DNA from: Gautieria morchelliformis
Lineage: Eukaryota > Basidiomycota > Agaricomycetes > Gomphales > Gomphaceae
Direction: 5' to 3'
Length of the DNA stretch: 64,000 bases
NCBI GenBank assembly: GCA_015179125.1
Contig: WHVA01000042.1
Location: forward strand, 124,001-188,000
Below the pieces are notes generated by a model, which saw nothing but the letters and a program-made list of their open reading frames with translations, did no database searches and was not told the DNA's origin. Made by a program: the position numbers and the translations under genes. Below, one piece after another: positions 1 to 64,000 of this stretch. How positions within the stretch are numbered: the first letter of the stretch is position 1; each line of letters starts with the position of its first letter.

Positions 1-758
1 GGTAGAGTTATAATCTGAGGATACCCACTACACAGTTGGTCATTGTCCTAGTATCGGCTCTTATCTCCTTGAGTATCTTTGGTTGTGGCTTCGTCATTAG
101 TGTTGCCCTCACAGATATCCTCAAAATGCAATCTAAGAGTTAAACGCGGGGGGTGGGTGGTTGTGGGCCCGCTGACCAATGCTTGGTCATGGAGCGCGCG
201 AGCGGCGCAGCCGCGAGCCCCCGGTCTGTTTAGGTCAGCGCCGAGTGGTGCAGCCGCGAGCTACAAACGCTGCGCAGCAGCGTTCCAGGTCACGTGACCG
301 GTTCGTGACCATACGCGAGTGGTCCGTGCACGACCCTTCACTTGGTATAAAGAGAGCGATGCTGCAGAACCGCACTCCCCACTGGTGTCCTCCTGTGTTC
401 TGGCTGTAGTGGGCTTACTACTGCTTTGGCTGGGGTCTTGGTGTCTTTCTGTGTGTCTCTGGGTTTCTTTCTGTGTGTCTCTAGGTGCCTCTGAGCTTCT
501 TTGGCTGTGAATTGACACCAGCTTCTGCTTCAATGTCCTGTATATTTTTTGATATTTTTTTCGCAAATTGCTATCAATACACCTAACTTGCTAACTTTAA
601 TAATAGCCAACTTAAATATCCTGTACATTTTTTTGATATTTTTTCGCAAATAGATAACTTATTCTGACTTTGCTAAAGTTAATAACAAGCTGCTTAAATG
701 TGGTTTCTTTTCCTATTTTATATATGTCACGAAATAGATACTGATACATGTCCCTGAT
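1..758. other. Unassigned sequence, LTR- or promoter-like
   Basis: No gene is recognised here. A CACGTG E-box lies near 290, a TATAAA box near 350 and C/T-rich sequence follows, an arrangement common in fungal LTRs and core promoters. No matching terminal repeat or target duplication was found in the window, so a partial LTR is only a guess. From 537 onward the sequence is AT-rich and duplicated. Confidence 0.25.
537..699. repeat. AT-rich tandem duplication, period about 83 bp
   Basis: Two imperfect copies (537-619 and 620-699) both open with CCTGTAYATTTTTTGATATT, share TTTCGCAAAT and close with an AAYWTGCTTAAAT-like end. No coding potential is seen. Confidence 0.7.
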
Positions 759-1552
759 ATGTGTGAGGACACGCTACCTGTGGGGACATGCTATTACCTG
801 TGGGGACACATTACGTATGGGGACACACTACCTGTGAGGACATGTTACGTGTGAGGACACGTTACATGTGAGGACACACTACCTATGGGGGCATGTCACC
901 TGTGAGGACACACTACCTGTGGGGACATGCTACCTGTGAGGACATGTTACGTGTGAGGACACACTACCTGTGGGGACATGTCACCTGTGAGGACACGTTA
1001 CGTGTGAGGACATGCTACCTTTGAGGACACGTTACATGTGGGGACACACTACCTGTGAGGACACGTTACATGCGGGGACATGCTACCTGTAAGGACATGT
1101 TACGTGTGGGGACATGTTACGTGTGGGGACACGCTACCTGTGGGGACACGTTATGTGTGGGGACACGCTACCTGTGAGGACACGTTATGTGTGGGGACAC
1201 GCTGCCTGTGAGGACATGCTACCTGTGAGGACACACTACCTACCAGTGAGCACACGTTACGTGTGAGGACATGCTACCTGTGGGGACATGTTATGTGTGA
1301 GGACACGCTACCTGTGAGGACATGTTACGTGTGGGGACATGCTACCTGTGGGGACACATTACGTGTGGGGACACACTACCTGTGAGGACACGTTACGTGT
1401 GGGGACATGCTGCCTGTGAGGACACGCTACCTGTGAGGACATGCTACCTACCAGCGAGGACACATTACATGTGGGGACATGCTACCTGTGGGGACACATT
1501 ATGTGTGGGGACACGCTACCTGTGAGGGCACGTTATGTGTGAGGACATGCTA
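759..1552. repeat. 17-bp minisatellite
   Basis: Roughly 45 tandem units of 17 bp follow the pattern GAGGACACGCTACCTGT. Units alternate between CTACCTGTG and TTACGTGTG cores and vary at GGGG/GAGG and CACG/CATG. A few units are longer or shorter. The open frames crossing it are by-products of the repeat. It lies upstream of the Helitron end and may be part of that element. Confidence 0.95.
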
Positions 1553-1975
1553 TCCAACTGCACTTTGGGTCTTCCCCCATTTCTGATTTTGGTATTGTTT
1601 CTGGTTCTGTGAGAGTGTCACCGGAGGATCAGCTGGCATATTGATATAACCACATTGTCAAAATTCAGGATCCCCAAGGTCACTATTGGGTCTATTTCAC
1701 AATGCACGAGCTTTGAAACCTGTGGATTATGACAATAGGCGCAATCTTATAATCTCTGATGATTCAGTCAAGACCATTACCACTTTCATGTCTAGAGTCG
1801 CTGGGAGGGCCATCCCAGAGGTTGAGAGAGAGCTCTGCATGTTCGGCTGTTCCATGGGTGCATACATGATTCATGATACTATATGAACAGGGATATATTT
1901 TGCATGATCCTATTTACCCCAATGCACTTGACCTTACTGATTCACTTGCCCTTACTGAGGCGTTTGACCTACACC
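1553..1975. other. Probable internal part of the Helitron, no gene recognised
   Basis: This stretch joins the minisatellite to the Helitron terminus. A 66-codon open frame at 1686-1886 (+) has no homology I recognise. Short direct repeats of the type CTTACTGA occur at 1931-1960. Assignment to the Helitron rests only on position, since the 5' end was not found. Confidence 0.3.
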
Positions 1976-2003
1976 CCCGCGCGAAGCGCGGGTACCCACC
2001 TAG
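1976..2003 (+). mobile_element. Helitron 3' terminus (hairpin plus CTAG)
   Basis: A perfect 7-bp GC stem, CCCGCGC / GAA / GCGCGGG (1976-1992), is followed after 7 nt by CTAG (2000-2003), and the next base is T. This is the standard 3' signature of Helitron rolling-circle transposons: a short GC-rich hairpin about 10-12 nt before a terminal CTRR, with insertion between A and T. The base right after it resumes an open KDZ transposase frame, so the element ended by inserting in that gene. No RepHel gene or 5' TC end is visible, so the element either starts left of the window or is a non-autonomous copy. Confidence 0.85.
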
Positions 2004-3117
2004 TATCTTGAAACCCTGGTTAAGCTAATGGCTGCTAAGTGAGTTGTCTAATCCCAGCCTCTGCATGTATTCACTCTTCTTCAGTGCACAATGGACACAA
2101 TCATCTAGTCAATGGAAGAGTGCCGATATTACAGATCTGCAGGGCATTGGAGCGTATGCACGTGCTTCTGCAAGCTCACGCCATTTAGAAATGGCACGGG
2201 CTCGCAGTCTTGAAACTTTATTGACACTTCAGGAAGCTGTTCAGGACTTGGAGAGCCAACTGGAGATTGGGGAGCGTTGGGAGAAAGGATCACCGGCGTG
2301 GATTGCCACACAGGCAATGATCGATAGCCGTGCATATTGCCAGGCCATCAACAAGTTGGAAGGTTTAGTTGTGGGGCGGTTGTTTGAATTGGGTAAGGTG
2401 CATCAAGCTGGCACAGGTATGTGATCATTTTGTCCATTTCATTGTAATTCTATTATTTAATACTTTGTAGGCTACAAGCTACGGAAACACATTGGCAAGG
2501 CACTGAAATCGCGGTCAGAAGCCATTCGCAATGCAGTCAAGAAGTACAACTACGCAGCAGCCATGTTGAAGCCACCACGTCCGCCTTTAGACGTACAGAC
2601 AGTTCTTGATCATGTCTACCTTGGTCAATTTGATCTCCTCCGGGAAAGTTGCCATAACATTGCCGAAAAACCATGGGCACATGCGACTGCACGAGAGGCT
2701 ACAACAGCCTACTTCAAATTGCGCCGATCCCACGAGGAAGTCACCTGGGTGTTAGTAGAGGCTCGACGACTGCAAACCTGGATGAAGGATGAGGAAAACC
2801 TCATCCTTCATCACATAGAACAGTTACAGGTTACCAGACCTGCACTATCATTTCAAATGCGCCAGGACTATTCTCTGTTATGTGCTACTAATAGTATACA
2901 CAGGCAACGGTTAGCCGCCCTTGAGGCAGATGAACACTTTGATGGCAAGAGAGATCCAGGAGTACGCAAGGGTCAGGAGATTCAGGACCTGAGGGTGGAA
3001 GAACCAGTGCGAAGTGACCAGGAGGTTGAGCTCGAGCAGGGAGATGAAGAAGGCGAGGATGAGGATGCATTGCAGACCCTAGAATCCACAATGACTGCAC
3101 TCAGTCTTTATGATTAA
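2004..3117 (+). pseudogene. KDZ-family transposase, C-terminal fragment cut by the Helitron
   Basis: Three exons, 2004-2038, 2085-2416 and 2471-3117, join in frame to give about 337 residues and a proper stop. The fragment matches the region C-terminal to the catalytic core of fungal KDZ (Kyakuja-Dileera-Zisupton) transposases: LLTLQEAVQDLESQL, then a Lys-Leu-Glu-Gly-Leu-Val-Val segment, then GYKLRKHIGKALKSRSEAIR, a segment rich in Pro-Pro-Arg-Pro, and PWAHATAREATTAYFKLRR. It ends in an acidic tail (residues about 300-330). The N-terminal Cys-rich part and the RNase H-fold core are missing. The frame is open right up to the Helitron boundary at 2003/2004, so truncation by insertion is the simplest reading. 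The intron junctions are intact, which suggests that the interruption is not ancient. Confidence 0.85.
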
Positions 3118-3433
3118 CTTTTCCAAAGAAATCTGTGATCAAAATATAACGACTTGAGTAAAAAAGCATCTTTCCCAAATATAACGACCTGAGTAACAAT
3201 GCGCCAGCAACAGTTGGAATTCAACCAGGCCATGTCTAACTTACAATATGATGAGAGTGATAATGGTCTACATATAACAGACAAAAACTGCACTCAGTCT
3301 CCATGATTAGATCTCAATGAGCTCTCGAAAACCTAAATGACTTGAGCAACAATGCACGAGCAACAGTCAGAATTCAACCGGGCCATGTCTAACTTGCAAT
3401 ATGACGAGAGTGACACTACTAATAGCCTACATT
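3094..3433. repeat. Imperfect tandem duplication overlapping the KDZ 3' end
   Basis: Copy A (3094-3273) and copy B (3287-3433) both begin with ACTGCACTCAGTCT, which in copy A encodes the last residues of the KDZ frame. Both contain AGCAACAGTYRGAATTCAAC and GGCCATGTCTAACTT and end in CTACAT. Copy A has an extra 30-odd bases with a doubled ATATAACGACYTGAGTA motif. Differences are mainly transitions. Confidence 0.8.
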
Positions 3434-3658
3434 AAATGAGAGATGGTAATTTACATTATTTTTCAAGAATATAAATGTTTAGCATAAGCCTTTCAATGTA
3501 GTATATTTTAGTATGTTCTCTGGCAGTGGGCTGGATAAATTTACATAATGATTACCTCAGCATGGTTTTGGGCGTGCATCTTGGCCTCCACCATCCACCC
3601 ATACTTACTGGTCACAGCCCAGGGACGATTCAAATTGCCTTGGGCTCCCTAGACTTAC
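3434..3658. other. Intergenic, nothing recognised
   Basis: AT-rich spacer between the duplicated KDZ tail and the next gene. No open frame or clear promoter box is seen. Confidence 0.4.
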
Positions 3659-4974
3659 ATGAACAGTGTGCAGGTCACCCCATCAATGAATCCTTGGCCT
3701 GAGTTGGCAGTACCCGCTCTGCAAAACAAAACTATCAATGACCTGAGGGATGCTGATTGCACACAACTCCATATCACCCATGCTGCCCATGGCATGGGTA
3801 ATGATGGAATGGACTGTATGGCATATCAGCATCACCCAGCAATGATCACTGTCCACAGTGATCGATGCAACAGTCGTACCATTACTTCTGCCATGCTCCG
3901 TGACCTGGTAAGTCTCTGCCCTCTCCTGCTCTCGTTCTCGGCTTCACTTCAGGGATCCAAAGATGTTTGCTAATTCTCTCCTTACCAGGTTGTGTACAAG
4001 GAACGGTTTGAAGATGTCACATGCTTTGTATTTGAGCTCACGCCAGAATCGAATCCAAGTGACCAACCCCTCACACCAGAAAAAGTCCTGCAACGCAACC
4101 TCAGTTATCGTGTCCCCCCAGCATTTCAGCACAATGAACGGTTAAAAACATTGATGGACCAGTTTGCGAGTGACCTCGCTGATATTGTCTTGGAGCAAGT
4201 GTCTGAGCTGCCTATACGATGGAAATGGAAGAATGTTAAGGTAATGTCGCTATGTTTATTCATGGATAGATCCCTTAATTCACATTTCCATAGCCTATGT
4301 CAATCCAGCAAGTCGGACCGAGAGATGGTGTTTCCTCATCCCCAAACCTCAATGCCTCGCATTCTGCTCATCGCACCCCTTCGTTGCTTCATTCATGTGC
4401 ATCAGCGCCACCCACCATACCTGTCCAAGGTTCTTTGATACCTGTCCGAGATTCTTTGGCCTCCCCTCATAAGTCCAGCCTGTATGACCAAGCTGCCTGT
4501 CCAGAAACCCCTGTACACCATCGTCATCCACCAGGGCGACTTACCTCATCACTCCCACAACCTAAGGCAAAGTCCACAAACCTATCATCCCCACCTCAGT
4601 TCACAACCCCACCATCTCCACTTCGCAAGCCACCAACCCCAATGACACCCAGTTCTACAGTCTCTCGCCCAAGTTCAATCTCCAGTATCACTGCCACCGA
4701 TCCATGCTATGATTTGCTACAAGAAGATGAGGAACTTAGGAACTTATTGGAACAGATGCAGTTGCCAGACCCTAACGATGGGGATTGTGTGCTTACTTTA
4801 AGGCTAGCCCGTGGAGATACCGTCACTGTCTCTAACGGTATAGAAGGATCATGTCAAAGGGCTGGTAGAACCATATTTCCAGTGCTACCTGCTCCCAATA
4901 GGACTGAGCCGAGGAATGAGGCCTCCTCGTCTTACCCCAGCCTAGCACATTTGCACCGTGAATCCCATAGTTAG
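3659..4974 (+). CDS. Unknown protein, 3 exons, Ser/Pro-rich C-terminus
   Basis: Exons 3659-3907, 3989-4240 and 4294-4974 join in frame at GTAAGT..CCAG and GTAATG..ATAG introns and give 393 residues. I do not recognise the family. Residues 1-167 look globular, with many Asp and His and phrases such as VVYKERFEDVTCFVFEL. Residues 168-330 are low-complexity Ser/Pro/Thr, and the last 60 contain an acidic segment DLLQEDEELRNLLEQMQLPD that could be helical. There is no signal peptide or membrane segment. The gene lies between a KDZ fragment and the unknown gene at 5141, on the same strand, and may be cargo or an accessory gene of a large KDZ element. Clean splicing and no internal stop argue that the frame has been kept. 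Confidence 0.6.
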
Positions 4975-5075
4975 TTTGAATATCTTGGATACTTGGATAC
5001 ACTAGTGGTAGTCTAGTATTGATTGGAAAGTCTTGCTCATGTCTACGGGTCCTTACAATATATGATGTTTGAACT

Positions 5076-5087
5076 CACGTGACCAAT
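5076..5087 (+). promoter_or_regulatory. E-box CACGTG and CCAAT box
   Basis: CACGTG (5076-5081) is followed directly by CCAAT (5083-5087), 54-65 bp before the start codon at 5141. Both motifs bind common fungal activators (bHLH and HAP complexes). Use as a promoter is inferred from position. Confidence 0.4.
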
Positions 5088-5140
5088 GAACAGCATGCGA
5101 CTTTGATCTTCTACCTTGCTCGTGTTCCAAACTCCCCACC

Positions 5141-6509
5141 ATGGTATACAAGGCTGCCCACAATGGTCTTTTTGTCAGAAAGCTGCGTAAGAAGTTTGCT
5201 AGGCCTAAGGAACGACAGTGTGCATTAAACCTTCACTGTGCCGACCGACGAGCAGCAGCAGCCAAGCTAGCTGCCAACAGGAACTTGCTATGGGCTGATA
5301 TCCAGGAATACTGGAAGAATCAAGATGAATACATCAGACAACTGGCTTTAAAGCATGATAAGAAGGAGGAGTGGATGCGCCTTCAAGCGTGTCGCACTGG
5401 GAAATATGGGCGGCATCGCAAAATCAGCAAGTATAATGCTTGGTTGCATGCAAGGAGCCTTGTATTAAATGAAGGTATGCAACAACTTTGTATTACCAGA
5501 CCTGCATAACATCTTTGACAGACCTACCCGCGGGACGAAAGACTCGTCTTCTTGAACTACATAAACAGGCGAAGGAGACTTCTTCATACAAGGACATACC
5601 AGAGGCAGAGATGGATGAAATGGTACATGCATTAGAGGAGAAGCGGCTACTTGAGAAGAAAGGGATCTGTTCAGGACCTGCAGCCCATTTGAACGATGTT
5701 CGCGTGACTACGAAAGGTGTTGGAGAAGAGGTGAGTCCCATACATCCCATGGCTACCTTGAACTAAAACATACCAAATGAACATATACAGTTGCTCAATC
5801 TGCAGAAGCGTTGTGCTACGGCGTCATTTTCAATCACCGTACGAACCGACCCATCACATGCAAACTTGCCTCTCATCTATCATGATGCAGTATCGCAAGA
5901 TTTTATCGAGCTTCTTTTTGGGATGGATATAGATGACTTTGCATTGAAAATGGAGGCATATGCATTGTTCCGCATCAAAGGTATGTGAACTTGATTAGAG
6001 TCAATGACAATTTGCTTACTGAGGTACAGGAATTGCCAAAAACAATAATGATCGCAAAACGATGACGAAGAGGATCGTATGTGTCTTGGTGAAACGTGGT
6101 CTGCGTAAGTATTGCAGAAATAAATTATACGTAGCTTTTGGCTGATTAACATACAGGTGAGATTACTGGTGAGTACTCGCTGGACATGGAATGGAAACGC
6201 TATGAAAGCAAGATCGTGGACACATGGAGAGTTGAGTTTGTAGGCTGGCCGGTCAACGAGTTTGACCCGCATGTGCTTGGGGTGAAGGACCTGGAGACTT
6301 GTGTAGCCGCACTGAAAGACCCAGACCCAGTGTGTTATTGGCGCAAACTGGATGATGAAGAGCTCACGCAACATCACACGTCATTGAATGCAAAAAAGGC
6401 ATCAGGGGAAATTGTAACAAAACAGCGTAAAAAGCGATCAGATGCAGGCAAAAAAAGGGGTTCAAAAACGAGGCCACGGGACGACGGTGACAAGGAGAAT
6501 GAGCGATGA
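5141..6509 (+). CDS. Unknown basidiomycete-expanded protein with a Gly-Trp-Pro signature
   Basis: Five exons (5141-5474, 5522-5730, 5791-5980, 6030-6104, 6157-6509) join in frame to 386 residues. No enzymatic motif is recognised. The N-terminus is very basic and helical, with many Arg/Lys/Ala and a WADIQEYWKNQ stretch. The middle has a coiled segment (MDEMVHALEEKRLLEKK). The C-terminal part has the pattern MEWKRYESKIVD..FVGWPVNEFDPH, then WRKLDDEEL, and ends in a Lys/Arg tail (about residues 350-386) that looks nuclear. From memory, proteins with this RYE..GWP..basic-tail layout form large copy-number families in Agaricomycetes and often lie near KDZ transposases. Function is unknown. Confidence 0.65.
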
Positions 6510-8575
6510 GTGGTACACACAAGAGAATGAAGAGCACATAGTGCATCCATTATCCCACTATGATTTGGATTAGACATCAGGTGTATAGATCCTTTTATTT
6601 CCTGCCTCTAGCAGACCCAAGCCACAAAACAGCGAGAAGTCGAAGCAAAAGGCAGCAAAGTTGCACACCGACACAAGTTTACAGGCCTCTGGGCCTGCTC
6701 CAGGGGGTGAGAGTAACATAAATACAGTGGGTTACTATGTACAGAGGTCCCTGCGGAATTTCGAAATTAAACAAACCGTACTGAAGAGTTGTTGTTGTTG
6801 TCGTCGATGACGACGAGCATGGGTGTTTCCAGCACATGCGTGGTGATGAGCCCGCGGGGTTGATGATGCTGGAGCCTATGGGTGCCCACACGCTTGGTGG
6901 GATTAACCGTTCCACGGTCACCCGGTAGCCTGGTGGCTTTCCCAGGATTTGGTTTTCCTCAGTTCAACATTATTTGCGGTATTATTTGCGGTATAAGGCC
7001 CTAGCTACGAAACATATCCAACTGGAAGGGACATCCGGTCCGCCAGACCCGTCTATTTGGGTTTGTCATGCACGGTACATCAGGTGTTATTTTGAGATAC
7101 TTTGTCGTATTTTAAAATACTCGTACAGTACAGCGGGAGATCTGCATCCTATGCAGCAGTGGCTGTCACAGCGGGACCAAGCTCAGGGTCTGCAACTGTG
7201 CATTACAGTAGTTGCAGAACAGCCTGGGAGCTCGAGATCGGCGTCGACGGAGCTCCCTGGATCAAGCATGCTCGCTTCGATGGAATACTCTCCCATGCGG
7301 ACTCATGGGTGTTAGAGCACTGGTAGCGCACGAAAATAAAAGACCTACAGTGAAAGCGGAAAAAGTGAACAGGCCTCAAAAATGCTCAACAATATGTACG
7401 TAGTACAAAATAGTCGCCCGGACGACTTTCATTGAAAGCCGTTGCCCGTTGCCGACAGACCGCGTTGTAGAAAAATAGAAAAAGCGTTTAATGTGGCCGT
7501 ACCGAAGACGCCCCTGCGTTGCTACTCTAGGACACGACGTCACCGCGAGAACAGTAGAACAGAGTACGTGTACCGAATAGAGGTCGAGATAAGATAGACG
7601 CCTTAAACCGGGTCCAAAGTTGACTAATCTGCTTACAATTTCGCGAAGAAATACCTTTTTCGGCAAGAAAAGGATTACGAAATACGTCGATATATCTTTA
7701 TACGGCGCTGAAAACTCCCATCCACGACAACAAATACAAAGAACCGGGAAGCCGGATCTATATCTCCCGGGGTTAGAAGCCCTTGTCTTCGAGGGAACGA
7801 CAAGGGAACTCAGATCACATAGTTTGGGCCTTGGCAAGGCCCAAACTATGTGATCTCGTCAGAACCTGTGGTACCCACTTGGTGCGTATACTACAACACG
7901 AACATAAAAGTACTGAATGTTAACCAGAAAGAGCATCGCAGACTTTGAGACTACTCACATGATCCAGCAACTCATTCTTGGATATTGGTTTCTTCGCCCC
8001 CTTTATTCGATATGTTGGGCCATAAGCCTCTCTGCATTCAGTGTAGAAGTCACCGCTCGGTCTCAGGAAAACTTCAAATTTGTGTCCCCAGAGCCAACGT
8101 GCCTTGGGCTGGAAAGAATATATAGGGGACATGTTCCGCTACAAGGACGGCCCAGGAGCAACTCACGGGAGGGGCAGAGATAGTATGTCGTGCTCACTAC
8201 CAGGTGTACGCCGAGAGGTAGAGAGCCAGAGCTAAGTAGAGGACAGCAGCGAAGAGAAGGTCAAAGAACGCGAAAGAGAAGTGGGGGTTGCGGTGTTCAT
8301 GGTGCGTCTTGGAAAAGGCTGAATATACAACTTATACGGTGACCTTTGTCATTAATGTGAGTTATAGCTTTCTCAGTCTGGCCTTGCTATATCCTCACGA
8401 TTTCTGAGATACTAAGTAAGGCCGATACCGGCAGATCCCTCTGAATCTGGAATGGTGCCTGATGCCTGCCGCTTTCCCACGATTTACCAGTTGCACCAGC
8501 AAAGTCGTCCGCTCAGCTGGATGCGTGTTGAGCAAGACTAGGCAGCACAGCAGTGTTGTCATATCTACCATGGTC
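6510..8575. other. Gene-poor stretch of 2 kb
   Basis: The open frames here are short, lack introns that would extend them and show no homology I can recognise. The one clear structure is the palindrome at 7812-7856. A direct doubling of TATTATTTGCGGTATAA-like sequence occurs near 6970-6995. Decayed repeat sequence is likely but unproven. Confidence 0.4.
7812..7856. repeat. Perfect 21-bp inverted repeat with 3-nt loop
   Basis: The left arm 7812-7832 (begins AGATCACATAGTTTGGGCC) and right arm 7836-7856 are exact reverse complements around GGC. Either strand could form a strong hairpin. No poly-T run follows, so a Pol III or intrinsic terminator is not indicated. No flanking duplication was seen. 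Confidence 0.9.
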
Positions 8576-9194
8576 TCACCGTCGCCGTTTAGAACGACCC
8601 GCCCTCCGTTTCGCAGCCACGCCTCCCAACCGATTTAGTTTGTCTGCATTCTTCGTATTTAAAGGTTTCCCTTTCGACAGCCGCCAGGCGTCTCTGCGCG
8701 ACAAACGGCGTCCAGACGTGGATACTTTTTGGGGGGTGGAGGCGTCGCCTGTGGAAAGGTAGTAACAACTTCAATAAAACTTTAGCTCCACACATCAAGA
8801 GTCAGCGAACCTTCGTCAGCTCCGGCAGAGGCCTCCCCTCTGTTTTCTGCCATAGTCACTACATGATGAAACACAGTCAGTTGCAACCACATTCAGAGGA
8901 CATCGCCCAGCACAACCCGAGAGCAGGCCAATCTTAGCCCACCCTCAACGTATCTGCATCCAGCAACCCGAGCATTGCGAACCAACACCAACCTTCCTCT
9001 GTTTCTTTCCCTTCTGCTGCCTCGTCAACTAACTGCGTCAGGGTCACGTCGCCATCCTTGTCAACCCCTAATTTCGCCTTCAGCCTAGCTGATAAACGGT
9101 GCATGCGTGCTGCATCAGCGGCTGCAAAGACCCCCGACTCCCTTTTCACCCTGCGAAAGGCACGTTTGGTTTTCGAACGAATGCTCTTTGCCAT
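8576..9194 (-). CDS. LLPH/YBL028C-like (DUF2423) ribosome biogenesis protein
   Basis: Three exons (9194-8993, 8858-8811, 8748-8576) give 140 residues. The start is fixed by MAKSIRSKTKRAFRRVKR, the conserved N-terminus of the DUF2423 family (human LLPH, yeast YBL028C), followed by AAADAARMHRLSARL. The C-terminal exon ends in a Gly-Val-Ala-Ala-Lys-Arg stretch and a run of Arg/Lys, also typical. Family members are small basic nucleolar proteins linked to 60S maturation. The middle (residues 45-85) is acidic and variable. An upstream in-frame extension to 9293 lacks family support and was not used. The gene is divergent from FMN1, with 177 bp between start codons. Confidence 0.85.
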
Positions 9195-9371
9195 GTTGGT
9201 TCGGGGACAAGTGTGCGATGAGGCCCTGAGGGCTGATGATGGAAGACAAGAGGGGTGTGGTGGTGGCGAGAAGGAAGTTGGCTGCAGAGTCAATCGTTCT
9301 TACGTAAGTTCGTAAGATCTCGGGACCCAGATTTATTTAAGTACCACCTGCCATTTAGTCTCTCGATATAC

Positions 9372-10159
9372 ATGTCTGCGACAGCCCAAGAGATCTCCCA
9401 GCTTGACGCTCGACCTGCAGCGCCAGTTCAAACAGAGTCCTTCCGCCAATCGAGGCCACTGCTAGTTGGTGAAGACTCTGGCCCTTCGCCACCTTTTCCT
9501 ATACGGCTTGCTGGAAGTGTTCAGCGTGGATTTGGAAGGGGCGGAAAGGATCTGGGGTGTCCGACTGGTCAGCTCGATCCTTATGCTCTCAGTGTCCTAT
9601 CACCCCTTTGATCCCAGATAACCAATGCGTCAGCTAACTTGCCAGACGAGTCCCTCGAACCGATTGCAACTGCCACCAAGACCGGTATATACTTTGGTTA
9701 TGCCCAAGTGCTTCCCTCGCGAGCTGAGGAGCAGAGTACCTGGGTGGAAGATGATTCTAAGGTCTGGCCGATGGTTATGAGCCTGGGTTGGAATCCTTTC
9801 TACAAGAACGAGAAGCTAACAGCTGTAAGCAACATAAAACACTGCTGTGTATTTCCCATGCCAGCTAGAAACACTAATTTCTGATTCCAGGAAATTCATA
9901 TCATGCATAATTATCAGTCAGACTTTTACGGGCACGAGTTACGAGCAGTGGTATTAGGCTACATTCGACCCGAGTTGGACTATACGTCGCGGGGTACGTG
10001 GCATGGACTTTGTCACCCTCTAATCGCTGGGAAGACTAACAACTTTCAGATGCGCTTATCAATGATATTGACACCGATAAGCGAGTTGGTGAGAAATCGG
10101 TGAATCGTCCAACATACCGCATCTTCGCGCAAGACCCACATTTTAAATCACCCACATGA
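9372..10159 (+). CDS. FMN1: Riboflavin kinase
   Basis: ATP:riboflavin 5'-phosphotransferase (EC 2.7.1.26), which makes FMN. Four exons (9372-9567, 9634-9824, 9891-9993, 10050-10159) give 199 residues, the usual length of fungal FMN1. Visible motifs: GSVQRGFGRGGKDLGCPTAN near residues 45-68, the nucleotide/riboflavin-binding loop with its PTAN; TGIYFGYAQV; SLGWNPFY; and EIHIMHNY with the catalytic Glu, then FYGHELRAVVLGYIRPEL. The C-terminal helix contains ALINDIDTDKRV. Every exon junction keeps the frame. Transcribed away from the LLPH-like gene and towards TAF8 on the same strand. Confidence 0.95.
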
Positions 10160-10265
10160 TTTTAGAATATTTTAGGTATACCATAGAATGATGTTGGATA
10201 GATGCGATTTCAGACGCTGCTTGTGCTTTTCGTTTCTGGCGCTTACCTAAGCTTTCCTTGCTATC

Positions 10266-11262
10266 ATGGCGTACCAACCCTACAATTATTCAGCGCAAGT
10301 ACACGCCCCAGTCCCATACCAATACCCTCCAGGCTATGCCATACCACCAGATTATAATGCGTATTATGGCATCCCTGCCCAGATTCCAGAGCCTCCACCT
10401 CCGCAGCCTCCGCCTCCTGCACTTCACATCCAGACCGTAAATGCCTCAGTGGCATCGCAGAGCGTGCGGCGACTTCTGTCTTCTGAGATTAGAAATGTAG
10501 GGTTTAAGAGATACGAATCCGCCGCGCTTGCCAGATTGGAGAATGAAGTTGTATCGTGTATGTGTCGCGTTCTCGGCGTTAGATATTGCCCCGCTCATCA
10601 GCAATGTGGTGTTAGTCGTAGAGCTTCTCTACAGCCATGCCAAAGAGTATGCAACTCTGACGAATCGTGTCTCACCAACGGCGCATGACTTACTCGCTGC
10701 CTGTGAGGATCAAGGTATGAGTGCGACTCAACTTCGCCTGGCTAGCAAGAAGAAGAAGCGCAAACGCGGTACGTTTTGTAATAAATACGGCACTCGCTCG
10801 TCACCTTACACAAGTGTGATGCTAGCGGCGCATTCCCCTACTAGATTGGTTTCACCCCCACCTCGAGAGCCCTCACCAGAGATTTTGCCTTCTGACGACG
10901 ACGACGCACCAGCTCCCACAATGCAGACAGCAGCACTTCCTCAAACTCTTCAAGACCTTCCCGATCATTTACCCTCGCTGCCCCCGAAGCACACATATCT
11001 TCACACTGCAGTAAGTCACAATGTCATTCTTCATTTAGAACATCCTAACCATTTGTACTTTAAGCCTGCGGCACCAAAAAGGACGAAAATTCCCTCGTTA
11101 GACAAAAAGTTGGACAATGCAGCCAAGGTCCAGCAATCTCTTCGAAGCCTTGTTAAGGCGACCGAGGACACAGCAGGAAAGGGCGATACGGAGTTGGCAG
11201 GCGGGGTTGTCAATTGGATGTCAACATCAAGTACAGGTAGGAAAAGGTGGAAAATACGATAG
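10266..11262 (+). CDS. TAF8: TFIID subunit TAF8
   Basis: Exons 10266-10557, 10616-10768, 10826-11010 and 11065-11262 give about 275 residues. The N-terminus is Tyr/Pro-rich. Residues 60-125 form a Bromo_TP histone fold (RRLLSSEIRNVGFKRYESAA, FVELLYSHAKEYA, then AHDLLAACEDQGM). A Lys/Arg nuclear patch KKKKRKR follows, and then the TAF8 C-terminal motif LPPKHTYLHTA and PAAPKRTKIPSLDKKL. TAF8 pairs with TAF10 in TFIID. The GTATGT donor at 10558 is needed to restore SFVELLY. The 3' end is uncertain: reading straight on stops at 11262, whereas a 45-nt intron from 11236 would give an alternative end near 11300. Converges with the Myb gene. Confidence 0.9.
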
Positions 11263-11364
11263 TAACATTTCATTTCCATAAGGCAACTACCAATTTCTGT
11301 GATGCCGTACTTACATTGATCGAAATATCCAAGATCAATCACTTCTTTCCAGTCCAATCTCATT

Positions 11365-13429
11365 TTATGCCTCCCTGCGTCTTTTTGATGCACGGGTCAC
11401 CATTGTGTGTGTGCTCTTCGACTCTAGTGTAGTGTCAGGCGTCGGTCTCGCTCGCCGTTTCGCTGCGGGTAGTGCCCTTTTGGTCTTCAAGTTGCCTCGT
11501 TTTTTAGCACTCTTTGGAGAAGCAATATTCTCGGGAGCAAGTCCGCTCATACGGGAGGGTTCGCCCATGCAGTTCTTCAAGTTTTGGGTAATCGCATCTA
11601 CATCGGTATCGGTGCCCAGATCTGCAGGAACAGCTATGGTGCCTGTTGACAGTGGCTCTTCAGGTGCAGATGGTGGGGCCTTTCTCTTACGGCCCCTTTT
11701 CGCGCCAGTCGCTTTTGATGCTGTGCTAGGCCCGTCATCCGTGGTAACTGGGACTGGGTTCGAGTTGTTCCCTTCGCCATTGGTTATTGGATGCGACCAA
11801 GTAACATTGGGAATGGGGCCTATAGGGACAGTTCTTGTTTGGCTTGAATCGCTCTCCCCGATGCGCCAAACCGCCTGGAAGGAAGTATCCTCTGTGCCAC
11901 ACTTGGATCATAAAGAAAGCAGCCATTAGCTAGCCCGAAAAATGCTCTTTTCGCTAGTTCTCACCTGTTTCTGGGATCTAGTTCCCCCGATTTCAAGGCG
12001 CACCTTGTCCCACTGTTGGCTACCCATATTGAGCGTGTATCGTCCACGACATTGAGCATTCGTCCGACCAGGAACGTCCTGCGCAACTTTCACCCAATCT
12101 GTCCCATGCACCTCTATGGATTTCATGAGGCGCTCATCCTCCTCGTCGGTAAATTTACCTCGCTTGATCTCCGGATTAAGAGAGCGTTCGTAGCGTATCT
12201 GGCATTGATTAGCCGAGACGTGTTGAGAAACCGAATACGCGACTTCATTTGGAACGGGAACAAGATATCAGCTGTCTTAGAATCCGAGACAGAAAACGCG
12301 TGCGCGCACCCAATACCCAGTTATTACTACCGTGCCTTTCGACGGCCTCGAGGAGCTTATTGTCGAGAGTGCTTGTCCAGCGAACAGGAAGCTGGGGCCT
12401 AGTCTTGAAGTGTTTGATACAATCTAAAGCCGCACGGTTGGTCTGTGATTGGAGTCTCATCGTACGTCAGACGGAGGAAAGATTATGAAAGTACCTCAAG
12501 AAGGGTGGAGATCTCTTCCCAGTCGACCCGACCAGATTCTCGCTTTGACTCAACAAGATCATGAAGGCGGTTCTCCTCATCTTCGCTCCAGCGCTGGACA
12601 TTGATTTTGGGGTACTGGCTTCCTAGCCATCGTACTTTACACTCTTGAGCAGTTCTACCTCCTGGACTGCCCGACGCTGAAACCTGGAAATATGCCGTGA
12701 TGATACGAATGCTGAGGAAGAAAAAATTGGACATACGTCACGGGCAACATTTTCCCAACTGATTCCTTCTACACCATGCAAGAAGCTTTCACTATCAAGA
12801 CGTAACACCGCTTCAAAAGCATCTTGACCCCTGGATCAGGGTAGGGTGAGCCGAATGAACACGAAAGCTTCTATATACATACCTTTGCTGAGCACGTAGA
12901 GCCGCGAGCCGTTTATTCTCCTTAATGATAGCCTTCTCGAGAGATTTCTTTTCCCTCGCGTTAACTTTAGAGTGACCTATACGTGAGCTTCACGGCGGAT
13001 GGGTGAATGACGACACGAACAGGGGTCTGCAACCAAACATTTGGTGTAGCGCTTCCTGAGCAGAGCTTCAGCGAAAAATGGTGATCTCTAAAGCGCACAT
13101 TCAGTTCGGATATAGACATTAAACAGGGACTATACGGACCTCGTCTAAGACTTGGGTGTGGTCTATGATACCGCTTGGTTTGAGGGCCCCATCCGCATGC
13201 AGACACCATTTGTCTCCAGCATCCTCCTGAAGGTTTTCATCGGATATGTTTTCGACGGCAGACTGTATTAGGAATGAGAATCTGAGGTGGACGTACAGCA
13301 AACGATCATGGGACGAACTATGAGCTTGTCCACCGTATCGAGTTCTGTTTGCAGCTTACGAGTGTACTGGTCTAATGCAAGCTTGTGCTTTTCGTTTGCT
13401 TCAAGAACTTGTCTTGACAAGGATTCCAT
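11365..13429 (-). CDS. Multi-repeat Myb/SANT protein, SNAPC4/Bas1-like
   Basis: Several exons on the minus strand. The start at 13429 begins MESLSRQVLEANEKHKLALD, an N-terminal coiled coil like that of SNAPC4 homologues. A segment rich in Lys (EKKSLEKAIIKENKRLAAL) leads to four Myb repeats, with signatures GISWENVARDV, RWSEDEENRLHDLVE, RWTSTLDNKLLEAVERHG..NWV and KFTDEEDERLMKSIEVHG..WVKVAQDVPGRTNAQCRGRY. The last 150 residues are Ser/Pro/Lys-rich with several basic clusters and end near Lys-Arg-Arg-Arg. A sequence-specific nuclear DNA-binding role is sure from the repeats. Choosing between the snRNA-activating subunit and a Bas1-type regulator needs a tree. The small exons in 11900-12500 are the least certain. 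Confidence 0.75.
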
Positions 13430-13560
13430 GCCCACCGTTCACATGGGCATACTTATACAGTACCGCACAGGTGGCTGTAAGTAAGGGTGGGCGCTTGCGT
13501 GCTCCTCCGAAGTGCGTCATACTACTAAACATGTGCCACTGAAGAAGATCCTTAGATCAT

Positions 13561-14845
13561 TCAATCAACCTCATTTATACCAGGTGAAGGCCAACCGCTG
13601 GGCCACGAGTTTACAATACGCCATGTCTGCTTTTCATGTCCTTCCTCGCCCGTTACCATCTGAAAGGCCGCATGACCCCGGCTAACAGCCTCTACATGTT
13701 CTAGCCTGAGCAGAGCGAGACCGATGTTGCCTATGGAACTGAGCAGTTTCCCTGTCCCTCTCGGACGGGGTCCTTTTCCTTCCAGCGTTGCAGGAGCGAT
13801 TAAACGAATATCCAAACCTGGCGTTAAAATAGTGGGCTGTAATCCAGGACTGGATGCCTTTGCTGGGGAGTCGCTGTCGCGTATGATTAGGACGGCGAAA
13901 TTACGTGGAAACAGAACACTCACTCTAGGGAGGGGTGTATTTCAATAGGTAGTATTCGTTTTCTCACAACGCCAGTATGATATGTCCGTACGGTGAGCTC
14001 TTGACCGATATAACAACCCTTCCTAAAATCGACTAGAGACGCTGTTTGTGGTTTCATGTCTTGGTGCAAATTACTCACTGGCTCCCATCACGTCCAAGTT
14101 CGACTCCATTGGGAATGCGTGAAGTGGTGGGATGTCTATAACACCCTCTGGAACACCATGCAATATGCGGTGAGCAGTGTACGCTTCCGAGGGTGCCACA
14201 CCATAGTTTGACACCTCGAGCGCTGTTGTCGTTATATAATGAGTAGCGCTGCGGTTCGACCGGCTCGTATAACCTACGGGTATCTCCTTTCCGTACCAAC
14301 ATTCGCCGCCCCATACCACGAGCTCTCCTATCAAGGATAGAGAAGGGGTTTTTGGTCCCACCCCATGGCCATGAGTCAGGGACCCATACTGGTTCAACAG
14401 CGCCACTTCTTGACCAACGCCATTTCCTGTCGTCAGGTCCAAATTCAATACCCCAAGCGGCCCAAACATCCCATTGGTTGCTGACGTCCCTGACTTTGAC
14501 CTTTGAGCGAAGTATGTAGCGTTTGAGGAGATCTAGCAGAGATGGAGCAGACGACGGTCGGGAGTCAAATTCAATCATATACCCATCTTCGGCATTAGAT
14601 TCTGGTTCACGGTACACGAAAGCGTCATAGAGTACCCTTCCCTACGTGAATTGGTTTGAGGGATTATTTGACAAAATTCCGCGTCAGCGCACCTGGGCGT
14701 GAAGAAAAGCGGTAAAGAAGCCTCCTTGTGGGGGAACTGGAGGGCCCAAGGTGAGGATACCATTCAAGAATTGCGTTGCATGTGCACCGGTGAGAGATAT
14801 GAGGGACCTGTGCGGAATACGTGCGCAGGTGGGAAGCGGCGGCAT
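13561..14845 (-). CDS. IBA57: Mitochondrial Fe-S assembly factor IBA57 (CAF17/YgfZ family)
   Basis: Folate-binding aminomethyltransferase-like protein that helps mature [4Fe-4S] clusters in mitochondria. Exons 14845-14693, 14641-14278, 14222-14079, 14032-13924 and a last exon to 13561 join in frame. Motifs: [19 protein letters not shown] at the N-terminus, [12 protein letters not shown], a middle [16 protein letters not shown], and the family hallmark [20 protein letters not shown] with the conserved Cys. The acceptor at 14033 is the one that restores this hallmark. The N-terminus before the first motif is short (about 13 residues), so the targeting peptide is brief. The start codon is only 41 bp from that of COA5 on the other strand. 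Confidence 0.9.
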
Positions 14846-14886
14846 GACGCGTCAAAGAGGCGCCCGGCATTCAAAAGTTGATCAGC

Positions 14887-15216
14887 ATGTCCTGCGAGCC
14901 ACTGCTAACGGCATTGAAAGAATGTCTGCTACGTTCTGACTGTGTTCTCAAGGAGAAAGTTCTCCCCTCTGTCTGTCTACGTGAGCACATGGATGAGTTA
15001 CCACAACAATGCAAGTCTTTGCGGAGAGCTGTATTTGACTGCAAACGAAGCCAGGTGTGTGATGCACTTCCCTCAATTACTTGTGTTATCTTGTCTCATA
15101 TAACGAAGTTGGACATGCGAAAACGCTTTAGAGGAAAGCCCACTATAGGCAATGTTGCTCCAATCGATGCAGACCCACCGCCTCCACGTAGTACTCGTGA
15201 AGAGTCACCATCATAA
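14887..15216 (+). CDS. PET191: Cytochrome c oxidase assembly factor COA5/PET191
   Basis: Two exons (14887-15054, 15109-15216) give 91 residues. The sequence opens MSCEPLLTALKECLLRSDC, continues LPSVCLREHMDELPQQC, then CKSLRRAVFDCKR and LDMRKRFRGK, all diagnostic of PET191. The twin CX9C cysteines (CEPLLTALKEC and CKSLRRAVFDC) imply MIA40-dependent import into the intermembrane space. The tail is Pro-rich. The start was set at the ATG before Ser-Cys-Glu, not at the in-frame codon nine bases upstream. The 54-nt intron is a multiple of three and has no stop, so retention would add 18 residues. Confidence 0.95.
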   Translation: MSCEPLLTALKECLLRSDCVLKEKVLPSVCLREHMDELPQQCKSLRRAVFDCKRSQVCDALPSITCVILSHITKLDMRKRFRGKPTIGNVAPIDADPPPPRSTREESPS

Positions 15217-15679
15217 TAGAAGACTAAGAGGATGACAAAGGGGCTGCAGCCACCCCCGCTCGAGCTGAGGTCTGTGATGAATACTCAGGACAGTACGGTG
15301 CACGCACTTACTAACGATCAAAGTATTGGAAAGGAGGAATGCCAGATGCTTACAGAGCAGATATTCCGAGACGTTGTAGTGACCCGAGAGACAAGGTTAG
15401 ATGTCAGGCCCCGACCATACCGTAGCGACAGCGTGCAAGCTGAATAAAGAACACGACGAATTAGCGCGAGCGAGTTGTTAATTGGCTTGCTAATCACCTA
15501 CTAGAAGGCTGACGCATGACGAGCTCTGACCTTCGCTGATCCCTATTACTTATTAATGCCTAATGGCTTAGAAGGCAAGATACTTAAGCACCCGAACCGT
15601 TTACTAAGCCTGAGGGATATTATATAGATGCCATACAGTATATCGAATGCTATCTAGGAATCGCTTGTACAACCTCCGA
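15217..15679. other. Spacer between COA5 and GST
   Basis: An open frame of 71 codons at 15232-15447 (+) has no recognised homology and may be 3' UTR sequence of COA5. The rest is AT-rich and holds nothing I can name. Confidence 0.35.
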
Positions 15680-16712
15680 ATGTCTCAGAATCCATTACTG
15701 CTGTACACAGCACGTACTCCAAATGGCACGAAGCCAAGTATTCTCCTGGAAGAATTGAAGGCTGCCTATGGCCTCGACTACGACTATCAGGCACTCGCGT
15801 TGTCGAAGAAAGAGCAGAAAGAGGAGTGGTATATCAAGATAAATCCCAACGGTAAGTAACTGTTCCTATTTTGCTTTTTGTTGCACAATATGTTGCCCAT
15901 ACGATATACCAGGACGCATACCTGCGCTCGTTGACCGTTCACGAAACAATTTCCCGGTGTTCGAGTCTTCGGCAGTGCTTTTATACTTAATTCATCATTA
16001 CGACAAGGACCATAAGTTCTGTTCCCAAAACGCGGACCAGCAAAGTGAGATCCTACAATGGATTTTCTTTGCGGTAGGCCTGTTTCATTCTGTTTCACGG
16101 TATCCGAACTAACGCCGTGAAAGGATGGAGGTATAAGCCCCAATATGGGACAGGGTGTGTTCCTTTGCCTCTACATTAATAGCCTTGACTGAGGATCCTT
16201 TATTAGCCAGCCATTTCATGAATGCGCCAGAGAAAATGTATGCACACATTCACCCGAGTAAAAGTCATGGCTGATCGCGTTTGGGAGAAGTCCGTATGCC
16301 ATTGACAGTGTGTTAATATCTATTGGTCAGTAAGCAATCGACGAGAGCTCATTAAATCTAGGATACCTCACCGAGGCGAAACGTCTCTTCGGTGTATTGG
16401 AAATTCGCCTTAAAGATCATGATTACCTGGTCGGGCCAGGCAGAGGCACCTATACGATTGCGGATATCAGCTCATTTACGTGGTTTGTCCAATCAGTGTC
16501 TAATAGGCGTCCTTGGTTCATAAATCGGATCATAGGGTGAGGCTGCATAAGTCTCTTGACATAGACATGGAGGAATTTCCAGGCATCCAGGTAAGGAACC
16601 ACGTCCTGACTCCCGAGAACTGAGAGTTAACTTCTGTCTATAGGCATGGTTAGACCGCATTGAAGCGCGCCCGGCGGTTCAAGCAGGATTAATGGTGCCG
16701 CCTCCTGCATGA
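15680..16712 (+). CDS. Glutathione S-transferase, Ure2/YfcG type
   Basis: Eight exons (15680-15851, 15913-16073, 16124-16154, 16207-16237, 16292-16308, 16362-16482, 16536-16590, 16644-16712) give 218 residues. The N-terminal thioredoxin fold begins with [20 protein letters not shown] and carries [12 protein letters not shown] and [14 protein letters not shown], the glutathione-binding region with its Glu-Ser. The all-helical C-domain shows [50 protein letters not shown] and [20 protein letters not shown]. This is the class used by fungi for detoxification and thiol redox work; the substrate cannot be told. Exon 5 is only 17 nt. The frame works only with the GTTTGT donor at 16483. Confidence 0.93.
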
Positions 16713-16823
16713 GAAAATAGGATAGGAAGATTCGGGGTGTACCGTGATCGTGTAATAATACTCGGGAAGGTCGATGGCTCCGTACATGGTGGAATTAGAA
16801 GATTTGCTTGTGATGGATAGTCG

Positions 16824-17613
16824 TCATTGTATATCGACAACGCTACACAAGACTAAGAACCATGCTTCCATCCAGCGCAGCAGACCTTGGTCCGACAGAT
16901 GCACCCCTGGATCTCCGGCTGCTTCCAGGAGCTCAGCCACGGCAGCAGCTGTTTCACATGGATGAAAGCACCAGCAGGGAGTTCCCAGCACAGGATGATC
17001 GGCTTGAGAGAGTAAGGGAAAATTAGAATCTGGCATCGAGATTCCATGCGATGCAGTGCTAATGGAGCGCGGGAACATATGAGGACGAAACAGGGATGTT
17101 CCAATCATGTCCTGGAGAGGTAAAGGCGACCCATCTGATGCATGAGATGAATGTGAATCCGGAGCAAGACAATCAGAGTAACTCACTCCTATCATGCACT
17201 GTGAAATAGAATGCAGGCACCTGAAAGGTGGGCGAGTAGACGATAGACTGGTGCACCGTGAGCACTTCATAAGTTCCCTGCGGCTGCGGTGGTAAGGCTG
17301 AGACGTCATCTTCTTCCAACGGCTCGGTGAGCGAGTCTTCAGGAAAAGATGCAGAAGAGTGTTCTCGTCTCGACGCAAGCCCATCGCGCGCCATATATCC
17401 TAGTCCAGGAACAATCTATAGACCACGCCTGAGACAGGGAGTGATACAGCAGTCGAGGTCGCGTACAGAATGCCGGTGCCATCGCCACCCCTGTTTACCA
17501 CGCCCTGTGAACTCATCCGCACAATGCTCCGTTTCGTGTTTCGATATAAATGCTTCGCAAGCTTGCTGAAACTGTGTTCGAGTGAGCGCGATCATCGGAC
17601 TTTGCTTAGTCAT
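16824..17613 (-). CDS. ATG10: Autophagy E2-like enzyme ATG10
   Basis: Three exons (17613-17467, 17415-17187 and a last exon to 16824). ATG10 transfers ATG12 to ATG5 during autophagosome formation. Seen: N-terminal MIALTRTQFQQACEAF, GKQGWRWHRH, then GLGYMAR, TYEVLTVHQSIVYSPTFQVP with AFYFTVHDR, and the C-terminal CWCFHPCETAAAVAELL, where His-Pro-Cys carries the catalytic Cys. FQVPAFYF corresponds to the core beta sheet of Atg3/Atg10. Residues 60-100 are an acidic, Ser-rich insertion. The gene converges with the GST (111 bp between stops). Confidence 0.92.
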
Positions 17614-17801
17614 TTGCTCTAACCGACACGGGGGCTCCTGTTGACTCACAGCCTACTGATGCAATGCTTTCTGGCGCAGCTGTTAAGTACTTGGCTGAAC
17701 ACTCACGTACTCACGCTGCCGTGCTACGTTACACAGCGTTGGCCTACTCGGTGCCGATGTCAGGACCTGCGGCCTGCAGTACAGCTCCTCCCCTCTGCGC
17801 G

Positions 17802-17813
17802 TGACGTCACGTG
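17802..17813. promoter_or_regulatory. CRE palindrome TGACGTCA overlapping E-box CACGTG
   Basis: TGACGTCA (17802-17809) overlaps CACGTG (17808-17813), about 105-115 bp before the start of the Q/N-rich gene. These are classic bZIP and bHLH sites. Regulation of the Q/N-rich gene or of divergent ATG10 is inferred. Confidence 0.5.
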
Positions 17814-17870
17814 TCCTGGGCCTCCACACGCTTGATCAACGCATGGAAGGCCCCCTTGGCCCAGGATTAA

Positions 17871-17877
17871 TATAAAA
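17871..17877 (+). promoter_or_regulatory. TATA box of the Q/N-rich gene
   Basis: TATAAAA lies 39 bp before the start codon at 17916, followed by C/T-rich DNA with a likely transcription start region. Confidence 0.55.
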
Positions 17878-17915
17878 CGACCTTGCTCCACCTCCCCCTT
17901 CAGTGTCCATTCATC

Positions 17916-18689
17916 ATGTCTTACGCCAACGCCAGCTACTCGCGCCGCCCTCATTATTCCGATGTTGGCTATGGTCAAAACTATGACCAGTACCGTGGCC
18001 AAAACCATGACCAGTACCGTGGCCAAAACCATGACCCATACCGTGGCCAAAACCATGACCAGTACCGTGGCCAAACCTATGATCAGAACTACGGTCAGAA
18101 CTATGGTCAGAGCTATGGTGCCAATTACGATCCGAACTACCAAAGCTACCAACAGCCTGCTGCGTACGCCCCTCGTCGCCATAACAGCTACAACCACTAT
18201 CCACGGTCGCAGGTTGCATATGCCAATGGCACCCCTCAATATGTCACAGGTGGTCGAAATTATTACCCATCCCACCATGGCTATTCCCGCCACGCTCCGA
18301 ACGTAGTTGTGGCTTCGGGGCGTAACCTTGCACGCCAAGTAACTCCATATGTTTCCACGAGCACCAGCGCCAGGTACCGCGCTGAGGGCGATAGAGGTCA
18401 ACCAATCCCTGTGGTGGTGCGTGTAACACTCATCTGCACGGTCAAGCTCATTTCATCTACATCTTCATCTTCGTTTTAGGCTGGTGTTTCTTATCGCGAT
18501 GAAGGCATTCCTTTGTCTACTCGTATTCGGCGACTCTTTGGCCTTGGGCCGCGGCGCTCTCGTACACACATCGGCAAATCTGTGCACATCAAGCGGTGGG
18601 GATTCGGCCGTTATGGCTTTAACTCGACTCGACAATATACTACCGCAAATTACGGGGCCCGGTCTCAGGACACGGTTTATACTCTTTGA
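17916..18689 (+). CDS. Q/N/Y-rich repeat protein, unknown function
   Basis: Two exons (17916-18416, 18480-18689) give 236 residues. Residues 18-70 are an octapeptide repeat of the form GQNHDQYR, grading to Gly/Gln/Tyr/Asn-rich sequence to about residue 90, prion-like in composition. The second exon is basic with aromatic residues (STRIRRLFGLGPRRSRTHIG, then RWGFGRYGF). There is no signal peptide or membrane segment. The composition recalls RNA-binding, phase-separating proteins, but no RNA-binding domain is visible. The repeat is translated in frame and the intron has good GTGCGT/TTAG ends, so the gene looks real. Strong TATA and CRE boxes suggest inducible, high expression. Confidence 0.7.
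17973..18115 (+). repeat. 24-bp coding minisatellite
   Basis: Four near-identical 24-bp units (17973-17996, 17997-18020, 18021-18044, 18045-18068) encode the octapeptide GQN(H/Y)D(Q/P)YR. Degenerate units continue to about 18115. The unit length is a multiple of three, so changes in copy number keep the frame. Confidence 0.9.
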
Positions 18690-18966
18690 ACAGTCCTTGG
18701 ACGCGGCCTACGACGTTGAACGACATGACAAAGCCCTACGAAGCTTGACGCTTCGCTGACACGATTTTGTTGGGGATACCTCCCAATGAGATTGCATCAT
18801 CCTGTATTACGTTCTGCTTGCAAGACAGAATTAAGTTAATAGTACCATGTATCAATCTCAGTTTTCAGAAATATTACACCATCTCATCAGTCACAAAATC
18901 ACCTTCATCCATGTCTTTTGGCTAAACGGATGTAATTAAGATCCGAAAACTGCCTGCAGCCGATGT

Positions 18967-20058
18967 TTAACGCACCTCCTTTGGCTCCTCATCCTCGCCA
19001 TACTGGATCGTGTGGTCTATATGGCTAAGGACAGCCTCTAAGGAGTCTGTCGAGGTGAGATCTAGAGGAAGAAATTGCACTAATGGGTGGTCTTCAATCT
19101 GTCGAACAATTACATTGATGGGATGTAGGATAATCTAGGTTCAAAACTTACCAGCTGTACGATCGCCTGATTCAGCGTGTGGAAACGTGGATTGGTTGTA
19201 TTGACTTCGTTAGCCGATGCAAGCAGCATAGGATCGGGTTCAAGGTAACTGCATGGATCCATCATGCATCTCGCGACCCGGGTAAAGCACCGAAAGTACT
19301 TACCGTGCTATGTCTCTTTTCCTTCGTATACCGTTCCGTCCCAACCCGGTGTCTTCCGAGCTACCAGCAGTGACAAGATCCATTTTTGAAAGAACATTGA
19401 TCCACGGGATCTCGAAGTTGACCATTGCGGACATGGCGGACAAGACTCCACTTCATAAAGCATTGAAACAGGGCCAAGAACATATAAAGAGCATACAGAC
19501 CTGAAAAATTTATAGCGGTCTTCCATGAATTGAGATTCCAACATATAAACTGCACAAGTTCGAAACCCAATACGTGAAAGATGGGTGACCAGGGATGGAA
19601 GTAGAGGGTGGTGTGTGTATAGTTCAATCTGTCCTGAGGACATGGTTCTGATTACACAACGTGTATCAAGGGTCCCCATATATCACTCACCTGGGCAGTC
19701 AATGATCAAATAGTCGTCTTCGTACTCGCCAAGCTCTTCGTCCAGCCAATCCATGTTCTGCAGCAGGTATCTGACCTTTGCACCTCCATTACCACAACAG
19801 CCTAGGGCCACTCACTACTCACTCGAAGCAGTACACCAATCCTCCATTCGGACCATACCCTAGCTCACCCATCACGTCTTCAAGGCTGATCAGATTTTTA
19901 ATATCAACGGAGGGCTCGTATTGGAATGACTCTGCAGCGGGGTCTAGATTCATTAGATGCCCTGTCCGACGCGACGCCTGCAGATGGGTGAGGAGAGATG
20001 AACAGAACGTGCTTTTCCCGCTACCAGCTGGTCCTGTGACCAGGATGGCGTAGCGCAT
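18967..20058 (-). CDS. GPN3: GPN-loop GTPase 3
   Basis: Member of the GPN GTPases that assemble and import RNA polymerase II. The start at 20058 gives [17 protein letters not shown] with the P-loop. [14 protein letters not shown] follows, then the GPN insert [11 protein letters not shown] and, in the next exons, the [14 protein letters not shown]3 region. The last exon (stop 18967-18969) reads [19 protein letters not shown] and [17 protein letters not shown], matching the C-terminus of GPN3 and not GPN1 or GPN2. An in-frame extension upstream to 20178 runs into the neighbour's coding region and was rejected. Divergent from PYM with 100 bp between starts. Confidence 0.93.
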
Positions 20059-20158
20059 CTCGATGTTAGACCAGAAGTCGGAAGGGAAATCAAGTACCGA
20101 GCGGAGTCTGCCGAATTTCAAACTCTTCTTGTTCACCTGTACCGCGAGACTGCCCGCG

Positions 20159-21010
20159 ATGACAACACCATCGCCCATTCCAGAGAAAACTACCTCCGGG
20201 ATTGCTGTCGATCCAAGGACGCTGACCCGTGTTGTGCCCGAATCGCGACGCCCTGACGGCAGGTGCGTGCACTATGCCCTCGCACTCACTCTATTCAGGT
20301 CTAATCGTTTATACGTATTCTACAGTATACGGAAGGAGATCAAGATTCGTCCTGGTTTTACACCTCGGGAGGACGTTACCCGTTTTCGTGGTACGCGTCA
20401 GGCACAGCAGGATAGAATCGCCCTTCCCGAAGGCCATATCTTGGGTTGGGTGGCACCAAGCAGCGCTTCCAAGCCAAAGCCCCTCGAACCTGGTGGTCCT
20501 GCCAGTAAGAGCGCAAAGAAGAACGAAAAGCGAAAGGGGAAGCGAGACAAGAAAAAGGAGGAAATCATTAGGGCCAATTGGGAGGAAGAGGCGGAGGCGG
20601 AGGCAGCGGCGGCGGACGTGGTCAAGGATCCTGATGGTGCGCCAAACTGGGCCGAAACAGCCAAACGTCGGCTTAAGCTGAGCACACCCGAGAATAAAGC
20701 GGCAGCCGACGGGGATCAGCAGCCTGCGGCAGACAAAGCGGATGGCGACGGGAAACTGCCAGCACATAATGCTGAAGATATTGGTGACAACGCGGAAGCG
20801 GAGGCGGTGGACGTGGTCAAGGATCCTGATGGTGCGCCAAACTGGGCCGAAACAGCCAAACGTCGGCTTAAGCTGAGCACACCCGAGAATAAAGCGGCAG
20901 CCGATGAGGATCAGCAGCCTGCAGCAGACAAAGCGGATGGCGACGGGGAACTGCCAGCACATAATGCTGAAGATATTGGTGACAAGCTCAAGCACCTTGA
21001 AATATTGTGA
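20159..21010 (+). CDS. PYM1: PYM homologue (exon junction complex disassembly factor)
   Basis: Two exons (20159-20262, 20326-21010) give about 262 residues. The N-terminal PYM/WIBG domain binds Mago-Y14: SGIAVDPRTLTRVVPESRRP, IRKEIKIRPGFTPREDV and LPEGHILGW. A Lys-rich stretch (KSAKKNEKRKGKRDKKKEE) follows, typical of ribosome-binding PYM. The C-terminal part is a recent 65-residue tandem duplication containing GAPNWAETAKRRLKLSTPE twice, so the protein is longer than most PYMs. Removing the 63-nt intron joins Asp-Gly-Ser-Ile-Arg-Lys in frame. Role: dissociation of the EJC from spliced mRNA during translation. Confidence 0.9.
   Translation: MTTPSPIPEKTTSGIAVDPRTLTRVVPESRRPDGRCVHYALALTLFRSNRLYVFYSIRKEIKIRPGFTPREDVTRFRGTRQAQQDRIALPEGHILGWVAPSSASKPKPLEPGGPASKSAKKNEKRKGKRDKKKEEIIRANWEEEAEAEAAAADVVKDPDGAPNWAETAKRRLKLSTPENKAAADGDQQPAADKADGDGKLPAHNAEDIGDNAEAEAVDVVKDPDGAPNWAETAKRRLKLSTPENKAAADEDQQPAADKADGDGELPAHNAEDIGDKLKHLEIL
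20615..21000 (+). repeat. 195-bp in-frame tandem duplication in PYM
   Basis: Units start at 20615 and 20810. Comparing them by eye over about 177 bp, I count four substitutions. The unit is exactly 65 codons, so the frame is kept. The near identity implies recent duplication or gene conversion. Confidence 0.92.
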
Positions 21011-21130
21011 AGTCGCATATTGGCTGGGAGTGAGAGCGGATCTAGACCGGGATTCTATGCTCTTTACTACTTGTACAACAAATCAGATGCCTTGGGCCAC
21101 GACAAACTCAAGAATCTCATGATAAACATT

Positions 21131-22333
21131 CTACGTCACCCATTCTTTCCCTTCCAGTGTTTCTGCATCACCTAAATTCTTCTCAGGCAATACCGGTGGA
21201 GGGGGCGGGGAAGGTGAAAGCTTCGGTCGTGATGAAAGCCCGCTGACCTCCATAGCAACTACGATGAAAAGTGCGAACATTCCGAGGTAGACTTCCAAAC
21301 ACACATGAGCGACAAACTATCGAACGACAGCACAGTAACTCACCAACAGCCTGTCGCATGTTGTCCCATTTCACCTTTTCCATCTCTGTTCGGAGATCAC
21401 CTAGACTGACAATACTCTTGTTCATCAATTCCTGGTCCACAGCGAGGCTTCCGTAAGGAATCATATAAAAGATCTCATAATGCTCACCTCCGCCGTGATG
21501 TCCTGTCTCTTCAAATCTGTTCGCGCCTCGTTCTTCCGATTATCTACTTCCATTTGAATTCTGCAAAGTGAAGGTTGGTCGTGGTACACCAACAGCGTAG
21601 GGTGACCTACTCGTGCTTAAGAGTTTGGATATCCTCTTTCATTTTGCCGTCCAAGGCGTCTACTTCTCTTCGCAGAGCAGCCATGGAGGTTTGTAATTTT
21701 GCAGTCTCATTCCGTGTACGCATAGTGCTTTCCGCACGGAGCTCTGACAGCGCTGCGCGGAAAAGGTAGGCTTGCTAAGTATGACCTTATCAGCAACAAC
21801 ATGAGCCACGGCGAACGCCGCGGAGTGCCTACGTTGTCCAGGTCTTTCAACCCAAGGCCCTCTCTCTGTACCCTCCCATTACGATCCACCAGTAAGCCTC
21901 GTGTAGCCCGCATTAGTGCCCGAGCTACGGGGGTGGGAAATGTGCGTTCTAAGACCAGAAAGAAAGAATGTGTATGGAAAGGTGGATTAGAGGATATATA
22001 TGGATGAATTGAGGCTGGGTTTGTTGTCTGTGGGGCTAGGGGAAGGGAGTGTCCATCAGAGGACGAAGACGTTGCGCCTTGGGACGTGGCTGAAGAGGAC
22101 GAGGAAGACAAAGAAATGGACAGGGATCGTGAATTTGAAGTGCCTGCGGGCGACGAAGATACCGGAAGTGCGGTCGCGTCCGCCGATGAAGACCGAACTC
22201 TGCGCTTTGGAGATGTCTTCTGAACCTTGGAACCAGTAGGTGGCAGGTGCATTTCTGGGCTTGACGTAGCCATAGTCCTGTATAGGCGTGGTAGTTTGCG
22301 GACAATCATAGAGGTATAACAGCACGCGTCCAT
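21131..22333 (-). CDS. MCUR1/CCDC90-like mitochondrial coiled-coil protein (DUF1640)
   Basis: Several exons on the minus strand. The N-terminus has [16 protein letters not shown], a good mitochondrial targeting peptide, and translation may start at 22309 and not at the upstream Met (22333). A Ser-rich linker leads to the DUF1640 core: [20 protein letters not shown] and [16 protein letters not shown], then long coiled coils ([50 protein letters not shown]). A short hydrophobic patch (VIVAM) and a Pro-rich tail end the chain. Relatives act at the inner membrane (MCUR1, yeast FMP32). The exact role here is unknown. Starts only 31 bp from GCP5 on the other strand. Confidence 0.8.
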
Positions 22334-22364
22334 AGGTATCCACGGCGCGGCGCTTCAAACCGTC

Positions 22365-25300
22365 ATGGCCCTCGATCCCTTGCGCGTCCCCGCTCACCTA
22401 CAGCGTCCGGGATCAAGCGTTTCCATAAGGTCGGTCTCTCGTACATCCCAGAGGCCGACATCCCGCCTTTCCCAACGCACTATTGTCAAACAGCCTCGCT
22501 TGGCCGCTTTGATTAAAACCTTGGTGAAGCAAGTTACCCACTTGAATGAGGGTGATAGCTCGAGGGATGTATTCGAGAGGATGGATCTTGCCACTAGGCG
22601 AATTGATCAAATTAAGCAAGTTTCTGTGCCCGACCTGGCCCAAATAGATGCTCAGGTCAGAGGGCACGTCATGAAAGCTCGAATTAACATCCAAGATAGT
22701 CTGGCCGATGCTTTGAATGCAAAATACGCTGAACTGAAGGACAATGTGACGCAACGTAACGATCTGGATATGGAAATGAAGCTGGCCACACTTCCCAGTC
22801 ATGTCCAATTCTTGGTTGGTGGCCATTTGTTGTTGTTGGAATCTGGTTACAAATGTTCTTTCCATAGTTGCTTCTTTCCTCGCCTTCGACACTCTCATCA
22901 CGCTCTCAGGTGGAAAGAATACTAGCAGGATCACACAATCTTGATTTTCCGTCGCAGCCTCTTACCTGGGAGACCATTCTCCAGGAAGAGCCTTTTGAGG
23001 GTCAGCATTGGCAAGGTGCATATGGGCTGCCCAATGGCAGTACCGTTGAGAATTGGGGAGAGGAGAGTAGCGATAGCGACGACCTATCCCTCCTGGATGA
23101 TGCCGAATATGATGACGACACCTCGCGTAACGAAAGCACAAGGCCTATAATCCAACTTAGACCATCCGGAGTTCGGGATATGTCTCTTGAGCTTCCCAAG
23201 GCAACGCTAGGCAGAACTGTTATAGAGGCACTTCGTGATAGGCAATATTGGCAGTTTGGATGGCGCACCGATGCCATTCGTCTCCAAATGTTTGATATTG
23301 GAGTGCCATCCTCACTAGGTGTGGAGGTGTGATGTCAAATGTATAGACCGCAGGTAGCTAATGGCATGCACGGGTTATTTTCAGGGCCGACACATGACCG
23401 TGTCCTGATGAATGGTTCTACGACGTTTGCTCCCCAGAATGTTTGCATTTTAAGGATTTTGATCTCCTCGTACAGTCTGACCTTTGAATCTGACGCAGCA
23501 TTTCATAAACGAAGTCGACGCTGTGCGAGAGGTGCTTATAATGTTGCAGGGCTGTCAAAGCTGTCTCTTTGAGTCACAGACAGGTGGTCATGTCATCAAA
23601 GTATGTCCCTGGACGTTTTTGAACCAACCGCTCATGTTATCTGACCAGATTATATCCGATCGGCGCATAATTCACCTCACCAGTGTCTCTCAGATATCTA
23701 TCTTGGGATCATTTGCAGGCATTGCTTCCACTTTGAATTCTCTCCGCCACCTCGTGCACAACGCCATGCCTGCCCTACCCAAAGGGCGATGTCGCACATT
23801 CGAAGCCTTCTTAGCCGCAATCGAGCGTCAATTGCACGACTTCGACTTGTGGTGCGCCGAAAAGGAGAAACATATCGGCCTAGCTCAACAAGGAAATCAT
23901 GGTTTCGATCACGTCGTCAGTCTTCTTAGCTTGCAACAGGAAGTTAGCATCAAGATGGCCGGAACATTTGTTGTCTTTCTCGATGTCGCCCGCAACATTG
24001 AGGCCAGGAGAGACCATACCACCCCTTCAGCCCTGTCTGCTTTAATACTGAACACTTTACTGGAGGCTATACGAACTCGTCTTATTGCTGGCGACACCAA
24101 AACTGCCAATACTCTGACAGACGTATGGGGAGAAAGTGCAGAGCCACTTTGGTCGAATTTAGAGAAGTGGCTGAGGGATGGCATCCCAATTCGAGCTGGG
24201 TTCGAAGAGGGCCGACATACTGCTGCAGTACCAACTTGGGACGTAGAAGACTTTTTTATTCGGATTAACCCCTTGGTAGATATAGGATCTCCGGAGTTCT
24301 GGGATGGCAGTTACACGTTACCTCCGCGCCATAGCAAACTTGTCTCTGGGAGTTTGGGAGGCGACAGCCCGGCAGATGCGGGCTGCATTCCCGCCTTCCT
24401 AATCCATGTCGCAGAGGACATTCTTGCAGCAGGCAAAGCCGTCGGCCTGTTAAGAGCTATTGACATGACTCATCTCGTCGGTGATGACTGGCTTAGAGGA
24501 TGGACCATGTTCAAACACCTCACGAAAACTCTCCCGCTTGAAGGTCTTGACTGGGGTCTGCAGGATTTAATCTCTGATACATTATTGCCTCCATGCCGCC
24601 TCGCCCAGTCATTGCTTCGTCAAGTCTTAGTGGACGAGTGCGAACTATGGAAGCATCTCCAAGGACTGGAAAATGTGTGTCTTATGAGTCGTGGGGACGC
24701 GATGTCTCAATTTAGCGAAATGTTATTCGCACGCGTGCGTGTACCATCATTGAATCTGCCTACCTGGCTGAAAAGGGACCATATAGATGGACTCTCGTCA
24801 GCCTTGGAATGATTTCCATTTCCTCAACACTGCTTTTCGGGCGGTGACACAGCTAGGCTCACAGACGTGGATACGTGCGTCGCTAGTAAGGTTTACTCAC
24901 CGAGGCAACAAAGATCGCAACGTCAGCCGGACCGTGAGGGCGATCGATGGACTAGCTATTGAATACGCTGTTCCGTTTCCGCTGACGTATCTATTTGGGC
25001 CAGAAAGCAGCGCTAGTTATTCCTCGCTGTTTTGTTTTCTACTTCAGATTCGACGGGCCAAGAATGTTCTGGACCGCATTCTCATTCGAGGTTTACACAA
25101 CGGGGTGTTAGATTATGGGATGCCCGACCTCAAAGTTTTCCATCTTCTACGGTGCAGACTGTCGTGGTTCGTTAAGTACGTGGTACCATCCTAAAATTTC
25201 TAAACTGGACTTGGCTAATGGCAAGCCTGTAGTACACTTATGAACTTCATTATGACCTATGTGCGTATGAGCACGTTTCCATACCAAGCTGGGCTCACCT

Positions 25301-25942
25301 AGAGAGCAGGTCATTCACGCAGGCCTGCTCGAATTTCATAATGGACTAAAAGATGCCACTTCATTAGACGAGATGATATTAATTCACCGGTCCCATCTAG
25401 AACGACTGCTAGGACGCTGTCTATTGCAACCTAGCGTGAGTTATATCTTACGATGCAATTGAACCTTTGATCCTAGAGTATTACAGACTTCAGCTCTGCA
25501 CCGGGCAATTCTCTCCATCCTGGATCTAACGCTCCATTTCAGCGACTGCCTGTCAGCTTTTGTAGGCGATACCAGCTTGGACATCTCACGCCATTCATTG
25601 CTATTAATGAGACACCGACATCGGCGGAAAGGTCGCAGGGGCCGCGCAAGGAAGCCAGATGTAATAGGTTTCGCGGAATCATTGCCGCATCCTGAAGTAG
25701 ATTCAGATTCAGACGACTCAGATGTTGACGACGATGGAGGTGGTGAGCCCTCTGTCCTCGGTAGTTCTTTTGTCTCCCTCGGCGAGGATAATTTCTTTGG
25801 TCGTCTGGAGCGTATGAGTTTGGAACTGGATGGGTTAGTGCGCTTTGTTCGACGTGGCGTTGATAGTCTAGCGGCCGGAACTGGAGACGCATCTGCGACA
25901 TTTGGTATACTTGCATTCTGTTTAGAAGGTTGGGAATTGTAG
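22365..25942 (+). CDS. Gamma-tubulin complex component 5 (GCP5/Mod21-like)
   Basis: Spc97/Spc98 family protein of roughly 950 residues in many exons. The first are 22365-22814 and 22868 onward. The N-terminal part carries WETILQEEPFEGQHWQGAYG, an acidic Ser/Asp region and INEVDAVREVLIMLQG, a GRIP1-domain phrase of GCP5/6. The middle has IIHLTSVSQISILGSFAGIA and the C-terminal GRIP2 domain reads PWNDFHFLN, VSRTVRAIDGLAIEYAVPFP then LTYLFG, and IRRAKNVLDRILIRG. The intron just before 24787 removes the sequence between Ala-Arg and Met-Asp-Ser-Arg-Gln-Pro-Trp. GCP5 is a non-core gamma-TuRC subunit helping to nucleate microtubules. An acidic Asp/Ser insert lies near residue 900. Converges with the vWA gene. 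Confidence 0.88.
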
Positions 25943-26103
25943 CACCAATGTACTCGGTAAGCGGTGTACAGTTCAAATAGGTATTCATCATAAAAGCAAG
26001 TACATGCTAGGACACTCATAAAAGAACTCAAGACAGTGAGCAGGCCGATGTGAAACGTCATACAACATTCAAATAAGATACGTTACCTCGTGACATACTT
26101 TCG

Positions 26104-27543
26104 TCAAGTTAGTGCTTGAAAACCTTTCTTATCTACCCGTCTGTTTATTCCACCAAGAAGTATCTTCCCAAGCAGTTCTGTCGTCAAACTTTGGCCTGTG
26201 TATAGCGTGGTATCCACCATGTCGCGTATATTGTGCTTATTCGCAAGCTCATCGTCCATTTCTTGAAGAGCTTCCGTTGCTTGCGGGTCAGAACCTAATT
26301 GAACAAACTGTATGCCCACTTGTGCCTACAGACAAGAACGCGTCAAGATAGTCGGATTAAGACTCAGAGATACGCACAATAGGAGCATGTTGTGCGTCCA
26401 GCCGTTTGGCAGCAGTGACAATCACACTCTCAGGGTCATCAGCTGTCGACCAATGAATGTCTCGTTCACATCTCCATAAAAGTTAAGGCTCACTGGGTGC
26501 TCCATCAGTCAAGATCACAAAGTTCACTGGCTTAGGCTTTGTCTCCCCAGGCGCTTCCAGCTTCAACAGATAGTCCAACAACAGCTCCTCCAGCTTCTCG
26601 CCTGTGGGTGTGATCCCGTTAGGCATTACGCTATCGAAAAGACTTCGGACATCCCGTGCACTCTTAGGGAAACAATTAATGGTGATGATGCTTGCATACC
26701 AGATTAACGGACCTTCAAGTTAGAACCGACGGTTCTGTCATTGAGAAAATGGAGATCAATGCCACTCGCATCGTAACGTGCAGCGGCTTCGGCAATACCA
26801 GCCAGGGCATCGCGAGCCTCGTGCCACAGCGCGCCTTCCATCGAACTCGAATCGTCAACTATGATGACAGTGTCAAACTTGCGAAGCAATTCTAATGGAT
26901 CCTCTTTGGAAGCACGTCTAGTAATTGTTCGAGGGGCGGGAGCATTCTGCTGCCCCTCAGAGTTCGCTGCTCGTACTGGTGGAGCTTGACTCGTTGGCCG
27001 CCCGGATGTCCGCGAGGGCGACGCAGCATGAGTAGAAGAAGAGGTACGCGCGGCCGTTGCGTTCTGTGGTCTCGTAGCAGTCGTGTTGGACCTAGTGTAT
27101 TGGCTTCCAAGAGGTCGAAGTTCCGGGGGAAGGAAACCTCCAACGCCCTCGCCTGGTGCTCGAGCATCAAATGGTGATGCTACCCTTGTCCGTCCTGGAC
27201 GTGATGGGTGGGAGTGGGATGCGGTGCGGCGATGAGGGCGTGGGGGTGGGCCCGCCGCCACAGCCGTAGAGCTAGCACGTCTCAGGTCACGGTCATGGGG
27301 TGGCACTGGCGGGGGCTCCTGTGGGGGAACTGCAGCGGGTTGCGATTCTGCAGTCGGCGTGTAGGGTGGGGGCGCGAGCGATGCGTTGTCTTGAAGAGGA
27401 GACGCTGTGGATGTTCTGGTACTAGTACTGTTGGACCGAGTCGTGGATGAAGTTTGGCTGCTCAGGGATCGAGGCTGTGAGATTATGTTCGAACTCATAG
27501 TTTTCAACGTAGGAGGTGTATGACTTGAGGACGAATTTCCCAT
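26104..27543 (-). CDS. von Willebrand factor type A domain protein
   Basis: The start at 27543 gives MGNSSSSHTPP, a consensus N-myristoylation site (Gly2, Ser6). Residues 10-220 are low-complexity Ser/Thr/Pro/Arg with Pro-rich runs (PPVPPHDRD). The vWA domain follows: FDTVIIVDDSSSMEGALWHE with the MIDAS Asp-x-Ser-x-Ser, then NFVILTDGAP and AQVGIQFVQLGSDPQATEAL. The C-terminus reads LGKILLGGINRRVDKKGF. This layout is common in fungal vWA proteins of unknown role. The metal-binding motif is intact. Membrane anchoring by myristate is inferred from the first seven residues. Confidence 0.85.
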
Positions 27544-28012
27544 CGAAATCAGCGTCGAGGAGCTGAGAGAAAGAACTTTATTGCAGTGTAGAAAGGCGCC
27601 GGTGAGAAACAGCGCCACTTGCCTCCACCGCTATGGCGCCGCTCCCGACGCCGCCATAGTGTCCCCGATAGGATGCCTGGTATATAACTAAGTGGCATTT
27701 TATGGCCGACGTAGTCAGCACCGTAAAGGGCGGAATGATGTAAAATATAATTTATGTGTTTGGATGTGTTCAACAGTCTGTATATTAGTCCTTATATTAG
27801 TCCTTGTCACACCAGCTGCACTTTCTCCTATATCTGAACTCTCTTGGAGATGGCCAAGATAACACACACCCCTTGACAAATTACAGCCAGGACCAACTGT
27901 GCACCCATATGCACCTACAACATCAAACGCCGTCCATCGTCTTTTCTCGTCTTTCACGTCCACTACTCATTCCATTTCCCAAGTTGCTTCTGTCGCCCCC
28001 TCGTACTGAAGG
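27544..28012. other. Shared promoter region of the vWA and C2H2 genes
   Basis: A 469-bp divergent spacer with a short direct repeat (TATATTAGTCCTTATATTAGTCC near 27780) and T/A-rich patches. No other gene is seen. Confidence 0.5.
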
Positions 28013-31000
28013 ATGGAGTCGTCCGGCCATGGTGCAGGGAATCAAGGACAGCCCTCAAACCAAGTGGGGCTTCACCAGAATCTTGCCCTCCAGCAATGGA
28101 TGCAGCAAAGGGAAGATCTTCGTCAGATGAAAGCGGTCATTGAAGACGCAGAGAGGCGTATGGAGATGGGAATGCTCAGCCAGCTCAATCAGCAGCAGCA
28201 GTGCGTCTTTCGATAGACATCATTTATGATACTTACCTGTAGCCAGAATGGCACCCAGTCTGTTTGGCGGTCCGCCCGTGTCCAGCGTGTTCTCGCCTGG
28301 TCTTGCCCCGCCGTATTCTAATCCAGCCCCGACCGCTCGTTCTCCCCCACTGAACGAGTCGGCGCGCATTGTAGAAATTGGAAGTGACCCATTCTCTCCG
28401 AATGGTTCACCAACTATGGCAAACTCTAACTTCGCAACTCGTAATACGCCACCTCAAGCACTTTCTCACGTCTCTTCTCAGCGGGGACCATCTTACGCGA
28501 GCGCTTCTCAGCCAGGTCCATCGAATATGCAGTATACATATGGCAGACCACAGTCACAGCATGGGGGTCAACGTCTTAATAACATTCCATTTTCTACTTC
28601 GTCTGCATCGCATGCTCAAAGAAATCAGTATACATCGTCACAGCAATTCCAGCAGGGACAAAGTCAAGCCATCAATGCAACATATCAACCTCCTCCACAG
28701 ATGACAAATCAACCATCCCACCAAATCAATGCGGGACAGCACGACCGTGTCGCTACTGCTTATGCATCTGCCGTCAGTAGACAAGCTGGTAGTCAGTCTA
28801 ATGCCACTGCTCAGCCAAGTTCACATAATTTCTCAGGGGTGTGTGCATCAGCCAGGCACCTCCCAACATAAACATCTCACTCATTCATTGGTGTCTAGGC
28901 ACAGAATGGCGTTGAGCCACGTCAGTCTAACCCCCGACAAGATCCCAGTTCTCAGTCATTAGGTGGACATGCACATAGCAATACCCATGGTGCTATAGGC
29001 AAAACCTCTCTTCCTATATCTTACACAATTCCTCCAGGACCAGGTCAAATACCTCTACGTCGAAGTGCTCACGCTACAGGCAATACTTGATCTTTGCTTA
29101 TTTTCACACCTACCTGAACTTATTTTCTTCATCTGTGTAGGGACTCAGATGAGTGCTCCAAACAAAACCACTGCAGCCACTGGTGACATTGCATTAACGC
29201 CGGGCTTTGGGCCTGCACAAGCTACTAAACCACCTATTATGGCTCAAGACGTTTCTCCCTCTGCTCACCAGTCTAACTCGACATCCAGCAGGACAGTGCC
29301 TCCTCAAGCTTCTACCGTGGGACAAAGTCATGTCAGTGAGGCACAGTCCTCTGGGCCATTGACTTCGCCTATACGGAGAGCGGCCCATACTCTTGTTCCT
29401 GTCTCTTCGTCCCCCACAGTCGCTCCTGGCGTTTTACCATCCCAGATGCATGGTGAAGCTGCCTCTGATCCCCACTTAGCCGCCCTTGTAGATCTAAACA
29501 AGTTACTGGCTAGTCATGATCAATGGAGTGACGCTGCCTCGAACAGAATTATTCATTCTGTATTGGGAGCATCCGATGAACCTCCGACATCCGGGGATGC
29601 AAGTACTTCACAGGTAGTCGTACATCCTACACCGACATCCAAAAAACCACTGCCGACTTCCGGAAAGCCTTCCGAACAGACACAGACTGTTCGCCCACCA
29701 TCGCCACTGGCTGTGGTGACCCAGATAATGAACGCACACGAGTCTAAGTCTGCCGCGGGAGAGGCTACACTTCCTAAAGACGATAATTCCAAGCGAACCA
29801 GTCCTAAGCCTGGACACCTCCCATCCCAACCTCAAATACCTCACCATAACTATCAGTCTCGTTTTGTCAATGGTGTTGTTCCGCCGAGTGGGGTGGCTGG
29901 TGTGTCCAACCCCCACACCCCAGTTGCACTCCGCCGTGGTGTTTCCCCAACCACGACGTCATCAGCGAACCGGGATACATTGGCCCACGACATCATTAGA
30001 GCTCTTCAGCCGCCAAGCACCAAGAGGAAGAGAGTCGAGACACAAGGTGGGGAGGGAGGGGACAATAATGCTTCTGTGGAATCCCCGTTAGCAAAAAGGA
30101 GCAAGACGGCGACTGTTTCTGCTAGCGGTGCATCGCAGACGGCGGCAGTCAGCGGTGTTACAAACAAGTCTGATGTTCGTTACCCCCGAGAAGGCACAGG
30201 GTCGGTGCCCGCAGCACCCGTGCAGCAACCTCCTCTACCTCGCTTCAACCAATGGCCCATACAAGCATACCAGTCTTTCCCATCAACATCGCAAGGGCAG
30301 TACTCAACCCCATCCTATGCGAATCCGTTTCAGTTTCAGTGGGTTCCGGTTCAAGGACCGCAGAACATTTCATATCCTCCAGCGCAGTCGAGTTCTTATT
30401 TCAAGCCAGCGGTGCCATGGCAGCCACACTCTGTGCCATTATCGTGGCCACCATATGCGGCGCCTTATGGTCAAGATCGTCAACCCGAAGCAGGACCCTC
30501 AGCGCCTCAGCATCCAAAACGGGCTGCGAATGTAGAACATGTCTCTATCCCTAGCATTCCTGCTGCATCTAATCCGAGCGAGCGATCTGCTGACACGCAG
30601 CCCATAAAGCATCCGACAACTGCGCTGACACCTCGACCGTCAGAAGTAGCAACAGCGAACTCCATCTCATCTCCGAAGGGCAATTCCAGAACACCACTAT
30701 TCCTGCCGTCCTCTGAGAGCCCGCCTGGGTCTCCGCCTCTGGGTTCCTCGCCATCGCAGAAGCCTTCAGGTTTGATACCCGTTATTGAGCTTGGACCGTC
30801 GTTGTCGAAGCTGAAGTCTAAGACGCATCTTGTGAAGGGTGGTGGCTTTCCCAAATCAGAAGCATCTTCTCCTAGCCCGTTACTCGACCCAGCGAGCGAT
30901 GCAGAACCTTTTTTCGGCGTACCAACGGGGGCTTTAGCCATTGCGTCTAGCAACGAGGTCGTGACGGAGTCACCGCCAGGAGTGACTTCCCAAGCCACAT

Positions 31001-32368
31001 TCCGACGGTCTCGCTCCGAAGTATATGTTTTGATCCCAAATGTAGACACGACAGAATGGCTTTACTCTAGTGGCTCTCCTACACCGGAGAAGGAGCACTT
31101 GTCTGGTGAGTGACTGAATTCAATGCACATTTGTTTGTTCCCCTCATCACAGTATATACAGAACGAAGGCGTCCCATTGGTGAAACATTGTGTTCTACGT
31201 TATCACAGACTGGGGATTGATTGTTCCCCCTAGACAAGGATTCGTTTCTCGTCCAAGACTTTGCGCGTAGACTGATTCGGAGACCTTGTTTATGGAAAAA
31301 CTGCCACGCCGTCCTTGACTCTGCGTAAGTATGATGTTGCGATACTGTCAACGAGAATGTAACTAAGGGCAGATTGTAGAGAGAAACTGTTGAAGCATGT
31401 CAAAGTAATGCACGGGACGCATGCTGGGGATGAGGTTTATTTTCTCCAATGACCATCTGGCATCTTGGTTCACGAGACTGCTAGCTTTATAGGTGCCACT
31501 GGAAAGAGTGCCAGAGTAACAGTTGTTACGCAGATTCAGGAAAGTTCATCCATCATCTCCAATGGCATGTGACTGCTAGAATGTACTGCGGATACGTGGG
31601 TATGTCCTTCAGCTTCTCTGCTTTACAGAACAAAGTCGACGAGCACAGCAGATTGCGAGTTTCAAACCCGACTTGCTGAGCGACTAACCGAACATGTTGC
31701 CGACGAACACGATGAAGACGACTTGTTGCGGCCAATTGCCGTACCAAGTGAGGCCATTGTACCTGAGCCACGAGACCTAGTGGAAACGCTTCCGTCGTAC
31801 TTGTCGGTTCCACTTCCGGTGGTTGGTCAATCCATCAGTAAAGAGCGACACCAGAAAATTGGACCTTGGGTGAGTACTAATTTACCATTCCAGGGCACGG
31901 TTATGTGAATTGTTAGGGCAGGTTCTTCATCGTATATTTGGCAAGGTGGACTTCAAAAAAGGTGCTGTCAGTGCGGCTGTCCCACTGCGATCACAGCGAT
32001 TGTTGGAAAAACAGGCGCAACCAGAAGACACAGCAATTGACGCTGCGGCATTCACGGTGCAAGCTGAATACGAATTCATGAGGAAACCACAGGCGCCGGC
32101 TAGAGCATTTCAATCACTGATCCAATTGCCACATGCGATTGATGATATTGACGTGGACTGGGAGGAGGACCTTACGACCGACGCTGTGAAATCTGGACAA
32201 GCCACCACATCGGGGCCGGTAGAATCCGGAGACATGATGGGTAAGGATTCTTTACCTGCAGCGCACGCCGTTGCGGAGCGGGATGCAGAGAGTGCCAAAG
32301 GTTCGGAAGTTCCTGTTCAGGCAGTGAGGGAGGATATTGATTCACGAGAGGTGGACGGCCTTCTGTAG
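28013..32368 (+). CDS. C2H2 zinc-finger protein with long disordered N-terminus
   Basis: The start at 28013 begins MESSGHGAGNQGQPSNQVGL, then a short coiled coil (REDLRQMKAVIEDAERRMEM). Residues about 70-900 are Ser/Pro/Gln/Ala-rich and disordered. The last third has three C2H2-like fingers: CLWKNCHAVLDSAEKLLKH..H; CHWKECQSNSCY..FIHHLQWH; and CGYVADCEF..RLTEHVADEH. These are separated by small introns, and a long intron (about 31111-31232) precedes the first. The C-terminus is acidic. A nuclear, DNA-binding role is likely. I do not recognise the orthologue. The 3' part could also be read as a separate gene, but in-frame splicing supports one. Confidence 0.7.
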
Positions 32369-32525
32369 AACGTTGCTGTAGAGCAACTGTAGAGGAACAG
32401 AAATGGCAGAAATGATAAGAGATCTGGATATGCATCCTCCTGTTGTTACCGACTGTCAGATGTAATCACGTTAGCTAAGCGCTCAACCAGTCGTGTCGCA
32501 TCTATCGTGGTTCTCCCATACTGCC

Positions 32526-35500
32526 ATGTTACTGCCCGACACTGGGACTGGCAGCACTCAGCCTTCGTCGGGTCCGTCGTCTTCTCCCAGAGCCTCTTCG
32601 TCAGCCGCTCGCCCGCCGCCCCCTCCAAGTTATCTCAGCGCCAGGAGCGCAGACGTCATTCTCTCGGAAGTACGTCCCACACGCATAAAAACTGAAGCTC
32701 TTCGATCCGTCAATGTTCTTCTGGACGAGCTACTGTGGCTCATTCTTGGTTGTGCACGTTCGTTTTCTCCCGATCGATTACGCACAGGCCTGCTCAAAGT
32801 CCTTCCCACTGTCCTCGGCAAGGATGCTTTATTAGAAGCGGAGGTAGAGTTGCGGGCATACATTGAAAGGAACCCCCCTGCATCACCTGTAGCTACAGAT
32901 GAGGCAGCCATTCAGAAGTTTCCCCTTCAGCAAGCGTTCGAAGTGAGCCTCTTCATCGTCTCCATTACAGCCTAGATCTTAATTGATTGTCAGTTGCTGC
33001 GGATCAAATGTGAAGCCTACTCTAGCCTTGGAGACCAAGAAGAGAAAGTTGAGATCGAGACGGCATTACACGCCCGGATCACACAAATCAGCGGGGATGC
33101 CACCCTAAAACTCGCGGCGGTGGCTCCAGCTGCACTCTACCTTACTGCGATTCTGGAGTAAGTACTAGAGAACCTTTTCTTCAGTTGGATTTTACTTACT
33201 GTTGATACCATGCAGACACGTCTGCGAGTGAGTATAGCTTTCAACTGGTTATTTGCCTCGGCCTAATCTACTCCCCTTAGACATGTGCTGTCCAACGTCG
33301 GTCGTGTAGTCGCACGGGATAGCAGTCGAACCGCAGCGCACTCCCATGATCTCTACGTTGCCCTCTGTGAAGATGAATCCATCTATTCACTATTCAAAAC
33401 TATGAAAGGTGAGAAGACATCTTTTAAGCCCCTTGTCGCTCTACCCCTGATGCATCTTTGACATTAGTCCAGGCGCAGATTAAACAGCAGTCCAATACGG
33501 TACGACCACGGCGCAGTAAATCGTTTACTCGCAACGACCTCGTGACCGAGACAGCGGCAGCTGGCAAGTCTACTGATACTCCAGCCGTACCGAAGCAGCG
33601 GCAGTCTTATGATTCAGCCGCGTCGAACGGCTCCAGCCCCAACCTACCAAACAGAGCGTCGGTAGAGAAAGGTCGAAGTAAAACCATATTCAAACCGTCG
33701 TCCCGGACAGCAGGCGACAATGAGAACACCATCACCAACGGCGCTAAGCACCATCGTACCAATTCTTTGCTCGGTGATAGAAAGACTACGGTAATTCTCC
33801 CAGTGGATTCTACCGATGGAGATATGGGGCTTTCGCCTGTGGACGATGTAGGACTCTTCGGTATCTTCGTGAGATTTTTTCATTCCTAACTCCCTCTAGG
33901 ATGGATCAATGCAAGACTTCGATGACCTAATGCGATCTGGGACTACCATGAAAGTGTCCTTGACCCCAGATAGGTTAAAAACATTTGAGGTAGTCCAATT
34001 ATAGTCACTGCTCGTGCTTATGTTATACTTTTCTCACGCCTATTAGGTTTTCGCGAAGGAAAAGAACCAACGTGCTAACCGTCCTGGTGTACCCCCATCT
34101 AGTAGAGAGGCCAGTTCCCCTCCATCCTCATTCCCAAACGGCCATAGAGGCAGCCAAAATCCTCGAAATCGCAATCAAGTGGATTCGATAGCGGAGGCTC
34201 CTGAAGGAGACTCCATTCGTTTACGCGCTGCGACTATCACAAATCCAACTGCCCCAAACGTAGATCCACTGGTTACTACTCAACGCTCACGTTCGTTAAC
34301 GGACCCTCGATCCCTGTCATCCTCACTCGCAAGGAAGCGGTCGGATAACTCAGACGCGCTCCCAACCATGTCTGTCGCAATGGTTAATTCTTCTGCGGGT
34401 ATACCCAAGAATTCGCGACGCCAACCTGCTCGTAACCGGGAGAGTATAGATTTAGATGACCTAATGGATGGTTCAGACAGTGATATGCCTATTAAGAGGA
34501 CTGTGTTAACACCCAAAGCTGCCCAAGCGACCTCGAGTGGGGCAAGAGACCTCATGGAGTTTTTGTCTGAAGGTCCGCCTGTTCCGCCCTCGATTGTCGT
34601 TGCACCGTCCAGTGGTACTACCGCTCCGGAGTCTCGAGGAGCCAAGCCGGGCCGTTTCCGCACGATCGTGTCGCGGTTGACAGGCGGCTCCTCCAATGAG
34701 AAGTTGTCTCCTCGGGCTGAGGAATCGTTCTCAGAGGCCGTTCAACGACCTTCAGTCAATGGGGGCTCCGCTCCGTCACGGGCCCCATTACTTTCTAAAA
34801 AGTCTGTTCCAAATGTAGCCACAGTTGCACGCTCCTCGGCACCTCCCATATCATCCCTTCCCTTGGAGAGCGCCATGCCAGCAACAGGTTTGCGTCCCCG
34901 TCAATTATCCCTAAATCGGAAGGCGGTACCACCATGGGAGGGACTACCAGAGAAAGTGGATCCGCCTGTTCCCCCCAAAACTATATCCAGACAAGGAGAA
35001 TCCACAGGTTATATGAAACCTCTCCCTCGGCCAGCAGAACCAGCTTCTGTTCAGTCTTCTTCTGAAGATAATGCCGAGGCCGCCACGCCCGTGGAAAGAC
35101 GTGTCTCGCGTGACGTTGACCATCCCGCCAGGGACACCGCTGTTACCGATGCGAAGCCATCCTCCCCAATCACAGCCCCGAACCCAACGAACGGTTGTGC
35201 GAATGTCGATCAGCCGCCCGTCGAAGTCAACTCTCGTGGATCTTTCAAGCAAGGTCGTCCAGACGCGCCCCCTGGCTTAACATTGTCCATCCCGACGGGC
35301 AACCATGTCGGCGACTTCCGTCGCCTGATGGCACGGGCAACCAGTGCGGACGAGTGCCGCGTGCTGGTGGAAATGTTCCTTGCTAAATGTGGTGCGCTTC
35401 CGACAGATGAAGCGCAGCTATCTGGTCCCATCACGCCTCCCATGTCCCCAGTTCGTATTGAGGTCGACAGCCACGAAGCGAGGCTGATTGACGTGCTTCT

Positions 35501-35597
35501 CGGGGACGATGGGGCCTCACACCTGCAGTCACCCGCAACTACCTATACCACGACTGAGCCAATCGCAGACCCATCTTCTCACCCCAAACAGGGCTAA
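32526..35597 (+). CDS. Conserved fungal protein with probable histone-fold-like region
   Basis: The start at 32526 (MLLPDTGTGSTQP) leads to a Pro/Ser linker. A helical region follows over several exons: ARSADVILSEVRPTRIKTEA, LRSVNVLLDELLWLILGCAR, then LAAVAPAALYLTAILEHVCE, HVLSNVGRVVARDSSRTA and ALCEDESIYSLFKTMK. The second half of this pattern resembles the histone-fold-like module described in ABTB2/BTBD11-type proteins; that is a judgement from memory. The large last exon (about 500 residues) is disordered, with basic RPRRSKSFTR and the short motifs LMEFLSEGPP and RFRTIVSRLTGG. No ankyrin or BTB domain is visible. Regulation of chromatin or signalling is only a guess. Confidence 0.65.
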
Positions 35598-35804
35598 CTC
35601 AAACTGTAATCCCGTCTCCTAGCACAGCCTGAAAGAAGAAGCGGCTATGGATCTTCTTTACTCTTATTTTCATTCTCAGGCTCATTTTACTGGTGTTTAT
35701 TCTTGTATTTCGCATGTATATGCTGGTGCTGCTACTTGACGTAGGTAGTCGGCTGTGTCTGGCCATTCTGTGATTAGCGCCGTCTCTCTGCTCCCTGTCT
35801 CTGT
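35598..35804. other. Convergent intergenic region
   Basis: A 207-bp spacer between two 3' ends, holding T-rich sequence typical of polyadenylation regions on both strands. No gene is seen. Confidence 0.5.
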
Positions 35805-38800
35805 TCATCGTATTTCCAATGATACCGCAATACTCATGGCTGCCAATTCGGCGCATAGATAACGGAAGACGTAAGGCACAGCCACGACATCCAAGTCGCT
35901 ACCTTTCCCAGCACGGCCCAGAAGATGCTGTTTGGGCAGTGCAACCCGTAAATCGGGTCTTCCTGCGTATCCGTCTTCTTGTTGATTTTGGTGTGCATTT
36001 GCATTTTGTGAGATATCATCACTGTCATCCCTAAGGCCCCGCCGCACGCCCGCATCTGCGTCCTCCGCCTTCGCGCGGCACACGCGGCAATATTCCCCGG
36101 AAGGCCCCACGGGATCCGGGTCCGCACGCGCGTCGAGTGCGCCAGAGACATGCTCGCCCAGAGACGTGTCTTCGTACCCAAGGGAGATGAGGCTCCCGCA
36201 TGTGCGGCAGACCCAGGCTGTGGAGTAGTCGGAGCAGTTCATGAGGCGGTCCTGCAGGAGGAAGGAGGTGCCGTGCGCGATGAGGGCGTCGCGCTCCATT
36301 TCGCCAAAGCGGATGCCGCCGGCGCGTTTTCGGCCCTAGAAAAAGCCAAAAAGACATGACAAAAGCAAAGTCATGCGACGGGCGTAAGTGTATTGTACTG
36401 TATACACAAAACACGAAACACGCCGCACCTTGATAGGCTGTCTCGTAACGGCATCCACCGGCCCCGTCGTGCGTACCTGGAATTTATCGAGGACCATGTG
36501 TCGCAGCCGCTGGTAATACACGACGCCGATGTATATATCCGCCGCGAACTCTTCGCCCGTTATCCCGGAATACATGGGCTCGTTCCCGTAGTAGTTGTAG
36601 CCCGCGGCGAGGAGCTGCTCGCCGAAGTAGTCGATGGCGGTGTCGTCTTCTGAGAATCTGCAAGCGAGTTGTAGACTGCATCAACGCACAACACGTCATG
36701 TCGCGCCCCGCGCCTCACTCACTTGAACGGCGTTGCATCCTGCGCAAGCCCATGCATCGCCCCCGCCTTCCCCGCCATACTCTCCACCAGCATCCCAATC
36801 GTCATTCGACTGGGGAATGCATGCGGGTTGATAATCACGTCCGGCTGCAGTCCGCTCTCGCTGAACGGCATGTCGATCGCTGGCCACTTTTGCGAACACA
36901 CTCCCTTTTGGCCGTGTCGCGAGGAGAACTTGTCGCCGATAACGGGGGCGCGTGGGATGCGGAGGGTGAGGTGGAGTTTTTGGAGCTCGGTGTCGCCGGC
37001 GTCGCTGCCTGGGTGGGCGGCGCGACGGAAAGATGGGGGAATAGCGGGTAATTAGCGTGCGTGCGTGGGCAGGTCAGGTCGTGTAGCGTAGCGTAGCATA
37101 GGACAGCCAACCCACCTAACAACCGCACCCTCTCCACATACGCTACCTCATCCCCTTTATACTTTGTAACATGCGTCATTCCCGTAACGTCGTCCACATG
37201 CGCACACACCGGGTCCCCTGGTGCCAGCCTCGTCCCCACCCACGGCAGCCCGTCCTCGTCCACAAACTCGCGCGCATCGACCCCTGGCTTCACACCCTGC
37301 ACCCCGCCCGTGCCCCAGCCGAAATGAAACGTCGCCCCAACCCCCCCACGCGATTTCGCATTCCCCCTGCTTCCCGGCACGTCCTTCAAATCCACCACCA
37401 TCGCCTTCCACACTGTCCCCCACGCAAATCCCCGCTCATGCGCCGACTTATTCACGATCATCGCGTCCTCCATATCGTACCCGGTATACGACACGACCGC
37501 GACGACCGCGTTTGTCCCGCTCGGGAAGTGGTCCATGCCGTAGGTCGTGTGGAGGGCGGGGCGGACGATGGGCGTTTGCGGGGTGTGGAGGGTGTAGAGC
37601 TTGTTATCGGTGCGGTGGGGGAGGGCGGTGGTGGGGGTGCCCATGGTTTGTTTGCCCATCTGGGGGGAGGGGTTGGTTCGGACGTTCAGGATGAAGGTTG
37701 TTAGAAACGGGACATACCTGACACTGATAAATATTCCGTGGGCTCTGAACAAAGGGAGCGTCAGCCCAACCCACACCACGAAGTATAAAAAACCCTGCCC
37801 AAACGGTTGCTCACCTGATTAAAATCCGAAAACGGCGTCATATTCGCCAGCACGGACATGAACCCGGTTTCTGTGACTTCTACGTGTGTCGTTCCTTCTT
37901 CTATTCTTTTCTCATAGATGGCACCCTCAATCCCCTCTGCAACCCCTCCCCCCGCCTCTATCTCATCCCTTCGCACAGCAATATCCATATAAACCTGCTC
38001 AAACGTGCCGACCGCATCTGGCACGCCTCCACGTTGCCCAATATGATTCCCATTGCCACCCCCTCCCTCAACCCCACTTCCACCCACGTCGGTAACGCCG
38101 CCCCCCAAATACACAACAGGCCGCATCATGCGCGCTCGCCCCGCGAACAGGAAAAGACCCGGGTACTGGCCCCCCTTGCGTGCGGGCACGAGGCCGATCT
38201 CGAGGTCGAGGGGGACGTTGTTCACGCTGGACGGCGCGTTGGTGGCGGGAGTCCCAGAAGGGGTGAAAGCTGAAGCAGCATTGCCGGGAGAAGCATTGGA
38301 AGCACCGGTCTTCCACACCCGTAGATCCCTCGCCATTTGCGCGCATAGCCGTGCGCTCGCGAAGCCGATGAGGCGGCCGTCGAGCGTAACGGGGAGGGAG
38401 GAAGGGGGGAGAGAAGGGGCGAAGGGTTGGGACATACCTGGGTGGAGGTTAGTGGTGGCGTTGGCGGTAGTGGTGGTGGTAGTGAGAGAGACGGAGAAGG
38501 GTGACGGTCAATGGGAGAGGAGAGGGTGTAAACGGTTAAGGGGAGGAGATAGGAAGGGGAAGGGGAGGGGGAGGGTTGCCAATCCGATGAGGAGATGAGA
38601 CGGGCGTCGAGCGTGAGGGGGTGAAGAGGGATTGGACGACGAGGAGGGTAGCGTGAGGTGAGAGGTATATGGTGAGAAGAGATGGTCACAGATAAATATC
38701 AGTGGGAGATGTTTAGGTATTAAGCATGCGACGCAACGCACCTTGCGACACAAGCAACGACTGTATATGCGCCACAGGGAGCGGCGCGGTAGTGACGCGG

Positions 38801-41153
38801 CAAGTGTGCGAGAGGTGGTTGAGGAGGCCGCAGGGTGCGCCGTCGGGGGTGTGGACAGGGCAGAGGAAGCCTGCACATACACAGAGTGTAGTGCACAATG
38901 CAATTCCCCATACACGTACTCAGTAGAGATAAACAACAAAGTGATAAATAACTACACTCACCCCACCCCTCCCCCAACAGCCGCCGTACCGCCGTTGTTT
39001 TCAGCTGCGCAAAGAAGGCACCGCGGTGCACACTGCGGAAGTGGCTGATGTAGCGTTGCCAGTTCAGGCGCTCCGCGACGATGGTGAAGCCGGAGGCTTG
39101 CTGGCGTGGGGGGGGAGGTGAGGGAGAGGGCGGGGGAGAGGGTGGGAGTGGGATAGCGAGTTAGGCATGGATATTGAAGAAGGGGGAGGGCGAGGCGAGG
39201 TTGTGTTAGTGATAGATAATCGAGAGTCATAAACGAATAATTAACAGAAAAACAACCATAATCGCACCTGCAAATCAAGGCCCGAGGGCGACACGAGGTT
39301 GCCGGTGGCGAGGAAGTTAGTCAGCTTTGCGCCGACGTCGAAGTTGGTGCGGGCGAGGTGCTTGAGTATGTATGTGTCTGGGAGGTGTGTGTGGGGGGGG
39401 CGCAGAGAGATGAATAATATCAGGATGAGTGGAATAATGCTATGGGCAATGTTTCGGAGTGGAAGATGCGGTATTCACTTTTAAAAAAATCAACCCCCGC
39501 CCCCTCCTTCCTCATGTCCTGTACAATCTGATTTCGCAGCTGGTTCAGCGCGTCATCGAGCCGCTCCTTGATGATCATGCCGTACAGCGAGCCAGGGAGG
39601 AGGATCTCCTGGTGCTGTGGAGAGTCAGGGTTGTCGGCGCAGCATGTGCCTTTGACTAGGGCGTAGAGCTTGCGGAGCATGCAGCTGGGCGAGGTAACGC
39701 GAGCAGGGCGCATGAAACACGTCAGATGGAGCGACATGGTACAGCGGACTCGCCACGCACAGCAACATCCGATACTTATCCCTCGGCCACTCCAAATGGA
39801 CCATAACGACCTTCTCCAAGACCCACACGCCCACGCGGTCATTGTCCCACTCCTCCGGAACACCTAGCACGACGCGAAACCGCTCCCCTAGATACTGCAG
39901 ACACATATCTCCCGTCCACAGCGCATAGGTCTTGAAGCTCCGTAACAACAGCTCCACCCGGTCCGTGAGGAACGTGTCGTCATACGCCTGCATGACGATG
40001 CCCTCGAAGATCTCTCTATCCGACACGCCTACGAGCGCCTTGAGGACAAGCATGACAGGGACGAGATACTCCTGCTTCCGCCAGCTAAAGCGGAGCGTTG
40101 CCCCCCCGTTATCGAGGTAATGGAGCGTATTCGTCACGGAGCTCTCGTCAGGCCTAACACAGCGCATCTGGACGGCGTAAGGCGTGTATGAGGGCCCGCG
40201 GGCGGCGAAAGAGGGGCGGGATAGGGCGAGGGGGTTGTTGCGCCGGGGGAGGAGGAGGAAGCGGATGAGGCGCTCGTTGCCGTTGACGATAAAGTAGCCG
40301 CCGAATTCGGCGGATTCTTCGTGGTGGGCGACGAGGGCGGCGGAGGAGAGGCCGCGGAGGTTGCAGCGGACGGACTGGGGCGGGCGGGTGCGCGTTAGTG
40401 TCGTGTGGCGCGTTGCGTTGCCGAAATAATGTGTAGCAGGTAGAGCACAATCATAAACCCCCGTCAGCCTCGCCCCACGCACGAAAACGGCCACTCACGC
40501 GAACCATGACAGGGACGAGTCCACAGTCGCGGGTGCTCGATTCTGGCGGGTTGTTGTTGACGCGCCAGCATATCTTGGCGGACATGCGGCCGCGGTAGGA
40601 TGTGAGGCGTTCGCGGGCCTGCAGGGCGGGGATGATGGAGTGGGACGGTAACTGCAAGAATGGAGCTTGCCGCTCACCTCGCTAGGAAAGACGCGTCGCT
40701 CGATGGCTTGCCTGTCTTTCTCCGGGACCATAGGGCGGCCAATGGCCACGGACTCTATCCAGACTACACTGCCGTCAGCACACGCAGCGCAGAGAAAGCG
40801 GCCGGCGTACTTGCGAGCCTGTTCCCAGACTTGCCGTCATTGCCGTCCCGCACGACGCGCTCGGTGACCTCCTGGAGCGCGAGGCTAAGGAGGCCGCTGC
40901 CGTCACCATCGCCGCGCGGGAGACCGGAGTCGTCGAAGAGGGCGTTGAAGGACTCGATGTGGGGGGCGACGAAGGAGGGGGACGTGAGGATGGGGATGTC
41001 GGGGCCTGTGGTGGTAGGACGGACGAATTGGGCTTCGCGGGAGAGGGTGTGGAAGCTGTGCGGGGCGTGTTGCGGGCGGGTGCGGAGGATAGAGGGCGAC
41101 GGCGAGGAGGGCGAGGAAGGCGAGGACGTCGTCGAGGTCGACGAGGAGGCCAT
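35805..41153 (-). CDS. RPA135: RNA polymerase I second-largest subunit RPA135
   Basis: Beta-like catalytic subunit of Pol I, which makes rRNA. The start at 41153 has a Ser/Pro N-terminus, then [13 protein letters not shown] and [18 protein letters not shown]. The protrusion and lobe show [20 protein letters not shown] and [19 protein letters not shown]. Next come [20 protein letters not shown] and the wall [21 protein letters not shown]-like region. The active-site side has [33 protein letters not shown] and [19 protein letters not shown], with the conserved Lys and His of the hybrid-binding region. The C-terminal clamp has [16 protein letters not shown], a zinc site, and [18 protein letters not shown]. 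Many short introns; the gene is markedly GC-rich. Confidence 0.95.
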
Positions 41154-41216
41154 TGCTTGTGCGCCGGCACAGAATGTACAGAAAATCACAATGTCACAGC
41201 GTCACACGCGTTCTAC

Positions 41217-43017
41217 ATGTCTACCCCGCCTCCCGTCTCCCGCGCCGCCTCCACGACGAATCTCTCCATTGCGGCCTGCAATGCCGACGCCGACGGAGTC
41301 ACCCGCGCCACCGCACAGGACGTGTACGACCAGATGTACGTGGTGCGTGTGCGCGACGGCGACACGAGGGAGAGGGTCGACGCTGCGTTGGCGACGATAT
41401 ACGAGGCTAATGCTGGTGCGTGCCCCCGCTGCAGTCCACGACCGCTCACTTTCGACCGGCATCTAACGTTGTTCACTCAGTGTACGTCCCTCCTCCCATG
41501 AACCCCATCTCCACTTACACACCCCCAGCTACGAAAACCCCCTCCTCACCGCCTCCTCCCGCGAACTCATATCCGACATCTACCACGCAGTACACCAATG
41601 GACAGAGCTCGACTGTCCCACGCCGACGACCGTGGCCCGGAGGGTCTTGCGCGGGGTGGGCGGGACCGGCCTGGCGAGGCTGGGGAGCGCCCTGGGCCTG
41701 GGCAGGGTCTTGAGCGCGCTGGGGTGCGCCCATTCGGCGACAGAGAAGCCCCCGCACCCTGACGCAGACCAGCCCTGGTTCCCAGTCCTCCGCGTCTGGA
41801 GTGAGGTCGGCGATATCTGCGAGGCAGACTGTTTTGGTGCGTCGGCGCCTGCATTACCACGTGCCGTCGATTGTACTCATGAGTTCTGGTCGCTACTCTA
41901 CTTACTGATGCTGTGTGGTATGTACTACCCGTGCCTATGTGCCTGCATGCCCCATACACCCTGGGTACTTACCTTCCCCTGTCGCGTGGCTGGCGCACCG
42001 GTCCAGACGGTCACCGCAAGAGCATCGTCGAACACACCATTCATGTCCTCCTCTTACCAGGGCTCCATTCGGGGCGCGTGGGGTCTTCCCACCTTCCCCA
42101 CAATCACGCCCATACATGCGCTCACTCTGACACGCACGTGAATGGTGGCGCATGCGCGTGCGCCTCAGAGTCGTCGCTAGAAACGGCGTCGCATTCCCAC
42201 CCGTACCCTCAAAGTTCGTCGTACCCATACCCCCACCCGCACCGCACCTACTCTGGCGCGTCCGACTCCTCTCTCTATCCTCAAGCACACCCCCAGACCT
42301 CGCACTCCCACCCCTTAACATCCCCCCTGTCCACCTTCCCCCCGCACCCCGCGTCCCACCCCTACCCTCAGCCCCACCCGCACTCTTACCCTCACGCCAA
42401 CCGTTCTCACTGGGGCGCCTCCGACGTCTCCCTGGTTCAGCCCTTCACATCATCCCCCTCCCTCCCCATCCCTGGCACGCGCCTCCTCGTCCCGTCGCCG
42501 TTACATTTCAGCATGCGTGTGCTGTCGAGGTTGGAGTTCGGGGCGGGTTCGGGTGAGGATGGCGAGTATCACGGGAGGGTCGTGAGGCATAGGGATTTTT
42601 GGGGTGAGATTCTTGTCGTATTTCGCTTTTCACTTGCTTTCCATTCCCATTTCCGTTGCCTTTCCAAGGTTTGACGTACTATTTTACATTATATCCATCC
42701 TGGTGCACTTACCGCGGGTCCGAACTCATCGCTAACCCCCTTCCTTGCCAGACATAAAAGACCTCACCTCCCTCCTCCCCGGCGCGCCGCTCGTGCTTTA
42801 CGTCGGCACCCGGCTGGTCGGGAGAGTCGTTGCTGTGTTGGGGGGTGTTGGGGGAAGACGCACACGGATGTGCCAGGATTGTGTGGACGGGCTGTGTGAA
42901 AAGCATACAGGGAGCGGGGACAAGAACAGCGCGACGGGGCACGCGAATAGCCTGGGCTTGCTGGGTGTCGACGGGGAGTGTGTGAGTCCGGATGTGGATG
43001 GGGGCGTTGATGGGTAG
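41217..43017 (+). CDS. Fungal NTF2/SnoaL-like protein, GC-rich
   Basis: Exon 1 is 41217-41415 (MSTPPPVSRAASTTNLSIAA onward). Later exons give YENPLLTASSRELISDIYHA, RVWSEVGDICEADCF, DGHRKSIVEHTIHVLLLPGL, HFSMRVLSRLEF, VRHRDFWDIKDLTSLLPGAP and a final stretch of Gly/Val to 43017. From memory this order (YENP, then a helical part, then a Phe-Trp-Asp-Ile/Val-Lys-Asp end) is that of a widespread fungal family with a single NTF2-like fold. A His/Pro/Ser/Tyr low-complexity insert of about 90 residues sits before the last strands. The first junction is unusual and may use a one-base exon. Start codons of this gene and RPA135 are 63 bp apart. The biological role is unknown. Confidence 0.6.
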
Positions 43018-44348
43018 CAAGTGTGCACGTGTGCGGGGATGGGAGTGGGGGCGGGAGGGGCAAGATGGGGATGGGAGGGACGTTGGTCGACGGTCAACGT
43101 AACGCGTAGGTGGATGACGAGGAGTGGGGTGGAATGGGGCCAGGTGCGCGCACACCACGTGCTACCGTGCTACGAATTTCGCTACAACGCTACGGGCTTG
43201 ACACGACGCCACCATCCCGACACGCATGTATACCAATCGAAAGGAACAGGAATAGCAATCTATCCGGAATAGGACTAGCCTGGAGATTGGAGGTAATACT
43301 AGGAGGTGAATGTGGAGTTGAAATTTAATCATAATTAACTAGACTGGAATTAGACTGGATAAGAAACATCCTAGCCAGACATAATAGGAATCATATCCGC
43401 AATGGAACAGGATTTGAAGTTGGAGGTGGCCGGAATTGGGGACGTGAAAGGGAATCGCAAAAGGGTTATTGGGGTTCAAATTGGATGTACAGGAAACACG
43501 ATGTCAGCATATACCTGCTTTGCCAAATCGAGTCTCCACCAAGATTAGACTCGGCACCGACGCTGGCTCAGCCAGATAAAGTTACGATGCTGGATTGTCG
43601 CGCCCGATATGCCATATTGTACCAGAAGGTCACGCTTCGTGTAGCCTCTCCCTCACAACTCGTTGCCACGGCACATACTTACCACGCAGCACTCCTCTCG
43701 TTCGCACGCACCACAGCCTCGCCACACGCACACGGCCTCCTCTCGCACGCATGTACAGCTGTGGCGGACAGACCCTAAGTTACGTGGAGGTGTCGGAGGT
43801 ACGGAAGGTGCTAGGTACGAGGCACGGGGGGTTAAGGGAGTATAAGCGGTAGCGGTAGCACGGGAGGGAACTTATATAACTTAGGGGAACAGACCCTGAC
43901 CAGTAAGCCGCGCGCATAAGGCCAGTCCGAGTCGAGAGAAAAAGGCAAGGAATGAGCAGCAGGTGTGCTGACTCGAGGGTGCCGGGTGACCAGGATCGAA
44001 GCATAATGTGGTGCGATAAAACTGTGTTAGGGTGTTTCGCTCAGGGGTGAGTGGAGTGGGTGTGTAAGTAGCCTAACTCTAAGTCTAGCGTAACAGTGTC
44101 AAATGGCACGCGGAGCGTTGCACACGGACGTGTACACAGCATCCTGGACTTTGCGTGGCCAAGTTGAGGATTTTTTTTTACTTTCCCACTGCAGACACCG
44201 TAAATCCACAAAACCGCGTTCTCCCCGCGCTGCGCGGCAATTTTGCAGCGTCCGCTTGCGCAAATTTTCAGAGTTGGCAAACCTAAGCCTTGACTCTCAA
44301 GACCAGTATTGCAATAGTGGGAAGAAGTGGACACAGTCCTAAGTCATA
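43018..44348. other. Intergenic, 1.3 kb, no gene recognised
   Basis: Open frames are short and lack homology. 43260-43480 is purine-rich with a loosely repeated GGAATWGGAYTAG motif and may be a decayed minisatellite. 44160-44340 has low-complexity T and C runs. This marks the switch from the gene block to the repeat island. Confidence 0.4.
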
Positions 44349-45227
44349 CAGTTGGACCCCCAATAATGCATAGCCTTGGTGGACAACCTCACTATGCATT
44401 ATTGGGGGTAATGCATTATCACAGAGAGGGTGTCAAAACACTTGAATTGCCCTGAAAAAATCATAAAAAATGTCTAAAATATTCTCTAGATTGTTCTAAA
44501 CAACATGAGTCATAAACAAATTTAGGGTTGATTGTGTAAGCACCTCCTCTCCCTGTTGGTGCAGAACCCACGTCAGTTTTGGCAGCAGCTTGGCTGCCTC
44601 ATCCCATTCTGGACCACTGTGTCACTGTGAGCAAGGGCATAGTGCTGCAGTTCCCTTATAGCCTGCAAGGCTTGCTCTGGTGGCATGAGAGGTGGGTGAT
44701 GATGGCCTTTTGGGTAATCTTTGGATAGTGTCTGTCAACCATGAACTGAATGATGTCAATCTTGTCCTTAGAAGTAAGATTTGACCGAGACCTCATTTTG
44801 GATTTACAATAGCTGAGGATACTGTCCTTCTATGATGCATTGGCTTCTGTTGGATCACCTTCATGTTCTCGGTAAGATCCTGCTCTTGTGATTTGACCAG
44901 TAGCATGAGCTCCGATGGTTGGCTGCACAACCAGGCACATGACTGGTCCATTATCTGGTCCATCCCATTCTCCCTTAGAGCCACATGTCTATCTGTCTGG
45001 TTTGCTAAGGTCCATATACAGAGAGTTTGTCCCAGTTTGGGCTTCTGAAGTGCCGAAAGTGCAACTGAGATAATGCATATTATAATTAAATTGGCCAAAT
45101 CTGTTATGCATTATGCATTATGCAAGGTTCTAAGTAATTTTCTAACTACCAAGCTGGTGGACAACTTTTCTATGCATTATCAGGGGTTATGCATCCATGG
45201 TAGTATGCATTATTGGGGGTCCGACTG
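44349..45227 (-). mobile_element. pogo/Fot1-like DNA transposon, deleted copy
   Basis: The ends CAGTTGGACCCCCAATAATG and (right end, reverse) CAGTCGGACCCCCAATAATG match at 22 of 23 bases, and TA flanks both sides (44347-44348, 45228-45229), the target site of Tc1/mariner/pogo elements. On the minus strand near 44795-44660 a frame reads SNLTSKDKIDIIQFMVDRHY then PKITQKAIITHL, like the CENP-B/Psq helix-turn-helix of pogo transposases. The catalytic domain is missing, so the copy cannot move by itself. At each end the terminal motif recurs inverted (44356-44411 and 45171-45220), forming nested hairpins. Later frames inside are not coding for anything I know. Confidence 0.85.
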
Positions 45228-45285
45228 TACTTAGCAGCTGGTTGTAACTCATGTGCCTCAGACCTTGAGCAGTGTGGAGATCACA

Positions 45286-45490
45286 CTATATTATATTATA
45301 TTATATTATATTATATTATATTATATTATATTATATTATATTATATTATATTATATTATATTATATTATATTATATTATATTATATTATATTATATTATA
45401 TTATATTATATTATATTATATTATATTATATTATATTATATTATATTATATTATATTATATTATATTATTTTATTTTATTTTATTATTAT
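45286..45490. repeat. Pentanucleotide (TTATA)n microsatellite with (TTTTA) end
   Basis: About 37 perfect TTATA units (45286-45468) grade into three or four ATTTT units to 45490. On the minus strand this reads as an A/T-rich tail following LINE-like sequence, so it may have grown from a retroposon tail. Confidence 0.95.
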
Positions 45491-45837
45491 CCATTTTAAC
45501 ATCTTTTGGGGCATGGCCTTACCGTTGCTACAGTGTGCCAGTCAACATGTGTTCCATCTAGCCTTTAGTTCTCTATCTCTGTTTGTGGTGAAGCCTTGGG
45601 TGTGTCCATGCCAGTGTGAGCAAGGGCATTAGGTTTGTTGTGTCCCTTGCACAACCAGTTCTGTCATTGCATGCAGTACAGTCCATTCTCTGTTATGCTG
45701 TTGTGGACATGGTGTTTGATGATGGATTTGGGGTAATGCATAGCTTGTGGTTGGTTGCTGTGTGGGGGCCTCTGCACACAGCGCATTTCGGTGTCATATG
45801 CGGCAGACCGCTTCTTGGCATGCACTCTGGTTTGGGC
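45491..45837 (-). mobile_element. LINE-like ORF1 fragment, 3' piece
   Basis: Minus-strand sequence next to the hAT insertion continues the zinc-knuckle region of an ORF1 protein (for example KCAVCRGPHTATNHKLC, with several stops after it). It is separated from its 5' part only by the hAT element, whose 8-bp duplication marks the junction. No reverse transcriptase follows; instead the sequence runs into the A/T pentanucleotide tail. Decayed. Confidence 0.6.
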
Positions 45838-45965
45838 TAGTGTTGTCCAGGCTTGGGCTGGGCTCAAAAGCCTGGGCTTGGGCTTGGCCTGAAGGGGCTT
45901 GGACCTGTTGAATTCCAAGCCCAGCCCTGGAAGAAGGGCTGGGCTAGGCCTGGGCCTGTGGGTGT
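45838..45965. repeat. hAT left terminal and subterminal repeats
   Basis: The terminal 16 bases match the right end inverted with two mismatches. Inside, GCTTGGGCTGGGCTC-type motifs repeat in both directions. Confidence 0.85.
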
Positions 45966-46040
45966 GGGAAGTGGTCGAAGGGGATGCCGCACATGCATAC
46001 ATTTTGTTACTTGTAGTTAGTACTACATTAAATTCAACTA

Positions 46041-49000
46041 CTAGACAACCTCCTCATCCAGGAGGTTGTCTAGTTCAATCTCACAGTCACTGTGTAAGTC
46101 TAGGTCGCCCTCACTGGACCCACCACTGGTTTTCCCATCACTAATGAGATCCATATCAAGTGAGGACATGAGTGCCAGATCACGGGTGGGTAAGTCATTG
46201 CATAGAGCACATTTTATTACCTGGAGGGCCTCCACTACATCTCCTGTCAAGCAGTTACCATGCTTGCTGATCGTGATGCCTGAGCTGGAGAATGCATGCT
46301 CACTTGAAACCGAGGAGGCCATGATTGGTAGGTAATCATATGCCAGCAAGGTCCAAATAGGGAAAAGTCGTTCATGGCACTAGATATGGATCAGTGATCT
46401 AATCTAGCCATGAATATATAAGGGATTACCCCCCACCACTCTATCAGTCCCATCCCTTCGGGTATTGGCTCCACTGGGTCAATGTAGCCTCGGTATGCCT
46501 GGAGCTAAGGGCTTTCGCCTTCTGAGATGTTGCTGGAGAAGCTGGATGCTGGCACCAAGGGTGCAGCCGCATCTTCTTCTTCATCGCTGCTCAGTGTGCC
46601 CAGTAGAGCCTGGAACAGACATTTCCTTGGGTTAGGAGCTACATGGGACTGTGTCGGGATAGCCCTCAATGCATCCCATCACTCCTTGAACTGCATCATT
46701 GGTCAGTGGAAAGAATAGAAAAAATAGTTACCTAACTCACAATAGTTTTGACCATTTGTGTCACCCTCTCCATGAGGTCATCTCCCCAATGTTTTTTGAA
46801 GTGAGTAAGCTTGTGTTCGGGGTGAAGCACTGCCGCCCAAGGGGTTATGAGTATTAATGGAGGTTTTGGTGCAGAACTTGTATATATGCAACTCACCCAT
46901 AGCCATAATATATGTGGGTGAGTCTAGTATTCAGCCAGTTTATTCACACCTGCAGTTAATGGTCTGTGGAATTCATCATATCTAGACCTAGCAATGAGGC
47001 GGCTTGACCATGCTGCATGGAGAGCTTCTACCTGGGATTGCAAGGTAGAGGGTAGGATACCCTTTGGCTGAGAACTCATGCTGCACAGAGCTGGCAAACT
47101 GGCACAGGGGAGATGTTTACAAGATGTTTAGAATGGGCTTAGTTGTATAGTCAAGAAATACTTACCCAGAGGAGCTGTATAAATGCCTTCACAGAGTCCC
47201 ATTCTCCTGGGGTAAGAGACAGCTTCATGTGCTTCAGGGACTTCTTGTGGTCCTTCTCGAGATGTACTATTTTGAGCATGAACCGGTCGACATGCTACAG
47301 CATCACATTTATACATATATGCATATATATATCCATAGTGAGAACCCACCTCTTTGTTGCAATAGGCTCTGTCAAGCATTATATATGTTGATGACCAGCA
47401 TACCACCATGTCCAGTAACAGGGTGGTTGGCTTCTCAACATGGTTTTGGACCTGGAGCAGGTGGCATACTTCTTTGTGTTTGGCCAAATACCGTTCCTGG
47501 GTTTGTTAGAATGTATGCATGCACAGTCTAACAAGGGTGTATGTACCTTGATACAAATAGCATGGATAAGTCCCACTGCATCTCATTTCAATGCCTCTGT
47601 GTCCAGGATATGTTTGTCAAGCTTATCCACATTGTAATGCAGTGAGTGTGAGTAAGCAGAAAGCAGGGCTTGCCTTGCAAGGTTGATGCAATGCACCAGA
47701 CATCTAAAATCAATAGTTCAGGGTGCAGAACAGGTTGAAAGAAAAATATGCACTGGATGTGTTGTTCTACTGGGCAGAATGATTGTCCTGTGCGCTCCTC
47801 AATGTGCCGGGCCAGCTCCTCCATCATGTTGTTACACACATTATCATATGACCCACCCGATCTATAGGCATAGGCTGTCAGTTACAGAGATTATAAAGCC
47901 ACTGAACATACTTTATGGATGGCACAAATACTTTGAACAGTATTTGACTAAGCTGCTTACCTGAATGGCCACCGTTGACGTGAACAAATCCCAGGAGAGC
48001 ATTCTGGAGAGTCATGATGCCTCCAAAATTCCTTTCAACCCAGTGACAGGTAACAGTGAAATAGCTGTCAACATTTGAGGCTTGCCATACATCCCATGTG
48101 CATGAGAGCAGACCTCGGATGTTGGTACCCTGGACTGCAACTTGTAGTTACATTGGTTATAGAATAATGGTCCATACTCACCATAAATCATTTCTTGAGA
48201 TCATGCAAATGTGCCTGGAACAACTCTAAGATTTTGCTGCTGGCCAGCTTGCACCCAGGCACCTTGAGTTTGTCCTTGGCATGTGATGCCATTTTGAGCA
48301 TCTCTTTGAATTGTGGGTTATCAAAGACTGATATAGGCTATGCAGATAAGATAAGCCATTTGAATACAGGTGATAAGACAAGGAACATGCCTGATCAGTT
48401 GCAATCATCCACTCTATTGCAAGCTGGACAAATGACTCATCCATATATGGAGCTACAGCTGTTTGTGTCACTCTGGAGGGAGCCAGTCCAAAGTGCATAG
48501 TCAGTACACTGCTCTGTGCAAGTTTGGCATGCTTGATCACATTTGGCTGTTTGCTGGTAAATCCAGTCTTAGAACACTAGTCTTTGTATTTTCCCTAAAT
48601 GTGTAGTTAAATAAAAAATCTAATTATTATGTTCACCAGACTAAAATATACCTCATGCATTGCCTGGAGGTGGCATCACAGGGTAATAACATCGTTCACA
48701 AAACTAACCTTCTGCCGATCATGTTTTCTACATTCAGACAAAGTCAGCCATGATTGAATTGCAGGAGGCTGCCACACACACCAGCACAGCTTGCAGTCCA
48801 TCAATTTCTTGCCTTCTTCCTTGCACTGGTTCTCAAAAAAGAACTGGATACCTAAGGTATGTTCCTGTGATTTCTTTGAATGGGTCTTGGGTAAGTCCTT
48901 GGATCTTTGAGCCATCCTTCCAGATGGCCATCGTCATGAATGATAGTAGCCAATGGTAAGGCTGGTTCAGCTGAAACATTAGGCACAGGAGCCTCCTTCT

Positions 49001-49144
49001 GATTTTGTTTACTGGTAGTCTTTGCAATGGTAGGTTTTGCTTTCTTCCTTTCAGGCTCTGATTCCCCCAGCCTCCTAGTGCTGTGAGGCTGCCTGGTACT
49101 TTCGTCACATTACTTGGATCAAGCAGTGCTGCGCTTGGCTTCAT
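46041..49144 (-). CDS. hAT transposase (multi-exon)
   Basis: Minus-strand exons show, N to C: a Lys/Glu-rich stretch (ESEPERKKAKPTIAKTTS); YMDESFVQLAIEWMIATDQP then ISVFDNPQFKEMLKMASHA; CTWDVWQASNVDSYFTVTCH then WVERNFGGIMTLQNALLGF, which matches the strand-helix of the hAT RNase H core; WSSTYIMLDRA; and the C-terminal dimerisation domain YLPIMASSVSSEHAFSSSGI then SKHGNCLTGDVVEALQVIK. The stop is at 46041. Introns were not all placed and some breaks may exist, so whether the protein is active is open. The upstream limit (49144) is the first Met of a long frame and is approximate. Confidence 0.7.
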
Positions 49145-49339
49145 GACATGGCCTGAACTGCCTTTAAATGGCCAGGGGGGATATCCTCTATTTCCTCTTT
49201 GGAGCTGTCAATGGGCATTGGGATTTAGGGTATGGGGATGGGTGGATGGTTGAAAAAACAGTTGAGAAATTTTCATCTATTTTTTTTTTGTAACTAAGTC
49301 AACTCTTTTGGAATTTGCAAATGATGATCCACATTGGCA

Positions 49340-49495
49340 CCAAAAGCCCAGGCTTAAGGGCTGGGCTCAGGGCTTCTGAAAATGAAGCCAAGCCCTCCTC
49401 ATTGGGCTTTGGGAGGCCTCAGCCTGGCTTGGCTTGGGCTTTTAAGGGCTCAGCTCAGGCTGAGCCCCAGCTGAGCCTGAGCCTGCATAACACTA
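49340..49495. repeat. hAT right terminal and subterminal repeats
   Basis: Mirror of the left end: AGCCCAGGCTTAAGGGCTGG and CTCAGCTCAGGCTGAGCCCC motifs, closing with GCATAACACTA just before the target duplication. Confidence 0.85.
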
Positions 49496-49503
49496 GTTTG
49501 GGC

Positions 49504-50129
49504 ACTTACAGTCATGTGTAGAGTGTAGACCAGCACATATTCCACACTTTGGGGGCATTTTTGCATGATGGTGCAAAGTGACCTAACTGGTGGCAGTTGA
49601 AGCATTGTGAGGGGTGCCTTGTGAATTGTGCAGTCAGGTGCAGGGATCCTTGGTAAGCAACATGTTGTTTGATGCAGCAGTTAGCTGCATGCTAGTCTGT
49701 AAGGTACAGAACAAGAGATGAATGTGTTTTTATGCTGCTGTGGAGCCTGGGAGATGAATTCAGCATGTAACATGGATGGATGAGTGATAATATGCTTGTT
49801 TTCATCCAGCAGGGTGGCAATGTTGCTGCTGTCTCGTGAAGGGTTGATGGAGGAAGGAATCACATGAACGACAAGGATGTAGTCTTGGGCTGAGATGTAG
49901 ATTGGTGGAGAGTGTTGGGAGCCATCAGTGGGATTTTTTTTCAACCAGGCTTTTCTGTTCTTGGTCCAAGAATGCTGTGATCCATATGTCACCGCTCCTC
50001 TGTGTTGGCCTGCTGCTCAAATGTGAAGGGTGCTTACTTCCTGTTCATTGTTATCGGGGTCTCTGGGCCAAAAGCAAGTGTAGAAGGTTTCGCTGATCTG
50101 TTCTTTTAGCTCTGAGTGTGGGATCTCTG
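49504..50129 (-). mobile_element. LINE-like ORF1 fragment, middle piece
   Basis: The minus strand reads IPHSELKEQISETFYTCFWP, then KAWLKKNPTDGSQHSPPIYI, INPSRDSSNIATLLDENKH and a zinc knuckle CFNCHQLGHFAPSCK. This is the layout of the gag-like ORF1 protein of fungal non-LTR retrotransposons (Tad/jockey type), with RNA-binding knuckles at the C-terminus. The copy has several stops. The 5' neighbour in the same frame lies beyond the copia insertion at 57318. Confidence 0.65.
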
Positions 50130-50256
50130 TGTTGGATATACAATGTCACACAGCACTACATGCGCCCACATACATGTCAGTACATGTAGTTCAATCCCTG
50201 CTGTCCCCGCTTTCCCTCAGTTGTTCATCTCAACCCAAACACCTGAGGTAAGAGCT
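50130..50256 (+). repeat. Copia 5' LTR remnant
   Basis: The first 127 bp of the LTR, matching 57060-57187, cut by the LTR-B insertion at 50257. Confidence 0.88.
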
Positions 50257-50884
50257 TGTCAAGATTGGTTTTTAGGTGTTAATATTGTGTATTAGTGAAC
50301 ACAGCGAATGCCCAAATGGGTTGTGCAATGAAGTGTGCCGTTTGGCGAATGAGATGAACTAATAAATGTTCAGAAGGTAAGAGGGCTGCCTGAATGGAGC
50401 TTGCCCTATCTACAGTTGTAGTGAAGTAGCCCGTGATACTTGATGATGTAACGTACAAGGCCTCATGGAAAGGTTGTCTAGTAGTGACAATCCTTTCACC
50501 GGGGAAGGTGCTCCTTTGGAGCCCTTCGCCAACAGCGCTGATAATAGTATGAAAGCTAAGGTAGTGAAGGCGAAGTACGAAAACTCACCAGTGGTGGTTA
50601 AGTCCTCCTCTAGCTGAAGATGGTGGTCTATAGAAGAGGGCTCAAGACGATGGTCACAGTGAGGTCAGGTTTTTGCACAAGATAGACGTATGATAATTGA
50701 ACTGCAGAATATACACGTGAACATACGCTACTTATACTGAATGCTCATATGTCATCAGTGAATAGGAAAGAGGCCATCATGAGTCAGGGTTGGATAGGGG
50801 TGCACAGTCAGGATACAAATAGATGAAACGTATATGCAATAGAGGAAGGGAGGAGTGCGAACATGAAACAATGGAGAGGAGGAG
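50257..50884 (+). mobile_element. Solo LTR family B, copy 1 (incomplete)
   Basis: Starts TGTCAAGATTGGTTTTTAGG and matches the left half of copy 2 (51777 on) for about 625 bp. Its right end is missing and copia internal sequence follows. Compared with copy 2 it has lost many CpG sites. Fossil. Confidence 0.8.
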
Positions 50885-51528
50885 AGAAAAAAGGCACCTA
50901 TGGCACAAATGCCTAGGACACATCAATTACCCCTCCATCATAGCTATGGCAAATAAGGGTATGGCCACAGGTATGCCTGCAAACCTCTCCTCCATGCCAC
51001 AAGTTTGTGAACATTGCATTCTTGGGAAGCAGGCCAAGACGCTGGTACTGAATATTCACGAAGGAAAGAGAGCTGAGGGTATCCTAGACATTGTTTTCTC
51101 TGATGTCACTGTGCCTGAGGATGTACCTGCTGGTGGAAAGTTTTAGGCCTTGAACTTTATAGACAACCATTCCAGACTGACATGGACTTACCTCCTTGCT
51201 AATAAGAGTGATGCACTCAATGTGTTCACTGAGTGGCAGACGCTCGTTGAGCAACAATCTGATTGCACTGTCAAGAAGTTCATTACCGATAATGGTGGAG
51301 AGTATACATCTAAGCTCTATGAGACATACCTCCTCCAACATGGATCCAAGACCTTCTCACAGCTCCGTATACCTCGGCAGAAAGTGGCATAGTCAAGCAA
51401 AGCCACTGCATGCTCATGTCCCGAGCCCAATCCATTCCATCGGATACAAATCTCCCTGCCAGTCTATGGGGGGAATGCATACTAATGGCAGTCTACTTAA
51501 AGAACCAGACTCCCACAAAAGCTGTCAA

Positions 51529-53248
51529 TGTTAATACTGTGAGTCATACTGTAGTTCAGCTTTACCAAGGCCGAACTTGGGTCTCGGGACAGAGGGCTTG
51601 GCTTCAACCTCATGGGTTGCACCCACTCAGTGTTCCACCCTAATTTTGGGAGCGGTCTCAGCTATAAGCCAAGGATCATATTTGATATCAAGCAGAGAGG
51701 TCTAATGTACGAGAAGCTAATTCGATATCTGAACTGAGGAACTACGATACATGGACTGGGGGTCTATATAGTAAAGTGTCAAGATTGGTTTTTAGGCGTT
51801 AATATCGTGTATTAGTGAACACAGCGAATGCCTGAATAACTTGTGCGAATAAGTATGCCGTTCGGCGAATAGATGAACCAATGAATGTTCACAAGGTAAG
51901 CGGGTTGCCCGAACGGGGCTCACCCTATCTACAGTCATAGCGAAATAGCCCGTGGCACTTGACAATATAACGTGCAAGGTCTCACGGAAGGGCTGTCTAA
52001 GTCTCGACAATCCCTTCGCCGGCGAAGGTGCTCCTTCGGAGCCCTTCGCCGACAGCGCAGAAAATGGCTTGAAGGCTAAGGTAATGAAGATGAAGTATGA
52101 GAACTCACCAGTGATGCCTAAGTCCTCTGCTAGTCGAAGATGGAAATCTCCAAGAGAAGGCTTAAGACGATGACCACAGCGAGGTCAAATTTGCACAAGA
52201 TGAATGACGTATGATAATTGAACTGGAGAATATACATGCGAATGTAAACTACTTATATTGAATGCTCGTATGGCATCAGCGAATAGGAAAGAGGCCGTCG
52301 TGAGTCAGGGTTGGATAGGGGTGCGCAGTCATGATACTAAGTAGATGGAATAAACATACAATAGAGTGAGGGAAGGGTACGAAAATGAAACGACGGAGAG
52401 TAAAGGTGGCGAAGGCATTCATGTACAAAACCATGTCTTGGGACCCGCATACATGCTACCCTGCACGGACTCTTCGTCTACTGGGTTGATCCCGCACGAC
52501 CTACGGAAGGGACGTCCTGTGAACACACTTTGGCCATATGAACACCCAAAGGGGTTGGATTAAGAAGGTGATGGGGTTAGTGATGAAACATCTTGCCAGG
52601 TAAATGGTATTGATCGTTTTTTGATGGCATGCCTGCTGGCGAAATGCGTGAGCAGCGAATAGTGGTTTGGAGAAATGCGAGGAATGGCGAACGGCAATGA
52701 CATAGGGGAGAAGTGGTTGAAGTGGAGGGCAAAGCCAAGCGAACACGGGAGAGGAGTGGCGAAAGGGGAAATGGGGGTAACAAGGTCCAGGAAATACACA
52801 AGTCATGACAGTCTGATCATAGGAACACCATCGAAAGAGGGTTGAGCAGAGGAGGTGATAGGCCCAGCGATGACTGCTAAGTTAGTTCAGGGACGTCGAT
52901 CGTGCTTCGACGGCGTGGCCATGGTAGATGGCGTGAACAGCGAGGATCGGTTGCCGAACATGGCAAGGGCGGTCGGAACAAACACGAAGGTGGAGTGAGA
53001 AAATAGGAGAACTGAGCATCTGAGTATGGGAAATAAACGCGTCATGACATAAAGTAGCATGCAGGGTTGAGAGGGATCAATGGACAGGGGAACAAAGGGG
53101 CGGGAAAACGGGGAACTAACTAGGAAAGGAAGTCAGGGGTGATGGAAGGTACGAAATAAAACCCGAAGGAAGCCGAGTGAAACCTGAGGTTCCCAAGTGA
53201 GTACCGAAGCTGAGGCTTTGGGACCAGACTCGGGAATGGATCGTAACA
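51529..53248 (+). mobile_element. Solo LTR family A, copy 1, itself interrupted
   Basis: Ends TGTTAATACTG..ATCGTAACA, flanked by GTCAA (51524-51528) and CTCAA (53249-53253), one mismatch. The outer parts match copy 2 at 56287-56726. LTR-B copy 2 sits inside. It interrupts the copia integrase. Confidence 0.82.
51777..53049 (+). mobile_element. Solo LTR family B, copy 2
   Basis: 1,273 bp, TGTCAAGA..TCATGACA, flanked by TAAAG on both sides (51772-51776, 53050-53054). The right part (52560-53049) contains two related blocks of about 250 bp that share GGCGTGAGCAGCGAATAG-like phrases and an ..GTCATGACA end. Inserted in LTR-A copy 1. Confidence 0.85.
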
Positions 53249-53833
53249 CTCAAGGACAAAACCCCATATGAGGTGTGGACAGGGCAGAAGCTGGACCTCT
53301 CACACCTATGGGAGATTGGCTGTAGAGCCTTCATCCTCATACAAAACCACCCTGTCTCCAAAATTTACAACCAATCGATTGCATGTGTCCTGGTCAGATA
53401 CTCACTGAACTCCAAAGCCTACTGTTGCTACAACCGGTCTACTGGCAAAATAATCACATCCCACAATGTCACCTTCATTGAATCGTAGGATAACACTCCA
53501 TGCCCGCTACACCCTGGACACATTGTTGGAAACAATGCAGAGAGTGAAAATGACAATGAAGGAGGCTACCCCAGAGAGGACACAAAGGGAATGGACAGAA
53601 GAGGAGCACCAAGTGAAGACATACTCGGCGTGGCTGCAAGGGGAGTACCAGATGTTGAGAAATACAACATACCTAATCACCCAAATGAGATCAAAAACAC
53701 CCCTCTACCACGCCGGTCTGCACACACCCCCAAACCTTCTGCTGCTAGTGCTGCCATGCGGAACATACCATATACTAGCTACACAGAACAGATGGTCACT
53801 GAGATCACCTCAGCCAGCATCCTAGCCTGCCTC

Positions 53834-55040
53834 TGTCAGGGGACACCCTGTTTTCCATTTCCAGTTCTGACACCACACCCAGTTCCGACACCACACCCAG
53901 TTCCGACTCCATTTCCGACTCCGCTTCCGGTTCCGATTGCATCTCCGCCTCCGCTTTCGGAAATGATTCCGCTTCTGGGAGAACTTCCGCCGGTTCTGTT
54001 CACCTTGCCAGTTCCACTCCAATTTCCGACTTCCACTCTCGGAACAGTGTCGGAAATCAAGCGACTCGCGTAATAGGTGGCATCGAGGGTCGATCAAGGG
54101 TCAGGGAGGTCAGGAGGATGCAGGGTTGATGGCGGGTGCCAAGTGTTGTCCCTGGCTGCGCAGCATAGTATAATACGGGCTCGCTGACATTGGGGGTCCT
54201 TTGATACGACCGTTCATTTCCGACTTCCGACCCTCAGTTCCCGCAATACCTTCCGCCCCTACGATATTTCCGCAATCACTTCCGCCCCTCCGATATTTCC
54301 GACATTCCACCCCTTGTACATTTCCCTTGTTCTTTCGACTCTATTACTCAGACCCACCGGAGCCACCTTACCGTTCATCAAGACCATATGTCCGACCCTC
54401 CTTGTGTTTCGTTGTCAGATATGTTTTTCCCGACCCCTTGTTCTTTGCCATTGTTCTACCTTACCCTGAACCCCCCTTGTAGTCCCATTGTTCCCAATAG
54501 TTAGTTCCCACGCATTGTCTACTCGACTTCCGTTTCCTCCGGAATTTGCTTAGTACCATATCATTACCTGTTGCCTCAGCTCTTTGTATAAAAGCCTGTC
54601 ATGTATGTCTCTTATTCTGCAATCAGATAATCGCCTTCGATACTTGATTTCCTTCGCTCCATCTCCTGTTCTTAGCACAGCGAGTCTAGCAAGATCTCAG
54701 TCTCTCTCCGCCTTCCGTCTCCCGCCTTCTGCCTCAGTTCCGACTCAAGTTCCGACCAAACCTTTGGTTCAGTACTTTCCGACTTCCGACTCAGTTCCGA
54801 AATACTTAGGACGATAGTTCATTGGGGGTGCAACCTACAAGTTGAAGCCACTGTCCTTTCCAGTTCTGACTTAGTGGAAATCTCGATACGTAACATCCTT
54901 AGACTTTTCTCTTTGGATTTCCCCTTGTCAGGTGAGAATCCCCTCTCTTGTATACTCTGTTCATTTATACATACTTTGGATTTCCCCTTGTCAGTTGTGT
55001 GGTAGTGTGATCTCCACAACCAGCCAGGGTTGCCCTTACA
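53834..55040 (+). mobile_element. Solo LTR family C
   Basis: 1,207 bp, TGTCAGGGGACACC..CCCTTACA, with GCCTC on both sides (53829-53833, 55041-55045). A TATAAAA box is seen at 54587 and a dense array of TTCCGAC motifs runs across it. Inserted in copia between the integrase and reverse transcriptase parts. Confidence 0.85.
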
Positions 55041-56286
55041 GCCTCGCATGACCTGTGAGAATGAAATATGATTCTTGAGGCTAACTTCATTGAGGACATG
55101 GCGCTAGCAGGCATCGTACATGAAGAGGAAGACCCCAGCTCCTTCACCGAGGCGCTAAAGGGTCCCGCATAGCTCTGTACCTGCTGGCAAAGGCATTATC
55201 AAAAGCAAGACCATCTGTCATATCAAGCGTGATGAATCTGGAAAGATAGCCAAGCTAAAAGTCTGCATTGTCACAAAGGGTTTACACAGGTTGCTGGACG
55301 AGACTACCATGATACATTCTCTCCTGTTGCTTGCCTAGAGTCATTCCATGTCATCCTTGCCTTGGCCACCACCCTGGACTGGGAGATACGGCAACATGAT
55401 GTCAAAACTGTCTTCCTACACTCAGAGCTTGACGAAGAAATCTACATGGAGCAAGCTGAAGGAAGCATTACAGCTGGCAAAGAAGACCATGTGTGCTGTC
55501 TACAAAAAGGCCTTTACGGGCTCAAACAGTCCGGTCGCCAATGGAATAAGACCTTGGACAAGGCAATGATCACTCATAAATTCACTTGCTGCCCTGTCAA
55601 CCACTGCATCTACACATGCTTGACCAAGCTTGGCAATTCCGTCATTGTAATCCGCACTGATGACATGGCTGCCACAGCTAGCTCCAATGATGAGTTGGAC
55701 TCAATCGTCCTCAACCTCAAAATGGCTGTTGACATCACTGATCTTGGTGACATCCAATGGATGATTGGGATTGAGATCTCCTGAGACCGTACTGCGAGAA
55801 CCATAACCTAAGTCAAACTGCCCACATTGAGCACATTATAAAACACTTCAACCTTGGCACTGCACACCCTGTGTGGACACCACTCAATATGTCCATGAAG
55901 GACCTCTCCCTCGACCGGTCACCGATGTCCCCCAATGAAATTGCCGTCATGTCACGAGTACCCTACCGAGCTGCGATAGGTTCCATGATGTATGCCTCCA
56001 TGTGTACGAGGCCTGACATCACCTTCTCCATAAACCATCTGTCTCAGTTCTCGTTCTCCACAAACCCTGGCAAAACCCACTGGGCCACTGCAAAACATGT
56101 CCTCACATAGCTTAACACCACTCACTCCTACCATCTCACCCTCAGCAGAATCCACTCACACATCACCCTTACCGGCTCTGCTGACTCTGACTACGCATCT
56201 GACTCTGACAACAGAAAGTCTGTGTCTGGATACGCTTTCTTCCTTGGAAAGGGGGCTGTTACCTGGAGTTCCAAAAAGCAAGTGTC

Positions 56287-56726
56287 TGTTAAGAACATAA
56301 GTCATACTTAAGACTCAACCCGAGGGCTGAGCTGAGGTTTGGAAACAGAGGGCTTGGCTTCAACTTCATAGGTTGTGCCCACTACAGTGTTCCACCCTAA
56401 TTTCGGGAAATGGATTCGAGAATGGATTCGGCTTCAAGCTGAAGTTCCAGAAATGAGATCAGACAGAGAAGAGGAAGATACGAGAATCTAAGTTGATATC
56501 AGAACTGAGGATTTAGTGGGGGTTTATATACTAATTGCAAGGAATGGAAAGAGGGCATCAATGCCCGTATTGAACAGGAAGAAGGGTAGATGGACAATCA
56601 TCAGAAATGGAACAGTCCAGGAAAGGAAGTCAGGGTGAATGATGAACCGATGGGAACCCAAGTTAAGCCGAGAAGGGTTCCCGAGTGAGAGCCGAGGCCA
56701 AGGCCTCAGGTCCAGACTCGGGAATG
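56287..56726 (+). mobile_element. Solo LTR family A, copy 2
   Basis: 440 bp, TGTTAAGAAC..GTCTTAACA, flanked by GTGTC (56282-56286) and GTATC (56727-56731), one mismatch. It interrupts the copia RNase H region. Confidence 0.85.
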
Positions 56727-57059
56727 GGTCTTAACAGTATCCCTGACAATGTCCAGCTGTGAAGCTGAATACGCAGCAGTGTGTCATGCCTTGAAAGAAG
56801 TGGTCTGGTTAAGGAACCTACTAGAACTCCTAGGCTACAAACACTTCCCCGAATCCCATACAGAGAGATAACCTAGGCACCATCTCCATCATAAAATATC
56901 CCTCATACCATACCATATCTAAACACTTTGATGTTCAGCATCATGAAGAGCTTGTGTTCTGCCACCTACTGAAACTTCTTGGCATCCACTCTAATCCCTG
57001 AAGCCCTCATTCCCCTTTTTTTCTCTTTCCTTTTTTTCTGTCTTTCCATCAAGGGGCAG

Positions 57060-57317
57060 TGTTGGATATACAATGTCACACAGCACTACATGCACCCACA
57101 TGTGTCAGTATATGTAGTTCAGTCCTTGCTGTCCCCGCTTTCCCTCAGTCATTCATCTCAACCCAAATGCCTGAGGTAAAAGCTGTCCATCACTCTCTCC
57201 CATTGTTCCACATCACTTACATGTCATTACTTGCACTACAGATTATGATAGTGCAGGTATAATCAAGTCGTTCATCTCAACCCAAACACCTGAGCTTATT
57301 GTAGTGCAGTTCCAACA
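57060..57317 (+). repeat. Copia 3' LTR
   Basis: 258 bp from TGTTGGATATAC to TTCCAACA, preceded by a purine-rich AAGGGGCAG tract at 57051-57059. CTCTG follows directly. Confidence 0.9.
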
Positions 57318-57445
57318 CTCTGCAAGGGCTGAGATTTGGTGATTGGACTGTGAAAGGGTGATATTGAGTGTGGTGTCATGTTTGGGGGTGGGCGGTTCGG
57401 CAGCTATGGGGGATGGCAGTCTGGCCACCACTGACACATAGGATC
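57318..57445 (-). mobile_element. LINE-like ORF1 fragment, 5' piece
   Basis: A minus-strand frame starts near 57437 (MSVVARLPSPIAAEPPTPKH) and ends NHQISALAE exactly at the copia target duplication CTCTG. The frame goes on at 50129 on the other side of that element. Right of 57445 the sequence changes to gypsy pol. Confidence 0.65.
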
Positions 57446-60400
57446 GCCGACCTTGTCGGCGGTATCCTGTTAGAACTCCCTCCCTTACGGGAGGTGAATC
57501 ATGAGATCAATCTCATTGATCCTGACAAAGGCATGCGGTATCGACTACCCAAGTGTCCCGAACACTTCTGCGAGGAATTGTCCGTGAAACTAGAACGGTA
57601 CAGTACACCACTGCGAAGTGGTGGATACCAGCAGTGGCCCATCAAGCGGTGCCAATGCTGTGTGTACTGAAGAAAAACAGTACTCTACGTACCGTCTTCA
57701 ATCTGCAACAGCAGAATGAGAACACAGTGAAGGATGTGATGCCTTTCCCAGATCAGGATGTTATCAGGAGCGATGTCGCTCGCTGCAAATACAGGACGAA
57801 ACTCGATATGTCAGAGGCATATGAGCAAATCCGTATTTGTCCTAAAGATGTCCCAAAGACAGCCTTTGCGACGATCCTTGGCACATTCAGGAGCCAAGTG
57901 ATACAGATGGGGGATTGCAATGCCCAATTAACATTTCAACGTCTCATGATGTCGATATTCTGCGACTGCATATATACATGGACGATATATTCATTTTCTC
58001 GCACTCGATACAAGAGCACAAGGAACACCTCCACATAGTCTTCGACAGACTACGGAGCAGTCATCTCTTCTTAAGTAAAAAGAAGGTTGACCTCTATTTG
58101 GAACGAATGGAGTGCCTTGGCCATATCATAGATGGCCAAGGAGGTCACGCGGATGGTGATAAAATGCAATGCATCCGCGAGTGGAGGAGGCCTCATACAT
58201 TTAACGACATACAGAGGTTCCTTGGCCTCAGCCAATACCTGGCACACTACATTCCAGATGTCAGTGCATACACCACCCCATTATCGGGATGTGTGCACAA
58301 CAACTGTCCATTTGAGTGGACGCCATTGCTGGACAAATGCTTCCAAAGCATCAGAGCATTAGCCTGCAAGGCCCTGATCCTGTGTCCAATTGCCAATTGA
58401 TGCACGGAACGCGGACCCGATATGGGTCATCACCGACGGTTCAAAATCTGTTGCCGGAGCCGTCTACGGCCAAGGACCAGATTGGAGAACCTGTCAACCA
58501 GCTGGCTTCTTGTCAAAGAAGTTCAGTGTTGTGCAGCAACACTACAGAACACACAAGCATGAAACCATCGCCGTGCTCGAAGCGCTCATGAAATGGGAGG
58601 ACAAACTCCTAGGGTGAAAATTCACCCTAGTCACAGACCACAAGAGTCTTGAGTACTTCGAGACCCAGAAGAACCTGTCTGACAGACAGGTCCAGTGGTG
58701 GGAGTTTTTATCCCGCTTCAATTACAACACCGTCCATGTTGATGGCGTTGAGAACAAAGTAGCGGACTGTTTATCCTGCTACTATGAAAGCGACACAGGT
58801 GATGACAATCACCCGGACCACGTCTTTGTCAACGCAGACATGCGACTGGACCTGGACGGTGAGCTAATGCCCATCGACCGATACATGGAACTGCATACAG
58901 CAGCCATGAGGCGATTGACTCACCTCGCAAAGAAGATTGAACCGCAAACAATAGAAGCCCCAGTCATGAACGAAGGCTCCACCAAGGAGCCTTGCCACAA
59001 CGCATTGTTGCCAGATGACGACAACAACATCCGTGTCATTGCGGCAGGCAATGATGGAACCTCCCTATGCATAAGCATAGAAGAGAACATGGACCTGCCA
59101 AAGGTCCTACACGACTCCTACCGTAAGGAGCCCATGTTCACGAAGATCATGGAGAACCTGGATGCGCATCCAAGATTCGGCATCTGGGATGGACTGGTTT
59201 GGACAAAAAATCAGCTCAAGAGGGATGTCATAGCTATCCCTCGGAACATATTTCAAGGGGGAAGGTGGCTGATTGAGATCATAATCAATCATGCCCCCCA
59301 GACAATTGGCCACTACAGTCAACTGAAAACTTTGAACTACATTCAAAGAACATACTGGTGGCCCAGTATGGCCTCAGACATTGTGGTATTCTGCACTTCG
59401 TGCGCGAAGTGTCAGACCACCAAGACAGGCATGCAGCGGCCCACAGGACTGCTGCATAGCCTGCCCATACCCAATAGACCATGGCAATCTATCAGTATCG
59501 ATTTCATGGGCCCACTGCCCAAATCGAATGACTGTGATTACCTCATGGTAATCATAGATAGACTCACGTCTCATGTACACCTCGTCCCAACAATGAGGAG
59601 TGTGACAGCCAAAGGAATAGCCTGGCTAATCCTAAAAGAGGTTGTAAGACTTCATGGAGTCCCAGACTCCATAGTCTCGGATTGAGACTTGAAATTCACG
59701 TCCATATTCTGGCGTGAACTTCAGCGACTCACGGGGACGAAACGCCTCAGGTCCACCGCATTCCATCCTCAAACGGATGGTGTGACCGAATGGGCAAACT
59801 GCTCGATAGGCCAGGTCCTCCAATCAGTCGTCAAGGACAATCAAAAGGACTGGGGCAACAAGTGCCCAATGGTCAAAGTTGCCTTAACCAGCAACATCAG
59901 CTCGACAACACGGTTCGCACCCTTCAAGCTGAACCATGGATATATGCCATGGATCGACCTACCAATGGCTACGGACACGCCTTTCAAGGGAGTGACGTGA
60001 TTTGCACATCAGGCTCGATGGAACCTGATGGCAGCACACAATGCAATCATAGCGCATCGTGTGATGCAGATGTTTCATGAAAATAAGAAATGTCGTGAAG
60101 GGGACATATATGCGGTGGGAGACCGTGTATACCTGTCTGTTATGATACTCCATTTACGACATTAATGATATCACCAAGGCTCGTACCCAAGTTACATACA
60201 GATATCCCCGAACCCCCGACTCGCATACACATGACACCAAGCCAATACACCTTCAAGCACGCGTACAAGGCATGCCAAGCGAATCGTCATCATATTGAAT
60301 GCGTCGATCACATCAATCTCAATCGACAGACTGACCCGAGACACTGATCCCGCTTAGACATCAATTCAATTGGGATCAAGGTACATATGCATCTGATCGT

Positions 60401-61470
60401 CCCTGACCGGACTCAACCGCTGCTCCACAATTCCCCCTCGCACATCACGCACATGTCTCTCCACATCATCGTCTTATGTACAAATAATCCTTAGCATTCC
60501 CTTGTCATATTCATTCGATAGCTCGCTCCAGTCTATACTCCACATCCCCCTATATCCCTGCGTCACATGCCACACGTACCGCATCGACGCCGAGCCCTTT
60601 CCAGTAGTTAAGTAGTACAAACAGATGTAACAATCATATACGAATAACATTAACTTCACCTCTCCACCGTCTCAAAGTTCCCGATCGAAGTAGTTTCTAT
60701 AATACAAGCAGTCCCCTCAGCACTCAAACGTCTACTCGATTCAGCTCCACTTGAAGCTTGAATCAATTCCCAACTCCAAATACAAATCCATTTAGAATAA
60801 CTCTTATCACTGTCAACCCAGAACCTGACCCTGCCAAAAGGAAGGGCCAGGAAGCTAGTGCCATGATATGTTGGGCCATATTGTGTGAAGGAAGCCTACA
60901 ATGAAGCCTCGACGGTAACCCTCGAATTACCGGAGGAATTGAAAAACCGATGCATTGCGCCGACGTTCCATACCAACCTCGTACAACAGTATGAAGCGAA
61001 TAACGACAACCTATTCCCTTGCTGGGAAGCAAAGTCATTTTATGACTTTGGAGCGAACGACGAGGAGGAGCGGCTCGTTGATGAGATCTTATCCCACTGA
61101 TGGATAAACTCGAAGGACCTAGAGTTCCAAATCAGGTGGACTCTAGGAGATGTGACATGGGAGCCCATGTCATTGTGTGAGGACCTTGAGGCCCTAGATA
61201 CCTATCTAGAGCTTTGAGGCGTGGCCAAGCCTTGTGACTTGCCTAAACAGCATTATGTCACATCAGTCACATGTGATCACATGACACGCCAGCCACGGCG
61301 CTATAAATTTTCGCCTCGGATCTCTCCAAAGGCGCTTCACTCCTTAAGAAGCAACCACCTGTTAGAATAAGAGAGACATGAGTAAGAACGATGCAATGTA
61401 TATGGGGCGTTTGTCCTGTGAGCTCGTTGGGGCAAACGGATGGTTACATACATGGAGTGTAAAGACTTAT
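57446..61470 (+). mobile_element. Ty3/gypsy chromovirus, broken fossil
   Basis: Pol parts in order: reverse transcriptase (57480-58380), RNase H (58400-58770), integrase with zinc region and core (59250-60000) and a C-terminal chromodomain (60940-61220). Gag, protease and the 5' LTR are absent; the left end abuts LINE-like sequence. TATAAA at 61301 and a palindrome near 61262 suggest a 3' LTR remnant, whose right limit (about 61470) is not fixed. Several breaks are present, plus a solo LTR insertion. The right boundary is a guess. Confidence 0.8.
60138..60809 (+). mobile_element. Solo LTR family D inside gypsy
   Basis: 672 bp, TGTTATGATACT..CTCTTATCA, with CTGTC on both sides (60133-60137, 60810-60814). 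It splits the region after the gypsy integrase core. Its family is unknown. Confidence 0.82.
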
Positions 61471-61893
61471 AAATGTTTTAGGAACAAAAAGGAAGGTAGA
61501 ACAATAAGAAAAAGCGAGAACAAAGGGCACGCAAGCCTTTGATTACATAAGCGGAAACAACGCGTAACCAGCTTGTTATAATTCCAACACCACCACCATC
61601 TTCTATTGAAGATGGATAGCATCAAAGAACCCATGGATGTTGAGCCATCAACGTCCACGCCACGGCCAGCGGCTCCAAAAAAGGGAGCCACCACAATCTT
61701 CTCAAAGAAGTTGGCTCCTGAAAATTGGGAAATAACGTTGTGGAACAAAGGACTCGCCATTATCCATTCAGATAAATGCGAATGTTGTGAATGTTGCGAA
61801 TCATACGCAACACACTTAGTGGAGTTGTCAAACTCTGGTAAGATAAGGATCATAGACGATGACATCACCTACGCAGTCGAAGATGCCTGGCCC
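61471..61893. other. Short stretch between gypsy and copia-2
   Basis: Contains the beginning of a small open frame (see 61612-61908). The rest is AT-rich with no gene recognised. Confidence 0.35.
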
Positions 61894-61908
61894 TGTGTTA
61901 GCAACTAG
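61612..61908 (+). other. 98-codon open frame, possible remnant
   Basis: Starts MDSIKEPMDVEPSTSTPRPA, has a basic Lys patch and a Cys cluster CECCECC, and ends inside what looks like the LTR of the right-hand copia element. No homology is recognised. A gag N-terminus of another fossil or a cut host gene are both possible. Confidence 0.3.
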
Positions 61909-64000
61909 GGGTTATGGCAGGGAAGGTTCGGTAGAGTTCTTAGAAAGCTAGAATCAAATACACTCTCTCAGTGAATTTATTGTCACTGATGTATTAATAC
62001 AATACCTAGAATCAAATACACTACATGATTTTCAGTCAACATGCTATGTAAATATGAAGAATACTACTCGCCTCTCTCAGTGAATTTATTGTCACTGAGA
62101 GAGGAGTGTAATCCTGTCTCAGAAGGCATATACTTGCACCCGGCCCTTTAGCGCCCAAGGGCTCGCGCGTCGAAGTCATTTCAAACTCCGCTGGGTGCAG
62201 CCGCCTGTGAAAGTAGAAATAACAGAATGAAATGGAGAGATAGAGAGTGACTAGAAAATTTCGAAAATAAGTAGAGAAATGGATGCATGGTACAAGAACA
62301 ATATGAGAAAATATTGAAACACCACACAATAAATTGAATATATTATGCTTGATTTTGGTGCAGGAGCATAAATGCACCCAACACGCCCCCTCAAGCTTAA
62401 TATATTCCGATTCTCTCGTTGAGGATTCTCACTCTAGGACTAGGAAGTCCTTTAGTGAGAAGATCGGCTAGCATGTGTTCCGTTGGTAGGTACACAAGCT
62501 TGATTTCTTCATCTTCGACTATATCTCGGATGAAATATAATCTAATGTCGAAATGCTTGGTCCTCGTGTGTTGTTGAGTGCCATAGACAATGGCAATGGC
62601 TGATTGATTGTCTGAATAAAGTTTGATGGGACAATTCAGCGGTTGGAATACTTCAGAAATAAAGTGGCGCATCCATAAGGCTTCTTTGCTCGCATGAGTC
62701 AGGGCAACGAATTCGGCTTCAGTTGATGATAGGGCTACAATGGATTGTTTTTGACAACTCCATGATACTGTCCCTCCATCAATCTGAAAAATATAAGCCG
62801 AGTATGAGTGCCTGTGCTCTTGAGAAGCCCAATCCGCATCTGAATACCCAATGAGGCCGTCTCGATTTTTCCCAAGTGTCAATTTGTAGTCCATCGTGCC
62901 TTTTAGATATTTAAAGACACGTTTGACTGCATGCCAATGTGTTGGACCTGGGTTTTCGAGGAATTGAGAAAGTAATGACACTGCGAATGCAATGTCTGGT
63001 CGAGTGGCTACTGCTGCCCACATCAATGATCCTATCGCTTGTCTGTATGGAATTTTCGACATCTTCTGCTTGTCTTCGTCTATGGAAGGGCATTGGTCTC
63101 TGGATAATTTAACGGCTGGGTCGAGAGGCGTTGAAAATGTTTTGGCATCATCCAGATTGAATTTTTTGATGATTTTTTGGATGTATGCGGCTTGTGATAT
63201 TGCAATCGATTTGTTATTCCAATCTCGTTCGATTTTGAGGTTCAAAAGCCAATGAATCTCGCCTAGATCTTTCATGCTGAAGATCTGGGCAAGGTCATGC
63301 TTTACCTCATCGAGGATTGGTTGACTCTCAGCTGTGATAGTGAGGTCGTCTACTGCCGTTGCAATAATCGCATGCCCTCTCGGTCCACGTCTGCAAAATA
63401 CAGCTCCATCCAAAGCTGATTTAGTGAATCCTAACTTGAGAAATTCACCACTCAGACGTTTGTACCATTCCCTTCCAGACTGTTTGAGGCCGTAAAGTGC
63501 TTTCTTCAGCAGGAGGACATCATCTTTGTCTCCGGTCTCATATCCATACGGCTGTCTCATGTAAATAGGTTCTGGCAGTGTAGCATTCAAATACGCACTG
63601 TCCACATCCATTTGGTGAATAGGCCAGTTGTTCCTGGCAGCAATGGCACATATAATCCGTAAGGAAGTCATCCGAGCAACAGGTGCATAGGTTTCATTGT
63701 AGTCAACTCCAAAACTTTGTGTAAAGCCTTGGGCGACCATCCTCGATCTAGGTGTAATGGGTTCACCTTCTGGATTGCGTTTCCAGAGGAATACCCATCT
63801 ATTTCCGACAATATTTGCCCCAGGAGGTGGTTTAACCACTTCCCATACACCTTTGTCGAGTAGCACCTTATACTCTTTATCCATCGATGCTTTCCACATA
63901 GGATCATTTAAGGCTTCATCTGCATTGCTAGGCTCGGTATGATTCAAATCCGGCAGCACATTATCTTTGTTTTGATCGGAGGTCGAAAGTGTACTGATGG
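61894..64000 (-). mobile_element. Ty1/copia retrotransposon, 3' part, runs off the right edge
   Basis: On the minus strand a single open pol frame (62397 to the window edge) holds reverse transcriptase and RNase H. A purine-rich tract (AAGCTTGAGGGGGCG) follows, then an LTR beginning TGTTGGGTGCATTT at about 62382 and reaching to about 61894. The visible pol part looks whole, so the element is younger than the other LTR fossils. The left limit of the LTR is approximate. Short doubled CTCTCAGTGAATTTATTGTCACTGA motifs occur inside the LTR (about 61965 and 62075). Confidence 0.85.
62397..64000 (-). CDS. Copia pol, RT and RNase H part (5' partial)
   Basis: More than 520 codons, open through the window's right edge. 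The reverse transcriptase region is recognised from phrases such as GVWEVVKPPPGANIVGNRWV, RMVAQGFTQ, QMDVDSAYLNATL and LYGLKQSGREWYKRL. The RNase H region is recognised from GYSDADWASQ, VALSSTEAEFVALTHASKEA, DNQSAIAI and HFDIRLYFIRD. It ends with a normal stop just before the polypurine tract. The gag, protease and integrase parts should lie beyond 64000. Confidence 0.88.
   Translation of the reverse strand, partial: ISTLSTSDQNKDNVLPDLNHTEPSNADEALNDPMWKASMDKEYKVLLDKGVWEVVKPPPGANIVGNRWVFLWKRNPEGEPITPRSRMVAQGFTQSFGVDYNETYAPVARMTSLRIICAIAARNNWPIHQMDVDSAYLNATLPEPIYMRQPYGYETGDKDDVLLLKKALYGLKQSGREWYKRLSGEFLKLGFTKSALDGAVFCRRGPRGHAIIATAVDDLTITAESQPILDEVKHDLAQIFSMKDLGEIHWLLNLKIERDWNNKSIAISQAAYIQKIIKKFNLDDAKTFSTPLDPAVKLSRDQCPSIDEDKQKMSKIPYRQAIGSLMWAAVATRPDIAFAVSLLSQFLENPGPTHWHAVKRVFKYLKGTMDYKLTLGKNRDGLIGYSDADWASQEHRHSYSAYIFQIDGGTVSWSCQKQSIVALSSTEAEFVALTHASKEALWMRHFISEVFQPLNCPIKLYSDNQSAIAIVYGTQQHTRTKHFDIRLYFIRDIVEDEEIKLVYLPTEHMLADLLTKGLPSPRVRILNERIGIY

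Follow-up and report, generated by a model that had tools for sequence, protein, structure and literature searches.

A non-autonomous canonical Helitron nested with other transposons in a KDZ transposase gene of Gautieria morchelliformis

In this study, we describe a canonical Helitron within a nested transposon stack in the genome of Gautieria morchelliformis (122 Mb in 1,113 contigs). The window, i.e., the whole stretch of 64,000 nucleotides that was analysed, corresponds to C471:124001-188000; negative coordinates lie to its left, and 0 denotes the base that precedes window base 1. The repertoire of the genome (KDZ, Helitron, Ty3 with chromodomain, short introns) would by itself suggest a fungus and probably a basidiomycete. 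The Helitron is complete and non-autonomous, and it is located in an exon of a KDZ (Zisupton-like) transposase gene that also harbours a Ty3-type LTR retroelement, with a gap of 18 bp between the two. The history that very probably accounts for this arrangement is as follows. The KDZ DNA transposon would have inserted at TTATTTTG and been in place before the others. The Helitron would then have entered the transposase-gene exon between A (131) and T (2004) without duplication, and the LTR element would have come to lie 18 bp to its left, in either order relative to the Helitron. The Helitron itself most likely owes its movement to RepHel acting in trans and encoded by full-length elements with which it has its termini in common. 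This is a known kind of event and an ordinary one. What the locus offers is a fully resolved case of three transposon classes nested in one gene, each marked by a target signature of its own.

Both ends of the Helitron are visible in the sequence (Table 1). The 5' start, TCTAAGAGTTAAACG at 132, directly follows an A and is the TC end of Helitron1 elements; the 3' end likewise has the CTRR form and the subterminal hairpin of this group. The preliminary description had read a Helitron terminus composed of a 7-bp stem, a GAA loop and CTAG, stopping at 2003 and followed by T, and the sequence is as it described, with a 7-nt spacer between the hairpin and CTAG. In the DNA fold of window 1964-2003 (-9.6 kcal/mol), this hairpin is the sole structure (z = -4.2), and 0 of 200 shuffles equalled it. 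A 24-base piece of the 3' terminus, searched with up to 3 mismatches, matched once in the window, where 100 shuffles gave 0.00 matches on average. The genome search for other copies, which had been proposed as a check, yielded 697 exact matches to the 28-base form of the 3' terminus (one Y) and 0 to the reversed control. T directly follows 695 of these 697 and is absent in the other 2. At C1015, a 3' end reads CACCTA, the final G being absent. Exact 14-base 5' ends (TCTAAGAGTTAAAC) occur at 332 sites and span several subfamilies, units at C269 diverging from the window sequence after about 16 bases; CACCTAG directly precedes 247 of them, and A precedes 75 of the remaining 85, which leaves 10 with neither. 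The stricter 26-base 5' terminus is found at 87 places in the genome. Among the open frames examined within 132-2003, none is a RepHel frame, and the window Helitron is without genes.

The insertion can be placed at base resolution. When the genome was searched with window 1900-2100, the matches split at base 2004: among the 40 matches listed (of 1,397 candidates), one is the window itself, 37 are confined to the left part, with ends at 2004 or no more than 11 bases past it, and 2 are confined to the right part, with starts at 2004. The latter two, at C424 and C400, are KDZ paralogues without the Helitron, and they are also the only two genome matches, both exact, to a 26-base uninterrupted site searched with up to 2 mismatches. 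The uninterrupted KDZ copy for which a search had been suggested is thus present twice, at least at the site itself. Both empty sites read ...CAAAATGCAA|TATCTTGAAACC, and window 114-131 joined to 2004-2023 is identical to both. Because the joined flanks are identical to the empty sites, the target was A (131)|T (2004) and was not duplicated, so that two empty sites display the A-T insertion without target duplication that characterises Helitron1. The proposed empty-site alignment therefore bears out the A|T junction and the earlier claim that a Helitron had cut a KDZ gene at base resolution. Over 1,200 bp to the right of the site, the window is 98.4% identical to C424 and 98.2% to C400. The left junction between KDZ and Helitron, searched with up to 2 mismatches, occurs only once in the genome, so that it reflects one insertion into this KDZ copy. 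We count C424 and C400 as Helitron-empty sites and not as working genes. Both paralogues are imperfect: the C424 frame closes early in the exon left of the site, and the right part of C400 was matched only as two separated blocks.

The host KDZ transposon spans -10250 to 7086 (17,337 bp, or about 7.8 kb without the inserts) and has the terminal inverted repeats (TIRs) and the 8-bp target duplication of Zisupton-type elements. Only left ends were found at C424 and C400 within the stretches examined, and the right end of the C400 copy was not found in its stretch. The KDZ domain (PF18758) matches the C424 exon left of the site with an E-value of 1.8e-45, from profile position 100 to the profile end at 217; earlier C424 exons score weakly, below the cut-offs (KDZ, 20.2 bits in the exon just before, against a cut-off of 26.6; CxC1, 23 bits). 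The parts of the window gene that were tested, P0001 and 2461-3114, gave no hit to Pfam at E 0.001. Since the pieces tested right of the site are devoid of Pfam matches, the Helitron cut behind the KDZ domain, and the window gene part is assigned to KDZ only through its continuity in the paralogues. The KDZ frame that had been proposed to open at 2004 is supported by this continuity, but the Pfam KDZ domain lies upstream of the insertion. The end of the exon at 2038 and the start of the next at 2085 read as previously proposed, and the intron between them (2039-2084) is presumed. Further open frames are located within the KDZ element at window 3653-6509. No Pfam match at E 0.001 was obtained for the frames 4294-4971 and 5090-5506.

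The LTR element has two LTRs of 395 bp with 5 mismatches between them and TG...CA ends, and it is flanked on both sides by the 5-bp duplication GATAT. Its Pfam domains are reverse transcriptase, RNase H and integrase, in the Ty3-type order, and a chromodomain. The 18-bp KDZ remnant to its right consists of the right copy of this duplication (114-118) followed by 13 bp, the last base of which is the target A.

Table 1 Features of the nested transposon stack in window coordinates.
Feature	Position	Strand	Basis or remark
Ty3-type LTR retroelement, 7,644 bp	-7530 to 113		paired LTRs and Pfam domains
End of its 3' LTR, terminating ...CCCTCACA	1..113	+	LTR alignment
18-bp KDZ exon remnant GATATCCTCAAAATGCAA	114..131	+	joined to 2004-2023, equals C424/C400
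Complete non-autonomous Helitron	132..2003	+	1,872 bp, TC...hairpin...CTAG
Helitron 5' terminus	132..190	+	59/59 bases equal the 5' end of the 6,030-bp RepHel element at C164
Minisatellite within the Helitron, 34-bp unit, about 23 copies	762..1552	+	repeat analysis and alignments
Subterminal hairpin CCCGCGC-GAA-GCGCGGG	1976..1992	+	7-bp stem, GAA loop
Helitron 3' end CTAG	2000..2003	+	sequence and genome-wide copies of the terminus
Rest of the interrupted KDZ exon, first base the target T	2004..2038	+	genome matches and empty sites
Presumed intron GTGAGT...CAG	2039..2084	+	sequence and reading frame
KDZ gene C-terminal part, exons and at least one further presumed intron	2085..3117	+	frames; no Pfam match of its own
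Right TIR of the KDZ element, 430 bp, 97.9% identical to the left TIR (start -10250)	6657..7086	-	alignment
8-bp target duplication TTATTTTG	7087..7094	+	same 8 bases before the left TIR

The position of the N-terminal KDZ exons bears on another reading of the locus. The preliminary description predicted that the Helitron starts to the left of the missing N-terminal exons or carries them off. Helitrons are known for gene capture, as reported in the relevant part of PMC4289320, and the N-terminal exons are indeed not adjacent to the insertion. They do lie on this contig, however, at -10250 to -7531, outside the Helitron and about 7.6 kb further left, because the LTR element with its own target duplication stands between; nothing else separates them from the site. 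The Helitron begins at 132 with KDZ sequence directly outside, both flanks are KDZ and, once joined, they reproduce the empty site exactly. That the Helitron captured the KDZ exons, or has its 5' end far to the left, is thereby refuted, and we leave it practically no probability.

A similarly negligible probability attaches to the proposal that the hairpin and CTAG belong to the KDZ gene or arose by chance. CTAGT by itself is common, with 58 occurrences in the window, which is nonetheless below the 92.6 expected, and paralogous KDZ loci containing the hairpin and CTAG had been named earlier as the finding that would speak against a Helitron. Neither of the two paralogues that were found has them there. 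The other adverse finding that had been named, a terminus without further copies in the genome, is not seen either. The hairpin fold, the 697 genome copies of the terminus with none for the reversed control, and 100 shuffles of the window, none with a comparable match, lead us to reject a chance motif. Very improbable, if slightly less so, is a joint entry of the Helitron and the LTR element, or the guidance of one by the other, in place of two independent insertions. Just 18 bp of one exon lie between them, but both are complete at their ends and bear separate target signatures (the GATAT duplication versus A|T without duplication), and the LTR end is absent from the 30-bp left flanks of 15 other Helitron 5' ends. 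Two independent insertions into a resident KDZ element remain our preferred account.

Mobilisation of the window Helitron requires a source of RepHel in the preferred account, and the genome contains at least 150 places with Helitron_like_N (865 candidates). A 6,030-bp element in the region C164:96101-102300 agrees with the window Helitron in all of its first 59 bp and is 92% identical to it over its last 64 bp. It has a single, open 1,671-aa frame with HMHI, GSGGAGKS and KYIHKYLYKG, which we take to be the RepHel motifs HuH, Walker A and tyrosine; it is flanked by two other Helitron ends. Outside the termini, no match between this element and the window Helitron was detectable, so that the window copy is no simple internal deletion of it. 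At C992, a 1,729-aa open frame contains Helitron_like_N (5.6e-58), PIF1 (2e-65) and a Pif1 2B domain; the 3' terminus of this RepHel element is 94.4% identical to that of the window Helitron over 71 bp, and its 5' end was not recognised within the stretch examined. In addition, 26-base 5' ends lie 2.4-3.1 kb upstream of a Rep domain on the same strand in at least 19 of 87 cases, a lower bound since 68 of the 150 Rep places were compared. Judging from the sequences, the C164 element (both termini shared) and the C992 element (3' terminus shared) are likely helpers, through which RepHel would have acted on the window copy in trans.

A third RepHel element (1,659 aa, C572) was set aside as a helper: its 5' end, TCTATAG..., differs, and its 3' end was guessed by eye. 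This element is on the reverse strand and about 7.8 kb long, and a GAA-loop hairpin resembling that of the window was seen by eye near a CTAG. The scripted 3'-end search at C572 returned only an upstream 3' end.

We propose rolling-circle strand transfer for the window Helitron, starting from its two ends, the empty site, the common termini and the open RepHel frames, which are directly observed. RepHel would nick at the 5'-TC, displace one strand, stop at the hairpin and CTAG, and join the strand into an AT dinucleotide. The experiments with Helraiser, in the part of PMC4778049 concerned with them, support the hairpin as the terminator and the A and T junctions. Helraiser/Helibat1 resembles the window Helitron in its 5'-TC and CTAG-3' ends, a palindrome that stops 11 nt short of the 3' end, and its A and T junctions; it is a bat element with a palindrome of 19 bp, whereas that of the window Helitron is 17 bp (PMC4778049 and PMC5876387, in part). 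Among fungal elements, the canonical Helitron1 elements HELPO1 and HELPO2 of Pleurotus ostreatus share with the window element the 5' T[C/G], the hairpin and the 3' CTRR or CT[A/T]G, and they resemble the system described here in AT insertion without duplication and in a RepHel with Rep and helicase in one frame. Compared with the account of HELPO1/HELPO2 in the relevant sections of PMC4289320, the window copy is non-autonomous, 1.87 kb long and equipped with a minisatellite, and its relatives often occur in head-to-tail arrays. FoHeli elements of Fusarium oxysporum (PMC5148889, in part) are Helitrons of a fungus as well; they include non-autonomous forms, show self-insertion and in rare cases stand in tandem. 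They are non-canonical according to the title of that paper, whereas the window element has Helitron1 ends as defined there. The host element shares the KDZ domain, TIRs and 8-bp target duplication with the KDZ/Zisupton transposons treated in PMC12730594 (in part), from which the window's KDZ copy differs in being broken by two insertions.

Relatives of the window Helitron frequently adjoin one another. The 247 sites at which an exact 14-base 5' end abuts CACCTAG, the 3' end of another Helitron, were defined by the seven bases before the start; the hairpin is also there in the fetched loci, in some with changed bases. These are sites and not events, as the duplication of whole arrays would inflate the counts. 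In the fetched loci, a sample biased because they were picked by similarity, 10 of 16 distinct 5' ends matching from query base 1 abut CTAG, 1 lies at a distance of 2 bp, and 5, including that of the window, follow A. The 2-bp case is at C359, where TT separates the 5' end from the CTAG of another Helitron. For the 26-base 5' ends, 28 of the 45 in the comparable part of the list abut another Helitron end. The stretch C269:122687-150223 contains seven junctions, all in one orientation, and the three that were read delimit two unlike units, one of 1.9 kb without RepHel and one of 6.2 kb with a broken RepHel. The array at C992:97001-109600 comprises RepHel, second RepHel-like and non-autonomous units.

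Tandem Helitrons are known from plant and bat genomes (PMC5876387, in part) and from M. lucifugus, Drosophila, rice and maize (PMC5148889, in part); for a three-copy tandem in Metarhizium acridum, the latter offers 5'-end insertion as one of two explanations. Unlike units stand side by side at C992, C269 and C164, and for this reason we consider it unlikely that every array arose as a simple concatemer. A tentative reading, which we regard as possible rather than probable, is that Helitrons with termini of this class insert by preference next to other Helitrons, the simplest target being the A|TC of a resident 5' end. They would thereby build oriented head-to-tail arrays of unlike RepHel-bearing and non-autonomous units, with self-targeting, rather than read-through concatemers, as the main mode of accumulation; the window copy would belong to the minority that lands in foreign DNA. 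The array pattern allows targeted A|TC insertion and rolling-circle concatemers to be tested against each other in a RepHel-rich genome.

In a comparison of five elements, the 1,550-bp copies at C241, C102 and C47 share 98.6-98.9% identity with the window Helitron in the 3' 657 bp but 90.5% in the 5' 522 bp. The first 201 bp of the window Helitron are nearer to C1070 and C700 (94%) than to these three, and the window copy may be a recombinant. From the alignments, the minisatellite appears to be shorter in the C241, C102 and C47 copies.
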